From Halorubrum coriense DSM 10284 (GTDB lineage Archaea; Halobacteriota; Halobacteria; Halobacteriales; Haloferacaceae): DNA of 64,000 nt. Of this stretch, positions 1 through 64,000 are shown piece after piece. Location of the stretch: contig NZ_AOJL01000032.1 of assembly GCF_000337035.1 (NCBI RefSeq), positions 1 through 64,000 on the forward strand, in the 5' to 3' direction. Under the pieces are notes generated by a model. It was not told the DNA's origin, made no database searches, and saw only the letters and a program-made list of their open reading frames with translations. The translations under genes and the position numbers were made by a program. Numbering within the stretch: the first letter of the stretch is position 1; each line of letters begins with the position of its first letter.

Positions 1-1
1 T

Positions 2-262
2 GGCGAGGCGTGGACGGCCTTCGAGGGCGACCTCCCCGACGAGGAGGCGGTCGTCGACGCCTTCCGCGAGCGGCGACCCCGAACCGTCATCCACCGCGGC
101 GGAGCCGGCCACCAGCTCCGCGGGCTCGTCGAGTTCGCGCACCTCGGCTACGAGAACACGTGGGCGAAGCTCGACCGGATGTTCCTCTCGGGCAACGAGC
201 CGACGCTCCCGTCGAACGTCGCCTACGAGGGCCGGTTCGACGACGTGAGCGTCTACGAGTAG
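2..262 (+). CDS. PHP-family metal-dependent phosphoesterase, C-terminal fragment
   Basis: Only the last 86 codons of a gene that enters from the left edge are present, ending at TAG 260-262. The frame is open from base 2 and reads like the C-terminal region of haloarchaeal PHP-domain proteins: a segment GLVEFAHLGYENTW followed by a conserved-looking tail SGNEPTLPSNVAYEG. PHP proteins are usually metal-dependent phosphoesterases, but the catalytic histidines would lie upstream, outside the window, so activity cannot be judged. It converges on the membrane hydrolase gene that ends at 327. The family call rests on remembered sequence style, not on a search. Confidence 0.5.
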   Translation, partial: GEAWTAFEGDLPDEEAVVDAFRERRPRTVIHRGGAGHQLRGLVEFAHLGYENTWAKLDRMFLSGNEPTLPSNVAYEGRFDDVSVYE

Positions 263-326
263 CGACGGTCGGACGCCCGGGCCGCAGCCATCGACGCCGC
301 CGAGCGGCGTCGCTACCGCGCGCCGC

Positions 327-845
327 TCACAGTCCGAAGCCGGCCGCGGCCTCGGAGGCGGCGGAGAGGTCCAGGTCCAAGTTGACGACGTAGGTGTGAA
401 TCGCCCAGAAGGCCGCGAGCTCGATCGCGGTGATGACCACGGTGACGAGGTCGGCGTACTTGCTACTCGTCGTCACGCCGCTCGGCAGGCCGTACTCCGT
501 GTCCGAGAGCGGGTGGAACAGCGCGATCCCGCGCCGGCTCCCCACCACGTCGAGGACGTAGTGGGTCAACACGCCGATCCACACGTACTGGAGGTTGCCG
601 AAGACGATCGGGTACGCGAGGAAGACCGCCAGCACGGGGAGGCTGTGGAGCGTCTTGCGGTGCCGCCCGAAGGCCGTGTCGACGTCGGGGAACAGAGCCC
701 CCAACACGACCGGGACGGTGATCTCGGCGACCGTCGTCGCGGTCGCGGCGTCGAGTCCGGGTTCGACGATGAAGCCGAGCCCCAAGGCGAGCAGCAGACC
801 GTTGAGGACGTGGCCGCGTTTGTTCATGTCTCGGAGAACGGCCAT
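327..845 (-). CDS. membrane-bound metal-dependent hydrolase (YdjM/LexA-binding-like family)
   Basis: A 172-residue membrane protein. After MAVLRDMNKRGHVLNG it shows the family hallmarks of YdjM-type predicted hydrolases: an early His in a GHVLNGLL motif, an Asp pair in GALFPDVDTAFG, His in RKTLHSLPV, and THYVLDVVGSRRG. Three or four hydrophobic helices surround these polar residues, so the likely metal site lies at the membrane. Function in the family is not well established. The start is taken at ATG 845; an in-frame ATG at 827 (MNKRGHV) is equally plausible. The gene converges with the PHP-family gene and is transcribed away from the aminotransferase at 957. Confidence 0.72.
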   Translation of the reverse strand: MAVLRDMNKRGHVLNGLLLALGLGFIVEPGLDAATATTVAEITVPVVLGALFPDVDTAFGRHRKTLHSLPVLAVFLAYPIVFGNLQYVWIGVLTHYVLDVVGSRRGIALFHPLSDTEYGLPSGVTTSSKYADLVTVVITAIELAAFWAIHTYVVNLDLDLSAASEAAAGFGL

Positions 846-956
846 CGGTAAGTCAAACCACCGGATCGCGGCGGCGGCCGCCGCGTCGAGACGGTCCCCC
901 GCTGCGACGCGCGCTCCGGGCGAAAGAGCCACGGCGGGCGCGCCCGACCCGCCCGT

Positions 957-2075
957 ATGGAGTACGAGGAGCCGAAGTTCTTCCACGTGATGCAGTACGC
1001 CGCGGCCGCCGACGGCGACGTCATCGACATGGTGAGCGGCAACCCTGACTGGGAGCCGCCCGCCGCGCTCCGTGAGGCGCTCCGCGAGTACGCCGACTTC
1101 CCGCCCGCCGACTTCCAGTACCCGCCGAGCGAGGGGCTCCGCGAACTCCGCGAGGCGATCGCCGAGCGCCGGGGCGTCGACCCCGGGCGCGTGGTCGTCA
1201 CTAACGGGACCGGCGAGGCGAACTACCTCGCGATGGCCCGCGCCTTGGACCGCGACGCGGGCGACGAGGCGCTGCTCATGGACCCGGTGTACCCGTACTA
1301 CCCCGGGAAGACCCACCTGCTCGGCGGGACGCCGACGCTCGTGCCGACGACGCGCGACGGCGGGCTCGACGTCGACGCGATCCGCGAGGCGGCGAGCGAG
1401 GACACGGCGCTCATCGTTCTCAACACGCCGAACAACCCGACCGGAGCCGTCTACGACCTCGACGCGGTCCGCGAGGCGGTCGCCGTCGCGGAGGCGGTCG
1501 ACGCGCTCGTCGTCGTCGACGAGGTGTACGGCCGGTTCGACCTCTCCGGCTCGTTCGAGTCGGCGCTGGCGCTCGGCTCCGACCGCGTGGTCGTCACCGG
1601 CGGCTTCTCGAAGTCGATGGCGATCACGGGCTTCCGCGTCGGCTACGGGATCTTCCCCGAGGCGCACGTCGGCGACGCCAAGACGCGGCACATGCTGGTG
1701 AACGTCGCCGGCGCGCGACCCTCCCAGCACGCGGTGTACCACGCGCTCGCCGAGACGCCGCCGGAGTACTACGCCAAGTCGCGGGACCTGCTCGCGGACC
1801 GCGTCGCGGCGTTCACCGACGCTCTCGACGCGGCCGGCGCGGAGTACAGCCGCCCCGAGGGGGCCTTCTACGTCCTCGCGCGCTTCGACGACTTCCCCGG
1901 CACGATGGCGAACGTCAAGCGGCTGGTCGACGAGGCCGGCGTCGCCGGGATGCCCGGCGAGGCGTTCGGCACCGCCCGCAGCGATTGGATCCGGTTCGCC
2001 CTCGTGACGCCGCGCGCGGCCGAGGCGGCGGAGCGACTCGCGGACTACTTCGGCGGCGGACCCGCGCCGCGGTGA
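957..2075 (+). CDS. pyridoxal-phosphate-dependent aminotransferase (class I/II)
   Basis: A 372-residue fold-type I aminotransferase. An N-terminal MVSGNPDW segment binds the substrate side, GTGEANYLAMA is the phosphate-side helix, NTPNNPTGAVYD contains the conserved Asn-Pro-Thr-Gly, and VVVDEVYGRF carries the Asp that contacts the pyridine nitrogen. The Schiff-base lysine is in GGFSKSMAITGFRVGY, about residue 221. A C-terminal Arg in SDWIRFALV would bind the substrate carboxylate. The exact amino-acid substrate cannot be read from the sequence; aspartate/alanine-type enzymes are closest in style. ATG 957 follows a short AT-poor leader. It converges with the surface-protein gene that ends at 2127. 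Confidence 0.87.
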   Translation: MEYEEPKFFHVMQYAAAADGDVIDMVSGNPDWEPPAALREALREYADFPPADFQYPPSEGLRELREAIAERRGVDPGRVVVTNGTGEANYLAMARALDRDAGDEALLMDPVYPYYPGKTHLLGGTPTLVPTTRDGGLDVDAIREAASEDTALIVLNTPNNPTGAVYDLDAVREAVAVAEAVDALVVVDEVYGRFDLSGSFESALALGSDRVVVTGGFSKSMAITGFRVGYGIFPEAHVGDAKTRHMLVNVAGARPSQHAVYHALAETPPEYYAKSRDLLADRVAAFTDALDAAGAEYSRPEGAFYVLARFDDFPGTMANVKRLVDEAGVAGMPGEAFGTARSDWIRFALVTPRAAEAAERLADYFGGGPAPR

Positions 2076-2126
2076 ACACCCGTCTCGACGCCGCCCGCCG
2101 CCGGGCCCGACGCCGCGCCGCAACCC

Positions 2127-3386
2127 TCATCGACCGCGGACTCGACTCGCGACGGCCACCGACAAGACCGCGAGAAGGGCCGCGACGACCCCGAATCCGG
2201 GGTTTTGGTCGTCGGTGGTCCCGTCGCCGCCGTCGGCCCCGTCTCCGTCGCTTCCCGCCGCCCCGTCGTCGGAAGCGTTCCCGGTGTCCTCCTCCGACGG
2301 GTCGACGCCCGTCACCGTCACCGGGTCGGACGCCGTGTCGCCGTCCCGGGCGACGACCGTCCGGTCTCCCGCGGTCCGTATCGGCACTTCGAGTTCGCCG
2401 CGGTCGTCGGTCTCGCCGACGGCCTCGCCGTTCACCTCGACGGTCACGCCCGCGGCCGGCTCGTCGTAGGCGTTCCGCACCGTCACGCGCGTCGTCTCTC
2501 CGACGATGACGCGCTCGTTCGACGGGGTGACGGAGAGGGCGGCGTTCCGCTGTGCGGTGACGTTCGCGGTCACCGGCGACTCCCCCACCCTGACGCGCTC
2601 CGGCGACGCCTCGTACCCGTCCTTGACCACCGCGACCGTGTACAGGACGTTCACGGGAACGGTGAGCGAAGCCGACCCCTCCGTCACGCTCACCTCTCCG
2701 TCGTACACCGGCGAGGACACCTGAATCGCTCCCGTCTCGATCGGAGCGGGCGGGTCGAAGTGGTCGTCGAGCGCGCGCACGTCGAGGGTCGTGGTGCCCC
2801 GCTCTATCGACACCGTCGCCGCCGCGTTCGCGCCCGCCACCACCTCGCGCTCCACCTCGACGTACCCCGGCTTCACCACGGCGACCTCGTAGGTACCGCG
2901 CTCGAGGCGCGCCGTCTCGTAGACGCCCTCGTCGTCCGTCTCGCCGCGGTCGACCGTCCGACCGTCCTCGTCGCGGACCCGGACACTCGCGTCGGCCTGC
3001 GTCCGGTTCTCGCCGTCGAAGACGGTCAGCGTCGCGGTCCCGCTCCGGGCGACGCCGAGGTCGACGGTCGACTCGGTCGCGTTGGCGATCCGGAGGGGTC
3101 GGTTCCGGACGTACGTGTCGTCGTCGACGCGCAGCGTGACGCTCGACCCCTCGGGAACGTCGAGCAGGACGTTCCCGTTGGTCGCCGTCGTGCCCGAGGC
3201 GGTCCCCGTCTCGCCCGCGTCCGTCTCCCACGCCGCCTCGACCGTCGCGCCGCCGACGGCGTCGCCGTCCTCGTCGGTCACCGAGACGGTGAGCGTCACC
3301 GGGTCGGCGGCCATCGCGCCACCGGTCGCGGCGACCGCGATACAGAGTACTGTCGCGCCGACGAGCGCCGAGCGTGCGACATCCAT
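2127..3386 (-). CDS. secreted surface protein with carboxypeptidase-regulatory-like domains and PGF-CTERM anchor
   Basis: A 419-residue exported protein. Residues 1-26 form a signal peptide ending near GGAMAA. Several beta-sandwich repeats follow, with the transthyretin-like style of carboxypeptidase regulatory domains (for example DEDGDAVGGATVEA, DEDGRTVDRGETDDEGVYE, VVKPGYVEVE) and an Ig-like segment near residues 285-365 (NERVIVGETTRVTVRNAYD). A Gly/Asp-rich spacer leads to the C-terminal tripartite signal NPGFG, hydrophobic helix and Arg-rich end (ASRVRGR). That is the archaeosortase A recognition signal, so the protein is predicted to be cleaved and lipid-anchored on the cell surface. 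artA lies 11 kb away in this window. Binding partner unknown. Start ATG 3386. Confidence 0.82.
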   Translation of the reverse strand: MDVARSALVGATVLCIAVAATGGAMAADPVTLTVSVTDEDGDAVGGATVEAAWETDAGETGTASGTTATNGNVLLDVPEGSSVTLRVDDDTYVRNRPLRIANATESTVDLGVARSGTATLTVFDGENRTQADASVRVRDEDGRTVDRGETDDEGVYETARLERGTYEVAVVKPGYVEVEREVVAGANAAATVSIERGTTTLDVRALDDHFDPPAPIETGAIQVSSPVYDGEVSVTEGSASLTVPVNVLYTVAVVKDGYEASPERVRVGESPVTANVTAQRNAALSVTPSNERVIVGETTRVTVRNAYDEPAAGVTVEVNGEAVGETDDRGELEVPIRTAGDRTVVARDGDTASDPVTVTGVDPSEEDTGNASDDGAAGSDGDGADGGDGTTDDQNPGFGVVAALLAVLSVAVASRVRGR

Positions 3387-3574
3387 GGACGAGTCGGACG
3401 GCAGTCGGCGGTATTGGTATGTGCTAATTACCCTGATAAACGTGACCGTACCGGTCCGCCGCGGAGACCGAGCCCCCGGCACCGGGGCCGCGTCGCGCTC
3501 GAACACGGGCGTCGACGGAACCGTCTTCACGACCCCGCCGCGGCGTCGACAGAACCGTTCCCACGACTCCGCCG

Positions 3575-3585
3575 TATTCAAATAC
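3575..3585 (+). promoter_or_regulatory. TATA-like box of ileS
   Basis: An AT-rich TATTCAAATAC lies in otherwise GC-rich sequence, about 26 bases upstream of the ATG at 3606. This matches a leaderless or near-leaderless haloarchaeal transcript. No operator was recognised. Confidence 0.5.
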
Positions 3586-3605
3586 GCGCGCGCAGACCAA
3601 CGCGT

Positions 3606-6600
3606 ATGGAGCAGATCGACGACCAGTACGCGCCCGCGGACGTCGAGGCCGCGGTCGACGAGTACTGGGACGACCACGACGCCTACGAGGCGGCGAAGGA
3701 GGCGCACGCCGACGACCCGCCGTTCTTCTTCGTGGACGGCCCGCCGTACACGTCCGGACAGATGCACCTCGGGACCGCCTGGAACAAGACGCTGAAGGAC
3801 GCCGTCATCCGGTATAAGCGGATGACCGGCCACCGCGTCACCGACCGCCCCGGCTACGACATGCACGGGCTCCCGATCGAGGTGAAAGTCGAGGAGGAGC
3901 TCGGCTTCGAGAACAAGCGGGACATCGAAGAGTACGGGATGGAGTCGTTCATCGAGAAGTGCAAGCAGTTCGCCCTCGACAACCGGGCGGCGATGGACGA
4001 GGACTTCGAGTCCATCGGCGTCTGGATGGACTTCGAGGACCCGTACGAGACCATCTCGCCGGAGTACATGGAGGCCGCCTGGTGGGCGTTCTCCGAGGTC
4101 GCCGACAACGGGCTCGTCGAGCAGGGGAAGCGGTCCATCTCGCAGTGCCCGCGCTGCGAGACCGGGCTCGCCAACAACGAGGTCGAGTACGAGGACGTCG
4201 AGGACCCCTCCATCTACGTGAAGTTCCCGCTCGCCGACCGCGAGGGGAGCCTCGTCATCTGGACGACCACGCCGTGGACCATCCCCGCGAACACCTTCGT
4301 CGCCGTCGACGAGGGGCTCACTTACAACGCGGTCCGCGCGGAGAAAGGGGGCGAAGCGGAGCTCCTCTACGTCGCCGCGGAGTGCGTCGAGGACGTGCTC
4401 GGCGAGGGGCGCTACGAGGACTACGAGGTCGAGGCGGAGCTCTCGGGCGACGAGCTCGTCGGCTGGGCGTACGACCATCCCCTCGCCGACCGCGTCGCCG
4501 AGTACCCCGACTTCGAGGGGGCCGGGCGGGTGTACGCCGCCGACTACGTCGAGGCCGACCGCACCGGGCTGGTCCACTCCGCGCCGGGGCACGGGGAGGA
4601 GGACTTCCACCGCGGCACCGAACTCGGGCTCGACGTCCACTGTCCGGTCGGGCCGAACGGCGAGTTCGAGGCGGCGGCCGGCGAGTACGCCGGCCAGTTC
4701 GTGCGCGACGCCAACGACGACATCATCGAGGACCTGGTCGCGGACGGCCACATGCTCGCGCACGGCACCGTCGACCACAGCTACGGCCACTGTTGGCGCT
4801 GTGACACCGGGATCATCCAGCTGGTCACCGACCAGTGGTTCATCTCGATCACGGACGTGAAAGACGACCTCCTCGACAACATGGAGGAATCGGAGTGGCA
4901 CCCCGGGTGGGCCCGGGACAACCGGTTCCGCGACTTCATCGAGGACGCGCCCGACTGGAACGTCTCCCGTCAGCGCTACTGGGGCGTCCCGATCCCGATC
5001 TGGGTCCCGGAGGACGCCGAGGCGGGAAGCCTCGACGAGGACATGATCGTGATCGGCACCCGCGAGGAGCTCGCCGAGCGCGTCGAGGAGGCGGTCGACC
5101 CCGACTCGATCGACCTCCACCGCCCCGCCGTCGACGGCCTCACGATCGTCGAGGACGGGACGACCTACCGCCGCGTCGAGGACGTGTTCGACGTGTGGCT
5201 CGACTCCTCGGTCGCCACGTGGGGCACCCTCGGCTACCCGAGCGACGAGGCCGCGCACGACGAACTGTGGCCCGCCGACCTCATCATCGAGGCGCACGAC
5301 CAGACCCGCGGCTGGTTCTGGTCGCAGCTCGGCATGGGGACCGCCGCGGTCGGCGAGATCCCCTACGAAGAGGTGTTGATGCACGGCTTCGCCAACGACG
5401 AGGACGGCCGGAAGATGTCGAAGTCGGTCGGCAACATCGTCACGCCGGAGGAGGCGATCGAGCGCGCCGGCCGCGACCCGCTCCGCACCTACCTGCTCAG
5501 CCACGACCAGCAGGGCGTCGACCTCGCGTTCGAGTGGGACGGGCTCGGCGAGATCCAAGGCAAGCTCAACATCCTCTGGAACGTGTTTCGGTTCCCGCTG
5601 GAGTACATGGACCTCGACGGCTACGACCCGGCGGACGCCGACCTCGCCGACGGCGAGCTCGAGCTCGTCGACAAGTGGGTGCTCTCGCGGCTCCAGTCCG
5701 TGGAGGCCGAGGTCGCCGCCGCCTGGGACGACTATCAGGTGAGCGACGCCGTCAACGCCGTGATCGAGTTCGTCACGCAGGACGTCTCGCGCTTCTACGT
5801 CAAGGCGGTCCGCGACCGCATGTGGGAGGAGACCGACTCGGCCTCGAAGCGCGGCGCGTACGCCACGCTCGCGACGGTCCTCGACGAGGTGATCCGGCTG
5901 CTCGCGCCGATCGCGCCGTACCTGACCGAGCGGATGTACCAGCGGCTCGACGGCGGGGCGACGACGGTCCACGCGCTGTCGTACCCCGAGCCGGACGCCG
6001 ACCTGCGCGACCCGGACCTCGAACGCGACGTGGCAGCCTTCCGCGACATCGAGGAGGCGGCCGCGAACGCGCGCCAGCAGGCCGGCCGCAAGCTCCGCTG
6101 GCCCGTCCCGCGCGTCGTCGTCGAGACGGGCGACGAGGCGGTCGCGGCCGCGGTCGACCGGCTCGAATCGCTGATCGCCGACCGCGTCAACGCCCGCGAG
6201 GTGGTCGTCACCGACGCCTTCGACGAGCTGGTCGAGACCGCGGAGCCGCAGATGGCCGCCATCGGGCCGGCGTTCGGCGGCGACGCCCAGAAGGTCATGG
6301 AGGCGGTTCAGGGCGCGACCCGGGCCGAGGTCGAGGGCGGCGCGGTCGCCGTCGACGGCGAGCCCGTCGACCTCGACGACGAGATGGTCGAGTACGTCGC
6401 GGAGCCGCCGGAGCACGTCTCCGGGGCCGACTTCGAGGGCGGCGCCGTCTACGTCGACACCTCGCTGACGCCCGACATCGAGTCGGAGGGGTACGCCCGC
6501 GACGTGATCCGCCGGATCCAAGAGATGCGCAAGGAGCTCGACCTCGACGTGGAGGCGCGGATCCGCGTCGGCGTCGCGGTCGACGACGACCGCGTCGCCG

Positions 6601-6758
6601 GCTTCGTCGACGACCACGCCGACCTGATCGCCGGCGAGGTGCGCGCCGACGCGTGGCTCGACGACGCGAGCGACGCCGCCGACGCGGAGGGCGGCCTCGT
6701 CGAGGAGTGGGCGGTCGAAGGCGTCGCGGTCACGATCGGCGTCGAGCCCGTCGCGTAG
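3606..6758 (+). CDS. ileS: isoleucyl-tRNA synthetase
   Basis: A 1050-residue class I aminoacyl-tRNA synthetase that charges tRNA-Ile in the cytoplasm. The HIGH-type motif appears as PPYTSGQMHLG near residue 45 and the KMSKS motif as GRKMSKSVGN near residue 602. The CP1 editing domain between them includes the conserved WTTTPWT, GLVHSAPGHG and WRCDTGIIQL segments. The anticodon-binding region follows, starting around YLLSHDQQGVDLAF. Length and motif order fit archaeal/eukaryotic-type IleRS. The ATG at 3606 is chosen because the family N-terminus (MEQIDDQYAP) begins there; the open frame extends upstream only by chance in GC-rich DNA. A Cys pair in SQCPRCETGL may bind zinc. Confidence 0.97.
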   Translation: MEQIDDQYAPADVEAAVDEYWDDHDAYEAAKEAHADDPPFFFVDGPPYTSGQMHLGTAWNKTLKDAVIRYKRMTGHRVTDRPGYDMHGLPIEVKVEEELGFENKRDIEEYGMESFIEKCKQFALDNRAAMDEDFESIGVWMDFEDPYETISPEYMEAAWWAFSEVADNGLVEQGKRSISQCPRCETGLANNEVEYEDVEDPSIYVKFPLADREGSLVIWTTTPWTIPANTFVAVDEGLTYNAVRAEKGGEAELLYVAAECVEDVLGEGRYEDYEVEAELSGDELVGWAYDHPLADRVAEYPDFEGAGRVYAADYVEADRTGLVHSAPGHGEEDFHRGTELGLDVHCPVGPNGEFEAAAGEYAGQFVRDANDDIIEDLVADGHMLAHGTVDHSYGHCWRCDTGIIQLVTDQWFISITDVKDDLLDNMEESEWHPGWARDNRFRDFIEDAPDWNVSRQRYWGVPIPIWVPEDAEAGSLDEDMIVIGTREELAERVEEAVDPDSIDLHRPAVDGLTIVEDGTTYRRVEDVFDVWLDSSVATWGTLGYPSDEAAHDELWPADLIIEAHDQTRGWFWSQLGMGTAAVGEIPYEEVLMHGFANDEDGRKMSKSVGNIVTPEEAIERAGRDPLRTYLLSHDQQGVDLAFEWDGLGEIQGKLNILWNVFRFPLEYMDLDGYDPADADLADGELELVDKWVLSRLQSVEAEVAAAWDDYQVSDAVNAVIEFVTQDVSRFYVKAVRDRMWEETDSASKRGAYATLATVLDEVIRLLAPIAPYLTERMYQRLDGGATTVHALSYPEPDADLRDPDLERDVAAFRDIEEAAANARQQAGRKLRWPVPRVVVETGDEAVAAAVDRLESLIADRVNAREVVVTDAFDELVETAEPQMAAIGPAFGGDAQKVMEAVQGATRAEVEGGAVAVDGEPVDLDDEMVEYVAEPPEHVSGADFEGGAVYVDTSLTPDIESEGYARDVIRRIQEMRKELDLDVEARIRVGVAVDDDRVAGFVDDHADLIAGEVRADAWLDDASDAADAEGGLVEEWAVEGVAVTIGVEPVA

Positions 6759-6871
6759 CGACCCCGCCCGCGTGATTCTGGCCCGACGGGTCGCGGTTCT
6801 CGCCCGGGCGATACTGTGGCAACAATTCGCATCCCGAAACCTATAGGTGCGTTCTTTACTCACGGTCGAAC

Positions 6872-7345
6872 ATGGATGTCCGGGCGGCTCGGCCCGACGA
6901 CGCGGAGGACCTACGAACGGCGGTCTCGCGAGCCCGCGAGGAGTCGGTGTTCGACGACATCGGCGCGCCCTTACTGGACGTGTCCGCCGCCGGGGTCCGC
7001 GAGGCCGCCGCCGAGGCCGAGTGGTCGTTCCTGATGGAGCACGCTCAGGAGGGGCCCGTCGGTCTGGCGATCGCACACCCCGACCCCGACGGGACGGAGG
7101 CGGAGCTACTGGCGCTGTGGGTCCACCCGAACCGCGCCGGCGAGGGAGTGGCGGACGAGCTGCTCGCTCGCGTGGGGACCGCGCTCGCCGGGCAGGGCGT
7201 CGAGGTGCTCCGCGCGACGGTCCCCGCCGATCGACCGAGCGCGGAGGAGTTCTTCAGCGCGCACGGGTTCGCGCCCCGCGGGACTCGACGCAGCCCGGCG
7301 GGCGACGAGTCAATCGTCGTCGCCGACCCGCGCGCGCTCGCTTAG
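6872..7345 (+). CDS. GNAT-family N-acetyltransferase
   Basis: A 157-residue protein with the GNAT fold. It begins VRAARPDDAEDL, has a central strand AELLALWVHPN, and then the acetyl-CoA pyrophosphate loop as NRAGEGVADELL, a slightly divergent R-x-x-G-x-G/A. The last third (FFSAHGFAPRGTRRS) is the usual C-terminal strand-helix. Substrate unknown. A TATAGG...TTTACT stretch at 6842-6859 just upstream may be its promoter. It converges with the Lrp-type regulator. Confidence 0.78.
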   Translation: MDVRAARPDDAEDLRTAVSRAREESVFDDIGAPLLDVSAAGVREAAAEAEWSFLMEHAQEGPVGLAIAHPDPDGTEAELLALWVHPNRAGEGVADELLARVGTALAGQGVEVLRATVPADRPSAEEFFSAHGFAPRGTRRSPAGDESIVVADPRALA

Positions 7346-7357
7346 TCGCGGGCGCGA

Positions 7358-7372
7358 CGGTCGAAAAAACGG
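7358..7372 (-). terminator. oligo-T terminator of the Lrp-type gene
   Basis: On the minus strand a run of six T (7364-7369) lies about 20 bases beyond the regulator's stop codon, flanked by GC-rich CGGTCG direct repeats. Archaeal transcription commonly ends at such oligo-T runs. It lies between two converging genes. Confidence 0.45.
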
Positions 7373-7387
7373 TCGGCTCCGCGCCGA

Positions 7388-7816
7388 CTACTTCAGTCGC
7401 TCCTGAAGGAACGAGGGATGGGCGGCGGTGACGCCGTCGACGCCGAGCAGCTTCTCGGAGATGACGTCGCCGAGCTCGTCGCCGTTGCCGGCGCGGATCT
7501 CCGCCATCAGCATGTGGTCGCCGGAGGAGGTGTACAGCGCCTGTACCTCGTCGAGCGACTTCAGCTCCCGCGTGGCCTCCACGTACTGGCCGGAGTCGAC
7601 GTCCATCCCGACCATGGCGATCGACTGCGACGAGAGCTTCTTCGGGTCGACCTCCGCCGAGTAGCCGACGATCACGCCTCGCTCTTCGAGGCGGTCGATG
7701 TACTTCCGCACCGTCGGCTTCGAGACGTCGGCTCGTTCGGCGATCTCCCCGCAAGACGCCTGTGCGTCCTCTTCTAACACAGAGAGGATCCGTTCCTCCG
7801 TCGATACCGTGCTCAT
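7388..7816 (-). CDS. Lrp/AsnC-family transcriptional regulator
   Basis: A 142-residue DNA-binding regulator. Residues 1-60 form an AsnC-type helix-turn-helix (EERILSVLEEDAQASCGEIAERADVS; recognition helix SKPTVRKYIDRLEERGVIVGY). Residues 70-140 are the RAM/ligand-binding domain with the GDHMLMAEIRAG segment. Such proteins act as dimers to octamers and sense amino acids or related metabolites. It is transcribed in the same direction as, and 83 bases downstream of, the oxidoreductase operon but has its own promoter-like sequence, so regulation of that operon is a guess from proximity. Confidence 0.88.
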   Translation of the reverse strand: MSTVSTEERILSVLEEDAQASCGEIAERADVSKPTVRKYIDRLEERGVIVGYSAEVDPKKLSSQSIAMVGMDVDSGQYVEATRELKSLDEVQALYTSSGDHMLMAEIRAGNGDELGDVISEKLLGVDGVTAAHPSFLQERLK

Positions 7817-7835
7817 ACGAGTACGTTTGTCACCA

Positions 7836-7861
7836 ATGAAAAAATACCTTGCGAATCAAAA
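7836..7861 (-). promoter_or_regulatory. promoter-like AT box before the Lrp gene, overlapping an upstream terminator
   Basis: Read on the minus strand, TTTTTT at 7856-7861 can terminate the oxidoreductase operon. A second AT-rich box GGTATTTTTTC at about 7838-7847 lies some 25 bases before the ATG at 7816 and fits a TATA box for a leaderless mRNA. The two signals sit side by side in one small intergenic gap. Confidence 0.45.
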
Positions 7862-7899
7862 AACGAACCCGCCGCGCCGTGAACGGCCACCGACTCCGT

Positions 7900-8838
7900 T
7901 CAGGCGTGTTTGTCGAGGAACATGTCGTGGGAGCGCTCCCACTCGTAGTCGTCGTCCCAGTAGCGCTCGGCGAGCGGCTCCTCGGGCATCTCGCCGATCG
8001 TCTGCTTCTCCTGGCCGTAGGAGGGGCGATCCTCGTCGACGTAGAAGCGGCCGGTGAGGACCTCGCCCTCGTACAGCGACTCCTCGGTCTCGCGCATCAT
8101 CTCCGCGGCCTCGACGCGGTCCGTCTTGTCGAACTCGTAGTCGTCGGAGTCGTTGACGTCGATGTACGGGACGTACTGGCGCGCGTCCTTGTTCCAGGTC
8201 GGGCACTGGGTGAGGAAGTCGACGTGCGCGAACCCGTCGTGTTCGATCGCCTCGGTGATGATCTCCTTCGCCTGGTTCGGGTTCACCGCGGCCGTGCGGG
8301 CGACGTACGAGGCCCCGGCGTTGAGCGACATCGAGAGCGGCTTGATCGGCTCCTTGGCGCTGCCGGAGGGCTGCGTCTTCGACTTGTGGCCCTTCGGGCT
8401 GGTCGGGGAGGTCTGCCCCTTCGTGAGCCCGAAGATCTCGTTGTTGAAGACGATGTACGTCATGTCGTGGTTCTCCCGGGCCGTGTGGATGAAGTGGTTC
8501 CCGCCGATCCCGTAGCCGTCGCCGTCGCCGCCAGCGGCGATCACTTCGAGGTCGGGGTTCGCCAGCTTCGCGGCGCGGGCCACGGGCAGCGAGCGCCCGT
8601 GGATCGTGTGGAACCCGTACGTGTCGAGGTAGCTGTTCAGCTTGCCCGAACAGCCGATCCCGGTACACAGCAGCGTCTCCTCGGGCGTCCGCCCGACTTC
8701 CGGGAGCGCCTGCTTGAGCGCCTTGAGGACGCTGAAGTCACCGCAGCCCGGACACCAGGTCGGCTGCGGCTCCACGCCGGGCGTGTACTCGTCGCGGTCG
8801 ATCTCTCGCTCCTCTCCGATCGCTGAAAACGTGCTCAT
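7900..8838 (-). CDS. 2-oxoacid:ferredoxin oxidoreductase, beta subunit
   Basis: A 312-residue thiamine-diphosphate-binding subunit. WCPGCGDFSVLKAL and CTGIGCSGKLNSY provide cysteines typical for the beta subunit's [4Fe-4S] cluster, and GGDGDGYGIGGNHF is the ThDP/Mg loop (GDGD...N). The complex oxidises pyruvate or 2-oxoglutarate to the acyl-CoA with reduction of ferredoxin, in central carbon metabolism of haloarchaea. Which oxoacid is used cannot be decided from sequence alone (porB versus korB). It lies 3 bases downstream of the alpha-subunit gene, clearly the same operon. Confidence 0.9.
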   Translation of the reverse strand: MSTFSAIGEEREIDRDEYTPGVEPQPTWCPGCGDFSVLKALKQALPEVGRTPEETLLCTGIGCSGKLNSYLDTYGFHTIHGRSLPVARAAKLANPDLEVIAAGGDGDGYGIGGNHFIHTARENHDMTYIVFNNEIFGLTKGQTSPTSPKGHKSKTQPSGSAKEPIKPLSMSLNAGASYVARTAAVNPNQAKEIITEAIEHDGFAHVDFLTQCPTWNKDARQYVPYIDVNDSDDYEFDKTDRVEAAEMMRETEESLYEGEVLTGRFYVDEDRPSYGQEKQTIGEMPEEPLAERYWDDDYEWERSHDMFLDKHA

Positions 8839-8841
8839 TGG

Positions 8842-10737
8842 TTAGTCACCTGCGGCTGGGACGAAGGTGGTCTGGTGGCCGGGGGCGTCGCCGTCGCCCT
8901 CGACGATCGCGGCCTCGAACCCGTCGACGACCTCCGCCGGCTCGAACGGGTTCCCGTTGTACTTCAACAGGCTCGACAGCCGCTCGCCGTAGCGGCCGAG
9001 GTTCTTCTGGACGAGCCCGCGGAACTGTCCGGACGCCGTCATCTCGACGACGAGGACCTCGTCGACGCTCTCGACGAACGCCTCGACCTGCTCGGTCGGG
9101 AACGGCAGCATGTCGGAGACGCCGTACGACTTCACCGAGACGCCGGCGTCGTTGAGGCGACCGACCGCCTCCTCAACGGTCCCCTGCTGGCTGCCGAACG
9201 TGAGGATGCCGTACTCGGCGTCCTCGGGGCCGGCGTACGATCCCGTGTCCTCGGTGTCGAGGTCGTCGCGGATCGCCGCCAGCTTCTCGGCCCGCCGGTC
9301 GATCTGCGCGACCCGGTTCTCCGGGGACTCGCTGATGTGACCGGTCGGGTCGTGCTCGTTGCCCGTCGCGAGGAAGCGGCCGCCCTTCTGGCCGGGGATC
9401 GACCGCGGCGAGACGCCGTCGTCGACGTCGTGCTGGAAGCGGTGGAACTTCCCGTCCTCGCTGTGGGGCTGCTCGGACAGCGCGTCCTCCGAGAGCGTCT
9501 TCCCGAGCGTCGGGTTCGGCTCGCGGTCGAAGTGACTCTTCGGAACGTTCTTCAGCTCGCCGCCGAGCTTCTGGTCGTACAGGAGGATCGTCGGGATCTG
9601 GTACTCGTAGGCGAGCCGGAAGGCGAGCCGCGACTGCTCGTACGCCTCCTCGACGGTGCCGGGAGCCAGCACGACGCGCTGGGAGTCGCCCTGCGAGGTG
9701 TAGAGGACGTGTTCGAGGTCGGACTGCTCCGGTTTCGTCGGCATCCCGGTCGAGGGACCGGCGCGCATGGCCTCGACGAGGACGACGGGCGTCTCCGTCA
9801 TCTCGGCGAGCCCGAGCGGCTCGGACATCAGCGCGAACCCGCCGCCCGAGGAGCCGGACATCGCCTTGACGCCGGCGTGCGAGGCCCCGACCGCGAGCGC
9901 GGCCGCGGCGATCTCGTCTTCCACCTGCTCGGAGATCCCGTCGAGCTTCGGCAGGTTCTGGGACATGATGGTGAACACCTCGGTCCACGGGGTCATCGGG
10001 TAGCCGGAGATGAACCGGCAGCCCTCGTCGATGGCCCCGTAGGCGATGGCGTCCGACCCGGACATGAGCAGCTGCGTCTCGTCGTGTTCGCCCGTGGGGA
10101 CGGAGACGTCGGGCGCGTCGACGTCGTACTCCTCTTGGACCTGCTCGTAGGCGGTCTCGAGGATCTCGAGGTTCGGATCGAGGATCTTCTCCGGCATCGC
10201 GTCGCGCATCAGGTCCTCGACGTGGTCGAGTTCCATGCCGGTCAGCGCGCAGGTCGCGCCGACGCCGGCCGTGTTGCGCATGACCTCGCGACCCATGTCG
10301 CGGGCGAGCCCGCGGAGGTCGAGAGGGTATACGTGCCAGTCGTTCTCCTCGACCCGTTCCTCGAAGTTCGGAATCTCCGAGGCGTCGAGCAGCCCCTCGT
10401 CGTAGATGATGACGCCCCCCTCGCGGAGTTCGTCCAAGTTCTCCGAGAGCGGTTTGATCTCCTCGTTCCCGTAGACGGCTTCCTCCTGCGGGTTGCGGGC
10501 GAACGAGTCGCCGAGCGCGAGCAGGAAGTTGTACCCGTCACCGCGGGATTCGACGGGGCCCGCCGACGCGCGGACCTCGGTGTACGTGTGACCGCCGCGG
10601 ATCCGCGACGGGTAGTGGCGATGCGTGAAGACGTTGAGCCCCGATCGCATCAAGGCCTTCGCGAAGTTCTGGCTGGTCGAAGCGATCCCGTCACCGGATC
10701 CCCCCGAAATCCGCCAGATGAGTTCGTCGTCAGTCAT
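8842..10737 (-). CDS. 2-oxoacid:ferredoxin oxidoreductase, alpha subunit (gamma-alpha fusion)
   Basis: A 631-residue subunit. Residues 1-190 are the gamma-type domain (WRISGGSGDGIASTSQNFA, HRHYPSRIRGGHTYTEVR). Residues 215-630 are the alpha domain with GYPMTPWTEVF, EDEIAAAALAVGASHAGVKAMSG split over two segments, and the C-terminal transketolase-C-like part (YGILTFGSQQGTVEEA). The fusion of gamma to alpha is the two-subunit architecture known in halobacterial enzymes. Its partner is encoded 3 bases downstream. The start at ATG 10737 follows a 174-base upstream region with several AT-rich stretches but no single convincing box. Confidence 0.9.
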   Translation of the reverse strand: MTDDELIWRISGGSGDGIASTSQNFAKALMRSGLNVFTHRHYPSRIRGGHTYTEVRASAGPVESRGDGYNFLLALGDSFARNPQEEAVYGNEEIKPLSENLDELREGGVIIYDEGLLDASEIPNFEERVEENDWHVYPLDLRGLARDMGREVMRNTAGVGATCALTGMELDHVEDLMRDAMPEKILDPNLEILETAYEQVQEEYDVDAPDVSVPTGEHDETQLLMSGSDAIAYGAIDEGCRFISGYPMTPWTEVFTIMSQNLPKLDGISEQVEDEIAAAALAVGASHAGVKAMSGSSGGGFALMSEPLGLAEMTETPVVLVEAMRAGPSTGMPTKPEQSDLEHVLYTSQGDSQRVVLAPGTVEEAYEQSRLAFRLAYEYQIPTILLYDQKLGGELKNVPKSHFDREPNPTLGKTLSEDALSEQPHSEDGKFHRFQHDVDDGVSPRSIPGQKGGRFLATGNEHDPTGHISESPENRVAQIDRRAEKLAAIRDDLDTEDTGSYAGPEDAEYGILTFGSQQGTVEEAVGRLNDAGVSVKSYGVSDMLPFPTEQVEAFVESVDEVLVVEMTASGQFRGLVQKNLGRYGERLSSLLKYNGNPFEPAEVVDGFEAAIVEGDGDAPGHQTTFVPAAGD

Positions 10738-10911
10738 AGTGGTATGTGAGCCCGAGTGGGCCTCGTGGTCCGAAGTTATGCTGGTTCCCTCTTAGGGCTT
10801 GCTATGGAATCCCAAGGGACAATGATGAAGGTCTATTAGGGTGTCAAACTTTCGCACACCACCGGGCGAGGGTTCCGCGCCCTTTTACTTCGCCGCGCGC
10901 CGAGCGCTCGC

Positions 10912-11709
10912 ATGCTCACGTTCATCGGACTCGGCCTCTACGACGAGCGCTCCGTCACCGTCGAGGGGCGCGAGGCGATACGCGAGGCCGACCGCGTCTT
11001 CGCGGAGTTCTACACCAGTCGGCTGGTCGGTGCCGACGTCGCGGACCTGGAGGCGCACCACGGCGTCGACGTCGAGGTGCGCGACCGCCCCGGGGTCGAG
11101 CAGGACCCCGAGGCGATACTCGCGGCGGCCGAGTCCGGCGACGCCGCGTTCCTCACCGCCGGCGACACGATGATCTCGACCACCCACACCGACCTCCGCC
11201 TCCGCGCCGAGGAGCGCGGGATCGACACGCGCGTGATCCACGGCGTCACCGCCCAGTCGGCGGCGTCGAGCCTCACCGGCCTCCAGAACTACCGGTTCGG
11301 CAAGGCGACGACGCTCCCGTTCCCGTACGCGCACGGCGGCGACGACGTCCCGGGGAGCGTGGTCGAGACGATCGAGGCGAACCGGGAGCGCGGGCTCCAC
11401 ACCGTCGTCTACCTCGACATCAAGGTGGGGACGGGCCCGACCGGCCCGGACCCCGACCACGAGGAGTACATGACCGCGGACGTCGCCGCGGGCCTGCTCG
11501 CCGACGGCTGGCGCGACGAGCTCGCGGTCGTCGTCGCGCGCGCCGGCTCCCCGGACGCGGTCGTCGCGGCCGACCGGCTGAGCGCGCTGGCCGACCGCGA
11601 GTTCGGCGACCCGCTCCACCTGCTCGTGATCCCCGGCGACCTCCACCACGTCGAGGCGGACGCCCTCATCGGCCTCGCCGGAGCCCCCGAGTCCCTCGCC
11701 GACGAGTGA
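10912..11709 (+). CDS. dph5: diphthine synthase
   Basis: A 265-residue SAM-dependent methyltransferase of the tetrapyrrole-methylase superfamily. It begins MLTFIGLGLYDERSVTVEG and has the GDTMISTTHTDLR segment that forms the SAM site, VIHGVTAQSAASSLTGLQNYRFG, and IPGDLHHVEADAL near the end. The enzyme methylates the modified histidine of elongation factor 2 during diphthamide synthesis. It stands alone, divergent from the oxidoreductase operon. The TTTTACTT stretch about 30 bases upstream (10881-10888) could be its TATA box. Confidence 0.93.
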   Translation: MLTFIGLGLYDERSVTVEGREAIREADRVFAEFYTSRLVGADVADLEAHHGVDVEVRDRPGVEQDPEAILAAAESGDAAFLTAGDTMISTTHTDLRLRAEERGIDTRVIHGVTAQSAASSLTGLQNYRFGKATTLPFPYAHGGDDVPGSVVETIEANRERGLHTVVYLDIKVGTGPTGPDPDHEEYMTADVAAGLLADGWRDELAVVVARAGSPDAVVAADRLSALADREFGDPLHLLVIPGDLHHVEADALIGLAGAPESLADE

Positions 11710-11804
11710 ATCTCTCGCCGACGAGCGAGCCACTCGCGGTCGCGGCGCGGACCGTCCCGAACCGACCGCACGCTTGATTACCGCGGCCCACGTTACCACG
11801 CGGC

Positions 11805-12191
11805 ATGAATGATGTGCCCGTGGACCGACTCATGTCGACCGAGCTGACGACTATCGAGCGGGGGGCCGACGCGGCCGACGCGGCGGAGCAGATGCGCGAG
11901 ACCGGCGTCGGCTCGATCCTCGTCGTCGAGCCCGACGGGGCGCTGGCCGGGCTGATCACCGCCACGGACTTCGTCGCCCTCGTCCGCGACAACGACCCGA
12001 AAGACCGGACGCCGGTCGAGGCGTTCATGACGACCGACGTGGTCACCGTCGGCCGCGGGGACACCGTCGCGGAGCTGGCGGAGCCGACCGCGCACGGCTA
12101 CACCCACCTCCCCGTGACCGACGACCGCGGGAAACCCGTCGGGATGGTGTCGACGACGGACCTCACGGCGTACCTCTCGCGGGTCGGGTGA
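11805..12191 (+). CDS. CBS-domain protein (tandem CBS pair)
   Basis: A 128-residue protein made almost only of two CBS motifs: residues 5-60 (DRLMSTELTTIERGADAADAAEQM...GSILVVEPDGALAGLITATDF) and residues 70-125 (VEAFMTTDVVTVGRGDTVAELA...HLPVTDDRGKPVGMVSTTDL). CBS pairs bind adenine nucleotides or SAM and act as sensor modules. It is followed by a second protein of the same architecture 108 bases downstream, probably an old duplication. No attached catalytic domain, so the target is unknown. Confidence 0.88.
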   Translation: MNDVPVDRLMSTELTTIERGADAADAAEQMRETGVGSILVVEPDGALAGLITATDFVALVRDNDPKDRTPVEAFMTTDVVTVGRGDTVAELAEPTAHGYTHLPVTDDRGKPVGMVSTTDLTAYLSRVG

Positions 12192-12299
12192 CGCGTCCCG
12201 ACTCCGGCCCGCCACCTGCCCGCCCGATCGGTCGGCCGGTCGACGCCGCCGGTTGTGCGTTCCGGAAGAGTAATGACACGAGATAACACACGTCGAGGC

Positions 12300-12674
12300 A
12301 TGGATCTCGACGACAGGACCCGCGTCGAAGACGTGATGTCGACGCCGCTGGAGACGATCGGCGCGGACGCCCCGCTCCGGGACGCCGCGAGGCGGATGCG
12401 AGACGAGAACATCAGCGCGCTCGTCGTGACGACCGGCGGGGGGTGTATCCTCACGCAGAGCGACGTCGTCGGGGCGGTCGCCGACGGGCGCGACCCCGAG
12501 GCGACGACGGTCCGAGACGTGATGACCGAGGACGTCGAAACGGTGACGCCCGACCTCATGCTGGAGGAGGTCGCCGCGATGATGACGATGTACGGCGTGA
12601 AACACCTCCCGGTCGTCGACGGCGACTACGTCGGGATGATGTCCTCGACGGACATCGCCGAACACCTCTCCTGA
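12300..12674 (+). CDS. CBS-domain protein (second of a tandem pair)
   Basis: 124 residues from ATG 12300, or 133 from an in-frame ATG at 12273. Two CBS motifs are visible: EDVMSTPLETIGADAPLRDAARRM...SALVVTTGGGCILTQSDVV, and RDVMTEDVETVTPDLMLEEVAAMM...HLPVVDGDYVGMMSSTDIAEHL. The layout mirrors the neighbour at 11805, but the sequences are well diverged. ATG 12300 is preferred because MDLDDRTRVEDVM matches the start of the neighbour. It converges with the frameshifted membrane gene. Confidence 0.86.
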   Translation: MDLDDRTRVEDVMSTPLETIGADAPLRDAARRMRDENISALVVTTGGGCILTQSDVVGAVADGRDPEATTVRDVMTEDVETVTPDLMLEEVAAMMTMYGVKHLPVVDGDYVGMMSSTDIAEHLS

Positions 12675-12717
12675 CGCGGGCCCGTCCGGACCGGTAACGC
12701 GCCGCGGCCGACGCCGC

Positions 12718-13966
12718 TCACAACAGCAACAGCGGGAGCCCGGCCGCCACGCCGACGGCGATCAACAGGAGGTTCCAGAGGAACACCGGCCTGACCAGTT
12801 CCCGCGCGATGCTCGCCGCGAACGCGGTCTTCACGAGGATGCTCGCGGCCGTCCCGGCGACCACGCCCGCGACCGCGGCGTCGACGCCGATCTGGCCGGT
12901 CCCCAGCAGCGAGATGGCCGTGGTCGTCGCGGTCCCCGACGACACCAGCCCCGCGAGGAAGGCGGTGGCGACGAATCCGCCCGCGCCGAATGCCCGCTCG
13001 GCGACCGCGGAGACGAGCAGTACGATCAGGAAGAGCGCGCCGAAGGTGAGCGCGTTCCGGAGGCTGAACGGCGAGGTGAGATCCGCCTCCATCGACGTGC
13101 GCCAGTCGCTGCGCCACACCGCCACGCCGACCCCGGTGAGGGTGATCGCGCCGAGCGGCGCGCCGACGACGAGCGCCGCCTCGGGGACGAAGACGGCCAC
13201 CACCGCGGCGTTCCGGAAGGCCATCGCGGCGTTCGCGAGCAGGATCGACCCCACCGCGATCTCCCCGAGGTCCGCCCGTCCCTTCGCGCGCTCGGCCATC
13301 ATCGGCGACGACCGCCGTCGAGTTGACGAGCCCGCCGAAGAAGCCCGTCACCGCGTAACCGCGGCCTTGGTACCGCTTCACCAATACGTAGTTGACGAAG
13401 CCGATCGCACTGACCGCGACCACGAGCGACCAGACGAGCCGCGGCTGGACCGCGTTCCACGGGTCGACCGTCTCCGCGGGCAACAGCGGGAAGACGACGA
13501 ACGCGAGGATGGTGAACTCCACCGCGCTGCGGACCTCCTCGCGCGAGAGCCCCCACGCGAACTGGTGGAGCTCCCGCTTCAACACGAGCAGCAGCGACGA
13601 GAGGACGGCCACCGTCACCGACTCGATGAACAGCCCCTCGGCGACGAGCACGCCGACCCCGTACGCGACGAGCAGCGACGCCGAGGTGGTCAGAGAGAGC
13701 CCGCCGACGTCGGGCTCCACGAAGCTCCGGACCGCGAGCAGCACCGCGCTGGCGACCACCAGCGCGCCGCCGACGACGAGCAACCCCGGCTCGTCGAGCA
13801 GCGAGAACACCGCGGCCGCGAGGCTGACGAGCGCGAACGTCCGGATCCCCGCGGACTTCTGTGACCACTCCCGCTCCAGCCCGAGGAACATGCCGAGCGC
13901 GGTCGCCAACACCAGCTTGGCGACGTTCGTCTCCAGGTAGACGAACGGGTCGACTCCGTCTAGCAC
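12718..13966 (-). pseudogene. MgtC/DUF4010-family membrane protein, interrupted by a frameshift
   Basis: Two frames together make one MgtC/SapB-DUF4010-type protein of about 415 residues. The N-terminal half starts at GTG 13966 (MLDGVDPFVYLETNVAKL) and runs through the MgtC helices to GYAVTGFFGGLVNSTAVV near 13305. The C-terminal half, in the next frame, resumes at MMAERAKGRADLGEIAVGS (13302) and ends with helices down to GLPLLLL at 12718. Family members read continuously across NSTAVV...AERA, so one base is extra (or two are missing) near 13298-13305. Either the gene is inactive, the frame is recoded, or there is a sequencing error. Both halves keep good membrane-helix character, which suggests a recent event or an error. 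Confidence 0.78.
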
Positions 13967-14060
13967 CGCCGTTCACCCCCGCGCCGCACGCCGCGGCCGG
14001 AGCCCGGCGGTCCGTCCCGCGTCCTCGGAGCCATGATCGCCCGTACCCGACCGGTATGGC

Positions 14061-14090
14061 TATAGTTTGCTATATAGCGGTATATAGACT
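14061..14090. promoter_or_regulatory. AT-rich palindromic patch upstream of the MgtC-like gene
   Basis: A short AT-rich island contains the perfect palindrome GCTATATAGC (14069-14078), flanked by related GGTAT/TATAG repeats, in the gap between artA and the frameshifted gene. It may be a promoter with operator for the minus-strand gene starting at 13966, although it lies about 100 bases away from that start. No regulator can be assigned. Confidence 0.3.
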
Positions 14091-14119
14091 CACGAGCGAC
14101 CGGGGTCCCGGCGCCGGCG

Positions 14120-15082
14120 CTACCGGTTCGTCGGTTCGCGCGGGAGGTCGAGCGCCTCCGTCAGGTCGTGTTCCTCGCCGGTGAGGAGGTAGAGGACGTC
14201 CTCCAAGATGACGGCCAGCTCGGGGAGCTCCCGGACCGCGAGGAAGGTGATCGCGATGAGCGCCACCACCGCCAGCAGCTGGCTCATGATCCGGTCGGAG
14301 ACCAGGAAGGAGACCCGGTACGGGTCGGTCGCGCCGAACATCGTCAACACGAGGTCCGGGTACCAGTGCATGTACTGATTGCCCGCCACCACCGAGATGA
14401 ACGTCGTCCGCAGGATGTTCAGGACGTAGATGAGCGGGATCGACACCGCGAGCGCGCGGAGCTTCCGGGCGATCGGAGCCTCGACCGCGGCCACGAGCCC
14501 GCCGAAGATGGCCATGCTCCCCAACCCCGTACACGCCAACACGATGTGGATGACGACGGTGTGGCCGTCGTCGAGGGTCCACGAGTACGCCGCCTGGTAT
14601 CCCTCGCTGCTCGTCACCGCCTCCGGCGCGTACCCGAGGAGGTCGATGAGCGCCCCGGTCTGCGTCGCGACGACCTCGATGAGGATCCGACGGGGTTCCG
14701 GGACCGCGACGCCGGCGAGCGTGAAGGCCGGGATCGTCTCGAACGGGAGGTAGATGAAGAGCATGATCGCGATGGCCCGGGTGAGCGTGAACAGCGACGC
14801 CCGTCCGTCGTAGAGGAGGTATCCCGCGTACACGCTCGCCGGGAACCCGACGAGCGCGAGGATCGACTCGACGTAGCTCTGGTGTTCGAGCGCGAAGTAC
14901 GGCACCGTCGACAGCCAGAAGAGCCCGAACAGCGCCCACGTCGCGGCCGCGAGCGTGCGCCCCGCGGCCAGCCCGCGGCTGTCGAGCAGCCACGCCGTCG
15001 CGAAGAGGATCGCCACGATCCACGCGAACGTGAACGTGTCAGAGATCACGCTCAACACCGCCGGCACGCCGTGGCCGAACAT
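14120..15082 (-). CDS. artA: archaeosortase A
   Basis: A 320-residue polytopic membrane protein of the exosortase/archaeosortase family. The catalytic triad elements are visible: Cys184 in ACTGLGSMAIFGG, Arg225 in LNILRTTFISV, and a further Arg in VSDRIMSQLL. Family knowledge: ArtA cleaves PGF-CTERM proteins and couples processing to lipid attachment at the cell surface, and in haloarchaea it acts on the S-layer glycoprotein. Three predicted substrates lie in this window (2127-3386, 25096-28329, 62359-63564). The start ATG 15082 is supported by a TATA-like box about 28 bases upstream. It stands as a single gene, codirectional with spt5-secE upstream. Confidence 0.93.
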   Translation of the reverse strand: MFGHGVPAVLSVISDTFTFAWIVAILFATAWLLDSRGLAAGRTLAAATWALFGLFWLSTVPYFALEHQSYVESILALVGFPASVYAGYLLYDGRASLFTLTRAIAIMLFIYLPFETIPAFTLAGVAVPEPRRILIEVVATQTGALIDLLGYAPEAVTSSEGYQAAYSWTLDDGHTVVIHIVLACTGLGSMAIFGGLVAAVEAPIARKLRALAVSIPLIYVLNILRTTFISVVAGNQYMHWYPDLVLTMFGATDPYRVSFLVSDRIMSQLLAVVALIAITFLAVRELPELAVILEDVLYLLTGEEHDLTEALDLPREPTNR

Positions 15083-15104
15083 ATCCGTGAGGTCCGTCGT
15101 CGTC

Positions 15105-15114
15105 GAATAAAGCC
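15105..15114 (-). promoter_or_regulatory. TATA-like box of artA
   Basis: On the minus strand, CTTTATTCG lies about 28 bases before the artA ATG at 15082, the spacing expected for a leaderless haloarchaeal transcript. Confidence 0.45.
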
Positions 15115-15203
15115 CTTGTCGTTGCGTGCGACGCCGGCGTCAGATCGCCGGGCCGGGAGGCGTTCCGTCACCGCCGGCCGAGCCGCTCGGCCGGCCAGCG
15201 ACC

Positions 15204-15656
15204 TTACCGCTCCTCGCTGTCGAGGACGCGGATCTGGTCGCCGCGGACCGTCACCGGGATCGGGACGGTCGCCTCGTACAGCTCGACGGTCACCTGGTCT
15301 TTCCCCTCGTCGATGCGCTGGACGCGCGCCTTCTCGCCCTTGAACGGGCCGGCGATCAGCTCGACGATGTCGCCCTCGCCGATCCCCTCCACGTCCGGGG
15401 TCGGCGAGAGGAAGTGCTCGACCTCGGAGAACGGGCTCTCGGCGGGCCCGTCGCCGCTCTGGATGACGCCGCGGGCGTGCGGGATCTCGTCGAGGATGCG
15501 GCCGAACGCGGTCCCGTCGGTCGCCTCGACCATCACGTAGCTCGTGAGCTGGTCGGGGGCGATGACGGCCTGGATCTCCGGTGCCTCCTTCTCGGCGAGC
15601 ATGTCGGCGACGGTGCGCTCCTGACTCGCCGTCGTCTTGACCGAGTAGATCGGCAT
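15204..15656 (-). CDS. spt5: transcription elongation factor Spt5 (NusG family)
   Basis: A 150-residue protein with an N-terminal NGN domain (MPIYSVKTTASQERTVADML...YVMVEATDGTAFGRILDEI) and a C-terminal KOW domain (GDIVELIAGPFKGEKARVQRI). It binds the RNA polymerase clamp with Spt4 and increases processivity. Its ATG overlaps the secE stop codon (TAATG), so the two are translationally coupled, the classic archaeal secE-nusG pair. Length is normal for archaeal Spt5. Confidence 0.95.
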   Translation of the reverse strand: MPIYSVKTTASQERTVADMLAEKEAPEIQAVIAPDQLTSYVMVEATDGTAFGRILDEIPHARGVIQSGDGPAESPFSEVEHFLSPTPDVEGIGEGDIVELIAGPFKGEKARVQRIDEGKDQVTVELYEATVPIPVTVRGDQIRVLDSEER

Positions 15657-15832
15657 TACGCGCCGACCCCCGGGAGCAGGCTCATGATCGCGAAGATCAG
15701 GAACCCGATGAACCCGATGAGCAGGATACCCGCGCCGGCGATCTTCGACACCTGGAAGAACTCGTCGGTGCTCGGCGTGCTCGCCAGCTTCAGCACCCGA
15801 ATGTAGCTGTTGAGATCGTACGGAACGTCCAT
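15656..15832 (-). CDS. secE: preprotein translocase subunit SecE (Sec61-gamma)
   Basis: A 58-residue protein read directly from the sequence: MDVPYDLNSYIRVLKLASTP, an amphipathic helix, then a single transmembrane helix from about residue 30 to 55 (ILLIGFIGFLIFAIMSLLPG). It is the gamma subunit of the SecYEG channel. It is immediately upstream of spt5 with a 1-base overlap. The ATG at 15832 follows an AT-rich box at 15859-15871. Confidence 0.93.
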   Translation of the reverse strand: MDVPYDLNSYIRVLKLASTPSTDEFFQVSKIAGAGILLIGFIGFLIFAIMSLLPGVGA

Positions 15833-15858
15833 GTTACCAGCGGATTCGAGACGAGACG

Positions 15859-15871
15859 GTTTTTACCTTTT
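15859..15871 (-). promoter_or_regulatory. promoter of secE-spt5
   Basis: Minus-strand AAGGTAAAAACC is the only AT-rich block in the 109-base gap between ftsZ and secE and lies about 30 bases before the secE start. Confidence 0.45.
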
Positions 15872-15941
15872 GATGCGGCCCCGGACCGGCACAGCGCGCG
15901 TCGCCGGCGGCGTACGAGCGCCGACGCGCCCCGACCGACGC

Positions 15942-17102
15942 CTATTCCACGTAGTCGATGTCCTCGACGTCGTTCGGCGAGGCACCGCCCTCCGGAGGCT
16001 CGCCGTTGCTCCCGTAGATCTGCGGCGACTCGACGCCGGTCACGACGATCATCGTGCGCATCTCCCCTTCGAGCTCGTCGTCGACCGAGGTCCCCCAGAT
16101 GATCCGGGCGTCGGGGTCGATCCGGTCGTAGATCTCCTCGACGACGCCCTCGGCCTCCTCGATGGACATGTCGGTGCCGCCGGTGACGTTCACCAGCGCC
16201 GAGTTCGCGCCGGAGATGTCGACGTCGAGCAGCGGCGAGCGGAGCGCGGACTTCACCGAGTCCTGCGCCTTCGAGTCGGAGTCGGACTCGCCGAGCCCGA
16301 TCATCGCGACGCCGCCCTTCTCCATCACGGTGCGGACGTCGGCGAAGTCGAGGTTGACGAGGCCGGGCATCGTGATCAGCTCCGTGATCCCCTTCACCGA
16401 GCGCATCAGCACCTCGTCGGACACCTTGAACGCCTGCCGGACGGGGAGCTTCCCGACCGCGTCGAGCAGGCGGTCGTTGGGGACGACGATGACCGTGTCG
16501 CTCACGTCGCGGAGCCGTTCGAGGCCGGCCTCGGCGTTCGTCCGTCGGACCTCGCCCTCGGCCGTGAACGGCGTCGTGACGATGGCGATGGTGAGCGCCC
16601 CCGACTCGCGGGCCGCCTTCGCGACGACCGGGGCCGAGCCGGTCCCGGTGCCGCCGCCGAGCCCGGCGGTGACGAACACCATGTCGGAGCCGTCGATGGC
16701 GTCTTGGATCTCCTCTTGGGACTCGATGGCGGCCTCCTCGCCCACCTGGGGGAGCGAGCCCGCGCCGCGGCCCTGCGTCTTCTGCTGGCCCATCAGGATC
16801 TTCGTGTCGGCCTCGATGTTGACGAGGTGCTGGACGTCGGTGTTGGCGGCGACCAGCTTCGCGCCGTGGATCCCCTCCTCGGTCATGCGGTTGACCGTGT
16901 TGCCGCCGGCTCCGCCGCAGCCGACGACCGTGATGTTCGTCTGGAGGTCTTGGAGGACGTCCTGTAGCTCGTCGTCCGTCATCGTCCCGGTCTGCGGCGG
17001 CGCGCCGGCGCTCCCTCCGGCGGCGCTCTCGCCGGCTCCCCCGGCGTCCTCTGCGGGGGCCTCTTCGGCTTCGTCGATGGCGTCCTCAACGATAGAGTCC
17101 AT
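15942..17102 (-). CDS. ftsZ: cell division protein FtsZ (tubulin-like GTPase)
   Basis: A 386-residue FtsZ. Residues 1-50 are an acidic Ala/Gly/Glu-rich extension. The GTPase domain begins [17 protein letters not shown], has the tubulin signature [10 protein letters not shown] near residue 145, the T-loop region NDRLLDAV, and the synergy loop [15 protein letters not shown]. FtsZ polymerises at midcell, and haloarchaea usually have two copies with different roles. Linkage to secE-spt5 is the arrangement usually seen for the FtsZ1 paralogue, but I assign only FtsZ. Start ATG 17102 with a promoter box about 32 bases upstream. Confidence 0.94.
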
Positions 17103-17127
17103 TATGTCGTGTCGTTGCGACCCGGAC

Positions 17128-17140
17128 GTATTTATTTTTG
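17128..17140 (-). promoter_or_regulatory. TATA-like box of ftsZ
   Basis: Minus-strand CAAAAATAAATAC is a strong AT-rich box centred about 32 bases before the ftsZ start codon. Confidence 0.55.
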
Positions 17141-17248
17141 CCCGATCGTCTGACGCAGGTCGGACGCCGAAATCGCCGGCGTTCGCGGCCGACCACCGAG
17201 TGTACGGCTATCACACCCGCATTCCCCGGGGGCGACGCCGCTTATAAA

Positions 17249-18736
17249 TCAGTCGAGCGCGCGCCCGTCGACGGGGAACCGGTCCGTCCGCGTCCGCGAC
17301 ACCTCTCCCGGCTCGACGGTCTCGCCGTCGACCTCGACGGGCTCTCCGTCGGCGAGCCGCCCGAACGCCGGCCCCTCCGGAACGCTCCGCTCGGCCGCCA
17401 GCGCCGGATCGAACGCGTCCGTTCGAGCGACCACCGCGTTCCGGTCGGCCGCCACCTCGACCGCGTCGTAGTCGGCCTCCAGCACCTCCGCCAGCCCCGT
17501 CACGAGGTCGCCGTACCCGGGCGTCCCCGGACCGATCGCGAACGCGACGCGGCCGGCGGCGCGGGTCCCGCCCTGCTCCGTGTCGAACGCGACGGCGACC
17601 CGCTCGACCGCCTCCCGCGCGGCCCCGGCGTCGAGCCCCTGCGCCCGGGCGAGCAGCTCCGCCGGGAGGTCGCGGACGCGGACCGCCGCCCCGGAGCCGG
17701 CGTCGTCGTCCGCGCCGTCATCGGCGTCCGCGACCGCCCCGGTCTCCTCGCCGGGGCTGACCGCCCCGAACGCCCCGGCCGCCTCGTCGACGACCGCGCC
17801 GAACCGCAGCCCCTCGTCGACCGGACCGATCGCCGCCTCCAACCGCTCGACGAGCGGGAGCGGAGCGTCGCCGACCTCGCGCACCCACGTCTCGCTCACC
17901 ACCCGGTAACCGAGGTCCTCGACGACCTCGGTCAGTTCCGGGCGGTCGCCGTCGATCACCGCGCGGTCGGCGCGGCTCCGCTCGAACGCGGCGTCGATCA
18001 CGTCGCGGTTCGCCGCGGGCGCGCCGAGGTCGGCGAGCGCCCAGTCCGCGCCGACGTGACCCACCGCCCACTCGGTCTCGCGGACGATCCGGGTGAACCG
18101 CGGCGCGTAGTGGCCGCCGCCGAAGCCGACGACGTGGCGGGGGCGCGCCTCGGTTCCGGCGTCGCCGAGGTCATCGCCGGCGAGGTCCGCGCCCGTCCCG
18201 CGGAGGTCGAGGACCGCCCGCGCCACCGCCGCGGCGGCCTCGGCGTCCGCCCACTGCGGCTCGTCGGAGCCGAGTTCGACGAACAGCGACGGGACGGAGA
18301 CGGCCGTCGGCCCGTGGTGCGTACACTCGATACCGACCTCGTACCCCTCCGGCGCGTGTCGCGCGAGCGCCTCGACGACGCGCTTCTCCGCGCCGGGGGC
18401 GGCCCGCGCCAGCGACTCGGGGTCGCCGCCGTACTCGGCCCCGCCGAAGTTCCCGGTGACGTGCGCGGTCAGGAGTTCGCCCGTCTCCCCCGAGTGCCTT
18501 GAGACGAACGCGAGGAACGCGGGGTCGCAGTCGAACGCGGCGGTCGGGTCCGACAGGCGGATGTGGAGTTCGTCGAACTCGCGGAGCTCGAACCCGTCGG
18601 TCCGGTAGTACGTTCCGCCCCCGTCGGCGTCGGGGCGCGACTCGTCCTCGCGCGCCTCCCAGTCGCCGACCTCCAGCAGCCGCTCGCCGATGTGCGCCGA
18701 GGCGCTGTCGGCCCGGCTGACGACGATCGCTATCAC
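17249..18736 (-). CDS. dtdA: D-aminoacyl-tRNA deacylase DtdA (DTD2/GEK1 type) with long C-terminal extension
   Basis: A 495-residue protein. The first ~275 residues are the archaeal D-Tyr/D-aminoacyl-tRNA deacylase: HVTGNFGGAEYGG, IECTHHGPTAVSVPSLFVEL, and HVVGFGGGHYAPRFT are the family's conserved blocks. It hydrolyses D-amino acids from mischarged tRNA. The remaining ~200 residues (from about VDEGLRFGAVVDEAAG) are an acidic haloarchaeal extension with VRVRDLPAELLARAQGLDAG and no domain I recognise. Start ATG 18736 gives the family N-terminus MIAIVVSRAD. Confidence 0.88.
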   Translation of the reverse strand: MIAIVVSRADSASAHIGERLLEVGDWEAREDESRPDADGGGTYYRTDGFELREFDELHIRLSDPTAAFDCDPAFLAFVSRHSGETGELLTAHVTGNFGGAEYGGDPESLARAAPGAEKRVVEALARHAPEGYEVGIECTHHGPTAVSVPSLFVELGSDEPQWADAEAAAAVARAVLDLRGTGADLAGDDLGDAGTEARPRHVVGFGGGHYAPRFTRIVRETEWAVGHVGADWALADLGAPAANRDVIDAAFERSRADRAVIDGDRPELTEVVEDLGYRVVSETWVREVGDAPLPLVERLEAAIGPVDEGLRFGAVVDEAAGAFGAVSPGEETGAVADADDGADDDAGSGAAVRVRDLPAELLARAQGLDAGAAREAVERVAVAFDTEQGGTRAAGRVAFAIGPGTPGYGDLVTGLAEVLEADYDAVEVAADRNAVVARTDAFDPALAAERSVPEGPAFGRLADGEPVEVDGETVEPGEVSRTRTDRFPVDGRALD

Positions 18737-18831
18737 GACACGGACTCCGCCGCCCGCGGCCGAATAGCCGTCGATTCCGGTTACCGACCCGGCTCCGTCG
18801 GGCCGCGTCGACCCGGTTCCGCCCTCCCCCG

Positions 18832-19782
18832 CTACGGGAGCAGCAGGTAGACGAAGACCCCGTAGCCGACGGTGAGGCCGACGCCGTCGACCCGGGTGAT
18901 CCGTTCGCTGTACGCCATGATGCCGACGACGACGGCCGTGAACGCGAGCAGCGCGGGAAACTCGAAGCCGCGGACGTCCGGGGCGACGCTGATAGGGGTC
19001 ACCACGGCGACGATGCCGATGACGGCGAGGACGTTGTAGATGTTCGAGCCGACGACGTTGCCGACGCTGAACTCCGCCTCGCCGCGGACCGCGGCCACGA
19101 CGCTGGCCGCCAGTTCCGGCAGCGACGTGCCGAGCGCCAGCACGGTGAGTCCGATGAAGATGTCCGAGAAGCCGGCGGCCGCCAGCAGCGACTCGCTGCC
19201 GTCGATCAGCCAGCGCGAGCCGAGGACGAGCGCCGCGATCCCGGCGACGACGATCGCGGCGTCGCGGCCCTTCGCGTCCGGCATCTCGTCCCGCTCGCTG
19301 TCAGTGATCTCCGACTGGTTCTCCCGAACGCGTCGCAGCACCGCGACGGTGAACGCGACGAGCGTCCCGAGCAGCACGACGCCGTCGACGAGTCCGATCC
19401 GCCCGTCCCAGCCGAGACCGACCAACAGTAGCGCGGCCAGCACCATGAACGGGACGTCCCGGCGAAACACCGTGTCGGAGACGTCGAGCGGGCGTATCAG
19501 CGCCGACACCCCCAACACGAGGCCGATGTTCGCGATGTTCGAGCCCACGATCGCGCCGAGGCCGATGTCGGTCGACACCGTGACCGCGCCGAGCAGGGAG
19601 ACGAAGAGCTCCGGGGCCGTCGTCGCGAACGCCACGACGGTGACGCCGACCGTCGACGCCTTCAGTCCCACGGCGAGCGCGAGGTCCCTCGCGCCCGCCA
19701 CGAGCAGTTCCGCGCCGGCGTAGAGGAGGGCGACGCCGCCGGCGATCAACAGCAGTTCGACGAGTGGCGACCCGGGCAGCAC
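18832..19782 (-). CDS. calcium/sodium antiporter (CaCA superfamily)
   Basis: A membrane protein of 316 residues from GTG 19782 with about ten helices and two inverted alpha-repeats. The first repeat has TTAPELFVSLLGA followed by GSNIANIGLVLGVSALI; the second has GTSLPELAASVVAA followed by GSNIYNVLAVIGI. These G-S-N and P-E-L motifs are the ion-binding signature. It exchanges Ca2+ for Na+ (or K+). The GTG is preferred because a minus-strand CCCTTTTGAAACC box (19802-19814) lies 26 bases upstream; an ATG at 19809 would place the box inside the coding region. It likely helps export calcium in a high-salt setting. Confidence 0.88.
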   Translation of the reverse strand: MLPGSPLVELLLIAGGVALLYAGAELLVAGARDLALAVGLKASTVGVTVVAFATTAPELFVSLLGAVTVSTDIGLGAIVGSNIANIGLVLGVSALIRPLDVSDTVFRRDVPFMVLAALLLVGLGWDGRIGLVDGVVLLGTLVAFTVAVLRRVRENQSEITDSERDEMPDAKGRDAAIVVAGIAALVLGSRWLIDGSESLLAAAGFSDIFIGLTVLALGTSLPELAASVVAAVRGEAEFSVGNVVGSNIYNVLAVIGIVAVVTPISVAPDVRGFEFPALLAFTAVVVGIMAYSERITRVDGVGLTVGYGVFVYLLLP

Positions 19783-19871
19783 GGCTCCGCGTTCGCGGGC
19801 GGGTTTCAAAAGGGTCGTGATCCGAGTCGTGATGCCGAACCGCGTGCGGTCGCCTCGTTACGGATCCGCGA

Positions 19872-20066
19872 TCAGGCGTGCGCCGAGCGGAACTCGCCGT
19901 GTTTCACGCCGATCGCGAACGCGAGTGCGCCGAAGACGAGCATCGACGGGACGACCATCATCAGCGTCGTCTGGAGGGGCATCATCCCCGCCCCGATGAG
20001 GCCGCCGGCGCCGATCGCGACGATCAGTACGAGGACCGCTGCCGCGCGTGGAAGGTCGAACTCCAT
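19872..20066 (-). CDS. small membrane protein, two helices
   Basis: A 64-residue protein: MEFDLPRAAAVLVLIVAIGA begins the first helix, then a GAGMM turn and a second helix (MMVVPSMLVFGALAFAIGV), ending KHGEFRSAHA. The arrangement resembles uncharacterised haloarchaeal two-helix membrane proteins. Function unknown. It lies between the antiporter and PhzF genes, all on the minus strand, with separate spacing, so an operon is possible but not shown. Confidence 0.68.
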   Translation of the reverse strand: MEFDLPRAAAVLVLIVAIGAGGLIGAGMMPLQTTLMMVVPSMLVFGALAFAIGVKHGEFRSAHA

Positions 20067-20116
20067 ATCGCTCGTACGTCGCGAGCGATCCTAAACGTTC
20101 GGTCTGCGGCGCGGGC

Positions 20117-21025
20117 TCACGCCTCGAGTATCTCGTCGTCCTCGTCGTCGGGAATCCGGATCTCGCCGTCGAGCGCGACCGACGCGCGGCCGCCGACGCG
20201 GACGCCGTCCCCTCCGACGCGCACGCGAACGTGTCCCGGTCGGTCGAGGAAGTGGCCCTGTTCGAACCGGAACTCGTCCGGCTCGTCCCCGTCGAAGGCG
20301 TCGACGTGCCGGAGGTACCCGCCGACCGCCCCGCTCGCGGTGCCCGTGACCGGGTCCTCCGCGATCCCGAGCGACGGGACGAACGCCCGGCCGTGGAGCG
20401 TCGAGTCGGCGTCGAGCGCGTCGAACGTGAACGCGTACACGCCCGCGACGTCGAACTCCTCCGAGAGGCGCTCGACCGCCGCGTCGTCCGGGTCGGCCTC
20501 GCCCAGCCGCTCTAAGAAGTTCACCGGGACGACGAGGAACGGCAGCCCGGTCGACGCGACCGCGACGGGGAGGTCCGCCCCGACGTCGCGCAGCGCCGCG
20601 GGATCGACTCCGAGCGCCTCGCCGAGGCGGCCGGCGTCGACGTCGACGACCTCGACGCTCGGGGCCTGCTGCCGCATCCAGACGGTGCCGTCGTCGTCGA
20701 CCGCGACCGCGAGGTCGCCGACGTTCGTGCGGAGCGTGCGCTCGCCGCCGTCGATCGCTCCCTCGGCGAACAGGGATCCGTAGGTCGCTATCGTGGCGTG
20801 CCCGCAGAGGTCGACCTCCGTGGTCGGCGAGAAGTAGCGGAGCCGGTCGTCGGCCGCGTCGTCCCCGTCGGTCAGGAACGCGGTCTCCGAGGCACCGAGT
20901 TCGGCGGCGACCGCGGCCAACTGACCGTCGCTCAACCCCTCCGCGTCGGGGACGACGCCGGCGGGGTTGCCGGCCAGCGGCTCCGCGGTGAACGCGTCGA
21001 CGAGCAGCGCGCGTCGGGTCTCCAT
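20117..21025 (-). CDS. PhzF-family isomerase/epimerase
   Basis: A 302-residue protein of the diaminopimelate-epimerase-like PhzF family. It begins with TRRALLVDAFTAEPLAGNPAGVV, the characteristic GNPA motif, then LGASETAFLT with the catalytic-type Glu, YFSPTTEVDLCGHATIAT, and EDPVTGTASGAVGGYLRH. All main family motifs are intact. The true substrate of archaeal members is not known, and the name phenazine biosynthesis is historical. It is divergent from the phosphodiesterase-superfamily gene at 21233. Confidence 0.9.
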   Translation of the reverse strand: METRRALLVDAFTAEPLAGNPAGVVPDAEGLSDGQLAAVAAELGASETAFLTDGDDAADDRLRYFSPTTEVDLCGHATIATYGSLFAEGAIDGGERTLRTNVGDLAVAVDDDGTVWMRQQAPSVEVVDVDAGRLGEALGVDPAALRDVGADLPVAVASTGLPFLVVPVNFLERLGEADPDDAAVERLSEEFDVAGVYAFTFDALDADSTLHGRAFVPSLGIAEDPVTGTASGAVGGYLRHVDAFDGDEPDEFRFEQGHFLDRPGHVRVRVGGDGVRVGGRASVALDGEIRIPDDEDDEILEA

Positions 21026-21232
21026 GTCGAACCCCTCCGCGGGTCACGGACAAAAATCCTCCCGAGCGCCGCGGCGAAGCGGTCGTCGTCTGCGGGGGCC
21101 ACTCGAACGGGCCCCTCACTCATCGTTCGCGCCCCCTACCGCGACCGCTTGGATACGTGGGTGTCCGGTCTCGCCGCCGATTCCCCCACCGCCGATGTCA
21201 ATCCTTTTGCCTACGACCGCGGATGGGTGTGT

Positions 21233-22579
21233 ATGGGCCTCTTCGACCGGCTGCGAGGGAACGACACGCCGCGCGTGGCGTTCATCGGGATCGACGGCCT
21301 CTCGTACCGGGCCGTCGCCGACAATCCGGAGACGTTCCCGACGCTGTCGGCGATCGCCGACGACGGCGAGGGCGGACGGATCGACAGCATCGTCCCGGCG
21401 GAGTCGAGCGCGTGCTGGCCGACGCTCACGACGGGCAAGAACCCCGGCGAGACGGGGGTCTACGGGTTTCAGGACCGCGAGGTCGGCTCTTACGACACGT
21501 ACGTGCCGATGGGACGCGACGTCCAGATCCCCCGCGTCTGGGACCGGGCGACCGACGCGGGGCTCGACGCGACCGTCATGAACGTCCCCGTCACGTTCCC
21601 GCCGCAGCGAACCGTTCAGCGGATGGTCTCGGGCTACCTCTCGCCCGACCTCGACGCGGCCGCGCACCCCGAGGAGCTCCGCGAGTACCTCACCGACAGC
21701 GACTACCGGCTGTCGGTCAACGCGAAGCTCGGACACAAGCAAGACAAGACGGCCTTCTTGGAGCACGCCCGCGCGACGCTCGACGCCCGCGCCGCGGCCT
21801 TCGAGCGGTACGTCGAGCGCGACGACTGGGACCTCTTCGTCGGGGTCTTCACCGCCCCCGACCGCGTCAACCACTTCCTGTGGGGCGACTACGAGGACCG
21901 CGGACCGTACCGCGATGAGCTGCTCTCGTTCCACGCCGCGCTCGACGAACACATCGGGTCGATCCGCGAGGCGCTCCCGAGCGACGTCACGCTCGTCGTG
22001 GGCTCCACGCACGGGTTCAGGCGGCTTCGCCACGATGTCTACTGTAACGAGTGGCTCGAACGCGAGGGGTGGCTCTCCTACGCCGACGAGGACCACGACG
22101 CGCTCGCCGACATCGACGACGAAACCCGGGCGTACTCGCTCGTGCCGGGCCGGTTCTACCTCAACGTGAAGGGGCGCGAGCCGGACGGCGTCGTCCCCGA
22201 GTCGGAGTACGACGAGACGCGCGCCGAGCTGCGCGAGGCGCTGGAGTCGTGGACGGGCCCCGACGGGAACCCGGTCGCCGACCGCGTCGTCGACCGCGAG
22301 ACGGTGTTCCGCGGCGACCACGACGCCATCGCTCCCGACCTCGTCGTCCTCCCCAACGACGGGTTCGACCTCAAGTCCGGGTTCCGTCCCCACGACGGCG
22401 TGTTCGATTCCGACGGCCCCCGCACCGGGATGCACGCCTTCGACGACGCCGCGCTGTTCGTCGACCACCCGGACGTGACCGTCGAGGACGCCGACCTCCT
22501 CGACGTCGCGCCGACGCTCCTCCGGCTCCTCGACGTCGACTACGGCCGCACGGACTTCGACGGCGCGAGCCTCGTCTGA
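21233..22579 (+). CDS. alkaline-phosphatase-superfamily protein (type I phosphodiesterase-like)
   Basis: A 448-residue protein. The N-terminus has FIGIDGLSY, the first metal Asp, then the nucleophile region ESSACWPTLTTGKNPGETGV, the second metal pair in TAPDRVNHFLWGDYED, and a late His in TGMHAFDDA. The usual Ser-Asp-His-Gly metal motif is Ser-Thr-His-Gly here (VVGSTHGF, Thr at residue 259), so one metal ligand is missing. Family members cleave phosphodiesters, nucleotides or lipids. ATG 21233 is chosen for the short lysine/arginine-poor start MGLFDRLRGNDTPRVAF. An ATCCTTTTGC box lies about 30 bases upstream. Confidence 0.85.
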   Translation: MGLFDRLRGNDTPRVAFIGIDGLSYRAVADNPETFPTLSAIADDGEGGRIDSIVPAESSACWPTLTTGKNPGETGVYGFQDREVGSYDTYVPMGRDVQIPRVWDRATDAGLDATVMNVPVTFPPQRTVQRMVSGYLSPDLDAAAHPEELREYLTDSDYRLSVNAKLGHKQDKTAFLEHARATLDARAAAFERYVERDDWDLFVGVFTAPDRVNHFLWGDYEDRGPYRDELLSFHAALDEHIGSIREALPSDVTLVVGSTHGFRRLRHDVYCNEWLEREGWLSYADEDHDALADIDDETRAYSLVPGRFYLNVKGREPDGVVPESEYDETRAELREALESWTGPDGNPVADRVVDRETVFRGDHDAIAPDLVVLPNDGFDLKSGFRPHDGVFDSDGPRTGMHAFDDAALFVDHPDVTVEDADLLDVAPTLLRLLDVDYGRTDFDGASLV

Positions 22580-22715
22580 GTCGCTCGCGCCGGCCCCGCT
22601 CGACCGCTTCGACCGCGCTCTCCCCGCTCGCCCGTCCCGACCGCGCCCTTCCGGCCTGCCCGTCCCGACCGCACCGGGCGACCGAATTGAAGTGAGTCCG
22701 CCCCCACCGCCCGGT

Positions 22716-23225
22716 ATGGAGCGCACCCCGGACGGGACCCCCGTCGGCGTCGACGACCCGTACGCGGTCGCGGGCGTCTGCGACCACCTCACCGACGACG
22801 GTCGGTGCCGCTTCGCGCTGACCCGGGCGGGAGACGACCCCGCGTTCGCGGCCGAGAGACGCGCCGACGGCTACGACTGTCACGTCGGTCCCGACGGCGA
22901 GTGGCGCGCGTGCCCGCACTATCGGTCCACGACCGACGCGAAGTCCTGCGTCCGATGCGGGCTCGCGGACGTGCGACTGGCGCACGACGAGTCGCGGCCG
23001 CTCGTTGAGGAGCATCACCTCTCGTACGGCGGCGACGACTCGCACGAGGTCACGGTCGGACTCTGTCGCTGGTGTCACGCGAAGGTACACGACTCGATCG
23101 CCCGGATCGACGACGACGCGAGCCCGGACCCCGAGGCGATCGCGGAACGCGAGCGACGCCGCGAGACGGAACGGTCGGCGTCGGCGTTCGAGGCGGCCAG
23201 CGAAAACTACGACCCGGAGGACTGA
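22716..23225 (+). CDS. HNH-like zinc protein, haloarchaeal
   Basis: A 169-residue protein. Residues 1-75 contain Cys/His positions (GVCDHLTDDGRCRF, DCHVG, ACPHYR). Residues 80-130 resemble an HNH nuclease fold: CVRCGLADVRL, EEHHLSYGG, and LCRWCHAKVHDSI, with two C-x2-C pairs and an H-H. The tail is a charged helix. It could be an HNH endonuclease or a non-catalytic zinc protein; the second His pair favours HNH-type. Start ATG 22716. Genomic context offers no clue. Confidence 0.72.
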   Translation: MERTPDGTPVGVDDPYAVAGVCDHLTDDGRCRFALTRAGDDPAFAAERRADGYDCHVGPDGEWRACPHYRSTTDAKSCVRCGLADVRLAHDESRPLVEEHHLSYGGDDSHEVTVGLCRWCHAKVHDSIARIDDDASPDPEAIAERERRRETERSASAFEAASENYDPED

Positions 23226-23265
23226 ACGCTCCGTCGACCGACGCGGCCGTCCGGTGCCGCGCGTT

Positions 23266-24033
23266 TCAGGCGTCGTCGGCCGGCCGGATCAGGTTCGCCA
23301 GCGCGACGAGCAGGCCGAGGAACCACCCGAGCGGCACCGAGATCCCGATCCACATCAGTACGTACCCCAAGCCGGGGAGCCCCCACTGCTGGCCGAACGT
23401 CTCGAGGTCGAACGCGCCACGGAGCACCTCGTTTATCCCGCCGACCGAGAGGAACGTGTCGAGGATCCACCGCGCGAGTTCGTAGCTCGGGGGGAGGATC
23501 AGCTCCTCCAACGTGGGCGTGACGAGGGCGGCGACGACGGGCGGCAGGAACAGCGCGGTCATCGCGAACGGATACGCGAGCAGGACGCTGACGAACCGCC
23601 CCCCGACCTTCGAGAAGCCGGCGGCCAGAGCGGCCGAGACGACCGCCACGACGCTGGCCGCGCCGACCGCGATCACGGCGTCGAACGGCAGTTGGAGGTG
23701 CGTGACGACCGTCAGTCCGCCCCAGACGACGGCGGCGACGAGGACCGCGCCGGCGACGCCGATGCGGGTGACCGCCGAGTCGAGCTTCGCCGCGTAGTAG
23801 CGCGTCGCGAAGCCGACCAACAACAGCGGGTACGTGACCGTGACCAAAGGCGCGCCCAGCACCGCCCAGAGGTAGTAGCCGACCGACTGGACGGTCGTCT
23901 CGGGCTTCCACTTGCCCAAGACCGCGCTCGGGTCGAGCTGTCGCGGGAAGACGACCTCCATCCACGTCTCGTGGAGGCGAATCACGTCCAGGAAGAGCGC
24001 TTCCACCAGCCCGGTTTGCCCTCGGCGTTCCAT
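23266..24033 (-). CDS. Yip1-like integral membrane protein
   Basis: A 255-residue protein with a short polar N-terminus (MERRGQTG) that includes PRQLDPSAVLGKWKPET, then five or six transmembrane helices (YYLWAVLGAPLVTVTYPLLL; AGAVLVAAVVWGGLTVV; and so on) ending VPLGWFLGLLVALANLI. The overall style fits the Yip1 superfamily of archaeal membrane proteins with unknown function. It is divergent from the lipoprotein gene at 24147, sharing the 113-base gap. The ATG at 24033 gives the shortest non-redundant start; longer in-frame starts lie over the neighbour's promoter. Confidence 0.68.
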   Translation of the reverse strand: MERRGQTGLVEALFLDVIRLHETWMEVVFPRQLDPSAVLGKWKPETTVQSVGYYLWAVLGAPLVTVTYPLLLVGFATRYYAAKLDSAVTRIGVAGAVLVAAVVWGGLTVVTHLQLPFDAVIAVGAASVVAVVSAALAAGFSKVGGRFVSVLLAYPFAMTALFLPPVVAALVTPTLEELILPPSYELARWILDTFLSVGGINEVLRGAFDLETFGQQWGLPGLGYVLMWIGISVPLGWFLGLLVALANLIRPADDA

Positions 24034-24112
24034 TTGCCTCACGTCGCACACGCCACGACGTGAACTTTGTGCCTTCGGCCGCGGCGTTCTCGCGACCGAT
24101 ATCCGCGCCGAT

Positions 24113-24122
24113 AGGCTTAAAG
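24113..24122 (+). promoter_or_regulatory. TATA-like box before the lipoprotein gene
   Basis: AGGCTTAAAG lies about 28 bases before the ATG at 24147, the usual spacing for a leaderless haloarchaeal mRNA. Confidence 0.45.
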
Positions 24123-24146
24123 AAGCGTACACGCCTACTTCAAGAT

Positions 24147-24827
24147 ATGAAACGACGCGGACTGCTCGCGGCACTCGCGGCGTCGACGTCGGTCGCGCTC
24201 GCTGGGTGTGCCGGCGAAGACGGGAGTTACGAGTTCGACGCGGAGCCGGCAGAAGTACCGGAGAGCGCGTACGTGGACGGCTACACCGGATCGGAGCCGG
24301 AGTCGTACACCATCGACCGGGAGTTCAACGTCACTGGCGTGAACGCGCGGGTGACGGCGACCACGTGGGTCGCCCGGTACTCCAACCCGACGACTCAGTC
24401 GGCGCTGTTCGTGGCGAGTACCCCGAACGCCTCCGTCGCCGGACAGTCGGTCAACCCGCTCGTCAGGGTCGAGGGCGCGGACCTCATCCAGCGGCTCCTC
24501 GACCAGATCAATCAGCAGGACGTCGGCGGCGGGAACGCCGACATCGAAACGGACGACATCGAGTCGCGCGGCGAGGAGACTCGGACGATACTCGGCGAAG
24601 AGACCACCGTCTCCGTCTTCGCGACGACGATCAGCGCGGAGGTCGAGGGCGCGGGCAACTCGACCGGCTCCGTCGAGGACATCCCCGTCCTCCTGTACAT
24701 CGCTACCGTCCAACACACCGCGGCCGACGCGGACAGCGAAGACGTGATCGCGGTGGCCGGCATCCACCCGGAACAGGTCGACCAGTCCGATCAGTTGCTC
24801 TCGATGATGGAAGCGGTCGAACACTGA
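24147..24827 (+). CDS. secreted lipoprotein of unknown function
   Basis: A 226-residue protein. The N-terminus MKRRGLLAALAASTSVALAG followed by Cys is a twin-arginine signal with a lipobox, so the mature protein is predicted to start at the lipid-modified Cys. The body is a soluble domain with few motifs; two stretches, EETTVSVFATTISAEV and SEDVIAVAGIHPEQ, suggest a mixed alpha/beta domain. Similar haloarchaeal lipoproteins exist with domain-of-unknown-function names. It may have a role at the cell surface, but nothing in the sequence says which. It is divergent from the Yip1-like gene. Confidence 0.78.
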   Translation: MKRRGLLAALAASTSVALAGCAGEDGSYEFDAEPAEVPESAYVDGYTGSEPESYTIDREFNVTGVNARVTATTWVARYSNPTTQSALFVASTPNASVAGQSVNPLVRVEGADLIQRLLDQINQQDVGGGNADIETDDIESRGEETRTILGEETTVSVFATTISAEVEGAGNSTGSVEDIPVLLYIATVQHTAADADSEDVIAVAGIHPEQVDQSDQLLSMMEAVEH

Positions 24828-24964
24828 CTCGCCCCGTCGTTTCCCGCCTCCAGCCCCATCCTGCCCGTCTCCGGTAACACCTCCGCGTTTCCTCGACTGT
24901 CACTCGACTGCGTCGCGCCGTTGTCGTGCGATTATTTCTCCAGACGGAAGCTTTCACGTCCGTA

Positions 24965-25074
24965 AGCCGCTTATAAGCGATCGGCCCGAGTGAGAGATCC
25001 CGCGGTGTGACAGGAGCCGCTTCGTGGGGCCGGGTTGAGCACCGACGCCGCGCCGCCCCGAGAGCGATCGCTCT
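24965..25074 (+). promoter_or_regulatory. upstream region of the chimeric surface gene with two palindromes
   Basis: The 268-base gap before the surface gene contains the palindrome GCTTATAAGC (24969-24978), which includes a TATA-like core, and the perfect 14-base palindrome AGAGCGATCGCTCT (25061-25074), which ends 21 bases before the ATG. The first may be a promoter with a roughly 90-base leader and the second an operator or a hairpin in the leader. Neither is assigned to a regulator. Confidence 0.35.
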
Positions 25075-25095
25075 GACATCCGTGGCTCGTTCGCT

Positions 25096-28000
25096 ATGAT
25101 GGGGACGCGATCGCTTGGATGGTTGACGGCCGGTATCGTCGCTTGCTTCGTGATCGCTGGCGTTGTGCTATTAATTGCTTCAGGAACACCCACAGCTTCC
25201 GGGCAACTATGGGACGTGGATAGTGCGAGCGATCTTGAAGTTGGAACTCAGCAGCAACAATCAATCACCAATATTGAGGTTCTTGACGCCAACGAGCCGG
25301 TTAAGATTCATGTCGGAGAGCTTGTTGAAGCTGGAGCGAGGCTAGACCACAACACAACATCCTATTGGATAGATGCTGAGAAAAACTCAGTGTATTCTGA
25401 TGTATACATAGAAAACCCAAATAGCCAAAATGCGACCGTCGTTGTATCTGATTCGGCAATTTCTAGCCCCGGTCGATTTGATCTTCACATTGATAATATT
25501 GATACAACAAATGTTACGAGATATAATCAGAGTGGCTCGAAGGCCAATCGCAACATCTCTTATATCGCTGAACAGGGAAGAATAAGATCAGTTGTTGAGT
25601 TCGGCGTGTCTTTTCGGGACTCTATCGACATCAATCCAAAAAGGTATAATGAGTCCACTCAATCTATCTCTTACAATTATTCTCATAATAAATTGGATTC
25701 AAACTATTCCATTACAATTTGGGAAAATGGGACCACTGGAGGTATTGGAAGAAAAATCAAAACAATAGAGGAACCCAGTGGAAATCTATCTCTCAGAAGT
25801 ACAGATATTGAGGGCAAAACAGAACTAATCATTGGCCTACATTCTCCATCAAACAAACACGGTTTAGATGCCATTTATGAACTAGACAGAGTAGATCTTA
25901 ACATTACTGTGCCCGCCGATCTTGTTGAAGGCCCTTTTTACTATAAAAAATCTGAAAGTGAAGACAGAACTTACAGTACTCTTCTATTCGAATTTAATAC
26001 GAATCTCTCTAATTCGCAGGGGAAAATCAGAACGAACTTTTCTACAAGAGAGACAACAACAGTACGTCTGGGTACTCACTCTAAGAGTTATCATATAGAC
26101 GACAACCTGCTGTATGTTTATCCAAGTGTAGAGCAAGGTGACCAAAACAACAACATCCAGCCAGAAATTAATGGCATATCAATTGAAAACATTCGATCCA
26201 CTACAAGCAACACTCTGTATGAAGATAGAAATATTACAGTAAGACGCGTCGACCAAATCATCTCGGAAAATAAAGAATATTTAATAAATCATGGTTCAGA
26301 TATTGGATTCAATCTAAAAAAGCGAGGTAGATACATTTTCTCAAAACCTAGTGGAGAGTCTATCAAACATATAAACGCCTCTAACTCGACTCACATTCAT
26401 AAGCTGAATACTGGCAGTTTATCAACCGGTAACTACTCTCTGAATTCTAGTTCTAGAATTAGTAACGCCACAGTCAAGATTCTAAATTCAACGTTCTCAG
26501 TTGAGTCAACCGATACAGTGAGCGGGTCTCAGATACCGATTAGTATCTCTGCGAGCGGAACCAAACGGACTGCCGTCCTCAGTCTCTCTAACTCCAATAA
26601 AACCGAAGTGTATCTGGAGGAATTTCTCTTAGACAACGCCTCAAACATCAGTAGGTCCATTCCTGTTTCTCAGTCTGGCATCTATACTGTCGGAGTACGC
26701 GATCTAAATACCGGTCTCAGTACTACCCAAGATGTTAATGTTGCCAAAGGTAGAACCGCTGCTGTCCGTACGGGCTCTCAGGGTAATCCCCATAGTGGAG
26801 GCCATCTCAACCTATCTCTTAATTCAACATATAACCGCTCATCAGTTCATGTAACTGGACCTAATAACACCACTACCACACTCAAGCTGAAAACCACGAA
26901 TAGAGGCCCTACACCAGTCGAGCTCAACACCTACGCGACACCCCGGTCTCCCTCCGAATTCGTCTCTACCGGATCCGGGGTCAGCGTCGAGTCGGTCGCG
27001 GGCGATACCGATCCGCTCTCGCCCGGAACGTACGACCTCACGCTGCGTTCGGAACACGGTACCGCGGTCACCAACGACACCGCGACGGTCACCGTCGAAC
27101 CTCGCTCGACGAACGACCTGTCCGTGTACACCACGCGGCGCGTCGCCCCCGGCGGCTTCGGGAACGCGACGGGGGTTCGAGACGCGATCGCCGACGGAAC
27201 GCTCGCCCCCGCGACGTCCGCGACCGCGAACGACACGGTCGTCTACGCGGTGAACGCGACCGGCCTGACCGGGCTCCCGGCGAGCGCGAACGTCTCGCTC
27301 GACCGCGGCGCGGACCTCGCCCGACTCGACGGGCTCTCGTTCGGCGTCGCGCCGACGAACGCGAGCACTGCCGACGTTGACGCCGCCGCCGACGGGCTCG
27401 GACGAGTACCGAACGAGTCCGCGGTCCACCTCGACCGTCGCGGTCTGTACCTCGTCGCCGACGGCGACCGCGCCTTCGGCACCGAGGATCCTCCCGCGAC
27501 CGGCCGGTCGTTCGAGGCGACGTTCCGGGTCGACGACGACCGACTGCGCCGGACCGCGACGGGCGACGACCACCGGGTGACGGCCCCGCTGCGTTACGCG
27601 TCGGCCGCTCCGGGAGACGACGCCGACGGAAACGAGACGGGAGACGATCCGACGGGGGCTCCACCGGTGAGCGGCGGGCCGAACGACCCGGAGGCTCCGG
27701 GCTCGTCCGGGCCGTCGGACGGCTCCGGAGGGTCGGGCGCATCCGGCGGCTCCGGAGCCTCGGGAGGCTCGGCCGGCGGCGGGTCGACCGCCGGCGGTGG
27801 TCCGGTCGGGGGCTCGGGCGGGTCGGGAGACCCCGCCGGCTCTCCCGGCCCGGTCGCCGACGGCAACGGTACCGGCTCGGGCGTCCCGTTCGGAACCGGT
27901 GGATCGCCGGAGCTGGACGCGAACGGTTCCGCGACCGGCCCGGGGAGCGAGATATCGATCGCTCCCGGCGTGTCCGACCTCCCGCCCACGGTTGGTCCGC

Positions 28001-28329
28001 CGGAACTCTTCGGCACCGGCCGGTTCGATCGCGGCGCGGACGGCCTCTCGGCGGTCGGGCCGCGGCCGACAGACGGGGGGTCGACCGACGCCGGCGAGCG
28101 GGAGAGCAACGACGCGACCGGAGCCGGCTCGGCCGACTCGGCGGAGTCGACCGACGCTCCGGGGGACAACGATCCGTCTCCCGACGAGGCCGCCGCGCGC
28201 GACCTCGGATACGACGAGGCGCCGATCCGTTCGACCGCGTACGATCTCCCCGGTTTCGGCCCCGTCGCGTCGCTCGCGGCCCTGGCCGCCGCGTCCTTGG
28301 TCGCCCGGCGTCGCGGACGCGGGTCGTAA
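25096..28329 (+). CDS. large PGF-CTERM surface glycoprotein with AT-rich N-terminal two-fifths to three-fifths
   Basis: A 1077-residue exported protein. Residues 1-35 form a signal peptide (LTAGIVACFVIAGVVLLIAS). Residues 36-610 are encoded by DNA of about 40% G+C and contain dozens of N-x-S/T sequons (HNTT, QNAT, NVT, NIS, NYS, NFS). From base ~26925 the DNA returns to haloarchaeal composition. Residues 610-830 contain beta-rich extracellular-type segments. Residues 835-1040 are Gly/Ser/Pro/Asp low complexity. The end is YDLPGFGPVAS, hydrophobic helix and Arg cluster, the archaeosortase A signal. It probably is an S-layer-associated or adhesin-like glycoprotein. The composition break suggests recombination replaced the exposed N-terminal region. 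Start ATG 25096; ATG 25099 is also possible. Confidence 0.82.
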   Translation: MMGTRSLGWLTAGIVACFVIAGVVLLIASGTPTASGQLWDVDSASDLEVGTQQQQSITNIEVLDANEPVKIHVGELVEAGARLDHNTTSYWIDAEKNSVYSDVYIENPNSQNATVVVSDSAISSPGRFDLHIDNIDTTNVTRYNQSGSKANRNISYIAEQGRIRSVVEFGVSFRDSIDINPKRYNESTQSISYNYSHNKLDSNYSITIWENGTTGGIGRKIKTIEEPSGNLSLRSTDIEGKTELIIGLHSPSNKHGLDAIYELDRVDLNITVPADLVEGPFYYKKSESEDRTYSTLLFEFNTNLSNSQGKIRTNFSTRETTTVRLGTHSKSYHIDDNLLYVYPSVEQGDQNNNIQPEINGISIENIRSTTSNTLYEDRNITVRRVDQIISENKEYLINHGSDIGFNLKKRGRYIFSKPSGESIKHINASNSTHIHKLNTGSLSTGNYSLNSSSRISNATVKILNSTFSVESTDTVSGSQIPISISASGTKRTAVLSLSNSNKTEVYLEEFLLDNASNISRSIPVSQSGIYTVGVRDLNTGLSTTQDVNVAKGRTAAVRTGSQGNPHSGGHLNLSLNSTYNRSSVHVTGPNNTTTTLKLKTTNRGPTPVELNTYATPRSPSEFVSTGSGVSVESVAGDTDPLSPGTYDLTLRSEHGTAVTNDTATVTVEPRSTNDLSVYTTRRVAPGGFGNATGVRDAIADGTLAPATSATANDTVVYAVNATGLTGLPASANVSLDRGADLARLDGLSFGVAPTNASTADVDAAADGLGRVPNESAVHLDRRGLYLVADGDRAFGTEDPPATGRSFEATFRVDDDRLRRTATGDDHRVTAPLRYASAAPGDDADGNETGDDPTGAPPVSGGPNDPEAPGSSGPSDGSGGSGASGGSGASGGSAGGGSTAGGGPVGGSGGSGDPAGSPGPVADGNGTGSGVPFGTGGSPELDANGSATGPGSEISIAPGVSDLPPTVGPPELFGTGRFDRGADGLSAVGPRPTDGGSTDAGERESNDATGAGSADSAESTDAPGDNDPSPDEAAARDLGYDEAPIRSTAYDLPGFGPVASLAALAAASLVARRRGRGS

Positions 28330-28431
28330 CGCCACGCCCAGCGGCTGCTCCGTCTGCGCGTCGCCGGAACGGGTCACCGCGGTCCGACGACCGCCGGTAC
28401 GCTTTTGCGCGGCGACGCCGTTCGACCCGGT

Positions 28432-28599
28432 ATGAACGCGACGATCACACCGCCGAAGGAGCGCGCGTGCGAACTGTGCGGGCGCGAAGAGCGGTGGGAC
28501 GACGAGGCCGACGGGTGGCGCATCGCGGACGACCCCGGCAACGTCTACTGTATCCACGAGTGGGACATCAACGGGACGTTCGTCCCCCTCGAAGAGTGA
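28432..28599 (+). CDS. HEWD-family small zinc-like protein
   Basis: A 55-residue protein: MNATITPPKERACELCGREE, then WDDEADGWRIADDPGNVYC and IHEWDINGTF. The conserved His-Glu-Trp-Asp gives the family name used for haloarchaeal proteins. Cys-x2-Cys plus a later Cys and His may bind one zinc ion. Function unknown; small haloarchaeal zinc-finger proteins often modulate other factors. It has its own ATG at 28432, just 102 bases after the surface gene, with a GCTTTTGCGC box ~30 bases upstream. Confidence 0.82.
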   Translation: MNATITPPKERACELCGREERWDDEADGWRIADDPGNVYCIHEWDINGTFVPLEE

Positions 28600-28750
28600 T
28601 CGGCGGCTGAACGTTCTGCCACTTCTCTCGGAAAACGTGAAACGTTCGAGACGCGTCGCCGGTAGACGGGTTGGATTGGTACTCGGTACCGCGTAACTTC
28701 TGATCGATCCCAAAGTGTGTGATCTATTCACCACCCGTTATGAATAATTA

Positions 28751-28760
28751 CCTTATATTC
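28751..28760 (+). promoter_or_regulatory. TATA box in the AT-rich upstream region of gltB
   Basis: The 230 bases before gltB are unusually AT-rich for this genome. CCTTATATTC at 28751-28760 is the best TATA box and would give a leader of roughly 50 bases. A weak hairpin ACCC...GGGT at about 28785-28798 lies in that leader. Nitrogen-dependent control is expected for the gene but no site was recognised. Confidence 0.45.
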
Positions 28761-28831
28761 CCTAATGTGTGTACGATGGATCCTACCCCTATCAGGGTCA
28801 TACCTTTACCTGTTCACTCGTGAGCAGACGT

Positions 28832-31800
28832 ATGACCAAGTCACGTAGTACCACCCGGGGCGTACGCGACTCGGAGTCCTCGGGTCAGGAGGGGGGACTC
28901 GCGGATCCGACGGACGACCGTTCGAACTGCGGTATCGGCGGGGTCGTCGACCTCGACGGCGCGCCGACGCACGAGACCGTCACGGACGCGGTCACGCTGC
29001 TCGAGAACCTCGAACACCGCGGGACGACGGGCGCGGAAGAGAACACCGGCGACGGTGCGGGGATCATGGTCGCGCGGCCCGACGAGTTCTTCCGCGAGGT
29101 CGTCGACGCGGACCTGCCGGACGAGTACGCCGTCGGCTCCGTGTTCATGCCGCCCGAACCCGGCGTTCAGGCCGAGATCCACGACGTCATCGCCGAGGTG
29201 TGCGCGGTCTACGGGCTGGAAGTGCTCGCGTGGCGGTCGGTCCCGACCGACAACTCGGACCTCGGCGCGACGGCGCTCGACTCGGAGCCGGAGGTGTCGC
29301 AGGTGTTCGTCGCGCCCGTCGAGGGCGCGGGGCTCGCCCAGCGGTTCACCGAGGTGGGGAACCGCCCCGACGACGCCGACCCCGACCTGCTCGGTTTCGA
29401 CCGCGCGCTGTACGCCGCCCGCCGCGAGATCGAGAACGCGGTGTCCGGGGTCGACGGCGCCGGCCGCTTCTACGTCTGCTCGCTCGACCGCCAGCGCGTC
29501 GTCTACAAGGGCCTGCTGATGGGGTCGCAGATCGCCGACTACTACCCGGACCTGACCGACGAGCGGTTCGCGAGCCACGTCGCCTTGGTCCACGCGCGGT
29601 TCTCGACGAACACGCTCGGCGCGTGGCACCTCGCGCACCCGTACCGCAACATCGTCCACAACGGCGAGTTCAACACGATCCGCGGGAACGTCAACTGGAT
29701 GCGGGCCCGCGAGAACGACCTCGACCACCCGGCGTTCGGGGCCGAGCTCGACACGATCAAGCCGGTGATCGACGACCCGAACCAGTCCGACACCGCGAGC
29801 GTCGACAACGCGCTCGAACTCCTCCTCCAGACCGACCGCGACCTCCCGCACGCCCTCCGAATGCTGATCCCGGAGGCGTTCCGCGGCGACGACCTGATGG
29901 ACGAGGACCGCGCCGACTTCTACGACTACCACGCGTCGCTCGTCGAGCCGTGGGACGGCCCGGCCCTCGTCATCGGCTTCGACGGCGAGCGGGTCGCCGG
30001 CGTCCTGGACCGCAACGGCCTCCGCCCGTGCCGCTACGAGGTGACGACCGACGACCGACTCGTCGTCGGCAGCGAGGTGGGCGCGCTCCCGACCGAGCCC
30101 GCCGACGTGCGCCGCCGCGGGCGGCTCCAGCCCGGCGAGATCTTCGTCGCAGACCCCGAGGCGGGCCGGATCGTCCCCGACGACGAGGTGTTCGAGGAGC
30201 TCACCGACGAGAAGTACGGGGAGTGGGTCGACGACGGTCAGGTCGCCCTCGACGAGATCGCCGAGGAGGACGACACTGCGGCGGGGGTCGGTGCGGACGA
30301 CGACGCGGTCGGAACCGACGCGGACGCCCCTGACGGCGGCGACGCGGACGGTCCCGAACCCACCGTCCGCGCCCATCAGGCCGCGTTCGGCTACACGACC
30401 GACTCGCTGAACCACCTCGTCGAGCCGATGGCGAAAGAGGGGAAAGACCCCGTGGGGTCGATGGGCGACGACACGCCGCTGTCCGTGCTCACCGACGTCG
30501 ACCGCCCCCTCTTCACCTACTTCAAGCAGCTGTTCGCGCAGGTGTCGAACCCGCCGATCGACTACATCCGCGAGGAGCTCGTCACCTCGCTCGAGACCCG
30601 GATCGGGAACCAGCGCAACCTGCTCGCGGAGACGCCGGAACACGCCGAGCAGATCGTCTCCGACTCCCCGGTCCTGACGGACGCCGAGACGACCGCGCTC
30701 CGCGACCTGCCCGGCCCGGGCGAGCGACGTCCGAGCGGGCCCGACGGCGACTCCGACGGCCCCGCGTTCACCTCCGTGACCGTCGACGTCACCTACGACC
30801 GCGACGACTCGCTCGTGGACGCCGTGAACCGCCTCCGCGAGGACGCCGCGGCGGCCATCGAGGACGGGGCCGACGTCGTCGTCCTCTCCGACCGCGCCGT
30901 CGGTCCCGACCGGCTCGCGGTGCCGAGCCTGCTCGCGACCGGCGCGGTCCACCACCACCTCGTCCGGAACGGGCTGCGCAACCGCGCGGGGCTCGTCGTC
31001 GAGTCGGGCGAGCCGCACGAGGTCCACCACCTCGCGACGCTCGTCGGCTACGGCGCGGACGCGCTCGACCCGTACCTCGCGTACGCCTCCATCGCCGACG
31101 TGGTCGCCGGTCCCGACGGAGCCGCGGAGGACGAGGCGCTCGCGGCGTACCGCCACGCGCTGGAGGACGGCCTCCTGAAGACGATGGCGAAGATGGGCAT
31201 CTCGACGATGGAGTCGTACCAGGGCGCGCAGATCTTCGAGGCGGTCGGCCTCGACTCCGACTTCGTCGCCGAGTACTTCGAGGGGACGGAGATCCGCACC
31301 GAGGGGATCGGCGTCGAACAGATCGAAGACGACCTCCGGACCCGCCACGCGATGGCGTTCGGCGCCGACCCCCAACTGGAGACGATCGGCGAGTACGAGC
31401 ACCGCTCGTCCGGCGTGAAACACGGCTGGAACCCCCAGACGGTCGGGACCCTCCAGCAGGCGGTCCGCGGCGGCGACTACGAGCAGTATCAGGAGTTCGC
31501 CGACCTGGTGAACGACCAGACCGAGGAGCTCCAGTCGCTGCGCGGCCTCCTCGAGTTCGACTCCGACCGCGACCCGGTTCCGGTCGAGCAGGTCGAGCCG
31601 GTCGAGTCGATCGTCGAGCGCTTCTCGACGGCCGCGATGAGCCTCGGGAGCCTCTCGCCGGAGGCCCACGAGAACAACGCCATCGCGATGAACCGGCTGG
31701 GCGCGAAGTCGAACACGGGCGAGGGCGGCGAGCCCCCGGAGCGGTTCGACACCGAGAAGGAGTGTACGGTCAAGCAGGTCGCCTCCGGTCGCTTCGGGGT

Positions 31801-33550
31801 CACCTCGGAGTACCTCGCGAACGCGGAGGAGCTCCAGATCAAGATGGCGCAGGGGTCGAAGCCGGGCGAGGGCGGCCACCTCCCCGGCGAGAAGGTGAAC
31901 GAGATGATCGCGCACGTCCGGTGTTCGACCCCCGGCGTCGGGCTCATCTCGCCGCCGCCCCAACACGACATTTACTCCATCGAGGACCTCAAGCAGCTCA
32001 TCTTCGACCTGAAGGCCGCCAGCCCGGAGGCCGACGTCAACGTGAAGCTGGTCTCGGAGGCGGGGATCGGCACCATCGCGGCCGGGGTCGCGAAGGCGAA
32101 CGCGGACGTCGTCCACGTCTCCGGTCACGACGGCGGGACGGGCGCGTCGCCGAAGACCTCGATCAAGAACGCCGGGCTCCCGTGGGAGCTCGGGCTCGCG
32201 GAGGCGAACCAGATGCTCCGCGCCACCGGGCTGCGCGACCGCATCCGCGTCTCCGCGGACGGCGGGCTGCGCACCGGGCGCGACGTCGCGGTCGCGGCCG
32301 CGCTCGGCGCGGAGGAGTACATCTTCGGCACCGCGTCGCTCGTCACCTCGGGCTGCGTGATGGCCCGGCAGTGCCACGAGAACACGTGTCCGGTCGGCGT
32401 CGCCACCCAGCGCGAGGACCTCCGCCAGCGGTTCCCCGGCCAGCCGGACCACGTCATCAACTACATGACGTTCATCGCGCAGGAGCTGCGCGAGATCATG
32501 GCCGAGCAGGGGTACACCGAGCTGGAGGAGTTCATCGGCCGGCCCGGGCTGCTCGCCCAGCGCGAGACGGACCACGAGAAGGCGAAGCACCTCGACCTCT
32601 CGGCGGTCATCGCCGAGCCCGCCGGCGAGTCCCGCACGAAGGTCCGCGAGCAGGCGCACGGCGGCATCGACGACCTGCTCGACTGGGACCTCATCGACGA
32701 GGCCGCGCCCGCCATCGAGGACGGCGCGCCGGTCGCGCTCACCCGCGACGTGCGAAACGTCGACCGCGCGGTCGGCGCGACGCTCTCGAACCGGGTCGTC
32801 TCCGAACACGGCGGCGACGGGCTCCCGGACGACACGGTCTCCTGCCGGTTTAACGGCGAGGCCGGACAGAGCTTCGGCGCGTTCCTCGCGCCGGGGATCA
32901 CGATGGAGCTGTCGGGCGCCGCCAACGACTACGTCGGCAAGGGGCTCTCCGGCGGTCGCATCGTGATCGACACGCCCGCGGAGGCGGCGTACGACCCGAC
33001 CGAGAACGTCGTCGCCGGGAACGTCTGCCTGTACGGTGCGACCTCGGGCGAGATGTACGTCAACGGCGTCGCCGGCGAGCGGTTCGGCGTCCGCAACTCC
33101 GGCGTGAAGGCGGTCGTCGAGGGCGTCGGCGACCACGGCTGCGAGTACATGACCGGCGGCGTCGTCGCCGTCCTCGGCGACACCGGTCGCAACTTCGCGG
33201 CCGGGATGTCTGGCGGTATCGCGTACGTGTACGACCCGGACGACCGGTTCGCCGACCGCGTGAACCGCGGCATGGTGTCGGTCTCCGAGACGCTCGACGA
33301 GTCCGACGAGCGGATGCTCCGCCGCCTCGTCGAGAACCACCGCGCGTACACCGACAGCGGGCGCGCGGCCGACCTGCTCGACGACTGGAACGCCGCGCTC
33401 GACGACTTCGTCCGCGTCTTCCCCGACGCGTACGCCGACGTCATCGCCGAGGGGGTCGGCGAGGACGTTCGCGAGGACCCGCCCGCGCCCGCCGCCGCGG
33501 TGCCGGGGGCCGAGGCCGACGCGGCCGGGCAGGTCTCGGGCGACGACTGA
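28832..33550 (+). CDS. gltB: glutamate synthase, large (alpha) subunit
   Basis: A 1572-residue enzyme that makes glutamate from 2-oxoglutarate and the amide of glutamine. The Ntn amidotransferase domain holds the nucleophilic Cys of NCGIGGVVDLDG after a ~30-residue leader (autoprocessing in this family exposes that Cys). The FMN domain contains HVSGHDGGTGASP. The 3Fe-4S cysteines are in CVMARQCHENTCPVG, near residue 1180. A C-terminal beta-helix has GDHGCEYMTGGVVAVLGDTG. An acidic Asp/Ala-rich insertion at residues ~478-510 separates two parts of the amidotransferase-central region. No small subunit gene is adjacent, as is common in archaea, where ferredoxin or another donor may serve. ATG 28832 preferred. 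Confidence 0.95.
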   Translation: MTKSRSTTRGVRDSESSGQEGGLADPTDDRSNCGIGGVVDLDGAPTHETVTDAVTLLENLEHRGTTGAEENTGDGAGIMVARPDEFFREVVDADLPDEYAVGSVFMPPEPGVQAEIHDVIAEVCAVYGLEVLAWRSVPTDNSDLGATALDSEPEVSQVFVAPVEGAGLAQRFTEVGNRPDDADPDLLGFDRALYAARREIENAVSGVDGAGRFYVCSLDRQRVVYKGLLMGSQIADYYPDLTDERFASHVALVHARFSTNTLGAWHLAHPYRNIVHNGEFNTIRGNVNWMRARENDLDHPAFGAELDTIKPVIDDPNQSDTASVDNALELLLQTDRDLPHALRMLIPEAFRGDDLMDEDRADFYDYHASLVEPWDGPALVIGFDGERVAGVLDRNGLRPCRYEVTTDDRLVVGSEVGALPTEPADVRRRGRLQPGEIFVADPEAGRIVPDDEVFEELTDEKYGEWVDDGQVALDEIAEEDDTAAGVGADDDAVGTDADAPDGGDADGPEPTVRAHQAAFGYTTDSLNHLVEPMAKEGKDPVGSMGDDTPLSVLTDVDRPLFTYFKQLFAQVSNPPIDYIREELVTSLETRIGNQRNLLAETPEHAEQIVSDSPVLTDAETTALRDLPGPGERRPSGPDGDSDGPAFTSVTVDVTYDRDDSLVDAVNRLREDAAAAIEDGADVVVLSDRAVGPDRLAVPSLLATGAVHHHLVRNGLRNRAGLVVESGEPHEVHHLATLVGYGADALDPYLAYASIADVVAGPDGAAEDEALAAYRHALEDGLLKTMAKMGISTMESYQGAQIFEAVGLDSDFVAEYFEGTEIRTEGIGVEQIEDDLRTRHAMAFGADPQLETIGEYEHRSSGVKHGWNPQTVGTLQQAVRGGDYEQYQEFADLVNDQTEELQSLRGLLEFDSDRDPVPVEQVEPVESIVERFSTAAMSLGSLSPEAHENNAIAMNRLGAKSNTGEGGEPPERFDTEKECTVKQVASGRFGVTSEYLANAEELQIKMAQGSKPGEGGHLPGEKVNEMIAHVRCSTPGVGLISPPPQHDIYSIEDLKQLIFDLKAASPEADVNVKLVSEAGIGTIAAGVAKANADVVHVSGHDGGTGASPKTSIKNAGLPWELGLAEANQMLRATGLRDRIRVSADGGLRTGRDVAVAAALGAEEYIFGTASLVTSGCVMARQCHENTCPVGVATQREDLRQRFPGQPDHVINYMTFIAQELREIMAEQGYTELEEFIGRPGLLAQRETDHEKAKHLDLSAVIAEPAGESRTKVREQAHGGIDDLLDWDLIDEAAPAIEDGAPVALTRDVRNVDRAVGATLSNRVVSEHGGDGLPDDTVSCRFNGEAGQSFGAFLAPGITMELSGAANDYVGKGLSGGRIVIDTPAEAAYDPTENVVAGNVCLYGATSGEMYVNGVAGERFGVRNSGVKAVVEGVGDHGCEYMTGGVVAVLGDTGRNFAAGMSGGIAYVYDPDDRFADRVNRGMVSVSETLDESDERMLRRLVENHRAYTDSGRAADLLDDWNAALDDFVRVFPDAYADVIAEGVGEDVREDPPAPAAAVPGAEADAAGQVSGDD

Positions 33551-33574
33551 GACGCAGCAAGGAGAGACCGCCGG

Positions 33575-35650
33575 TCAGTCCGGCGTCTCCGAGTCGACCT
33601 CGGTCTCGGTCGCCCGCTCGACCGCCCGGTCGACGTGGCGCTCGCGGGCGCGCTCGACGAACTCCTCCGGGAGCTCGTCTATCTCGCCGGCCTGAACGCC
33701 CCAGAGCTTCGCGTAGAGGCCGTCCGCGGCGAGCAGTTCGTCGTGGCTCCCCCGCTCGACGACCTCGCCGTCCTCCAGCACGAGCGCGGCGTCGGCGTCG
33801 GTGACCGTCGAGAGGCGGTGCGCGATGACGAACGTGGTGCGGTCGGCCGCGAGGCGGTCGAGCGACCGCTGGATCAGCATCTCGGTCTCGGTGTCGACCG
33901 CCGAGGTCGCCTCGTCTAAGATCAGGATCGCCGGGTCTTGGAGGACGACTCGGGCGATGGCGAGCCGCTGGCGCTGGCCGCCGGAGAGCTTCACGCCCCG
34001 CTCGCCGATCCGCGTCTCGTAGCCGTTCGGCAGCGAGGCGATGAACTCGTGGGCCTCCGCGGCCTTCGCGGCCTCAACGACGCGGTCGCGGACCTCGCCC
34101 TCGTCGACGTCCGCCTCGTCGATCCGCGTGAACCGCCCGTAGCGGATGTTCTCGGCGATCGTGCCGTCGAACAGCGTGGTGTCCTGCGCCACGTACCCCA
34201 CCGACGAGCGGAGGCTCTCGACGGTCACGTCGCGGACGTCGTGGCCGTCGACGCGGATCGCGCCGTCGGTGACGTCGTACAGCCGGAGGAGGAGCTTGAG
34301 CAGCGTCGACTTCCCCGCGCCGGTCGGGCCGACGAGCGCGACGGTGTCGCCCGGGTCGGCCGAGAAGGAGACGCCGCTGAGGACCTCTTCGTCGGCGTCT
34401 TCCGGGTCGACGAGCGCGTTCTCCGGGTACGCGAAGGAGACGTCGTCGTACTCGACGGCCCCCGCGACGCCGCCGTGGTCGGGGTCGCCGGCCGGCGTCA
34501 CGCCGCCGTCGTTCCGGGTCCCGCCGTCGCTCTGCGCGCTCCCGCCGAGTTCGACCGCGTCCCCGTCGTCCTCGATGCGGACCGGGATGTCGCGCAGGCC
34601 GAACACGCGCTCGCAGGAGGCCTTCGCGTTCTCGTACTGGTCGATGATGTTCGACACCTCCGCGAGCGGGGCGACGAACTGCTGGGTGAGGAGGACGAAC
34701 GTGACGAACGTCCCGACGGTCAGTTCGGTCGTGAAGGGGCCCGGCGGCCCGTTCGCGAGCCAGAAGCCGCCGACCGCGAAGGTGGCGGCGAACGCCAGCC
34801 CGGCGAGCAGCTCCATCCCCGGTCGGTAGACGTAGTTGAGCCGGAGGATCGACATCGTGCGTCGGAAGTACGAGAAGGAGGCGTCCTCGACGCGCTCGCT
34901 CTCGTGGGCCTCCGTGTTGGAGGTCTTCACCAGCTCGACGCCGGAGAGCGCGTTCTCGAGGGCGGTGTTGAGGTCGCCGACGACCGAGCGCTGCGCGACG
35001 TACCGCGGTTCGACGGCGCGCATGAACCACAGCGTGAAGAGGAACATCAGCGGGATGGCGGCGAGGGTGACGACCGCGAGCTCGTAGTTGTAGTAGACGA
35101 GGACGGTCGCGATCCCGACGACCATCACGCCCAGCCGCGCGGAGTTCTGGAGGGCGTTGTCGAGGAACACCTCCAGGTTCGAGGCGTCGTTGTTGAGGAC
35201 GGACATGACCTCGCCGGTCTGTTTGTCGTCGAAGAAGGTCATGTCGAGCCGCTGCATCTGGTCGAAGGAGTCGGTGCGGACCGCGTGCATCACGCGGTGC
35301 GCGAAGTTGTTCGCCGCGATGCCGTAGACGTACGTGAACACGCCCGTCACGATGAACGACCCGAAGATGAGCAGCACCGAGAGGCGGAACTGCGCGGGCT
35401 CGGCGGTCGGCAGCCACGCGTCGGGGACGATCGGGAGCGTGTAGGGGCCGGAGCCGGTGAAGACGGCGTCGATGGCGACGCCGAGGACGACCGGCGGGAT
35501 CAGCCCCGCGACCCGGGCGACGACGTTGGCGACCATCCCGATCACCAGCCAGTGCGCCTCGGAGGCCCCGTACTCGCGGAACAGCCGGCCGAGCGGTCGG
35601 TCCACCCTGTCGCGGTACACTTCGAAGGCGTTGCGGTCGTCGGCAGCCAT
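33575..35650 (-). CDS. ABC transporter, fused membrane and ATPase domains (exporter type)
   Basis: A 691-residue half-transporter. Residues 40-340 are the six-helix type I exporter membrane domain (VARVAGLIPPVVLGVAIDAV; QMQRLDMTFFDDKQTGEVMS). Residues 400-650 are the nucleotide-binding domain with Walker A GPTGAGKST near residue 445, signature LSGGQRQRLAIARV near 553, Walker B ILILDEATSAVD and the H-loop IAHRLSTV. A Gly/Asp-rich linker (about 360-395) joins them. It works as a homodimer and exports lipids, peptides or drugs; the substrate is unknown. Start ATG 35650. It converges with gltB, and its upstream gap carries repeat copy A. Confidence 0.93.
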   Translation of the reverse strand: MAADDRNAFEVYRDRVDRPLGRLFREYGASEAHWLVIGMVANVVARVAGLIPPVVLGVAIDAVFTGSGPYTLPIVPDAWLPTAEPAQFRLSVLLIFGSFIVTGVFTYVYGIAANNFAHRVMHAVRTDSFDQMQRLDMTFFDDKQTGEVMSVLNNDASNLEVFLDNALQNSARLGVMVVGIATVLVYYNYELAVVTLAAIPLMFLFTLWFMRAVEPRYVAQRSVVGDLNTALENALSGVELVKTSNTEAHESERVEDASFSYFRRTMSILRLNYVYRPGMELLAGLAFAATFAVGGFWLANGPPGPFTTELTVGTFVTFVLLTQQFVAPLAEVSNIIDQYENAKASCERVFGLRDIPVRIEDDGDAVELGGSAQSDGGTRNDGGVTPAGDPDHGGVAGAVEYDDVSFAYPENALVDPEDADEEVLSGVSFSADPGDTVALVGPTGAGKSTLLKLLLRLYDVTDGAIRVDGHDVRDVTVESLRSSVGYVAQDTTLFDGTIAENIRYGRFTRIDEADVDEGEVRDRVVEAAKAAEAHEFIASLPNGYETRIGERGVKLSGGQRQRLAIARVVLQDPAILILDEATSAVDTETEMLIQRSLDRLAADRTTFVIAHRLSTVTDADAALVLEDGEVVERGSHDELLAADGLYAKLWGVQAGEIDELPEEFVERARERHVDRAVERATETEVDSETPD

Positions 35651-35739
35651 AGCCGTACGAGCGCCGGAAGCCCCATGTATCCGGCGGCTTCGGCGGCCCG
35701 TTCCGGGTCCCGCCGAGCGCGATTCTCGATCTGCGATCG

Positions 35740-36022
35740 TTTATAAACACCAACTGAGTGTGGCGGCGCGTGCCGACGAGCAGCCGTCGGCTGCGAGTCG
35801 CACGCGCGAGGGAGTCGCGGTCGCCGGAGCGACGCGGAGGCGACCGCGACGAGGCTGGGGAGGCGTGAGGTGCTGTGCGATGCGGTCGGGCGGGACTCGA
35901 AGGGGCAGCCGCGAGGACGAAGCACGGCGACGCACGCACTGGAAGGAGCGAGCGGAGCGAGCGACTGAAGCGCACAGCGAGTCGCGCGAGTCCTCGCGGC
36001 TGGGGCTTCGATGGCGTTCACC
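35740..36022 (+). repeat. structured intergenic element, copy A (candidate non-coding RNA)
   Basis: A TATA-like TTTATAAAC (35740-35748) leads into the element core 35766-36010. Three helices can be drawn. P1: GCGCGTG (35766-35772) with CACGCGC (35801-35807), then CGAC with GTCG, a GA/GA internal loop, and GCAGCC with GGCTGC closed by GTC. P2: 12 pairs, GTCGCGGTCGCC (35814-35825) with GGCGACCGCGAC (35839-35850). P3: 13 pairs, CAGCCGCGAGGAC (35906-35918) with GTCCTCGCGGCTG (35990-36002), flanked by a GGG/GGG loop and outer CGAAG with CTTCG. No protein is encoded. It fills most of the 464-base gap between the divergent ABC and SRPBCC genes; the rest of the gap shows only the SRPBCC promoter. Confidence 0.72.
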
Positions 36023-36085
36023 GTCACTCCGCAATCGACGGCGAGTGCGACGGGAACAACCCCGGAACCCTCGGTCGCCGGACGG

Positions 36086-36094
36086 TTTAATAAG
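36086..36094 (+). promoter_or_regulatory. TATA-like box of the SRPBCC gene
   Basis: TTTAATAAG lies 24-28 bases before the GTG at 36115, fitting a leaderless transcript. Confidence 0.5.
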
Positions 36095-36114
36095 CGTCGC
36101 GCGAACTCACGTAC

Positions 36115-36651
36115 GTGGACGAACTCGTCGTGAGCACGGAGGTGTACGCCGACCCCGAGGACGTGTACGCGTTCCTGCTCGACTTCCCGCAGTACGCGAA
36201 CTACTCCGAGTACCTCCGGGAGGTGAAGACGGTCACCGGCGACGGCGGCCCCGGGACCCGGTACGCGCTCACGTTCGCGTGGTGGAAGATATCCTACACC
36301 GCCCACTCCAGGGTGACCGGCGTGGAGCAGCCCGAGCGGATCGACTGGGAGATCACGAAGGACATCGACGCCGGGGGCCGCTGGCGGGTGACGCCGGCGG
36401 CGACCGACGGCGGCGACGCGGACGGAGACGCCCCCTGCGAGGTCGCGCTCGAAGTCGAGTTCGACCCCGGCTCCGCCAGCCCGGACGCGCTCGACATACC
36501 GCGGCTCGTCTCGTTCGACTGGGTGTTGAAGAAGGCGATCCCGCTGATCAGAGGCGAGGCGGAGCGCGTCGTCGAGCGCGCCGTCCGCGACCTCGAGGGG
36601 TCGACGCGGGACGTCGACCTCGACGTGTACGTCGATTCCGACCGGATCTGA
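36115..36651 (+). CDS. SRPBCC (START/polyketide-cyclase-like) family protein
   Basis: A 178-residue protein with the SRPBCC helix-grip fold: an opening strand VVSTEVYADPEDVYAFLLDFPQY split as usual by helix 1, central strands (YALTFAWWKISYTAHSRV; ERIDWEITKD), and a long C-terminal helix (EAERVVERAVRDLEGS). Such proteins bind hydrophobic ligands, lipids or coenzyme Q-like molecules, or act as chaperones; the ligand is unknown. The GTG start at 36115 is supported by the TATA-like box just upstream. Confidence 0.82.
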   Translation: MDELVVSTEVYADPEDVYAFLLDFPQYANYSEYLREVKTVTGDGGPGTRYALTFAWWKISYTAHSRVTGVEQPERIDWEITKDIDAGGRWRVTPAATDGGDADGDAPCEVALEVEFDPGSASPDALDIPRLVSFDWVLKKAIPLIRGEAERVVERAVRDLEGSTRDVDLDVYVDSDRI

Positions 36652-36685
36652 TCGACGGCCCGGCCGCGTCGCCGAGTCGAAGGCC

Positions 36686-36694
36686 TTAATATAT
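36686..36694 (+). promoter_or_regulatory. TATA-like box of the tRNA-Ala gene
   Basis: CTTAATATATCC is a clear AT-rich box about 33 bases upstream of the tRNA 5' end at 36723. Confidence 0.5.
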
Positions 36695-36722
36695 CCAGCG
36701 GGGAACGAACGAATGCGTTCGA

Positions 36723-36794
36723 GGGCTCGTAGATCAGTGGTAGATCATCCCCCTGGCACGGGGAAGGCCCGGGGTTCAAATCCCCGCGAGTCCA
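36723..36794 (+). tRNA. tRNA-Ala (anticodon GGC)
   Basis: The 72-base gene folds as a full cloverleaf. The acceptor stem is GGGCTCG with CGAGTCC (one G-T pair), the anticodon stem TCCCC with GGGGA and loop CTGGCAC (anticodon GGC, Ala codon GCC), and the T-arm GGGGTTCAAATCCCC. The discriminator base is A36794; CCA is not encoded. Its last 22 bases (36773-36794) recur exactly at 36986-37007. Confidence 0.94.
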
Positions 36795-37094
36795 CTCGAC
36801 TCACTTCGTTCGTCTCGTTCCCTCGCGTGGTCCCACTCGCTCGCTGCGCTCGCTCGCGGGACCCCCGCGAGTCCATGATTTTGCGCCGCGAGCAACGTCG
36901 CGAGCGGCGCACATCTGTAGTGAGCGGGGAGTTGAACCCTGCCAGTCGCGCGCAGCGAGCGGAGCGAGCGAGCACGTCTGGTTCTGGTTCAAATCCCCGC
37001 GAGTCCATTCCTTCGCTCACTTCGTTCGCTCAGTCATTCCCTCGCGTGGTCCCACTCGCTCCCTACGGTCGCTCGCGGGACCCCCGCGAGTCCA
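36795..37094 (+). repeat. duplicated tRNA-Ala 3' end and flanking direct repeats (attachment-site-like remnant)
   Basis: The tRNA 3'-terminal 22-mer GGTTCAAATCCCCGCGAGTC-CA (36773-36794) is repeated perfectly at 36986-37007. Each copy is followed by a similar ~85-base block rich in CTCGCTCG and containing CCCTCGCGTGGTCCCACTCG, and each block ends with GGGACCCCCGCGAGTCCA (36858-36875 and 37077-37094). The layout is that of two att-like sites bordering about 190 bases, or of serial slip-duplication of a recombination scar. No integrase lies nearby. The whole 36795-37286 gap holds only this and a short coding remnant. Confidence 0.68.
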
Positions 37095-37112
37095 CTCGAC
37101 TCACTTTGCTTG

Positions 37113-37238
37113 GTAGTCTTCTCTCTCGTAATCGTCGACGGCGACGGCGCGACCTCCTACGTGTGGGTTGTCGACGACACGCAGACGGAACCGGACTACG
37201 GCGAGGTTCTCGAAGCGGCCGCCGCGGCCGCCGCCTGA
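37113..37238 (+). pseudogene. short coding remnant, C-terminal end of an unknown protein
   Basis: An open stretch of 41 codons without a start codon ends at TGA 37236-37238. It reads VVFSLVIVDGDGATSYVWVV, then DDTQTEPDYGEVLEAAAAA, which looks like a real protein end: strand-rich, with an acidic helix. Upstream it runs into the tRNA-derived repeats. It may be what is left of a gene cut at the repeat junction. I do not recognise the family. Confidence 0.35.
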
Positions 37239-37286
37239 CCCCCCGCGGCGAACCCCTCCCGGCTCACCCCGACTACACCTCCCGGC

Positions 37287-38813
37287 TCACGCCGGCCACG
37301 CCTCCCGCTCCCGACGGTCCGTCTCGTCCGAGAGCGCCGGCGGCACCTCCTCCAACAGCACCGGCGCGAGCGACGCGCCGACGTGCCACGCGACGACCTC
37401 GCTGTCTAACTCCTCCAAGCGCACGTCCTGTTGCCCGTAGAACTCGCCGTCGACCGTACAGGACCCGCCGCCGTCGGCGAAGCAGACGTCGCCGCGGTCG
37501 TCGTAGGTGACCTGGACGTGCACCTCCCGGGCGCTGTCGACGAACTCCCACGCGAACCCGTCGCTCCCCCTGATCTCGTCGCTGGCCGCGAAGTAGTCGA
37601 GCGCCTCGGCGACCTCGTCCTCGACGCGCGTCGGAACGTCTCCGCTCTCGGCGCGGAGGTGGACCTTCACCGGGCGGTGGGTCGCGAGCGTGCTGGTCGC
37701 GCTCATCAGCCCGGCGGGCTCCTCCCCGTGTTCGAGCCCCTGAACGTGGCCGAGCTCGTGGATGATCGTCGCGTTCATCTCCGCGTCGGAAATGTTCGGC
37801 TCGACGGTCGCGGTCATCGGCGTCCGCGGCTCGTCGACGAGCAGGTCGGCGCAGCCGAAGTACCGCGCGTCGCCGTCCTCCACGCCGCAGCGGTCCACGC
37901 GGTCGAACCGGAGGACGACGTCGGCGCGGTCCGCGTCGGCCACCCGCTCGTAGGCGACCGGATAGCCGAGGTAGCGCTCGTCGTTCCGCTCCCAGTAGCC
38001 CGTCGCGGCCGCGACGACCGCGGTGACGTTCCGGTCGACCGCCTCGTCGTCGACGTAGAGCCCGAGCGTCGTCTTCCCGTACGGGCTCGGGTGGACCACC
38101 GACACGGTCCGCTCCCGCGTCCGGTTCGCCGTCGTCACGACGAGCGGGTGGTCGCCGCCGTCCAGTCGCACGGCCGCGAGGGAGACGGACACCCGCGCCT
38201 CCGCGCCGCCGTCGAGCGCGACCGTCCGGTTCGCGCTCGCGCCGGTCCCGTATCGAATCCGGACCGTCTGTGTGCCCGCCAGGTCGCCCGCGTTGGTCAC
38301 GGTCGCCGTCACCGAGAGGGGCTCGCCGTAGTCGACGCCGTCCGGGACGTCGACGTCGGAGACGACGAACGTCGCCGCCCGCGGCTCCGCGACGACCAGC
38401 CGCCGCGTCGCGTTCGCCTCCCCGACGGACACCCGCAGCTCGTGCTCGCCCGGGTCGAGCGTCGCGGCGTCGACCACCGCGGTCACCGTCATCGTGCCGT
38501 TCGCCGGGACGGAGCGGTTCTCGGCGAGCAGCGTCGTCTCGTCGACCCGGACCGCCGTTCGAACTCGACCGAGCGTCTCGTTCGATCCCTCCGCGCTCGC
38601 CGAGTCGCCGCCGTCCGCCACCCCTTCCCACCGCACGGTCGCCTCGACCGTCGCGCGCTCGTCGTGGCCGAGCGACTCGGGCGCGGAGACGGACTCGATT
38701 GACGGCGACGGGTCGCCGAGCGGCCCCTCACCGGTAATGTCCCCGGCCAGCCCGCCGCAACCGGCGAGCGCGACGAGCAGCGCGACGGCAGCGACGGCGA
38801 CAGTGGTGCGCAT
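37287..38813 (-). CDS. lipoprotein zinc metalloprotease (matrixin-like) with CARDB-like domains
   Basis: A 508-residue lipoprotein. Residues 1-20 are a lipoprotein signal (MRTTVAVAAVALLVALAG then Cys). Residues 35-235 contain two beta-sandwich segments of CARDB/Ig type. Residues 245-420 hold a metalloprotease domain: the zinc motif HELGHVQGLEH near residue 350 (H-E-x2-H-x2-G-x2-H) and a Met-turn GLMSATS shortly after. Two cysteine pairs (DRCGVEDGDARYFGC; DVCFADGGGSC) may form disulfides outside the cell. It is predicted to act at the cell surface on unknown proteins. Start ATG 38813. It is divergent from nothing: the lctP-like gene upstream is also on the minus strand. Confidence 0.83.
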   Translation of the reverse strand: MRTTVAVAAVALLVALAGCGGLAGDITGEGPLGDPSPSIESVSAPESLGHDERATVEATVRWEGVADGGDSASAEGSNETLGRVRTAVRVDETTLLAENRSVPANGTMTVTAVVDAATLDPGEHELRVSVGEANATRRLVVAEPRAATFVVSDVDVPDGVDYGEPLSVTATVTNAGDLAGTQTVRIRYGTGASANRTVALDGGAEARVSVSLAAVRLDGGDHPLVVTTANRTRERTVSVVHPSPYGKTTLGLYVDDEAVDRNVTAVVAAATGYWERNDERYLGYPVAYERVADADRADVVLRFDRVDRCGVEDGDARYFGCADLLVDEPRTPMTATVEPNISDAEMNATIIHELGHVQGLEHGEEPAGLMSATSTLATHRPVKVHLRAESGDVPTRVEDEVAEALDYFAASDEIRGSDGFAWEFVDSAREVHVQVTYDDRGDVCFADGGGSCTVDGEFYGQQDVRLEELDSEVVAWHVGASLAPVLLEEVPPALSDETDRREREAWPA

Positions 38814-38957
38814 CGTTCGTCCCGTTCTCCGAGACGGAGACACATAACGTTCGTTTCACCCGCCGATCACTTTTCGAGGCGACGACCGCTCGCCGCGGTC
38901 GGCCTCGACTCGCCTCGCCGTCGGCCTCGTCGGCCTCACCCCATCGCTGTCGGCCCG

Positions 38958-40718
38958 TCAGAACATCGCGGGGAACAGCAGGTAGACGAACCCCGCGGTC
39001 AGCAGTCCGCCGAAGCCGATGTAGTAGGCGACGGGGATCAGGTTCAGCCGGACGACCCGGCCCGTCTCCCCGACGAGCCCGACCGTGGCGAGCGCGGCGA
39101 TCACGTTGTGGATCGCGATCGTGTTGCCGATCGCGGCACCGATCGTCTGCGCGCCGACGAGCAGCTGCGTCGAGAGGCCGAGCTCCCGCGCGATCTCGAA
39201 CTGGAACGCCGCGAACGTCACGTTGCTCACGGTGATCGAGCCCGCGATGAACGCCCCGAGCGTGCCGACGGCGGGCGCGAGCAGCGGGTACGCGGCCCCG
39301 AACGTCGAGGCGGTCGCGTCCGCGAGGACGACGATCATGCTGCCGTCCGCGGTCGCGCCCGGGTGCGCCGCGGTCTGGAGCATCACCTCGACCATCGCGA
39401 TGACGAACACCAGCGAGACGGCGGGCGAGACGATCTTCTCGCCGGCCTCGCGCCACGCGCTCGTCACGTCGCCCGCCGACATCCCGAACACCGGGACCGC
39501 GATCAGCGCGCTGACGAGGAGCCACGTCCCGGGCACGTACGCCCAGCCGATCGCCCCGTCGATGGTCGTGCCGAAGACGCCCGACGCCGCGATCGTCATC
39601 CCCGGCCCCTCTTGGAGGAACGTCGCGACCGGACCGATCACGCGCGTCCCGATGAGGAGGACGACGAGCGCGACGTACGGCGACCACGCCCGGACGAGCG
39701 ACATCTCCGTGTCCCCGCCGAGGCTTCCCGCCCCCGTCGCTGTGTCCTCGACGTCGACGCTCGCCTCCGTCGACCCGTTCTCGCCGCCCGGTTCGATGCC
39801 GCCCACCCAGTGGTCGGGCCACTCCTCGCGGGGCGGGAACTCCCACTCCTCGTCGGGCAGCAGGTAGCCCGCCTGGAGCGTCGCCACCACGACGCCGCCG
39901 CCGAGCATCGCCGCGATCAGCGACGGGAGCTCCGGTCCGACGAACCACGCCGCCGCCGCGTACGGGACCGCGAACGCGACCCCGGCGAACAGACACAGCG
40001 GCGCGACGGCGAGCGCGGGCCCGAGCGACCGCTCGTCCGGGTCCGTCTCCCCGAAGAAGTACACGACCATCGCCACGGCGAGGAACGGCATGAGGGTCCC
40101 GAGCAGCCCGTTGAACACGGCCGCCCACCCGCCGGCGGCGGTCGAGTACGTCGCCACCGACTCGAAGCCGCCGCCGGTGATCGCGTCGGCGACCGCGCCG
40201 AGCGGCTGCTCGAACCCGACGATGATCGGCGTCCCGACCGCGCCGAACACGGTCGCGACCGCGTGGCCGATCAGCGCGGCGACGACCGCGGCGAACGCCG
40301 GGAACCCGAGCGCCAGGAGCAGCGGCGCGACCACGGCCGCGGGGGTCCCGAAGCCGGCGACCCCCTCGATGAACGTCGCGAGGAAGAACCCGAGCAGGAC
40401 CACCTGAACGCGCCGGTCGTCGCTTATCGACGCGAAGCCGGCGTTGATCCGGTCGACCGCGCCGGAGTTCATCAGGGTGTACAAGAGCACCAGCGCGCCC
40501 AAGACGATCCACAGGATCTCGACGGCCGCCATCGCGCCGCTCACCGAGGCCGCGAGGATCCACTCCACCGGCATCCCCCACGCGAGGAACGCCACCGCCG
40601 CGGCCGCCGCCCACGCGACCGGCATCGCCCGAGAGGCGGGCCACAGGAGTCCGACGAGGAGCGCGGCGACGACGACGAGCGGCACCAGCGCCAGCGGCGC
40701 GCTCGCCCCCAGCGTCAT
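38958..40718 (-). CDS. L-lactate permease (LctP family)
   Basis: A 586-residue transporter with about 13-14 membrane helices. It begins MTLGASAPLALVPLVVVAAL and includes GVAGFGTPAAVVAPLLLALG and the AVGTPIIVGFEQPL segment typical of LctP/GlcA lactate-glycolate permeases. The acidic loop EASVDVEDTATGAGSLGGD sits between central helices. It imports lactate or glycolate with protons or cations. Start ATG 40718, because longer in-frame upstream sequence has no membrane or coding character. The promoter-like AT stretch is about 110 bases upstream, in the gap shared with the PAS gene. Confidence 0.9.
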   Translation of the reverse strand: MTLGASAPLALVPLVVVAALLVGLLWPASRAMPVAWAAAAAVAFLAWGMPVEWILAASVSGAMAAVEILWIVLGALVLLYTLMNSGAVDRINAGFASISDDRRVQVVLLGFFLATFIEGVAGFGTPAAVVAPLLLALGFPAFAAVVAALIGHAVATVFGAVGTPIIVGFEQPLGAVADAITGGGFESVATYSTAAGGWAAVFNGLLGTLMPFLAVAMVVYFFGETDPDERSLGPALAVAPLCLFAGVAFAVPYAAAAWFVGPELPSLIAAMLGGGVVVATLQAGYLLPDEEWEFPPREEWPDHWVGGIEPGGENGSTEASVDVEDTATGAGSLGGDTEMSLVRAWSPYVALVVLLIGTRVIGPVATFLQEGPGMTIAASGVFGTTIDGAIGWAYVPGTWLLVSALIAVPVFGMSAGDVTSAWREAGEKIVSPAVSLVFVIAMVEVMLQTAAHPGATADGSMIVVLADATASTFGAAYPLLAPAVGTLGAFIAGSITVSNVTFAAFQFEIARELGLSTQLLVGAQTIGAAIGNTIAIHNVIAALATVGLVGETGRVVRLNLIPVAYYIGFGGLLTAGFVYLLFPAMF

Positions 40719-40825
40719 CGCCGCCCACCCCTCGCGCCGCGGTCGAAACGTTCTCTCCTCCCCTCGATCCGACGCACCCGAGCGCCGTCCGCCGACTTTC
40801 TTCGTCGACTCATGTCGGTCTATGT

Positions 40826-40846
40826 GAATTATCTGTGTAATAAACG
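40826..40846 (-). promoter_or_regulatory. AT-rich promoter patch between the lactate permease and PAS genes
   Basis: GTTTATTACACAGATAATTC on the minus strand is the sole AT-rich stretch in the 256-base divergent gap and fits a promoter for the permease, which would then have an untranslated leader. The remaining gap is GC-rich with a run of C at about 40908-40917 and no further feature. Confidence 0.42.
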
Positions 40847-40974
40847 CCACGGCCGATTCTCGCCGATCGGGTCCCGGCGCGGCGTCCGCCGCCCGCGGTC
40901 GGGGCCGCCCCCCCCCCGCGGCGGCGTCGCTCCTCGCCCGCGACCGATAGCGGCTTGTCGCCTCGCGACCAAGC

Positions 40975-41526
40975 GTGCGCGTGACGCTCCGACGCGACGT
41001 CCTCGCGGCGATCGACGCCGACCGCGGAGCCTTCCGGACCCGGGTCTCGGCGCTGATCGACGAGCACGATATCGACGCCGTCTCGGTTCCGACGGAGTCC
41101 GATTCGCCCGCCGTCTCCGCCCCCGCGGCGTCCGACCACCCCGCCGACCGGACGGAGCGCGAAGCGGTCCTCGTCGACCGGGTCCGCGCGCTCGACGACT
41201 TCCCCCTCGGGCTCACGCTCACCGGCCCGGCGTACCGCGACACGCCCGTCGTCTACGTCAACCGTTGGTTCCGGGAGTGGACCGGGTACGCGCTCGACGA
41301 GCTCCGCGGTCGAAACCCCCGGCTGTTTCAGGCACCGGACGCCGACGCGGACGCCCGCGCCGACTTCCGCGAGGCGCTCTCGACGTGGTCGACGGTCACC
41401 GTCGAACTCCGCAACCGACGCCGAGACGGCACCCCGTTCGCGAGCCGCGTCTCGCTGCGGCCGCTGTTCGGTGACGCCGGCACGGTCACGCACTGGATCG
41501 CCGCCCAAGAGCCGGAGCCGCTCTGA
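40975..41526 (+). CDS. PAS-domain protein, LOV-like but without the flavin-adduct cysteine
   Basis: A 183-residue protein starting at GTG 40975. Residues 75-180 are a PAS domain with the LOV layout: VVYVNRWFREWTGYALDEL, then GRNPRLFQAPDADADARADF, then VTVELRNRRRDGTPF and the final strand VTHWIAAQEP. In LOV photoreceptors the third motif is GRNCRFLQ; here Cys is Pro (residue 115), so a covalent flavin adduct is impossible. Flavin binding, another ligand, or a role as a protein-interaction module remains open. There is no attached output domain. It converges with the carotenoid desaturase. Confidence 0.75.
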   Translation: MRVTLRRDVLAAIDADRGAFRTRVSALIDEHDIDAVSVPTESDSPAVSAPAASDHPADRTEREAVLVDRVRALDDFPLGLTLTGPAYRDTPVVYVNRWFREWTGYALDELRGRNPRLFQAPDADADARADFREALSTWSTVTVELRNRRRDGTPFASRVSLRPLFGDAGTVTHWIAAQEPEPL

Positions 41527-41542
41527 GCGGCCGACGCGCCCC

Positions 41543-43111
41543 TCACCGCAGCGTCGACGTCGGGACGACCGACGGGAGCACGCCGCTTCCCGTCGCGTCC
41601 TCGACGACCGCCTCGGAGACGTGCTCGCCGCTGAGTAGGCACATCGGCATCCCGATGCCGGGGTTGGTGTACGCGCCGACGTAGTAGAGGCCGTCGACGC
41701 CGGGCGCGCGGTGCGCGGGGCGGAGCGGCCCGGTCTGTTCGAGCGTGTGCGACAGCGCCAGCGCGGTGCCGCGGGGCGCGTTGAACCGCTGCCGGAAGTC
41801 GGAGACGCAGGCGGTCTCCTCGAAGACGATCCGGTCGCGGAAGTCGACGCCGGCGTGTTCGGCGAGGTCGTCGAACACCAGCTCGCGGAACCGCTCGCGC
41901 GTCTCCGGGTCGTCGTCCAGCCCGGCGGCCAGCGGGACGAGCAGGAAGACGGCCTCGTGGCCGTCGGGGGCCGCCTCCGGGTCCGTCTTCGAGGGGACGT
42001 GGACGTAGTAGGCCGGGTCGTCCGGCCACGCCGGCTCGTCGAAGATGTCGTCGAAGTGCGGCCGCCAGTCGGTCGGGAACACGAGGGTGTGATGGTCCAA
42101 GTCGACGTCGCCCTCGACGCCGATGTACGAGAGGTACGCCGAGGGGGCGTACGTCCGCGACTCCCAGTACGACTCGCGGTCGACGGTCCCGGCCGGGAGG
42201 AGGTCGCGCTCGACGTGCGGCGGCGGCGCGTTCGCCACGACGCGGTCGAAGCGGTCGGTCGGCTCCTCGCTCGCGGTCTCGACGGTGAACGTCGGCGTCG
42301 CCGCCGGGACCGACGGCTCGATCGCGGTCACCGGCTCGCTCGTCCGGATCGCGACGCCCAGCTCGCGGGCGAGGTCGGCCATCGCGTCGACGACGCTCGC
42401 GATCCCCCCGACCGGGTGGTAGACGCCGAGGTTCATGTCGACGTGGCTCATCAGCGTGTAGATGGCCGGCGTGTTGTACGGCGAGCCGCCGAGGAAGACC
42501 AGCTTGTACTCCGCGATCTGCCGGAGCTTCTCGCTGTCGAAGTAGTCGCCGACGTAGTCGTCCATCCCGCGGAGCTTCGGGAGCGCCCGCCCGGACCGGA
42601 GTACGTCGGCGTCGACCATGTCGCGCAGCCGCGACCGGCTCGGGTAGACGAACCGGTCCATCCCGAGCTCGTACGCCTCCGCGGCGTCCGCGAGGTACTC
42701 GTCGAGCACGCCGCCCGCGCCCGACTCGTACGACTCGAACAGCGCCTTCTGCCCCTCGCGGTCCGCCGGCATCGACGCGCGGTCGCCGTCCTTCCAGATC
42801 ACCTCGTACAGCGGGTCGAGTTCGACGAGGTCGTAGTAGTCGTCCGTCGACCGGCCGAAGTGTTCGAAGAACCGGTCGAACACCTCCGGCATGAGGTACC
42901 ACGACGGGCCGGTGTCGATCCGGAATCCGTCGCGCTCGATCCGCCCGGCGTACCCGCCGGGGTGTTCGTTCCGCTCGAACAGCGTCACGTCCGCCCCCGC
43001 GCCGGCGAGGTACGAGGCCGCCGAGAGCCCGCCGAAGCCGGCTCCGACGACCGCGATCGACTCCCCGGCGAGCGGCTCGCCCGATAGGTCCGCGTCCGGT
43101 TGGGGTGTCAT
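41543..43111 (-). CDS. crtI: phytoene desaturase-family carotenoid enzyme
   Basis: A 522-residue FAD-dependent desaturase of the CrtI/CrtD group. The dinucleotide fold is IAVVGAGFGGLSAASYLAGAG, followed by HPGGYAGRIERDGFRIDTGPSW. A late VDGLYYVGAYTNPGIGMP is the second family motif. The enzyme introduces double bases into a C40 carotenoid backbone on the way to lycopene and then bacterioruberin. Whether it is the first desaturase (CrtI) or the 3,4-desaturase (CrtD) cannot be told, because the usual bacterioruberin partners are not beside it. ATG 43111 is 102 bases from the next gene. Confidence 0.78.
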   Translation of the reverse strand: MTPQPDADLSGEPLAGESIAVVGAGFGGLSAASYLAGAGADVTLFERNEHPGGYAGRIERDGFRIDTGPSWYLMPEVFDRFFEHFGRSTDDYYDLVELDPLYEVIWKDGDRASMPADREGQKALFESYESGAGGVLDEYLADAAEAYELGMDRFVYPSRSRLRDMVDADVLRSGRALPKLRGMDDYVGDYFDSEKLRQIAEYKLVFLGGSPYNTPAIYTLMSHVDMNLGVYHPVGGIASVVDAMADLARELGVAIRTSEPVTAIEPSVPAATPTFTVETASEEPTDRFDRVVANAPPPHVERDLLPAGTVDRESYWESRTYAPSAYLSYIGVEGDVDLDHHTLVFPTDWRPHFDDIFDEPAWPDDPAYYVHVPSKTDPEAAPDGHEAVFLLVPLAAGLDDDPETRERFRELVFDDLAEHAGVDFRDRIVFEETACVSDFRQRFNAPRGTALALSHTLEQTGPLRPAHRAPGVDGLYYVGAYTNPGIGMPMCLLSGEHVSEAVVEDATGSGVLPSVVPTSTLR

Positions 43112-43212
43112 TACGTTCTCCTACGCGTTCGGGGACGTTTACCCTGCGGTCATACCATGTTAGGGACGCCGCAGTCGTGCGATTTCCTCGTCCGCGTCAG
43201 TCGCCGCCCGCG

Positions 43213-43890
43213 TCAGTCGTCGTCCGCGAGGCCGTCGCCCTGAAGCCGCCGCGCGCCGAGCGCGAACAGCCCCAGCCCGATCAGGTAGAGCCGCCACCCG
43301 GCGTTCGCGACCGGGAACCGCCGGTCGACCGGCTCCTCGACGTCGAGGTCCGGGTCGCGCGGCTGGACGGGGTTGTTGACGTGGACGGACTCGCTGGTGC
43401 CGCCCGCGCCCGCGTCGACGGTCCGCGACCCGGTCTCCGGGTCGACCCGCACGTCGACGAACGTCTGGACGAACCCGTCGGCCGTCGAGTAGAACGCCTC
43501 GCCCTCCAACTGGAAGAACCGGTCGCGGAGCGGCCAGAACGCGTTCACGCCGTCGAGGTGCGTCCAGTCGATCCCGACGTGCGCGAACGCGTGGACGAAC
43601 AGGGCGACCCACGCGACCGCGATCCACCGCGCCGAGAGCCGCTCGCGGAGCCACGACCGCTTCCGGACCCGCGTGTCGACGTACAGCGCCAGCGCGGCGA
43701 CCGCGGGGAAGACGAAGTTGTGGCCGACCGTGCGGTGCGCGCCGGGCATGACCGCCCCGAGGAAGCTGTCCGCCTCCGGCAGGACGACCACGACGAGCAG
43801 GACCGCGAGCGCCCGCCGGTCGAGGTCGTCGCGCAACAACGCGGCCGCGAGCAGCAGCGCGAACCCGGCGTGAACGATCGTCGAGGGCAT
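43213..43890 (-). CDS. membrane-bound metal-dependent hydrolase-like protein
   Basis: A 225-residue membrane protein with the YdjM-type polar residues: STIVHAGFALLLAAAL at the start, LPEADSFLGAV, RTVGHNFVF, and FAHVGIDWTHLDG. Together these could build a metal site. The middle segment (FYSTADGFVQTFVDVRVDPE) and a C-terminal helix complete it. It directly abuts (no gap) the paralogue upstream, so the two form an operon. Activity is not established for the family. Confidence 0.74.
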   Translation of the reverse strand: MPSTIVHAGFALLLAAALLRDDLDRRALAVLLVVVVLPEADSFLGAVMPGAHRTVGHNFVFPAVAALALYVDTRVRKRSWLRERLSARWIAVAWVALFVHAFAHVGIDWTHLDGVNAFWPLRDRFFQLEGEAFYSTADGFVQTFVDVRVDPETGSRTVDAGAGGTSESVHVNNPVQPRDPDLDVEEPVDRRFPVANAGWRLYLIGLGLFALGARRLQGDGLADDD

Positions 43891-44559
43891 TCAGCGGGTC
43901 ACCCCCGAGTCGCGGTTCCGGGACCAGAACCGGACGGCGAGCGTCGCGGCCGCGGCGGCGACGGCGACCGACTGCCACCCCGACTCGACGAGCCGGAACT
44001 CGCGGGTCGCGCCCGCGTCGAGCCCGGGTCGCCCGTCCGGATTCACCCACGAAGCGACCGGGTCGGCGACCGCTCCGCCGACGCTCCGGAGGGGTAACGC
44101 GCCCGCGCCGTCGGCTCCCGGAACCAGGAACGTCTGGACGACGCCGTCCCGCGTCGAGAACACGAGCCGCCCGCGGACGACGTAGCGCGCGTCCTCCAGC
44201 GGGTACAGGAGCGACGCCCCCTCGCCGGCGAACAGCGCCGCGCCGATCCCGGCGACGACGTACGACGCGAGCGCGACCCACGCGACCCGCACGCCGCGGG
44301 GGCCGAAGCGCCCGCGGAGGGCCGACGCCGGCCGCAGCGCCGCGTCCCAGTAGAGCAGTCCGCCGGCGAGGAGCGGGACCCAGACCGCGTGGAGGAGGGC
44401 GTTGGTCGCGCCCGGGACGGCGAGGCTCGCCGCCGCGTCGAGCCCCGGGAGGAGCGCGGCCGCGACGACGACGGCGACCCCGCGGCGGTCGAACGCGGGG
44501 CCCAACAGCGCGGCCGCGAGCAGCGCGCCCACCGCCGCGCTCACGAGCGTCGGGGCCAT
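43891..44559 (-). CDS. membrane protein, degenerate paralogue of the downstream hydrolase-like gene
   Basis: A 222-residue membrane protein with the same layout as the protein at 43213: five or six helices, an extracytoplasmic segment with FSTRDGVVQTFLVPGAD, and a C-terminal helix. The polar residues of the paralogue are largely gone: VHAG is VSAA, PEAD is PGLD and HVGIDW is AGIGAA, so a metal site is unlikely. It is probably an operon partner rather than an enzyme. The stop codon abuts the start codon of the next gene (43890). Confidence 0.68.
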   Translation of the reverse strand: MAPTLVSAAVGALLAAALLGPAFDRRGVAVVVAAALLPGLDAAASLAVPGATNALLHAVWVPLLAGGLLYWDAALRPASALRGRFGPRGVRVAWVALASYVVAGIGAALFAGEGASLLYPLEDARYVVRGRLVFSTRDGVVQTFLVPGADGAGALPLRSVGGAVADPVASWVNPDGRPGLDAGATREFRLVESGWQSVAVAAAAATLAVRFWSRNRDSGVTR

Positions 44560-44601
44560 ACCGGTCCTGACGCTCGGAGGCGAATAAGCGCTCCGGGCGG
44601 G

Positions 44602-45366
44602 TCAGTCCGCCTCGCCCCGGTCGACCGCCGCGCCGGCGCCGCGGTTGTCCCTCCCACCTCGGTCGGCCACCTCGCGGTCAACGGTGACAGCGTCCGCCTC
44701 GCCGCCGGCGGCCGCCCCGCCTTCGACGCCGAGCAGCGCAACGGCCATCAGCCGAGCGCCGCCCGCGATCAGGTTCGTCAGGTGGAGTCCGACCAGCACC
44801 CCGGCGACGCCGACGGCGGCCGCGAGGGCGGCCTCGGGCGCGGCGTCGACCGTCCACACCACCGGGTCACCGTTCACCTCGCCGAACCGCTGAGCGAACG
44901 GGTACCGGGCCGGCGCGACGACGAGGGGGAGCGCGTTCGCGAGGACGAGGACCGGTGCGAACACCAGCAGCGCGACCCAGAACTTCAGCGAGAGGAACCC
45001 GAGCCCGCGCCACGTCGACGCCGCCGCGAGGTACGCCCGGACAGTCGCGGTCGCGCTCGCGGCCCCGTCGTCCGCGGCGGCGGGGAGGTCGTCCGGCGCG
45101 GCCAGATCGGTTCCGAGCAGACGGTTCGCCAGCCGGCGTTCGAGACCGGCGACGAGCCGCGAGCCGATCACCGCGACGATCAGGACGCCGATCCCGACGA
45201 GGACGACCGAGAAGACGAGCCCGAACGCGAGCGCGAACGTGGCGAGCCCCGAGTAGACGAACGCCGACAGGACCGCGATCAGCAGGTACAGCAGGTGGCG
45301 ATACGTGCGGCCGTCGGCGACGACGCCGACGACGGGGAGGGACGTGAGCGGTCGGAGGGAGACCAT
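44602..45366 (-). CDS. putative sensor-domain membrane protein
   Basis: A 254-residue protein with about six transmembrane helices (YRHLLYLLIAVLSAFVYSGL; FALAFGLVFSVVLVGIGVLI; FWVALLVFAPVLVLANALPL; AAAVGVAGVLVGLHLTNLI) separated by polar loops. The middle loop carries AAPDDLPAAADDGAASATAT. The architecture matches the haloarchaeal putative-sensor family of unknown role, often beside regulators. Start ATG 45366. A separate gene is close downstream and upstream, all on the minus strand. Confidence 0.65.
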   Translation of the reverse strand: MVSLRPLTSLPVVGVVADGRTYRHLLYLLIAVLSAFVYSGLATFALAFGLVFSVVLVGIGVLIVAVIGSRLVAGLERRLANRLLGTDLAAPDDLPAAADDGAASATATVRAYLAAASTWRGLGFLSLKFWVALLVFAPVLVLANALPLVVAPARYPFAQRFGEVNGDPVVWTVDAAPEAALAAAVGVAGVLVGLHLTNLIAGGARLMAVALLGVEGGAAAGGEADAVTVDREVADRGGRDNRGAGAAVDRGEAD

Positions 45367-45415
45367 ACCGCGACTGGTCGTTCGTCCGACAAAAATCGGT
45401 CGCTCCCCCGGCGAC

Positions 45416-45766
45416 TCACCCGAGGAAGAAGTCGATCGCGTCGCCGGACGACTGTCCCTTGTACAGCTCGGAGTAGCCGCAGTTCGCACAGGAGACGACC
45501 AGGAAGCTCCGGTTCTGGACGTCGAACATCTTGGTGAGCCCCGTCCCGCTGGTGGCGATCTCGTCGGTCTCCGTCTCGGTGCCCCCGCACTTCGGGCAGC
45601 CGTCACCGCCGTCGCCGCCGAGGGAGGCGGGACGGTCGTCGGAGCGGGAGCCGTCGCCGCGGCCGCCGGAGTCGTCCCGGCGGCTCCCGCCCTCGTCGGT
45701 CTCGTTTTCGATCAGTTCGTCGTCGTCGAAGAGCGAGTACTTCTCGTCGTCGGTTTCGGAGGGCAT
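45416..45766 (-). CDS. zinc-ribbon nucleic-acid-binding-like protein
   Basis: A 116-residue protein. Residues 1-55 are acidic, Asp/Ser/Gly-rich and likely disordered. Residues 58-116 hold a zinc ribbon: CPKCGGTETETDEIATSG, then SFLVVSCANCGYSELYKGQ. The two C-x2-C pairs bind one zinc. Related proteins are predicted to bind nucleic acid, but no target is known. Start ATG 45766 is favoured over an upstream ATG at 45784. Confidence 0.78.
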   Translation of the reverse strand: MPSETDDEKYSLFDDDELIENETDEGGSRRDDSGGRGDGSRSDDRPASLGGDGGDGCPKCGGTETETDEIATSGTGLTKMFDVQNRSFLVVSCANCGYSELYKGQSSGDAIDFFLG

Positions 45767-45857
45767 CGCCCGTAGCTCCCGCACCGAACGACAAACCTCT
45801 TGTGGCGGATCGCCCCTTCGGGCCGTGCGCTCCGCCGCGGCACGGTCGCGACCGGCC

Positions 45858-47324
45858 TTACTCGTCGATCTCGTCGACGAGCTCGTCGGCGACCCCGGTG
45901 TAGCCGGCCGGGGTCAGCGCCGTCAGCTCCGCGCGAACCTCGTCGTCGACGTCGAGGTCGGCGAACAGCTCCCGGAAGTCGTCGAGCGTCACCGACCGGC
46001 CGCGCGACAGCGCCTTCACGCGTTCGTACGCCTCGGTGTCGCCCTCCCGACGCAGGATCGTCTGGACCGCCTCGCCGATCACCTCGGGGGTCGCGTCCAG
46101 CTCCTCGCGCATAACCGCCTCGTTCGGGACGACCTTCGCGAGCCCGTCGGCGGCCTTCGAGTAGCCGATCAGGCAGTGCGCCAGCGCGGCCCCGACGTTG
46201 CGCTTGACGGTGGAGTCCGAGAGGTCGCGCTGGAGCCGCGAGCTCGTCACGTAATCGGCGAGGAACGTCAGGTCGCCGTTCGCCTTCGAGAGGTTCCCCT
46301 CGCTGTTCTCGAAGTCGATCGGGTTCACCTTGTGCGGCATCGTCGAGGACCCCGTCTCCCCCTCGACGGCCTCCTGACCGAGGTAGCGGTCGGAGACGTA
46401 CAGCCACGCGTCCACGTCTAGGTCGAGGAGGACGTTGTTGACGCCCCGCAGCGCGTCGAACAGGGCCGCGAGGTCGTCGCAGGGGTTCACCTGCGTCGCG
46501 AGCGCGGTGTGTTCCAGGTCGAGGTCGCGCACGAACGACGCGGAGAACGCCCGCCAGTCGACGTCGGGGTAGGCGGCGCGGTGGGCCGCGAAGGTGCCCG
46601 AGGCCCCGGCGAGCTTCCCGGAGAGGTCCCCGTTCGCGACGACGACCCGCCCGAGCGCGCGGCCGAGCCGCGCGGCGTACACCGCCATCTCCTTGCCGAA
46701 CGTGGTCGGCGTCGCGGGCTGGCCGTGGGTGCGCGCCAGCATGGGCGTGTCGCGGTACTCGTGTGCCAACTCGACGAGCGCGTCGCGGACCTCGCGGACC
46801 GCGGGGACGATCACCTCGCGCACCGCCGGCCCGACGAGGAGCCGGTGGGCGAGGTTGTTCACGTCCTCGCTCGTGAGTCCGAAGTGGATCCACGGGTACA
46901 GCGACTCCGCGTCGTCGAGCGGCGCGTCGGGGTCCTCTGCGACGTCCGCCAGCCGGACGCGGAGGAAGTACTCGACCGCCTTCACGTCGTGGTTGGTCGC
47001 GTCGTACCCCGCGGCCCCCTCGATCTCGAGGGCCTTGATCAGCCGCGCGTCCTCGGCCGAGAACGCCGCGTACACCTCGCGGAGCGCCGCCGCGGTCGCC
47101 TCGTCGAAGCCGATCGGCGTCGCGTCGAGCGCGCCCAGCGCGAGCAGGTACTCGACCTCGACGCGGGTCCGGGCGCGCATCAGCGCGGCCTCGCTCGCGT
47201 ACGGGGACAGCGCCGCCGTTCGGCCGGCGTAGCGCCCGTCGAGCGGCGAGACGGCCGCGAGCGGGTCGTTCCGAGACAGCCCCGAGATGGCGTCGGCGGC
47301 TGTCGGTTCGGAGTCGTCGGTCAT
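45858..47324 (-). CDS. purB: adenylosuccinate lyase
   Basis: A 488-residue fumarase/aspartase-superfamily lyase that works twice in purine synthesis, on SAICAR and on adenylosuccinate. Conserved blocks: SPLDGRYAGRTAALSPYASE, FGLTSEDVNNLA, MLARTHGQPATPTTFGKEM with a catalytic His, and the signature GSSTMPHKVNPIDFENSEGN containing the catalytic Ser loop. ATG 47324 is chosen as the family start (MTDDSEPT); an upstream in-frame ATG at 47375 would add a poorly conserved stretch. It is divergent from the purN-AICARFT gene at 47492, a natural purine pair. Confidence 0.95.
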   Translation of the reverse strand: MTDDSEPTAADAISGLSRNDPLAAVSPLDGRYAGRTAALSPYASEAALMRARTRVEVEYLLALGALDATPIGFDEATAAALREVYAAFSAEDARLIKALEIEGAAGYDATNHDVKAVEYFLRVRLADVAEDPDAPLDDAESLYPWIHFGLTSEDVNNLAHRLLVGPAVREVIVPAVREVRDALVELAHEYRDTPMLARTHGQPATPTTFGKEMAVYAARLGRALGRVVVANGDLSGKLAGASGTFAAHRAAYPDVDWRAFSASFVRDLDLEHTALATQVNPCDDLAALFDALRGVNNVLLDLDVDAWLYVSDRYLGQEAVEGETGSSTMPHKVNPIDFENSEGNLSKANGDLTFLADYVTSSRLQRDLSDSTVKRNVGAALAHCLIGYSKAADGLAKVVPNEAVMREELDATPEVIGEAVQTILRREGDTEAYERVKALSRGRSVTLDDFRELFADLDVDDEVRAELTALTPAGYTGVADELVDEIDE

Positions 47325-47491
47325 GTCCGCGACTGCCCCCGGAGCCAGCAAAAGCGTGTCGATGGGGCGACGCACGGACGTGGATCCGAACTCCGGTCGA
47401 ACCGCGCCGAAACCGTGTTCCGATCCCCGATCGTGTACATGCGGGCGACGCGGACCGCAATCGATATACCCGATCGGTCGGACGTTCGCGT

Positions 47492-49096
47492 ATGAAGATC
47501 GCCGGACTCGCGAGCAACAGGGGACGGAACCTCAGGCACATCGCCGACGCCGCGCCCGGCGGCGCGGAGCTGTCGGTCGTCCTGACGAACCGCGAGCAGG
47601 CACCGGTGTTGGAGGCCGCGACCGAGCGCCGGATCCCCACCGAGGTGGTCGCGCGCGAGGAGGAGGAGTCGCGCGAGTCGCACGAGCGCCGGATCGTCGA
47701 GCGCCTCGCGGACTACGACGTCGACCTCGTCTGTCTGGACGGCTACATGCGCGTGCTCACCGACGCGTTCCTCGACGCCGTCCCGACGACGCTGAACGTC
47801 CACCCGTCGCTGCTCCCGTCGTTCCCCGGCACCGACGCCCACGAGCAGGTGCTGGACGCGGGCGTCCGGACGACCGGCTGTACGGTCCACGTCGTCACCG
47901 AGGAGGTCGACGCGGGCCCGGTCGTCACGCAGGAGCCGATCCCGGTGTACGAGGACGACGACGTCGACTCGCTGAAGGCGCGCGTCCTCCGCGAGGCGGA
48001 GTTCACGGCGTACCCGCGGGCGGTCCGCTGGTTCGCCGAGGACCGGGTGACTGTCGAGCGTGACGCCGACGGGACTCCCGCCGACGTCGCGGTCGAGGGC
48101 GACGTGGGCGGCGACTTCCCGGAGCGGCGCTTCGTCTCCGAGGAGCGAACCGCCACGCTGCGGTACGGCGAGAACCCGCATCAGGACGCCGCGCTGTACG
48201 TCGACGACGGCTGCGAGGAGGCGAGCGTCGTCGACGCCGCGCAGCTGAACCCCGGCGCGAAGGGGATGGGGTACAACAACTACAACGACGCCGACGCCGC
48301 CCTGAACCTCGTCAAGGAGTTCGACGACCCCGCGGCCGCGGTGATCAAGCACACGAACCCCGCGGGCTGCGCGGTCGGTTCCGACCTCGCGGACGCGTAC
48401 GACCGCGCGCTGCGCACCGACGCGAAGTCCGCGTTCGGCGGCATCGTCGCGTTGAACCGCGAGTGCGACGCCGACACCGCGACCGCGGTCGCCGACTCGT
48501 TCAAGGAGGTCGTCGTCGCGCCTGGCTACACCGACAGCGCGCTCGACGTCCTCCGCGAGAAGAAGAACCTCCGCGTGCTCGACGTGGGCCCGCTCGGCGC
48601 GGGCGACGACCGCTTCTCGGAGCGGTTCACGGAGAAGCCCATCGTCGGGGGCCGCCTCGTTCAGGAACGCGACCGGCAGTCGCCCACCGCCGACGACCTG
48701 GAGGTCGTCACCGAACGCGAGCCGACCGACGAGCAGGTCGAGACGATGCTGTTCGCGTGGAAGACGCTGAAACACGTGAAGTCGAACGGCATCCTCTTCG
48801 CGACCGGCACGGAGACGGTCGGCGTCGGCATGGGACAGGTCTCCCGGGTCGACGCGGTCTCGCTCGCGGCGATGAAGGCCGAGAAGGACGCGGAGGGGAA
48901 GTCCGCCGAGGGGGCCGTGATGGCCTCGGACGCGTTCTTCCCGTTCCCGGACGCGGTCGAGGAGGCCGCCGACGCGGGCATCGAGGCCGTGATCCAGCCC
49001 GGCGGCTCCGTCAACGACGAGGACGTGATCGCCGCGGCCGACGAGCGCGACATGACGATGGCGTTCACCGGGTCGCGCTGCTTCCGACACGACTAG
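47492..49096 (+). CDS. purH: fused GAR formyltransferase (PurN) and AICAR formyltransferase (PurH C-terminal domain)
   Basis: A 534-residue bifunctional enzyme. Residues 1-185 are a PurN-like formyltransferase: KIAGLASNRGRNLRHI, DLVCLDGYMRVL, LNVHPSLLPSFPG with the Asn-His-Pro catalytic block, and DAGPVVTQEPIPV. Residues 205-534 are the AICAR transformylase part of PurH: TLRYGENPHQDAALY, AQLNPGAKGMGYNNYND, VIKHTNPAGCAVG with the catalytic Lys-His, and the end MAFTGSRCFRHD. The IMP cyclohydrolase domain that normally precedes it is missing. It catalyses two formyl transfers in purine synthesis; IMP closure must come from another enzyme such as PurO. Divergent from purB. Confidence 0.93.
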   Translation: MKIAGLASNRGRNLRHIADAAPGGAELSVVLTNREQAPVLEAATERRIPTEVVAREEEESRESHERRIVERLADYDVDLVCLDGYMRVLTDAFLDAVPTTLNVHPSLLPSFPGTDAHEQVLDAGVRTTGCTVHVVTEEVDAGPVVTQEPIPVYEDDDVDSLKARVLREAEFTAYPRAVRWFAEDRVTVERDADGTPADVAVEGDVGGDFPERRFVSEERTATLRYGENPHQDAALYVDDGCEEASVVDAAQLNPGAKGMGYNNYNDADAALNLVKEFDDPAAAVIKHTNPAGCAVGSDLADAYDRALRTDAKSAFGGIVALNRECDADTATAVADSFKEVVVAPGYTDSALDVLREKKNLRVLDVGPLGAGDDRFSERFTEKPIVGGRLVQERDRQSPTADDLEVVTEREPTDEQVETMLFAWKTLKHVKSNGILFATGTETVGVGMGQVSRVDAVSLAAMKAEKDAEGKSAEGAVMASDAFFPFPDAVEEAADAGIEAVIQPGGSVNDEDVIAAADERDMTMAFTGSRCFRHD

Positions 49097-49123
49097 CGCC
49101 GTCGACGCCGCCGCATCGACGCG

Positions 49124-50185
49124 TCAGCCGCTCCGCCCGCCGTCGGGATACCACACGGCCCGCCCCGGCGTGTGGTGGTGCCAGTAGTCGTCGTCGCGGA
49201 GGAGCCGCGGGTCGCGCCACCGGAACCGGGCGTTGGCGACGTACGAGAACGGGTCCGGCGTCTCGACCGGGGTCACGAGCGAGCGCTGACAGGCGGTGAA
49301 CCCCCGACGCGTCCGGTCGCTCGTCGGCGCGAACCGGTGGTCGACGGCGTCGTCGGCCGCGTCCTCCTCGCGTCGAACCGTCAGCCCGTTACTCTCGCCC
49401 CTCGGGGGCACGGTCGCGTGGAGCCGCTCGTCGAACGACGCGACCAGCCGAACCTGATCGGCCGCGTAGCGGTCGTCCCCGCCGTCGACGGTCCCGCCGC
49501 CGCGGATCGTCCCCCGCATCGAGAGCGCCACGCGCGACCGGTCCGGACCGGGAGCGACGCGGACCGCGTCCCGACGCGTGAAGCGGGCGACGTCGTTGCG
49601 GCCGTGGACGTACGCCGTGCCGAGGGTCCGCCCCCGGTCGTCGAACCCGTCGGGGTACCCCGGCAGTTCCGGCTCGACCTCGCAGCCGGGACGGGGCGGG
49701 TTCAGGACCCGGTCGAGCGCGTCGGAGAGCTCGCTCGGCACGGTAACGCCCTCGAAGAGGTGCGTGGCGAGGACGTCGCCGTACGGGACGGCGGCGGCGA
49801 CGCGCGTCGTCGCCCCCCAGCTCTCGCTGGCGATCCCGTACGCCCGCCCGTCCTCCGCGCAGACGTCCGCGAGCGTCGCCTGCGCGCTGCGGCCGACGAA
49901 CGCGACCGGCGTCGCCCCCCGCAGCGCGGCGAGCGCCTCCTCCCGGTCCGCGTCGACCGCCGGAAACAGCGCGACGCGTCCGCCCGTCGGGTCCTCGACG
50001 GTGAGGGGGTCCGAGCCGTCCGGGAGGGGCACCCCGTCGGCGACGTAGAGGGGATCGACCTCGTCGAGCCGGGCCGAGGGCCGAGACGACGGCCCCCCAC
50101 CGAGCGGGGCGTTACAGCCGGCGGCACCGCCGGCGAGTCCGGTCGCGGCCGTCGCGAGGAGGGCGCGACGTGAGTGCGGGGGCAT
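49124..50185 (-). CDS. secreted lipoprotein, haloarchaeal, unknown function
   Basis: A 353-residue protein. MPPHSRRALLATAATGLAGG is a twin-arginine signal (Arg-Arg before a hydrophobic stretch), followed by AAGC lipobox-type Cys. The body is soluble: repeated Arg/Asp segments, an AFVGRSAQATLADVCAED region and a C-terminal FRWRDPRLLRDDDYWHHHTP. I recognise no domain. Its tail has a Trp/His-rich patch. It is followed on the same strand by the tungstate-binding-like gene's upstream neighbour position (gene order: 51131 gene, then this gene), so the two may be cotranscribed with a 28-base gap. Confidence 0.72.
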   Translation of the reverse strand: MPPHSRRALLATAATGLAGGAAGCNAPLGGGPSSRPSARLDEVDPLYVADGVPLPDGSDPLTVEDPTGGRVALFPAVDADREEALAALRGATPVAFVGRSAQATLADVCAEDGRAYGIASESWGATTRVAAAVPYGDVLATHLFEGVTVPSELSDALDRVLNPPRPGCEVEPELPGYPDGFDDRGRTLGTAYVHGRNDVARFTRRDAVRVAPGPDRSRVALSMRGTIRGGGTVDGGDDRYAADQVRLVASFDERLHATVPPRGESNGLTVRREEDAADDAVDHRFAPTSDRTRRGFTACQRSLVTPVETPDPFSYVANARFRWRDPRLLRDDDYWHHHTPGRAVWYPDGGRSG

Positions 50186-50213
50186 ACGCGGCCCGTTACT
50201 CCGCCCCGACACG

Positions 50214-51131
50214 TCAATCTCGGGGTTCGACGCGCCGGGGCTCCCCCTCCCAGTCCCGCGGGACGTACTGGCCGAACTCGGGCTCGGCCGAGCGGGCGGC
50301 GGGGCGGAACGCCCGCTCGCCCGCCACGCGGAACTCCTCGATCACCGACTGGCCGGGACCGGTGAGGAACCCGACGTACGACATCGCGAGCGCGTACGCC
50401 ACGTCGTGCCGGGCGGGGTTGACGGGTATCACGGCGTACTCGTTCCGCAGGAGCGGCGGCGGGTCGTCGATCCCGTAGTCGACGTGGCGCGCGAGGCCGC
50501 CGCCGGCGCTCACGGCGAGGAACGTCCCCCGGTCGGTGAGCGTGTAGGCGTCGGACCGCGCGGCGGCGATCAGCGTGTCGCCCATCCCCTGTCCCGTCTC
50601 GACGTACCACTCGCCGCCGGGCTCGACTGCCGCCTCGTCCCAGATCCGGCGCTCGCGGACGTGCGTTCCCGACTGGTCGCCCCGAGAGACGAACGTCGCC
50701 TCGGCGTCCGCGATGGCGCGGAACGCCGAGACGGGGTCGGCTCCGGCCACGCCCGCGGGGTCGTCGGGAGGGCCGACGACGAGGAAGTCGTTGACCATCA
50801 CTCGACGCCGGTTCACGCCGTACCCCGCCCGGAGGAACTCGTCTTCGAGGGGGCGCGCGTGGACGAGGACCACGTCGCAGTCGCCGTCCCGGGCGGTGCG
50901 GAGCGACGCGCCCGTCCCGCGCACGAGCGCGTCGACCCGCGAGCCGAAGCGGTCGGCGTACGCGCGGTGTAGCACGTCGAGGAGGCCGCTGTCGTAGGCC
51001 GTCGTGGCGGTCGCGAGGGTCACCGCCCCGAGGTCGGGCGCACTCTCGCGACGCCCGCTCCCGCCCGCGCAGCCGGCCAGCGAGAGGGCACCGCCGACGC
51101 CGAGCGCGCGGACGAGCCGTCGACGTCGCAT
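50214..51131 (-). CDS. TupA-like tungstate/molybdate-binding lipoprotein
   Basis: A 305-residue ABC-type substrate-binding protein. The N-terminus MRRRRLVRALGVGGALSLAG with Cys is a twin-arginine lipoprotein signal. The mature part reads VTLATATTAYDSGLLDVL, then DCDVVLVHARPLEDEFLRAG, and GYGVNRRRVMVNDFLVVGPP, the TupA pattern. A further block is FVSRGDQSGTHVRERRIWDE, and GQGMGDTL follows. It would capture tungstate or molybdate outside the cell, but no TupB/TupC permease genes lie beside it. Start ATG 51131. The promoter-like AT stretch is 20-40 bases upstream. Confidence 0.82.
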   Translation of the reverse strand: MRRRRLVRALGVGGALSLAGCAGGSGRRESAPDLGAVTLATATTAYDSGLLDVLHRAYADRFGSRVDALVRGTGASLRTARDGDCDVVLVHARPLEDEFLRAGYGVNRRRVMVNDFLVVGPPDDPAGVAGADPVSAFRAIADAEATFVSRGDQSGTHVRERRIWDEAAVEPGGEWYVETGQGMGDTLIAAARSDAYTLTDRGTFLAVSAGGGLARHVDYGIDDPPPLLRNEYAVIPVNPARHDVAYALAMSYVGFLTGPGQSVIEEFRVAGERAFRPAARSAEPEFGQYVPRDWEGEPRRVEPRD

Positions 51132-51151
51132 GGAATATGTAACTACGAAAG

Positions 51152-51172
51152 CACACACTTACTTAACAATTA
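51152..51172 (-). promoter_or_regulatory. AT-rich promoter region of the tungstate-binding-like gene
   Basis: Minus-strand TTAATTGTTAAGTAAG is the AT-rich block before the ATG at 51131 and fits a TATA/BRE region. The divergent MFS gene on the other side has its own GCTTTTTT box at 51235-51241. Confidence 0.45.
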
Positions 51173-51274
51173 ATCTGTTTCGGTTATTCTCACGCGGGGG
51201 CGACAACCCCACGCGGACCGCCGGATCGACGGCGCTTTTTTCCCGGGATATCGTTGGCTCGAACAGAGAGGACC

Positions 51275-52576
51275 GTGGCGCAGTTCGGCAACTCGGTACG
51301 GCTGCTCGGGGACCGGGAGTTCGCGGCGCTCGCCGGGACCGCGTTCGCCCGTAGTCAGGCGTACTCGACGATCCTCATCGCCCTGGCGCTGTACGCCGAC
51401 CTGTTCGGGACCACGGGGTTCATCGAGGGGCTGTTCGGGACCGCGTTCGCCGTCGTCCAGCTCGTCATCGTCCTCCCGCTGGGCCGGACCGTCGACACCG
51501 GCAACGCGAAGCGGTGGCTGCTCGGCGGCTTCCTGATCAACGTCGCCGTCTTCGTCGGCTTCGCGCTGGTCGACAGCTCCGTCCACATCATCCTCGTGCG
51601 GATGGTCCAGGGGCTCGGCGCGAGCGTCCTCTGGATCACGGGCGCGACGGTGATCGGCGAGATCAGCCCGGACGACGAGCAGGGGCGCTGGCTCGGCTCG
51701 TACAACCAGTTCGCCTCCGTCTCGTCGCTCGCGGGCGACCTCGTCGGCGGCTACCTCCTGTACGCCTACGGGTTCACCGAGACGTACGTCGTGTTGACCG
51801 TCGTCACGCTCGCCGCGTTCGCGCTGGTGTTCGCGTTCCTCCGCGACAACCCCGGCGGCCGGAAAGACCCCGAGGACGCCGGCGGGATGGAGACGTTCCG
51901 GTCGCTGCTCGGCCGCCCGATGTTGCGCGCGCTCGTCTTCTTCCGGTTCACCTTCAGCGTCGGCAAGATGGCGGTGATCATCTTCCTCCCGATCTACGCG
52001 CGCACGACGTTCGGCATCTCCGCGTTCGCCATCGGCTGGATCATGGCGGGCGGGAAGGCGACGAAGGCGCTCACGCAGGGGTTCGTCGGCGACCTCACCG
52101 ACCGCTACGAGCGCACGTACCTGTTCGTCGCGGTCGGCGCGCTCCTGTACGGAGTCGGGACGGCGATCATCCCGCTCGCCGCGTACTTCGAGGGGACCGT
52201 CGCGCCGGTCACCGTCTCGTACCTCGGCGACTCCCAGACGCTCGGCGGGGCCTTCTTCGCGCTGTTCGCCGCCTACTCGCTGCTCGGGGTCGCCGACTCG
52301 ATCCGGCTGCCGGCGAGCATGTCGCTGTTCGTCGACGAGGGCGAGGCGTACGACTCCGTCGCCAGCGCGATGAGCTTGCGCTCCGTCTCGTGGAAGGTCG
52401 GGCAGGTCGTCGGGCCGGTGCTGGTCGGGACCACGATGGACTGGACGACCACCGAGACCGGGTTCCTGCTCGCGGCCGGGTTCATCGCGTTCGCGACGAC
52501 CGGCTTCGCGTGGCAGGCGCGCGGGGCCTACCGCGCGAGCCGGGAGCCGAGCCCGGCCGCGCCCGGCGACGACTGA
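51275..52576 (+). CDS. MFS transporter
   Basis: A 433-residue carrier (from GTG 51275; a TTG at 51254 is the longer option) with 11-12 helices. The first half has LPLGRTVDTGNAKRWLLGG, the typical loop 2-3 motif, VRMVQGLGASVLWITGATVI, and SVSSLAGDLVGGYLLYAYGF. The second half has TQGFVGDLTDRYERTYLFVA and a late SVSWKVGQVVGPVLVGTTM. This resembles drug or sugar efflux carriers of the major facilitator superfamily; the substrate is unknown. GTG is preferred because the GCTTTTTT box lies 35-40 bases upstream of it and only 15-20 upstream of the TTG. Confidence 0.85.
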   Translation: MAQFGNSVRLLGDREFAALAGTAFARSQAYSTILIALALYADLFGTTGFIEGLFGTAFAVVQLVIVLPLGRTVDTGNAKRWLLGGFLINVAVFVGFALVDSSVHIILVRMVQGLGASVLWITGATVIGEISPDDEQGRWLGSYNQFASVSSLAGDLVGGYLLYAYGFTETYVVLTVVTLAAFALVFAFLRDNPGGRKDPEDAGGMETFRSLLGRPMLRALVFFRFTFSVGKMAVIIFLPIYARTTFGISAFAIGWIMAGGKATKALTQGFVGDLTDRYERTYLFVAVGALLYGVGTAIIPLAAYFEGTVAPVTVSYLGDSQTLGGAFFALFAAYSLLGVADSIRLPASMSLFVDEGEAYDSVASAMSLRSVSWKVGQVVGPVLVGTTMDWTTTETGFLLAAGFIAFATTGFAWQARGAYRASREPSPAAPGDD

Positions 52577-52600
52577 GCCGAGTTCGAGACCGAGGAGCGA

Positions 52601-53659
52601 CTACAGCGTGTAGTCGTGGTCGCCGGTCTCGGACTCCAAGAAGGCGGTCAGCAGGTCGATCGTCGCCTCCACGTCGCCGCCGTCGGCGGTCTCGGTGACG
52701 GTGTGGAGGTACCGCGTCGGGATCGAGATCGCGCCGACGGGCTTCGCGCCCGCCGTGTTCTGGAACCCCGCGGTGTCGGTGCCGCCCGCGGGCAGCACCT
52801 CGTGCTGGTGGTCGATCTCCGCGTCCTCGGCGACCTCGGTGAGCCGGCTGTGGACCTTCGGGCTGGTGATCACCGAGGAGTCCTTCAGCTTCACCGCCGT
52901 GCCCGCGCCGAGTTCCGTGACGGCGTCGGCCGGGTCGCCGACCTGCGGCACGTCGTTGGCGACGGTGACGTCGAGGGCGACGGCGAGGTCGGGGTCGACG
53001 TCCACGCCGAGCGCCCTCGCGCCCCGCAGTCCGACCTCCTCTTGGACCGTCGCCGCGAAGTGGATCGTCACGTCGGGGTCGTCGATGCGCCGAGCCGCTT
53101 CGAGCATCGCGAACACGCAGATCCGGTCGTCGAGCGCCTTCCCCGTGACGCGGTCGCCCATCCGCGTCGTGGTCTGGTTGAGGGTGACGAGGTCGCCGAC
53201 GCTCACCGCCTCCGCGACCGCCTCGGCGTCGCGCCCGAGGTCGATGAACACGTCCTTCACCTCGTCGTCCTTCTCGCGCTGCTCCTCGGTCAGCGTGTGC
53301 GGCGGGACCGAGCCGATGACGCCCGTCAGGTCCTCGTCGCCGTGGACGGTGACGCGCTGCGCGCGCAGCACCCGGGCGTCGAAGCCGCCGAGCGGGTCGA
53401 CCTGGACGAATCCCTCGTCGGTGACGTGGCGGATCATGAACCCGATCTCGTCCATGTGGGCCGCGACGGCGACCGAGTAGTCCGAGTCGCCCTCGATCGT
53501 CCCGACGACGTTGCCCATCGCGTCGGTCCGGACGCGGTCGACGCTGTCGGCGAACTCTCGCCGGACGACCTCGCGGACGTCGTCCTCGTAGCCCGGGACG
53601 CCGCGGGCCTCGGTCAGCTCTCGGAGCAGGTCGAAGTCGAACGCGAACTCGCGTGCCAT
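52601..53659 (-). CDS. M42-family metallopeptidase (glutamyl aminopeptidase/endoglucanase-like)
   Basis: A 352-residue cytosolic peptidase. The metal ligands are in order: AAHMDEIGFMIRHV, GKALDDRICVFAML, TVQEEVGLRGARAL with the general-base Glu, AVALDVTVANDVP, and PTRYLHTVTETADGG. In archaea these proteins form large tetrahedral complexes (TET peptidases) that trim peptides from the proteasome. The extra acidic loop EEQREKDDEVKDVFIDLG is common in haloarchaea. Start ATG 53659. The divergent gap upstream holds repeat copy B. Confidence 0.92.
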   Translation of the reverse strand: MAREFAFDFDLLRELTEARGVPGYEDDVREVVRREFADSVDRVRTDAMGNVVGTIEGDSDYSVAVAAHMDEIGFMIRHVTDEGFVQVDPLGGFDARVLRAQRVTVHGDEDLTGVIGSVPPHTLTEEQREKDDEVKDVFIDLGRDAEAVAEAVSVGDLVTLNQTTTRMGDRVTGKALDDRICVFAMLEAARRIDDPDVTIHFAATVQEEVGLRGARALGVDVDPDLAVALDVTVANDVPQVGDPADAVTELGAGTAVKLKDSSVITSPKVHSRLTEVAEDAEIDHQHEVLPAGGTDTAGFQNTAGAKPVGAISIPTRYLHTVTETADGGDVEATIDLLTAFLESETGDHDYTL

Positions 53660-53814
53660 GGATCCACCTGATTCGCCAGCGACAAAGGTCCGCAGGATCC
53701 GGCACGACCGTCGGCCTTCGGCACCGCTCCGGGACCGACGCCGCTCCGAGCGCGCCCCTCAGATCCGCGGCGACGGTTCGATAGGTAAATATCCGCGCGC
53801 GACGCCGAGAATCA

Positions 53815-54071
53815 CTTATAAACGCGGTGGCGCGTGCCTGCGAGTGGCCGCCGAAGGCGGCCGCGAAGCCAGCACGCGCGAGGGACGCGGTGAGCGCTCG
53901 AAGAGCGCGAACCGCGAGGCTGGGGAGGTGTGAGGTGCGGTTCGGGGCGGGGCGGGACTCGAAGGGGCAGTCGCGAGGCGGGCGCAGGCGACGGTAGGAC
54001 CGCAGGGAGCGAGCGAAGCGAGCGACTGAGGACCGCCCCGAGCGTGCGCCCGCCTCGCGACTGGGGCTTCG
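53815..54071 (+). repeat. structured intergenic element, copy B (candidate non-coding RNA)
   Basis: Same element as at 35740 and 60729. CTTATAAAC (53815-53823) precedes the core 53830-54071. P1: GCGCGTG (53830-53836) with CACGCGC (53873-53879), then CTGC with a bulged GC-AG, a GA/GA loop, and GTGGCCGCC with GGCGGCCGC closed by GAA. P2: CGCGGT (53886-53891) with ACCGCG (53911-53916), GA/GA, then GCGCTC with GAGCGC closed by GAA. P3: 19 perfect pairs, CAGTCGCGAGGCGGGCGCA (53968-53986) with 54045-54063, then GGG/GGG and outer CGAAG with CTTCG. The 702-base gap 53660-54361 otherwise contains a 63-base tandem repeat and the MTH865 promoter, and 53660-53814 shows nothing I can support. Confidence 0.74.
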
Positions 54072-54246
54072 GGAGCGTTCGCGTCGATCGGCGGTTTATA
54101 AGCCGTGACGTATGGCCGAGCGACTGGGGCTTCGGGGGCGTTCGCGTCGATCGGCTGTTTATAAGCCGTGACGTATGGCCGAGCGACTGGGGCTTCGGGA
54201 GCGTTCGCGTCGATCGGCGATTTATAAGCCGTGACGTCTGGCCGAG
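54058..54246 (+). repeat. 63-bp tandem triplication, each unit with a TATA-like box
   Basis: Three nearly identical 63-base units run 54058-54120, 54121-54183 and 54184-54246, differing at only a few positions. Each starts with CGACTGGGGCTTCGGG, the same sequence as the 3' end of the structured element, and each contains GTTTATAAGCC or a one-base variant (ATTTATAAGCC in the third) in its second half. The units could supply serial promoters or a protein-binding array for the MTH865 gene at 54362, or be a by-product of replication slippage. They do not encode a protein I recognise. Confidence 0.85.
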
Positions 54247-54301
54247 CGGCCGAGGAGTCGCCGGTGTTCGCCGGCGAGCGCGCAGCGAGAGCTTATCAAC
54301 C

Positions 54302-54314
54302 CTAAATATGTTTA
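54302..54314 (+). promoter_or_regulatory. AT-rich box before the MTH865-family gene
   Basis: CTAAATATGTTTAC is the best TATA-like box upstream of the ATG at 54362, giving a leader of about 25-30 bases. Confidence 0.42.
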
Positions 54315-54361
54315 CTGTTGTTCCGCAACCCTTTTGCGGGCGCTCGCGGGAAGTCGTGTGT

Positions 54362-54619
54362 ATGAGCGACGTGAAAGCGGAACTCCGCGAACAGTTCTTG
54401 GACGCGTTCGGCGGCGCAGATTTCCCCGTCGAGAACCAGATGGACCTCGTCCCCGCGCTGCCGGACGGTCCGGGGACGAAGTTCGAGGCCGGCGACGTCA
54501 GCTTCACCGCCATGGAGATGGCGGCGAAGCTGGGCAGCGAACAGGAGTTCCCCTACGACGACGCCGAGTCGCTCGTCGACGACATCATCGACGGGCTCGA
54601 AGCGAAGGGAATGATCTGA
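54362..54619 (+). CDS. MTH865-family small protein
   Basis: An 85-residue protein with the MTH865-like helix-rich fold: MSDVKAELREQFLDAFGGAD, NQMDLVPALPDGPGTKFEAG, and YDDAESLVDDIIDGLEAKGM. Members are short, acidic archaeal proteins of unknown function. ATG 54362 is the only sensible start. The long upstream gap with structured and tandem repeats suggests unusual control of this small gene. Confidence 0.85.
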   Translation: MSDVKAELREQFLDAFGGADFPVENQMDLVPALPDGPGTKFEAGDVSFTAMEMAAKLGSEQEFPYDDAESLVDDIIDGLEAKGMI

Positions 54620-54719
54620 GCCGGCCGCCCGACCGGCCACGTTTCTCTTCGCGATTCACCGCGTAGCCCCGCCGCTGCTCCGGCGGGAGGTTGATTACCG
54701 CGGAGCCGCTACGGCGGGT

Positions 54720-55481
54720 GTGTTCGCCGAGCTCACGAGCCTGGTGCCGCGGTGGGTCCTCTGGGGGGTCGGCCTCGGTGGGATCGCCACCGCCGTGGTC
54801 GCCCTCGCGTTCTACCTCGGGGACCGGTTCGTCCCGGCCCCCGCCGCGTCGACCGGTCGCCGCGGTGCCGCCGGCGACGAGCGCCGCCGCCGCGAGATCC
54901 GCACGTACCTGGACGCGGCCGGCGAGCGCTTCGACGAGGACCACGCGTTCGACGGCGTGTCGGTCCCCTTCTTCCTCCCCGACCGCGGCGTCGCGATCAC
55001 CTTCGACGCGCACGACTACTTCCGGCTGGAGGGCGAGGGCGTCTACACCGTCCTCTGTGAACACGAGATGCCGGGTCGCGGGCTCGGCCGCCGGCTCCCG
55101 TTCGACGTCGACGAACCCGACTGGGCGACCGACGAGTCGCCCGGTTCCGGGGGCGGTCGGTCCGCCGACTTCGGCGGCCGCTTCGGGGCGGAGCGGTCGA
55201 CCGCCCGCGGCCCCGCCGGGCGGGCGGACCCCGTCGGCGACGCGTTCGACGAACTCGGGCTCGACCGCGACGCCGACGTCGACGCGGTGAAGGGCGCGTA
55301 CCGCGAGCGCGTCAAGGAGACGCACCCGGACCAAGGCGGCGACGAGGAGTCGTTCCGCCGCGTCCGCGAGGCGTACGCGACCGCTCGCAACCACGCGGAC
55401 GGCGGGCCGAGCCCGGGCGGGGGCGACGCGGACCGCGAGGCGGGCCGCCGCCGCGAGCGCTCGTCCGGATTCGGCCGGTGA
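54720..55481 (+). CDS. membrane-anchored J-domain (DnaJ-like) protein
   Basis: A 253-residue protein from GTG 54720. Residues 9-32 form one transmembrane helix (RWVLWGVGLGGIATAVVALA). Residues 55-125 are a soluble domain. Residues 170-225 are a J domain: GDAFDELGLDRDADVDAVKG, then RVKETHPDQGGDEESFRRV, with the His-Pro-Asp that stimulates Hsp70 ATPase. The tail is Arg-rich. It would recruit DnaK to the membrane. The next gene overlaps its end by 4 bases (GTGA), so they are cotranscribed. Confidence 0.84.
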   Translation: MFAELTSLVPRWVLWGVGLGGIATAVVALAFYLGDRFVPAPAASTGRRGAAGDERRRREIRTYLDAAGERFDEDHAFDGVSVPFFLPDRGVAITFDAHDYFRLEGEGVYTVLCEHEMPGRGLGRRLPFDVDEPDWATDESPGSGGGRSADFGGRFGAERSTARGPAGRADPVGDAFDELGLDRDADVDAVKGAYRERVKETHPDQGGDEESFRRVREAYATARNHADGGPSPGGGDADREAGRRRERSSGFGR

Positions 55482-56257
55482 GCGCTCCCGATCCCGGGCC
55501 CGGCCCGACGTTCGCGGACCGCGCCGTCTACCTCCCGGAGGCCGACGCGCTCGTCGTCGCCGACCTCCACGTCGGCCGCGGCGAGGCCTCCGCCGTCTCG
55601 CTCCCGCTCGGCGAGCGCGCGGACCTCGTCGACCGGCTCGCCGCCCTCCTCGACCGGTTCGACCCCGAAACGGTGGTCGTCGCCGGCGACGTCGTCCACA
55701 CCTTCGACCGGGTCACCGACCGGAGCCGCGAGACGGTGAACGCGCTCCGCGACGCCTGTGAAGAGCGCGGGACCGACCTCGAACTCGTCGCCGGCAATCA
55801 CGACAGCGCCCTCCAGAGCGACTGGGACGGGCGGGTCCGCGAGGAACTCGTTCTGGGCGCTCGCGGCGACCGGGGGGCCGAAGCCGACGCGACGCGCACG
55901 GTCGTCTGTCACGGCCACGAGGAGCCGTCCGCGACGGCGGACCGGTACGTGATCGGCCACGTCCACCCGACGATCGAGATCGAGGGCGACCGCCGGCCCT
56001 GCTTCCTCCGCGGCCCCGGAACGTACCGCGGGGCCGACCTCCTCCTGCTGCCCGCGTTCACCCGGCTCGCACCGGGCGTGGCGGTCAACGACATGTCGAC
56101 CGACGCGTTCGACTCACCGCTCGTGACCGACGCGGACCGCCTCGCGCCGGTCGTGGTCGACTCCCCGGCGGCGGGCTCTGACGGCGACCCCGACGCGGGC
56201 GGCGCGGGGGAGGCCCTCCGGTTCCCGCCGCTCGGGGAGTTCCGCCGGCTGTTGTGA
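55478..56257 (+). CDS. calcineurin-type metallophosphoesterase
   Basis: A 259-residue phosphoesterase. Metal motifs: ALVVADLHVGRGE (D-x-H), VVVAGDVVHTFDRV (G-D), ELVAGNHDSAL (G-N-H-D), VVCHGHEEPS (G-H) and YVIGHVHPTIEI (G-H-x-H). All ligands are present, so it is likely active on phosphoesters or nucleic-acid ends; a UDP-like or nucleotide substrate is not indicated. It starts at GTG 55478, overlapping the J-domain gene by GTGA. The tail (KREFRRLL-like FPPLGEFRRLL) is short. Confidence 0.9.
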   Translation: MSAPDPGPGPTFADRAVYLPEADALVVADLHVGRGEASAVSLPLGERADLVDRLAALLDRFDPETVVVAGDVVHTFDRVTDRSRETVNALRDACEERGTDLELVAGNHDSALQSDWDGRVREELVLGARGDRGAEADATRTVVCHGHEEPSATADRYVIGHVHPTIEIEGDRRPCFLRGPGTYRGADLLLLPAFTRLAPGVAVNDMSTDAFDSPLVTDADRLAPVVVDSPAAGSDGDPDAGGAGEALRFPPLGEFRRLL

Positions 56258-56363
56258 ACGCTTTTGCCGCGCCACACCCGGACCGATCCGCTGAGCCCGA
56301 TGGCTCCCACCGACGACGGCGGGAACTCCTCGCTGTCCCGTCAGACAGGCGACTATAACGAAC

Positions 56364-56371
56364 GTTTATGC
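56364..56371 (+). promoter_or_regulatory. TATA-like box of the alcohol dehydrogenase gene
   Basis: GTTTATGC lies about 28 bases before the ATG at 56396 and fits a leaderless transcript starting near that codon. Confidence 0.45.
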
Positions 56372-56395
56372 TACATGCCTGCGAGTCGTTCGCAC

Positions 56396-57436
56396 ATGGA
56401 AGCAGCCAGACTCCACGAGTACACGGACGACATGAGCGAGGGGCTCACCATCGACGAGGTCGACCGGCCGACGGCGACGGACGCGGACGACGTCATCGTC
56501 GAGGTCGAGGGCGCGGGCTGGTGCCAGACGGACAACCACATCATCGAGGGGATGTGGGCCGAGTACGTCCCGCAGGAACTACCGATGACGCTCGGCCACG
56601 AGAACGCCGGCACCGTCGTCGAGACGGGCGAGAACGTCGATCTGGTCTCGACCGGGGACCCGGTGATCTGCCACCCGGTCCAGACCTGCGGCACCTGCCG
56701 ACCCTGCCGGCTCGGCGAGACGATGTACTGCGAGAACGACGCGTTCAACGGGCTCACGACCGACGGCGGCTTCGCCGAGTACCTCCACACCAGCGAGCGC
56801 TCGGTGATCCCGCTCCCGTCCGGCGTCGACCCGATCGACATCGCGCCGCACGCCGACGCCGGGATCACGGCGTACCACGCGGCCAAGAAGGCGGTCGCCG
56901 ACCTCGACCCCGGCGACCACGCCGTCGTCATCGGCGTCGGCGGACTCGGCCACATCGGACTCCAGTGCCTCGACGCGATGAGCGCGGCCAGGATCACCGC
57001 GGTCGACCTGAAGCAGTCGGCCCTGAACCTGGCGGACAGCTACGGCGCGAACCACCTCGTGAACCCGAGCGACGACGACGTCGCGGCCGAGATCGAGGAT
57101 ATCACCGACGGAACCGGTGCGGCGCAGGTGCTCGACTTCGTCGGCGAGGACGTGACGACCGCCTACGCGCCCGACATCACCGCCGCCGGCGGCGACCACC
57201 ACATCATCGGCTACGGGGGCCACGTCCACGAGCCGGCGCAGGCGCTGGTGAACGGCGAGTTCTCCTTCGTCGGCAACATCGTCGGGCGGTACGCGGAGCT
57301 CCAGGAGCTCGTCGCGCTCGTCGAGCAGGGCGACGTCGACCTCCACACCAGCCGGTACGACCTCGACGAGATCAACGCGGTCGCCGAGAAGCTCGAACAC
57401 CGCGAGATCGACGGTCGAGCCGTCATCACGCCCTGA
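56396..57436 (+). CDS. zinc-dependent NAD(P) alcohol dehydrogenase
   Basis: A 346-residue medium-chain dehydrogenase. The catalytic zinc site uses Cys in GWCQTDNHI, His-Glu in LGHENAGTV. The structural zinc lobe has CGTCRPCRLGETMYC, four Cys. The cofactor fold is VVIGVGGLGHIGLQCL, with an Asp further on (AVDLKQSALNLA) that suggests NAD(H) preference. Substrate is open: alcohols or aldehydes. ATG 56396 is chosen for its spacing from the TATA-like box; an ATG at 56375 in the same frame is an alternative. It runs after the phosphoesterase gene but has its own promoter. Confidence 0.9.
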   Translation: MEAARLHEYTDDMSEGLTIDEVDRPTATDADDVIVEVEGAGWCQTDNHIIEGMWAEYVPQELPMTLGHENAGTVVETGENVDLVSTGDPVICHPVQTCGTCRPCRLGETMYCENDAFNGLTTDGGFAEYLHTSERSVIPLPSGVDPIDIAPHADAGITAYHAAKKAVADLDPGDHAVVIGVGGLGHIGLQCLDAMSAARITAVDLKQSALNLADSYGANHLVNPSDDDVAAEIEDITDGTGAAQVLDFVGEDVTTAYAPDITAAGGDHHIIGYGGHVHEPAQALVNGEFSFVGNIVGRYAELQELVALVEQGDVDLHTSRYDLDEINAVAEKLEHREIDGRAVITP

Positions 57437-57552
57437 CGACGCGGTCCGGGGCCCGACGGCCACGCGCTCGGCGAGGGCGACGCCGCCGGGGAAGCGCAAG
57501 GAGTCGTTTCACCCTCGGAAAGACCTTTACTTCGGATCAGTGACATTCGGAC

Positions 57553-58035
57553 ATGTCCGATTCGCTCCGATCCGAGTCCGGTTCCTCGTCCGCCCTCCGG
57601 TGGTCGCTGTACGCCGGCGGGTACGCGTTCGGCTGCGCCGCCCTCACGACGTTCCTGCTCTCTGACCTGCTCGGCCTGTTCGCCGAGGTGATCGGCCTCC
57701 CGCTCGCGGCCGCGATGCCGCTCCTCGGGACGCCCGCCCTCGTCGTCGGCGCGGTCGTCTGGTGGGCCCTCGTCGAGCGGCGGGACGCTCCCACGTACCC
57801 CCGAGGGGCCGCGTTCGGGCTGCTCACCGCGCTTCTCACCGGCGCGCTCTGGACGATGCGGTTCGTGTCCGTCTGGAGCGTCGAGATGCTGACGGCCGGC
57901 CCCGTGCCGCTGCTCGTCGGCGTCGTGTTCGGCGCGGTCGCCGTCGCCGGCGTCCTCGTCGGGCTCCCGATCACGTACGTGCGTCGCCGGAGCCGGCGGG
58001 CGTCCGACGCCGCCGCGACCGCTAACTCCTTGTGA
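57553..58035 (+). CDS. four-helix membrane protein, unknown function
   Basis: A 160-residue protein with a polar start (MSDSLRSESGSSSALRW) and four transmembrane helices (GGYAFGCAALTTFLL; VIGLPLAAAMPLLGTPALVV; GAAFGLLTALLTGALWTM; PLLVGVVFGAVAVAGVLVGL), ending with an Arg-rich tail RRRSRR. No family recognised. It ends 22 bases before the E1-alpha gene and may be cotranscribed with it. Confidence 0.62.
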   Translation: MSDSLRSESGSSSALRWSLYAGGYAFGCAALTTFLLSDLLGLFAEVIGLPLAAAMPLLGTPALVVGAVVWWALVERRDAPTYPRGAAFGLLTALLTGALWTMRFVSVWSVEMLTAGPVPLLVGVVFGAVAVAGVLVGLPITYVRRRSRRASDAAATANSL

Positions 58036-58057
58036 CTGCGGCGCACACCCGTTGCGC

Positions 58058-59221
58058 ATGGACGAGAACGGCGTCGACGCCGCTGTCGACGGCGCGGCCG
58101 ACCCGCTCGCCGACGAAGACGTCGCCCGCGTGCTCGGGCCGGACGGCAGCCCCCTGCCGGACGCGACGGTCCCGGACCTCTCGGACGAGCGGTTCCGCGC
58201 CATCTACCGCGATCTGGTCGTCACGCGCCGGTTCGACGAGCGCGCCGTGAGCCTCCAGCGACAGGGACGGATCGGGACGTACGCGCCCTGCGCGGGGCAG
58301 GAGGGGTCCGCCGTCGGGTCGACCCACGCGCTCGCGGACGACGACCTGATCAGCTACCAGTACCGCGAGCACGGCGCGGTCGTCGTCCGCGACCTGCTCG
58401 ACGCGTACCTCCCCTACTGGATGGGCCACGAGGCCGGGACGGAGGCGATCGCCGACGGCGACGTTTTCCCGCTGAACATCGGCATCGCGGCGCACCTGCC
58501 GCACGCGGTCGGGGCCGCGTGGGCGTTCGACCACCGCGACGAGGACCGCGTCGTCGCCTGTCACTTCGGCGACGGCGCGACCAGCGAGGGTGACTTCCAC
58601 GAGGCGATGAACTTCGCCGGCGTCTTCGACACGCCGACGCTGTTCTGCTGTCACAACAACGGCTGGGCCATCTCGATCCCCGAGGCGCGACAGACCGCGA
58701 GCGACACCTTCGCGCGGAAGGCGACCGCCTACGGCTTCGACGGCGTCCGCGTCGACGGGATGGACCCGCTCGCGAGCTACGCGGTCACGCGGGAGGCGGC
58801 CGAGCGAGCCCGGCGCGACGGCGGAGACGCGGGCGGAGACGGCCCCGCGGACGGCCCGCGGCCGGTCCTCATCGAGTTCGTGGAGTACCGGTTCGGCGCG
58901 CACACGACGGCGGACGACCCGACGGCCTACCGCGAGCCCGACGACGTGGACCCGTGGCGCGCGCTCGACCCGCTCGACCGGATGGAGGCGTTCCTCCGCG
59001 CGACCGGCCGGATCGACGACGAGGGCGTCGTGGCGGTCCGCGACGAGGCCGACGAGGTCGTGGCCGAGGCGATAGACGCGGCGGAGGCGGTCGCGGCCGA
59101 CCCCGCCGAGATGTTCGACCGCGCGTTCGCCGAACTCCCCCGCGAACTCCGCCGCCAGCGCGACGACCTCCTCGCGGCCGTCGAGGAACACGGCGACGAG
59201 GCGTTCCTGCGCGAGGAGTGA
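58058..59221 (+). CDS. 2-oxoacid dehydrogenase E1 component, alpha subunit
   Basis: A 387-residue thiamine-diphosphate subunit. The ThDP-Mg motif is ACHFGDGATSEGDFHEAMNF followed by CHNNGWAIS (G-D-G...N-N). The substrate loop has GQEGSAVGSTHAL. The C-terminal helices match E1-alpha of pyruvate or branched-chain dehydrogenases. It needs an E1-beta to work, but no E1-beta, E2 or E3 gene is adjacent, and the ends of the neighbouring genes are unrelated. The substrate is unknown; haloarchaea carry several such paralogues. ATG 58058; TTG 58052 is in the same frame. Confidence 0.87.
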   Translation: MDENGVDAAVDGAADPLADEDVARVLGPDGSPLPDATVPDLSDERFRAIYRDLVVTRRFDERAVSLQRQGRIGTYAPCAGQEGSAVGSTHALADDDLISYQYREHGAVVVRDLLDAYLPYWMGHEAGTEAIADGDVFPLNIGIAAHLPHAVGAAWAFDHRDEDRVVACHFGDGATSEGDFHEAMNFAGVFDTPTLFCCHNNGWAISIPEARQTASDTFARKATAYGFDGVRVDGMDPLASYAVTREAAERARRDGGDAGGDGPADGPRPVLIEFVEYRFGAHTTADDPTAYREPDDVDPWRALDPLDRMEAFLRATGRIDDEGVVAVRDEADEVVAEAIDAAEAVAADPAEMFDRAFAELPRELRRQRDDLLAAVEEHGDEAFLREE

Positions 59222-59243
59222 GCGGACCGAGACGAGGCTTCTC

Positions 59244-60560
59244 CTATAAGTACCCGCCCGCCGCGCTCGCCGCCGTCCGCCCGCTTTCGAGCCCCCCTTG
59301 GATCGACGACCACTCCGTGTAGTCGCCGGCGAGGACGACCGGGCCCTCGGGGTCGTCCGGGTCCGGGAGGTCGGCGTGGACGCCGGGCGGCTGCGCGAAC
59401 TGCGCGAACCGGACCCGGTGGACGTCGACGGTCTCCAGCCCGGCGAAGTCGCGCTCGGGGTACCACGCCTCCAGCGCGTCGCGGACGTCGGCGCGGAGCG
59501 CGTCAGCGGGGCGGTCGAGGGAGTCCTCGCCGAGGAACGTCGCCGCGAGCAGCGCGCGGTCGTCGGGCGCGTACTCGGGCGCGACCTCCGACATCGGGAC
59601 CACGGCGTTCGGCGACTCGGCCGCGGCGTTGAGCAGGATCCGCCCGCCGGTCTCGAACGACTCGCCCGCGGGGAGCGCGTACCAGCCGGTGACGTTCGGC
59701 ACGCCCTCGGTCGGCACCGACTCGACGCCGGTGAGCCGCCGCGCCTCGGGCGGCGAGGCCGCGACGACCACCGCGTCCGCCTCGCGCGTCGAGCCGTCCG
59801 CTAGCTCGACGGTCGCGCCGTCGGCGTCGGCGGTCCGGAACGGAATCCTGCCTTGCCCGGCGATCCGGACCGCCTCCACGTCCTCGCCGGTCTCGATCGC
59901 GACCCCGGCCTCGCGGGCGCGGTCGGCGAGCGCGGCGGGGAGTGCGGCCATCCCCTCGGCGGGGACGCCGATCGACCCGCGGCCCATCGCGCGGAACGTG
60001 TACTCGAACACCTGCTTCGAGGTCGAGAGGCTCCGGTCGAGCGTGATCCCCCCGTAGAACGGCTCGACGAAGTTCTCGACGTAGTCGTCGGCGAACCCCC
60101 AGTCGCGGAGGTACTCGCGGATCGGGGCGTCGCGCCCGGCGAAGAACTCGCCCTCGTCGCGGTTTCCGAGATCGTACCGGAGCGCGAGCGTCCGGAGCTT
60201 GTCGGAGAAAGAGACCTCTCGGTTCAGCAGCGAGGGGAGCGCGGACAGCGGGTCTCGGAGGGGGTCGCCGAGCACCGACCGCGAGCCCGGCCGGCAGATC
60301 GTCGCGCCCGGCGCGAAGGTCCGGAGGTCGAGGTCGTCGAGCCCCTCGGAGCCGAGTTCGCGCTCGACGGCGGGGTAGCTCGAAAAGAGGACTTGGAAGC
60401 CGCGGTCGAGCGTGAACCCGTCGACGGTCTCGGTCCGGACGCGCCCGCCGACCTCGGGCCGTCGCTCGAACAGCGTCACGTCCGCGCCCGCCTCCGCGAG
60501 CCGCGTCGCCGCGACGAGCCCCGCGAGCCCGCCGCCGACGACCGTGGCGTCTCCGTTCAT
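59244..60560 (-). CDS. FAD-dependent amine-oxidase-type oxidoreductase (desaturase-like)
   Basis: A 438-residue flavoprotein. The dinucleotide fold is ATVVGGGLAGLVAATRLAEAG, then RRPEVGGRVRTETVDGF. A C-terminal LAGDYTEWSSIQGGLESGR places a second FAD contact. The middle shows the usual substrate-domain pattern and FYGGITLDRSL. It resembles protoporphyrinogen-oxidase-like and carotenoid-desaturase-like proteins; the true substrate is unknown. It converges with the E1-alpha gene and is divergent from the threonine-synthase-like gene, with the structured element between. Confidence 0.83.
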   Translation of the reverse strand: MNGDATVVGGGLAGLVAATRLAEAGADVTLFERRPEVGGRVRTETVDGFTLDRGFQVLFSSYPAVERELGSEGLDDLDLRTFAPGATICRPGSRSVLGDPLRDPLSALPSLLNREVSFSDKLRTLALRYDLGNRDEGEFFAGRDAPIREYLRDWGFADDYVENFVEPFYGGITLDRSLSTSKQVFEYTFRAMGRGSIGVPAEGMAALPAALADRAREAGVAIETGEDVEAVRIAGQGRIPFRTADADGATVELADGSTREADAVVVAASPPEARRLTGVESVPTEGVPNVTGWYALPAGESFETGGRILLNAAAESPNAVVPMSEVAPEYAPDDRALLAATFLGEDSLDRPADALRADVRDALEAWYPERDFAGLETVDVHRVRFAQFAQPPGVHADLPDPDDPEGPVVLAGDYTEWSSIQGGLESGRTAASAAGGYL

Positions 60561-60610
60561 ACGAGACGTTTCGGGGCGCGGGTTGATAAGCGGCGGCGGG
60601 TCGAGACGGA

Positions 60611-60633
60611 CGCTCCCGAAGCCCCAGCCGCTC
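60611..60633 (-). repeat. stray 3'-tail fragment of the structured element
   Basis: On the minus strand GGCTGGGGCTTCGGGAGCGT repeats the tail of the element and the start of the 63-base tandem units at 54058. It lies about 95 bases beyond the 3' end of copy C. Between the two (60634-60728) and in 60561-60610 I see nothing else. Confidence 0.55.
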
Positions 60634-60728
60634 CGTTATGAGTACTCGACGACGGATCGGTGGTGACCACTGCTGACGCCTCAGTCGCTCGCCGGTACGC
60701 GATCGATACTTCCGCGGTGAACACCTCT

Positions 60729-60990
60729 GAAGCCCCAGCCGCGAGGACTCGCGTGACTCGCTGCCCTCCTCGGTCGCTCGCTCCGTTCGCTCCCCGTGGC
60801 GCTTGCGTCGTCAGGCTTCGCCCTCGCGGCTGCCCCTTTGAGTCCCACCCCGCACGTCAACCGCGCCTCACGCCTCCCCAGCCTCGCGGCTCGTTCGGGG
60901 CTCCCTGCGGTCGCCCCTCACTCACCGCGTCCCTCGCGCGCGCTCCTCGCGGCCGCCTTCGGCGGCCACTCGGAGGCACGCGCCACCGCC
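60729..60990 (-). repeat. structured intergenic element, copy C (candidate non-coding RNA)
   Basis: Same family as at 35740 and 53815, on the minus strand, core 60983 down to 60729. P1: GCGCGTG (60983-60977) with CGCGCGC (60942-60936, one G-T pair), then CTCC with GGAG, a GA/GA loop, and GTGGCCGCC with GGCGGCCGC closed by GAA. P2: CGCGG with CCGCG, GT with AC, GA/GA and GGGGC with GCCCC. P3: CAGCCGCGAGG with CCTCGCGGCTG, GGG/GGG and outer AAG with CTT. It has no TTTATAAAC box before it, unlike copies A and B, though the adjacent GCGGTGGCGCGTGCC is shared with copy B. The gap 60561-61064 holds only this, a tail fragment and the start region of the next gene. Confidence 0.72.
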
Positions 60991-61064
60991 GTCCGGAGCC
61001 TCGTCGAGACGGCCGTCCGCTCCCGAGTGCGAAGCGATTAGTCGCCGCCGCCGCAAGGTTCGGT

Positions 61065-62315
61065 ATGGATATCACCGAGACCACGCCGGCGTTTCGCGGG
61101 CTGGAGAGTCGGGCGTCGGGTCGCGTCCACGAGACCGCCGACTCGGCGGCCATCGACGACGACGAGCGCGCGCGCGGCCTCGACCCCGTCTACGACTACG
61201 ACGCGGTCGACCCCGACGACCTCTTCGACCCGGCGGCCCGCGGCGGGAGCGGCGACGCCCGGACCGCGCCCGCGACCGCCCGCGGCCACTGGCGCTTCGA
61301 CGCGCTGCTGCCCTTCCCGGCCGGCGAGGCGCTCACCGCCGGCGAGGGCGGCACGCCGCTCGTGGCCACGGACCGGCTCGCGGACGAGCTCGACGTCGAC
61401 GCGGTGTACGTCAAAGACGAGGGTCGCAACCCGACCGGGACGGTCCTCGACCGCGGCCTCTCCGTCGCCGTGACCGCGGTCGCGAAGCGGGCGGCGGCCG
61501 AGGGGGTCGACGTCGAGCCGCTCGTCTGCGCGAGCCCGGGGAACGCCGGGCAGTCGATGGCGGCGTACGCGGGCCGGGCGGACCTGCGGTCGTACGCGTT
61601 CGTCCCCTCGCGGTGCGCCTTCTCAAACAAGTCGATGACCAACGTCCACGGCGGCGAGATGCGCGTGGTGGGCGGGCGCTTCCCGGACGCGGCCGACGCG
61701 GTCGACGAGCAGCTCGCGACCGACTACACCGACCTCGGCGAGTTCGCCACGCCGTACCGCCACGAGGGCGCGAAGACGGTCGCGTTCGAGCTGGTCGCCG
61801 ACCTCGGCGACGCCCCCGACGTCGTCGTCGTCCCGACCGGGTCGGGCGAGGTCGTCGCGGGCGTCCACAAGGGGTTCGTCGAGCTCGACCGGGTGGACGC
61901 CATCGACGAGACGCCCCGGATCGTCGCCGCGCAGGCGGCCGGCTGCGCCCCCGTCGCGGCCGCCGTCGAGCGCGGCCTCGACGAACCGGAGCCGTGGGGG
62001 ACGCCCGACACCATCTGCGGCGAACTGGAGATCCCGGACCCCGCGGGCGGTGCCGCGGCCGTCGAGGCCGTCACCGAGAGCGGCGGGACCGCGGTCGGCG
62101 TCGACGACGACGACATCCTCGCGAGCGCGGTCGCCGTGGCCCAGAACGAGGTCGTCGAGATGGGCGCGACGGGCGGCGCGGCCCCCGCCGGCGCGTGGGC
62201 GCTCGCCGAGGACGATTTCTTCGACGGCGACGAGACCGTCGTGCTCCTCAACAGCGACGCCGGGCTGAAGACGCCCGACATCCTGCGCAGCCACCTGATG
62301 GGTCAGGGGATCTGA
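61065..62315 (+). CDS. threonine-synthase-like protein lacking the PLP lysine
   Basis: A 416-residue fold-type II protein similar to threonine synthase. It keeps PLVATDRLADELDVDAVYVK, DEGRNPTG, a substrate-loop-like SPGNAGQSMAAYAG, and VVVPTGSGEVVAGVHKGF in the place of the phosphate-binding Gly loop. In threonine synthases the next motif is T-G-S-F-K-D-R-G with the Schiff-base Lys. Here it is TGTVLDRG, with Leu128 in that place. It therefore should not form the internal aldimine. It could be a regulatory or scaffolding paralogue, or a non-PLP enzyme. ATG 61065 is chosen since upstream in-frame sequence is the structured element. Confidence 0.83.
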   Translation: MDITETTPAFRGLESRASGRVHETADSAAIDDDERARGLDPVYDYDAVDPDDLFDPAARGGSGDARTAPATARGHWRFDALLPFPAGEALTAGEGGTPLVATDRLADELDVDAVYVKDEGRNPTGTVLDRGLSVAVTAVAKRAAAEGVDVEPLVCASPGNAGQSMAAYAGRADLRSYAFVPSRCAFSNKSMTNVHGGEMRVVGGRFPDAADAVDEQLATDYTDLGEFATPYRHEGAKTVAFELVADLGDAPDVVVVPTGSGEVVAGVHKGFVELDRVDAIDETPRIVAAQAAGCAPVAAAVERGLDEPEPWGTPDTICGELEIPDPAGGAAAVEAVTESGGTAVGVDDDDILASAVAVAQNEVVEMGATGGAAPAGAWALAEDDFFDGDETVVLLNSDAGLKTPDILRSHLMGQGI

Positions 62316-62358
62316 GGAAAAGCGTCGGTTAGGGTTCGGTGCGGCTATCGCGGGTCGC

Positions 62359-63564
62359 TCACTCGCGCCGCGCGAGCAGGCCCGTCGCGAGCAGCGCGAG
62401 CGCGGCCGCGACGACGCCGAACCCGGGCGACTCGGCGCCGGTGTCGCCGGCGCTGCCGCCCGCGTCCGTCTCGTTTCCGTCCATGTCGTCGGTCGAGGAG
62501 TCGTTCTCGGTCGCGTCCCCGTCGTCGGACGATCCGTCACCCGACGAGCCCTCGTCGGACGAACTGTCGTCCGACGACTCGCCGCTCGTATCTTGGAGTT
62601 CGACCACCGCGTTCGACAGCGTCTCCGTCGACACGATCACGCTGCGCGGCGCCGGTTGGTTGAGGTAGTTCACGTCCATCACGACGTAGTTCCCCTCGAC
62701 GCCGGCGGTCGTGCTGGCGTACGGCTCCTGTTCGAGGATCGCGGCCTCGGGGTCGGTGACGAGGATCAGTTCGGGGTCCGTCTCGAGGATGACCTCGTCG
62801 GAGAGCTGGGGGTACGCCTCGTACTCCGCGGCGACGTTGTCGGTCCCCCCGGCGTTCATGATCGCGTCGATGAACGTGTTGTTCGCGGCGACGTAGCCGC
62901 CGCCGAGCGGGTAGAGCGCGGCGGGGCGGTCGACGTCGGCCGTCCGGTTCTCCGCGGCCGCGACCGCCTCGTTCATCTCCGCGTTGGTCTCGGTCGCGGC
63001 CTCGCACGCGCCGACGAGCCGGCCGATCGTCTCCGTCTTCTCGGCGATGTCCTCGACGGAGGTCGCGGCCGGGAAGTGGTACACCGTCAGCCCCTGCTCG
63101 CGGAGCGGCCCGACGTCGGCAGCCGAGGAGTTCGGGGCCAGCACGAGGTCGGGCTCGGTGTCGACGACGCGCTCGACGCTCGCGCCGAACTCGGCGGAGA
63201 CGTTCGCGCGCTCCTCGGCGCCGTCGAGGTAGAACGCGAACCGGCTCACGCCGACGACGCGGTCCTCTTGGCCGAGTTCCCACAGCGTCTGCGCGGCCGA
63301 CGGGTTGAGCGTCGTGATCCGCTCGGGACGCTCCTCCAGCGTCACCGTGGTCCCGGTCGCGTCGGTCGCGTTGAGCGGGAACCCGCAGGCGTCGTCGGTC
63401 TGCGTGGGGCCGGCCGCCTCCGCGGCTCCGACCGCCGGCTGCGCGCCCGCGGTCGGTCCGTCCGTCGTTATCGTCGGCTGTGCGCCCGCGGCCGTCCCCG
63501 CGACGCCGCCGAGGAGGGCGGTCGTCACCAGCGCGGCCATCGCGATCGCGAAGCTGTTTCGCAT
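62359..63564 (-). CDS. btuF: PGF-CTERM-anchored ABC substrate-binding protein, BtuF-like
   Basis: A 401-residue binding protein. Signal peptide 1-28 (MAALVTTALLGGVAGTAAGA). The binding domain has PERITTLNPSAAQTLWELGQ, VVGVSRFAFYLDGAEERANV, DTEPDLVLAPNSSAADVGPL and ADYLNQPA-type VMDVNYLNQPAPRSV, the TroA/BtuF fold for cobalamin or iron complexes. A Ser/Asp/Glu spacer (about residues 310-370) carries it to the surface signal SPGFGVVAAALALLATGLL with Arg tail, processed by archaeosortase A. It feeds the permease at 63627, with which it shares a promoter region. Ligand (B12 versus siderophore) is inferred. Confidence 0.86.
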   Translation of the reverse strand: MRNSFAIAMAALVTTALLGGVAGTAAGAQPTITTDGPTAGAQPAVGAAEAAGPTQTDDACGFPLNATDATGTTVTLEERPERITTLNPSAAQTLWELGQEDRVVGVSRFAFYLDGAEERANVSAEFGASVERVVDTEPDLVLAPNSSAADVGPLREQGLTVYHFPAATSVEDIAEKTETIGRLVGACEAATETNAEMNEAVAAAENRTADVDRPAALYPLGGGYVAANNTFIDAIMNAGGTDNVAAEYEAYPQLSDEVILETDPELILVTDPEAAILEQEPYASTTAGVEGNYVVMDVNYLNQPAPRSVIVSTETLSNAVVELQDTSGESSDDSSSDEGSSGDGSSDDGDATENDSSTDDMDGNETDAGGSAGDTGAESPGFGVVAAALALLATGLLARRE

Positions 63565-63585
63565 CGGATCGAGGACCGAACTCGT

Positions 63586-63601
63586 CCAATAAGTATTTAC
63601 C
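63586..63601. promoter_or_regulatory. overlapping divergent promoters of the btuF- and btuC-like genes
   Basis: CAATAAGTATTTACC in the 62-base gap gives a plus-strand box AGTATTTAC about 30 bases before ATG 63627, and a minus-strand box AATACTTATTG about 25 bases before ATG 63564. The two promoters overlap, so a single factor could control both. No B12 or iron operator was identified. Confidence 0.45.
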
Positions 63602-63626
63602 TACTACAAGTTGTGTTGGGAAACGT

Positions 63627-64000
63627 ATGCGACCCTGGGTGCGGTCCGCCGGATGGTCCGCGGCGGTAGCCGCGCTGCTGGCGGTCGTGATCGTCGTCAG
63701 CGCCGCGATCGGACCGGTCCGCATCCCGCCGGAGACCGTGGTGAAGTCGGTGCTGAACGCGCTCTCCGTACCGGCCGGGATCGAGGCGAGCGCGAGCGGC
63801 GTCGGGCCGCTGCCGGTCCCCGGCGTCGGGCCGCTCACGCTGCCCGGCGTCGACCTCGCGTTCGCGTCGCCGTTCGCGTTCCCGGTCGACGCCGTCCACC
63901 AGCGGATCGTCGTGGGCGTGCGGCTCCCGCGGATCCTGCTCGCCGCGCTCGTCGGCTTCGCGCTCGCGGCCGCCGGCACGGTGATGCAGGGCTTCTTCCG
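63627..64000 (+). CDS. btuC: FecCD/BtuC-type ABC transporter permease, N-terminal part
   Basis: 124 residues before the window edge. It has an N-terminal helix (AAVAALLAVVIVVSAAIGPV), the family loop IPPETVVKSVLNAL, and VDAVHQRIVVGVRLPRILLA then ALVGFALAAAGTVMQGFF, which is the FecCD signature L-P-R-x-L-x-A-x-L-x-G-x-x-L-x-x-x-G-x-x-x-Q. It is predicted to carry cobalamin or iron-siderophore with the BtuF-like partner. The long Gly/Pro/Val-rich loop between helices (GVGPLPVPGVGPL) is seen in haloarchaeal members. It continues past 64000. Confidence 0.84.
   Translation, partial: MRPWVRSAGWSAAVAALLAVVIVVSAAIGPVRIPPETVVKSVLNALSVPAGIEASASGVGPLPVPGVGPLTLPGVDLAFASPFAFPVDAVHQRIVVGVRLPRILLAALVGFALAAAGTVMQGFF

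Follow-up and report, generated by a model that had tools for sequence, protein, structure and literature searches.

The window analyzed here, a 64,000-nucleotide stretch on a 141-kb contig of a 3.65-Mb haloarchaeal genome, carries three full-length copies (A, B, and C) of a single element. These are members of a previously unnamed family of non-coding dispersed repeats in salt-loving archaea. The initial annotation of this DNA had described three elements with a common architecture, and this was borne out for all three. Each copy has the same order of parts, namely GGYGGCGCGTGCC, hairpin P1, GCRCGCGCGAGGGA, hairpin P2, GAGGCTGGGGAGGYGTGAGG, a variable linker, GGGYGGGACTCRAAGGGGC, the arm P3, and GGGGCTTYG, and each consists of two modules: M1, which holds the hairpins P1 and P2, and M2, which holds a helix P0, an invariant GGG/GGG loop, and the long arm P3. 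The features of the three copies are as follows.

35740..35747, no strand given: TATA-like tract 5' of copy A
35765-36022, + strand: copy A, full-length
35765..35805, + strand: copy A hairpin P1, whose internal loop is a tandem GA (M1)
35806..35813, + strand: copy A conserved linker GCGAGGGA
35814..35850, + strand: copy A hairpin P2, 12 bp, a unit of block exchange between copies
35851..35870, + strand: copy A conserved core of M1, GAGGCTGGGGAGGCGTGAGG
35888..35906, + strand: copy A 5' core of M2, GGGCGGGACTCGAAGGGGC, with G-tracts 1-3 and the 5' side of P0
35906..36002, + strand: copy A long arm P3, including the tandem GA ladder and a GNA-type apex
36000..36010, + strand: copy A 3' end of M2, CTGGGGCTTCG, with G-tract 4 and the 3' side of P0
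53829-54085, + strand: copy B, full-length
53829..53935, + strand: copy B module M1 (P1, P2, core)
53950..54071, + strand: copy B module M2 (P0, GGG/GGG, P3 with 19-bp stem)
54061..54250, + strand: copy B 3' units, three in tandem, 63 bp, each CTGGGGCTTCGG...TTTATAA...CGAGCGA
60984-60720, - strand: copy C, full-length
60866..60984, - strand: copy C module M1
60728..60850, - strand: copy C module M2
60616..60738, - strand: copy C degenerate 3' units

The 3' units recur in other copies as exact 57-bp repeats (63 bp after copy B), often with TTTATAA at a fixed position.

The finer details that had been reported for the hairpins were also confirmed. Beside the tandem GA loop, the P1 stem reads CGAC/GTCG in A and CTCC/GGAG in C, and B has CTGC and an additional bulge; the change from T-A to T-G in P1 is located in copy C. 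P2 forms a perfect 12-bp stem in A and has other, yet self-complementary, sequences in B and C, and the GGG/GGG loop in P3 is present in all three window copies as well as in 27 of 27 aligned copies. Such a pattern had been judged hard to obtain by chance, and our controls agree. Motif GGSACTSRAAGGGGCAG, with 0.1 occurrences expected in the window, was found exactly at A, B, and C; copy A folded as RNA gave z = -3.9; and none of 500 shuffles of P3 reached any of five measures. A covariance model of M1 scored A, B, and C at 112-124 bits, all three having been part of its training set, and the next match in the window at 21 bits.

The observation of three copies was correct but understated, since the family has ~60 copies in this genome and reaches through the whole order, with tens to more than 100 copies per genome in many salt-loving archaea. 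BLAST with copy A as the query recovered 49 pieces in the copy's own genome, and the covariance-model scan that had been proposed as a check gave 64 M1 matches there at E <= 1e-3, a count that includes partial copies and whose weakest members may be chance. Among the matches listed, all 52 of 52 genomes of the genus were represented. The 15-base M2 core was present in 173 of 293 genomes drawn across the Halobacteriales, with as many as ~170 exact matches to the motif in one genome; the reversed pattern, which served as the control, was nearly absent in the order-wide search. Other families keep the architecture unchanged, with GGGACTGAAAGGGGC...GGGGGCTTTC, and copies are intergenic. Plasmids and viruses were rejected as the main home of the repeat, given that 7 plasmid records matched copy A and 16 viral contigs matched the 15-base core (some perhaps by chance), none of the viral contigs with the Halorubrum form of that core. 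The initial annotation had recognized no described class, and this claim holds: a search of 4227 Rfam families at curated thresholds returned only a tRNA gene (the sole match in the window, at 36723-36794 on the + strand), and permissive thresholds added nothing beyond chance matches. The core motif was absent from the haloarchaeal literature searched, in which repeat surveys yielded only work on PATEs, SMRs, and MITEs, and the repeat is apparently undescribed.

The fold of M2 is strongly supported. Across 27 copies of the P3 arm, 98.6% of cells were paired and 20 of 32 pairs had changed on both sides, and sliding the partners by 1-3 columns lowered pairing to 28-40%. Covariation exceeded both the column-shuffled and the slid controls in these copies, with some inflation from hairpin exchange. 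Distal P3 is a ladder of two-base-pair blocks parted by GA/GA loops, in which each block covaries individually and the 2x2 loops are GA/GA in 23-25 of the 27 copies. P0 closes the arm outside the invariant GGG/GGG loop; its outer pair is C-G in 131 of 135 Halorubrum copies and G-C in other genera (17 of 17, and 50 of 51 in a larger set). Among 120 distinct copies, there were 126 G.T/T.G pairs versus 26 A.C/C.A pairs; the bias went one way in 20 pairs and the opposite way in 6, and some columns supplied most of the excess. Because G.T far exceeds A.C, the selected fold lies on the strand named in the initial annotation. That one strand is selected to fold fits RNA or single-stranded DNA equally. 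P3 ends in a GNA triloop at its apex in 82 of 132 copies, compared with 7 of 172 triloops in imperfectly matched control hairpins. GNA and GNNA loops yield exceptionally stable DNA minihairpins (PMC4686876), although GNA triloops are not specific to DNA and are found in RNA as well.

The surroundings of the copies and the arrangement of their modules bear on whether RNA or DNA is folded. The sequence [TC]TTATAA occurs no more than 45 nt 5' of GGCGCG in 33 of 98 copies, mostly at 11-20 nt, with a second AT peak ~27 nt further 5' of these TATA-like boxes, and it lies exactly 31 nt past the 3' end in 43 of 115 copies. AT-rich tracts are found on both sides of the element. With the TATA spacing seen most often, 11-14 nt, archaeal transcription, which begins ~23-24 nt downstream, would start within P1, and no promoter or terminator was found consistently at the right distance. 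Orientation relative to neighboring genes showed no clear bias among 30 copies of this genome with heuristic gene calls, and a cis-regulatory UTR element was rejected for that reason. In some elements, M1 is inverted relative to M2, placing the modules on opposite strands. The cores of divergent M2 doublets (L274, L276, L273, and other pairs) are separated by 24-26 nt in two genera and by ~100-106 nt in another genus, so that doublet spacing is fixed per lineage, as in REPINs. Fixed-spacing inverted M2 doublets were not found in Halorubrum, though they are present in some other genera.

Because of the lack of a clear orientation bias, the M1/M2 inversions, the head-to-head M2 pairs, the TATA spacing, and the GNA apex, we lean toward a structured repeat at the DNA level. 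Together with the inverted P3 interior and the replacement of hairpins described below, the module inversions, divergent doublets, and absence of a clear orientation bias are DNA-level behavior. We tentatively favor an ancient, order-wide, non-autonomous, non-coding repeat with two separable modules, which depends on single-strand structure and is REP/ERIC/PATE-like in kind. The recognized object would be the single strand in its folded state, with exposed DNA a likelier form than RNA. The repeat would spread rarely, as transposon cargo or by means of some candidate enzyme, and gene conversion between copies would keep the family uniform. Against this reading, no driving enzyme was found, and Y1 genes are missing from several copy-rich genomes; the purine-rich conserved linkers and the fold kept across families also fit RNA.

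The main rival is that of a new structured non-coding RNA family, in which the + strand would be transcribed at many copies and would act as RNA, and we consider it possible but unlikely. The enrichment of TATA-like AT-rich boxes and the second AT peak beyond them would suit transcription, but their commonest spacing puts the start inside P1, and the divergent M2 pairs leave no space for promoters. Strong covariation, tolerance of G.U on one strand, linkers rich in purines, and the lack of an Rfam match all agree with a folded transcript, yet M1 and M2 are sometimes on opposite strands, orientation is without clear bias, and a GNRA tetraloop caps P3 in only 1 of 132 copies. What stood of the original proposal, a covarying RNA under selection, was the conserved, covarying, strand-specific fold without an Rfam match; its identity as RNA was unsupported.

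G-tracts are a regular part of M2. GGG lies 0-3 nt ahead of GGGACT in 140 of 143 Halorubrum copies, and GGGN precedes GGGACT in 65 of 78 other copies. Since two upstream GGG tracts are added to the GGG/GGG loop, each M2 has four G-tracts. Judging from the sequence, these could fold into a G-quadruplex and clamp P3 at its base in a cytoplasm rich in potassium. There are reports of quadruplexes in the DNA and the RNA of archaea, among them Haloferax volcanii (PMC12873603). A broader proposal, which we regard as doubtful, is that M2 is a widespread haloarchaeal structured module of RNA or single-stranded DNA in which the tracts of GGGYGGGACT(S)RAAGGGG...GGGGCTTY would form a quadruplex clamping P0/P3 with the GA ladder. 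Such a quadruplex-duplex would be adapted to molar potassium, and its partners would be M1, a plasmid non-coding region described below, or another M2.

Comparison of related genomes indicates that the positions of the copies are largely inherited. Relatives retrieved with a neighboring protein mostly carry the name Halorubrum. At least 13 species have the element at site A, where it is missing in others. Many genomes of the genus have a copy at site C with an unchanged distance to the gene start; the site is empty in two (G167 and G020) and eroded in one (G031). Between two genomes with flanks ~95-97% identical (G016 and G021), 9 of 10 sites were common. Orthologous copies whose flanks are about 97% identical differ by replacement of the whole hairpin P1, P2, or P3; one ortholog has the interior of P3 inverted (L114 versus L119), and loops hold inserted hairpin cassettes. 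From the whole-hairpin swaps, the inverted P3 interior, and the cassettes, we conclude that hairpins are exchanged while linkers are kept. This exchange is responsible for part of the apparent covariation between copies and raises the covariation counts, but it cannot account for the kept GA/GA and GGG/GGG mismatches or for the G.T excess.

Swapped hairpins, foreign cassettes tolerated in loops, and an invertible P3 interior could all be produced if the elements were GC-rich palindromes without selected function, maintained solely by recombination through block exchange and inter-arm correction. We already disfavor this explanation as improbable, as the GA/GA and GGG/GGG mismatches persist although inter-arm correction should have removed them, G.T is almost five-fold over A.C, and linkers are kept across families. 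A clear case of hairpin-sized gene conversion was seen in a pair of orthologs with near-identical flanks (L104 and L105), in which P2 was swapped for another complete hairpin. Other small hairpin-pair cassettes, such as ...TTCGAGAC..GTCTCGTCATGACGAAAG..CTTTCGAACGA, were inserted in hairpin loops or in the linker; the loci bearing cassettes are L011, L017, L082, L102, L111, L119, L125, L127, and L130, and the cassettes resemble further repeat families.

Some copies are carried by larger mobile structures. In 600 kb of one species (G168), 3 complete and 2 partial copies lie inside composites of 595-659 bp that have inverted repeats GGCTYTGTTGAAATCCT and also 8-bp duplications, which were identified by eye in the flanking sequence. 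These terminal repeats are presumably akin to those of the ISH1 group. If ISH1-like MITEs had the element as their interior, were spread by their transposase, and had lost the terminal repeats to decay in most copies, such composites would be expected; we find this very improbable, as the ends occur on only 5 of the 59 copies in this 600 kb, where they belong to the larger composite and the other copies are without them, no GGCTYTGTTGAAATCCT-type terminal inverted repeat is present in the window, and a MITE interior does not need a conserved fold. It had been suggested that copies found only next to transposases would weaken the RNA proposal; some copies do lie inside transposon-like repeats with terminal inverted repeats in one species, but most do not. 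Positions in many species suggest that bare elements are older than the composites. No fresh insertion of a bare element was caught, nearly all sites being common to close species, and 3 of the 4 clean site polymorphisms examined were composite MITEs; active transposition of the bare element was therefore rejected. Composite MITEs with ISH1-like inverted repeats and the element as cargo were seen at L153-L172 (concatenated positions 342085-342744, 352793-353389, and 380209-380804), and at least one was inserted in the AT-rich tract beside another copy, in opposite orientation.

The least probable explanation, a palindrome-associated or IS200/IS605-derived element moved by a Y1 transposase, agrees with the top-strand-specific hairpins, the lack of terminal inverted repeats on most copies, the AT-rich tracts flanking both sides, and the insertion of cassettes in palindromes, as reported for Haloquadratum (PMC3119063), but Y1/IS605 dependence was rejected because no Y1 gene was found in seven genomes with 42-158 copies (G016, G019, G058, G160, G204, G207, and G286, the last only 77% complete) and M1/M2 ends were absent from the ten Y1 loci inspected. 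With PF01797 as a proxy for the RAYT superfamily, no RAYT gene flanked by the repeats was found.

The repeat that we favor can be compared with several known systems. ERIC-type repeats of enterobacteria are intergenic imperfect palindromes of ~100-250 bp with old shared positions and internal insertions, and the haloarchaeal element is alike in each of these respects. We know of no sequence relation between the two, and the element differs from ERIC by its two modules and its strand-specific tandem GA ladder. With structured RNA families in Rfam it shares a conserved, covarying fold on one strand, although none of them matched, and with ISH1-group MITEs it shares terminal repeats and duplications in one species, most copies being without them. 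PATEs and SMRs of Haloquadratum walsbyi are transposase-free palindromes present in many copies, with small-repeat insertions and core deletions, and PATEs are tied to IS605-type ends (PMC3119063). The element is likewise haloarchaeal, transposase-free, palindromic, and multi-copy, with small repeats inserted in palindromes and core deletions, but neither IS605-type ends nor Y1 dependence was found for it, and its fold is far larger and modular. REP, BIME, and REPIN sequences of bacteria are intergenic, high-copy hairpins of 20-40 nt (PMC3116915, PMC2817692). The element resembles them in being intergenic, in high copy number, hairpins, and alternating orientation, and, in some genera, in fixed-spacing inverted doublets; in contrast, it is ~120-260 nt long, has conserved linkers and a long covarying arm, and requires no RAYT-type gene. 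The element thus works much like REP/ERIC/PATE-type repeats but lacks those defining features of PATEs, RAYT-driven REPs, and MITEs that were tested.

An order-wide repeat here keeps a complex single-strand fold across a large evolutionary distance. This implies either that haloarchaea possess an unknown enzyme or host factor able to read single strands in folded form, or that a large RNA family has escaped notice. The repeat is of importance in both cases, as a large class of structure-dependent DNA repeats or as an RNA that has been overlooked. The family is naturally suited to studying G-quadruplexes at molar potassium and gene conversion at the level of single hairpins in polyploid archaea, and it illustrates how exchange between repeats can mimic RNA covariation.

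On many plasmids, M2 adjoins a gene for an OB-fold protein. This protein was not adopted as a partner of M2, given that the conserved plasmid region beside it is also present without M2 and that the systematic survey covered plasmid copies only. The region itself, seen on plasmids L339-L349 (e.g., L341:2446-2950), is a conserved non-coding stretch of ~500 bp with several inverted repeats that adjoins the gene for the OB-fold (single-strand-binding-like) protein, and possibly serves as an origin or a transfer element of the plasmids. It had blastn matches on 165 plasmid records from many genera, in part with M2 at its far end.
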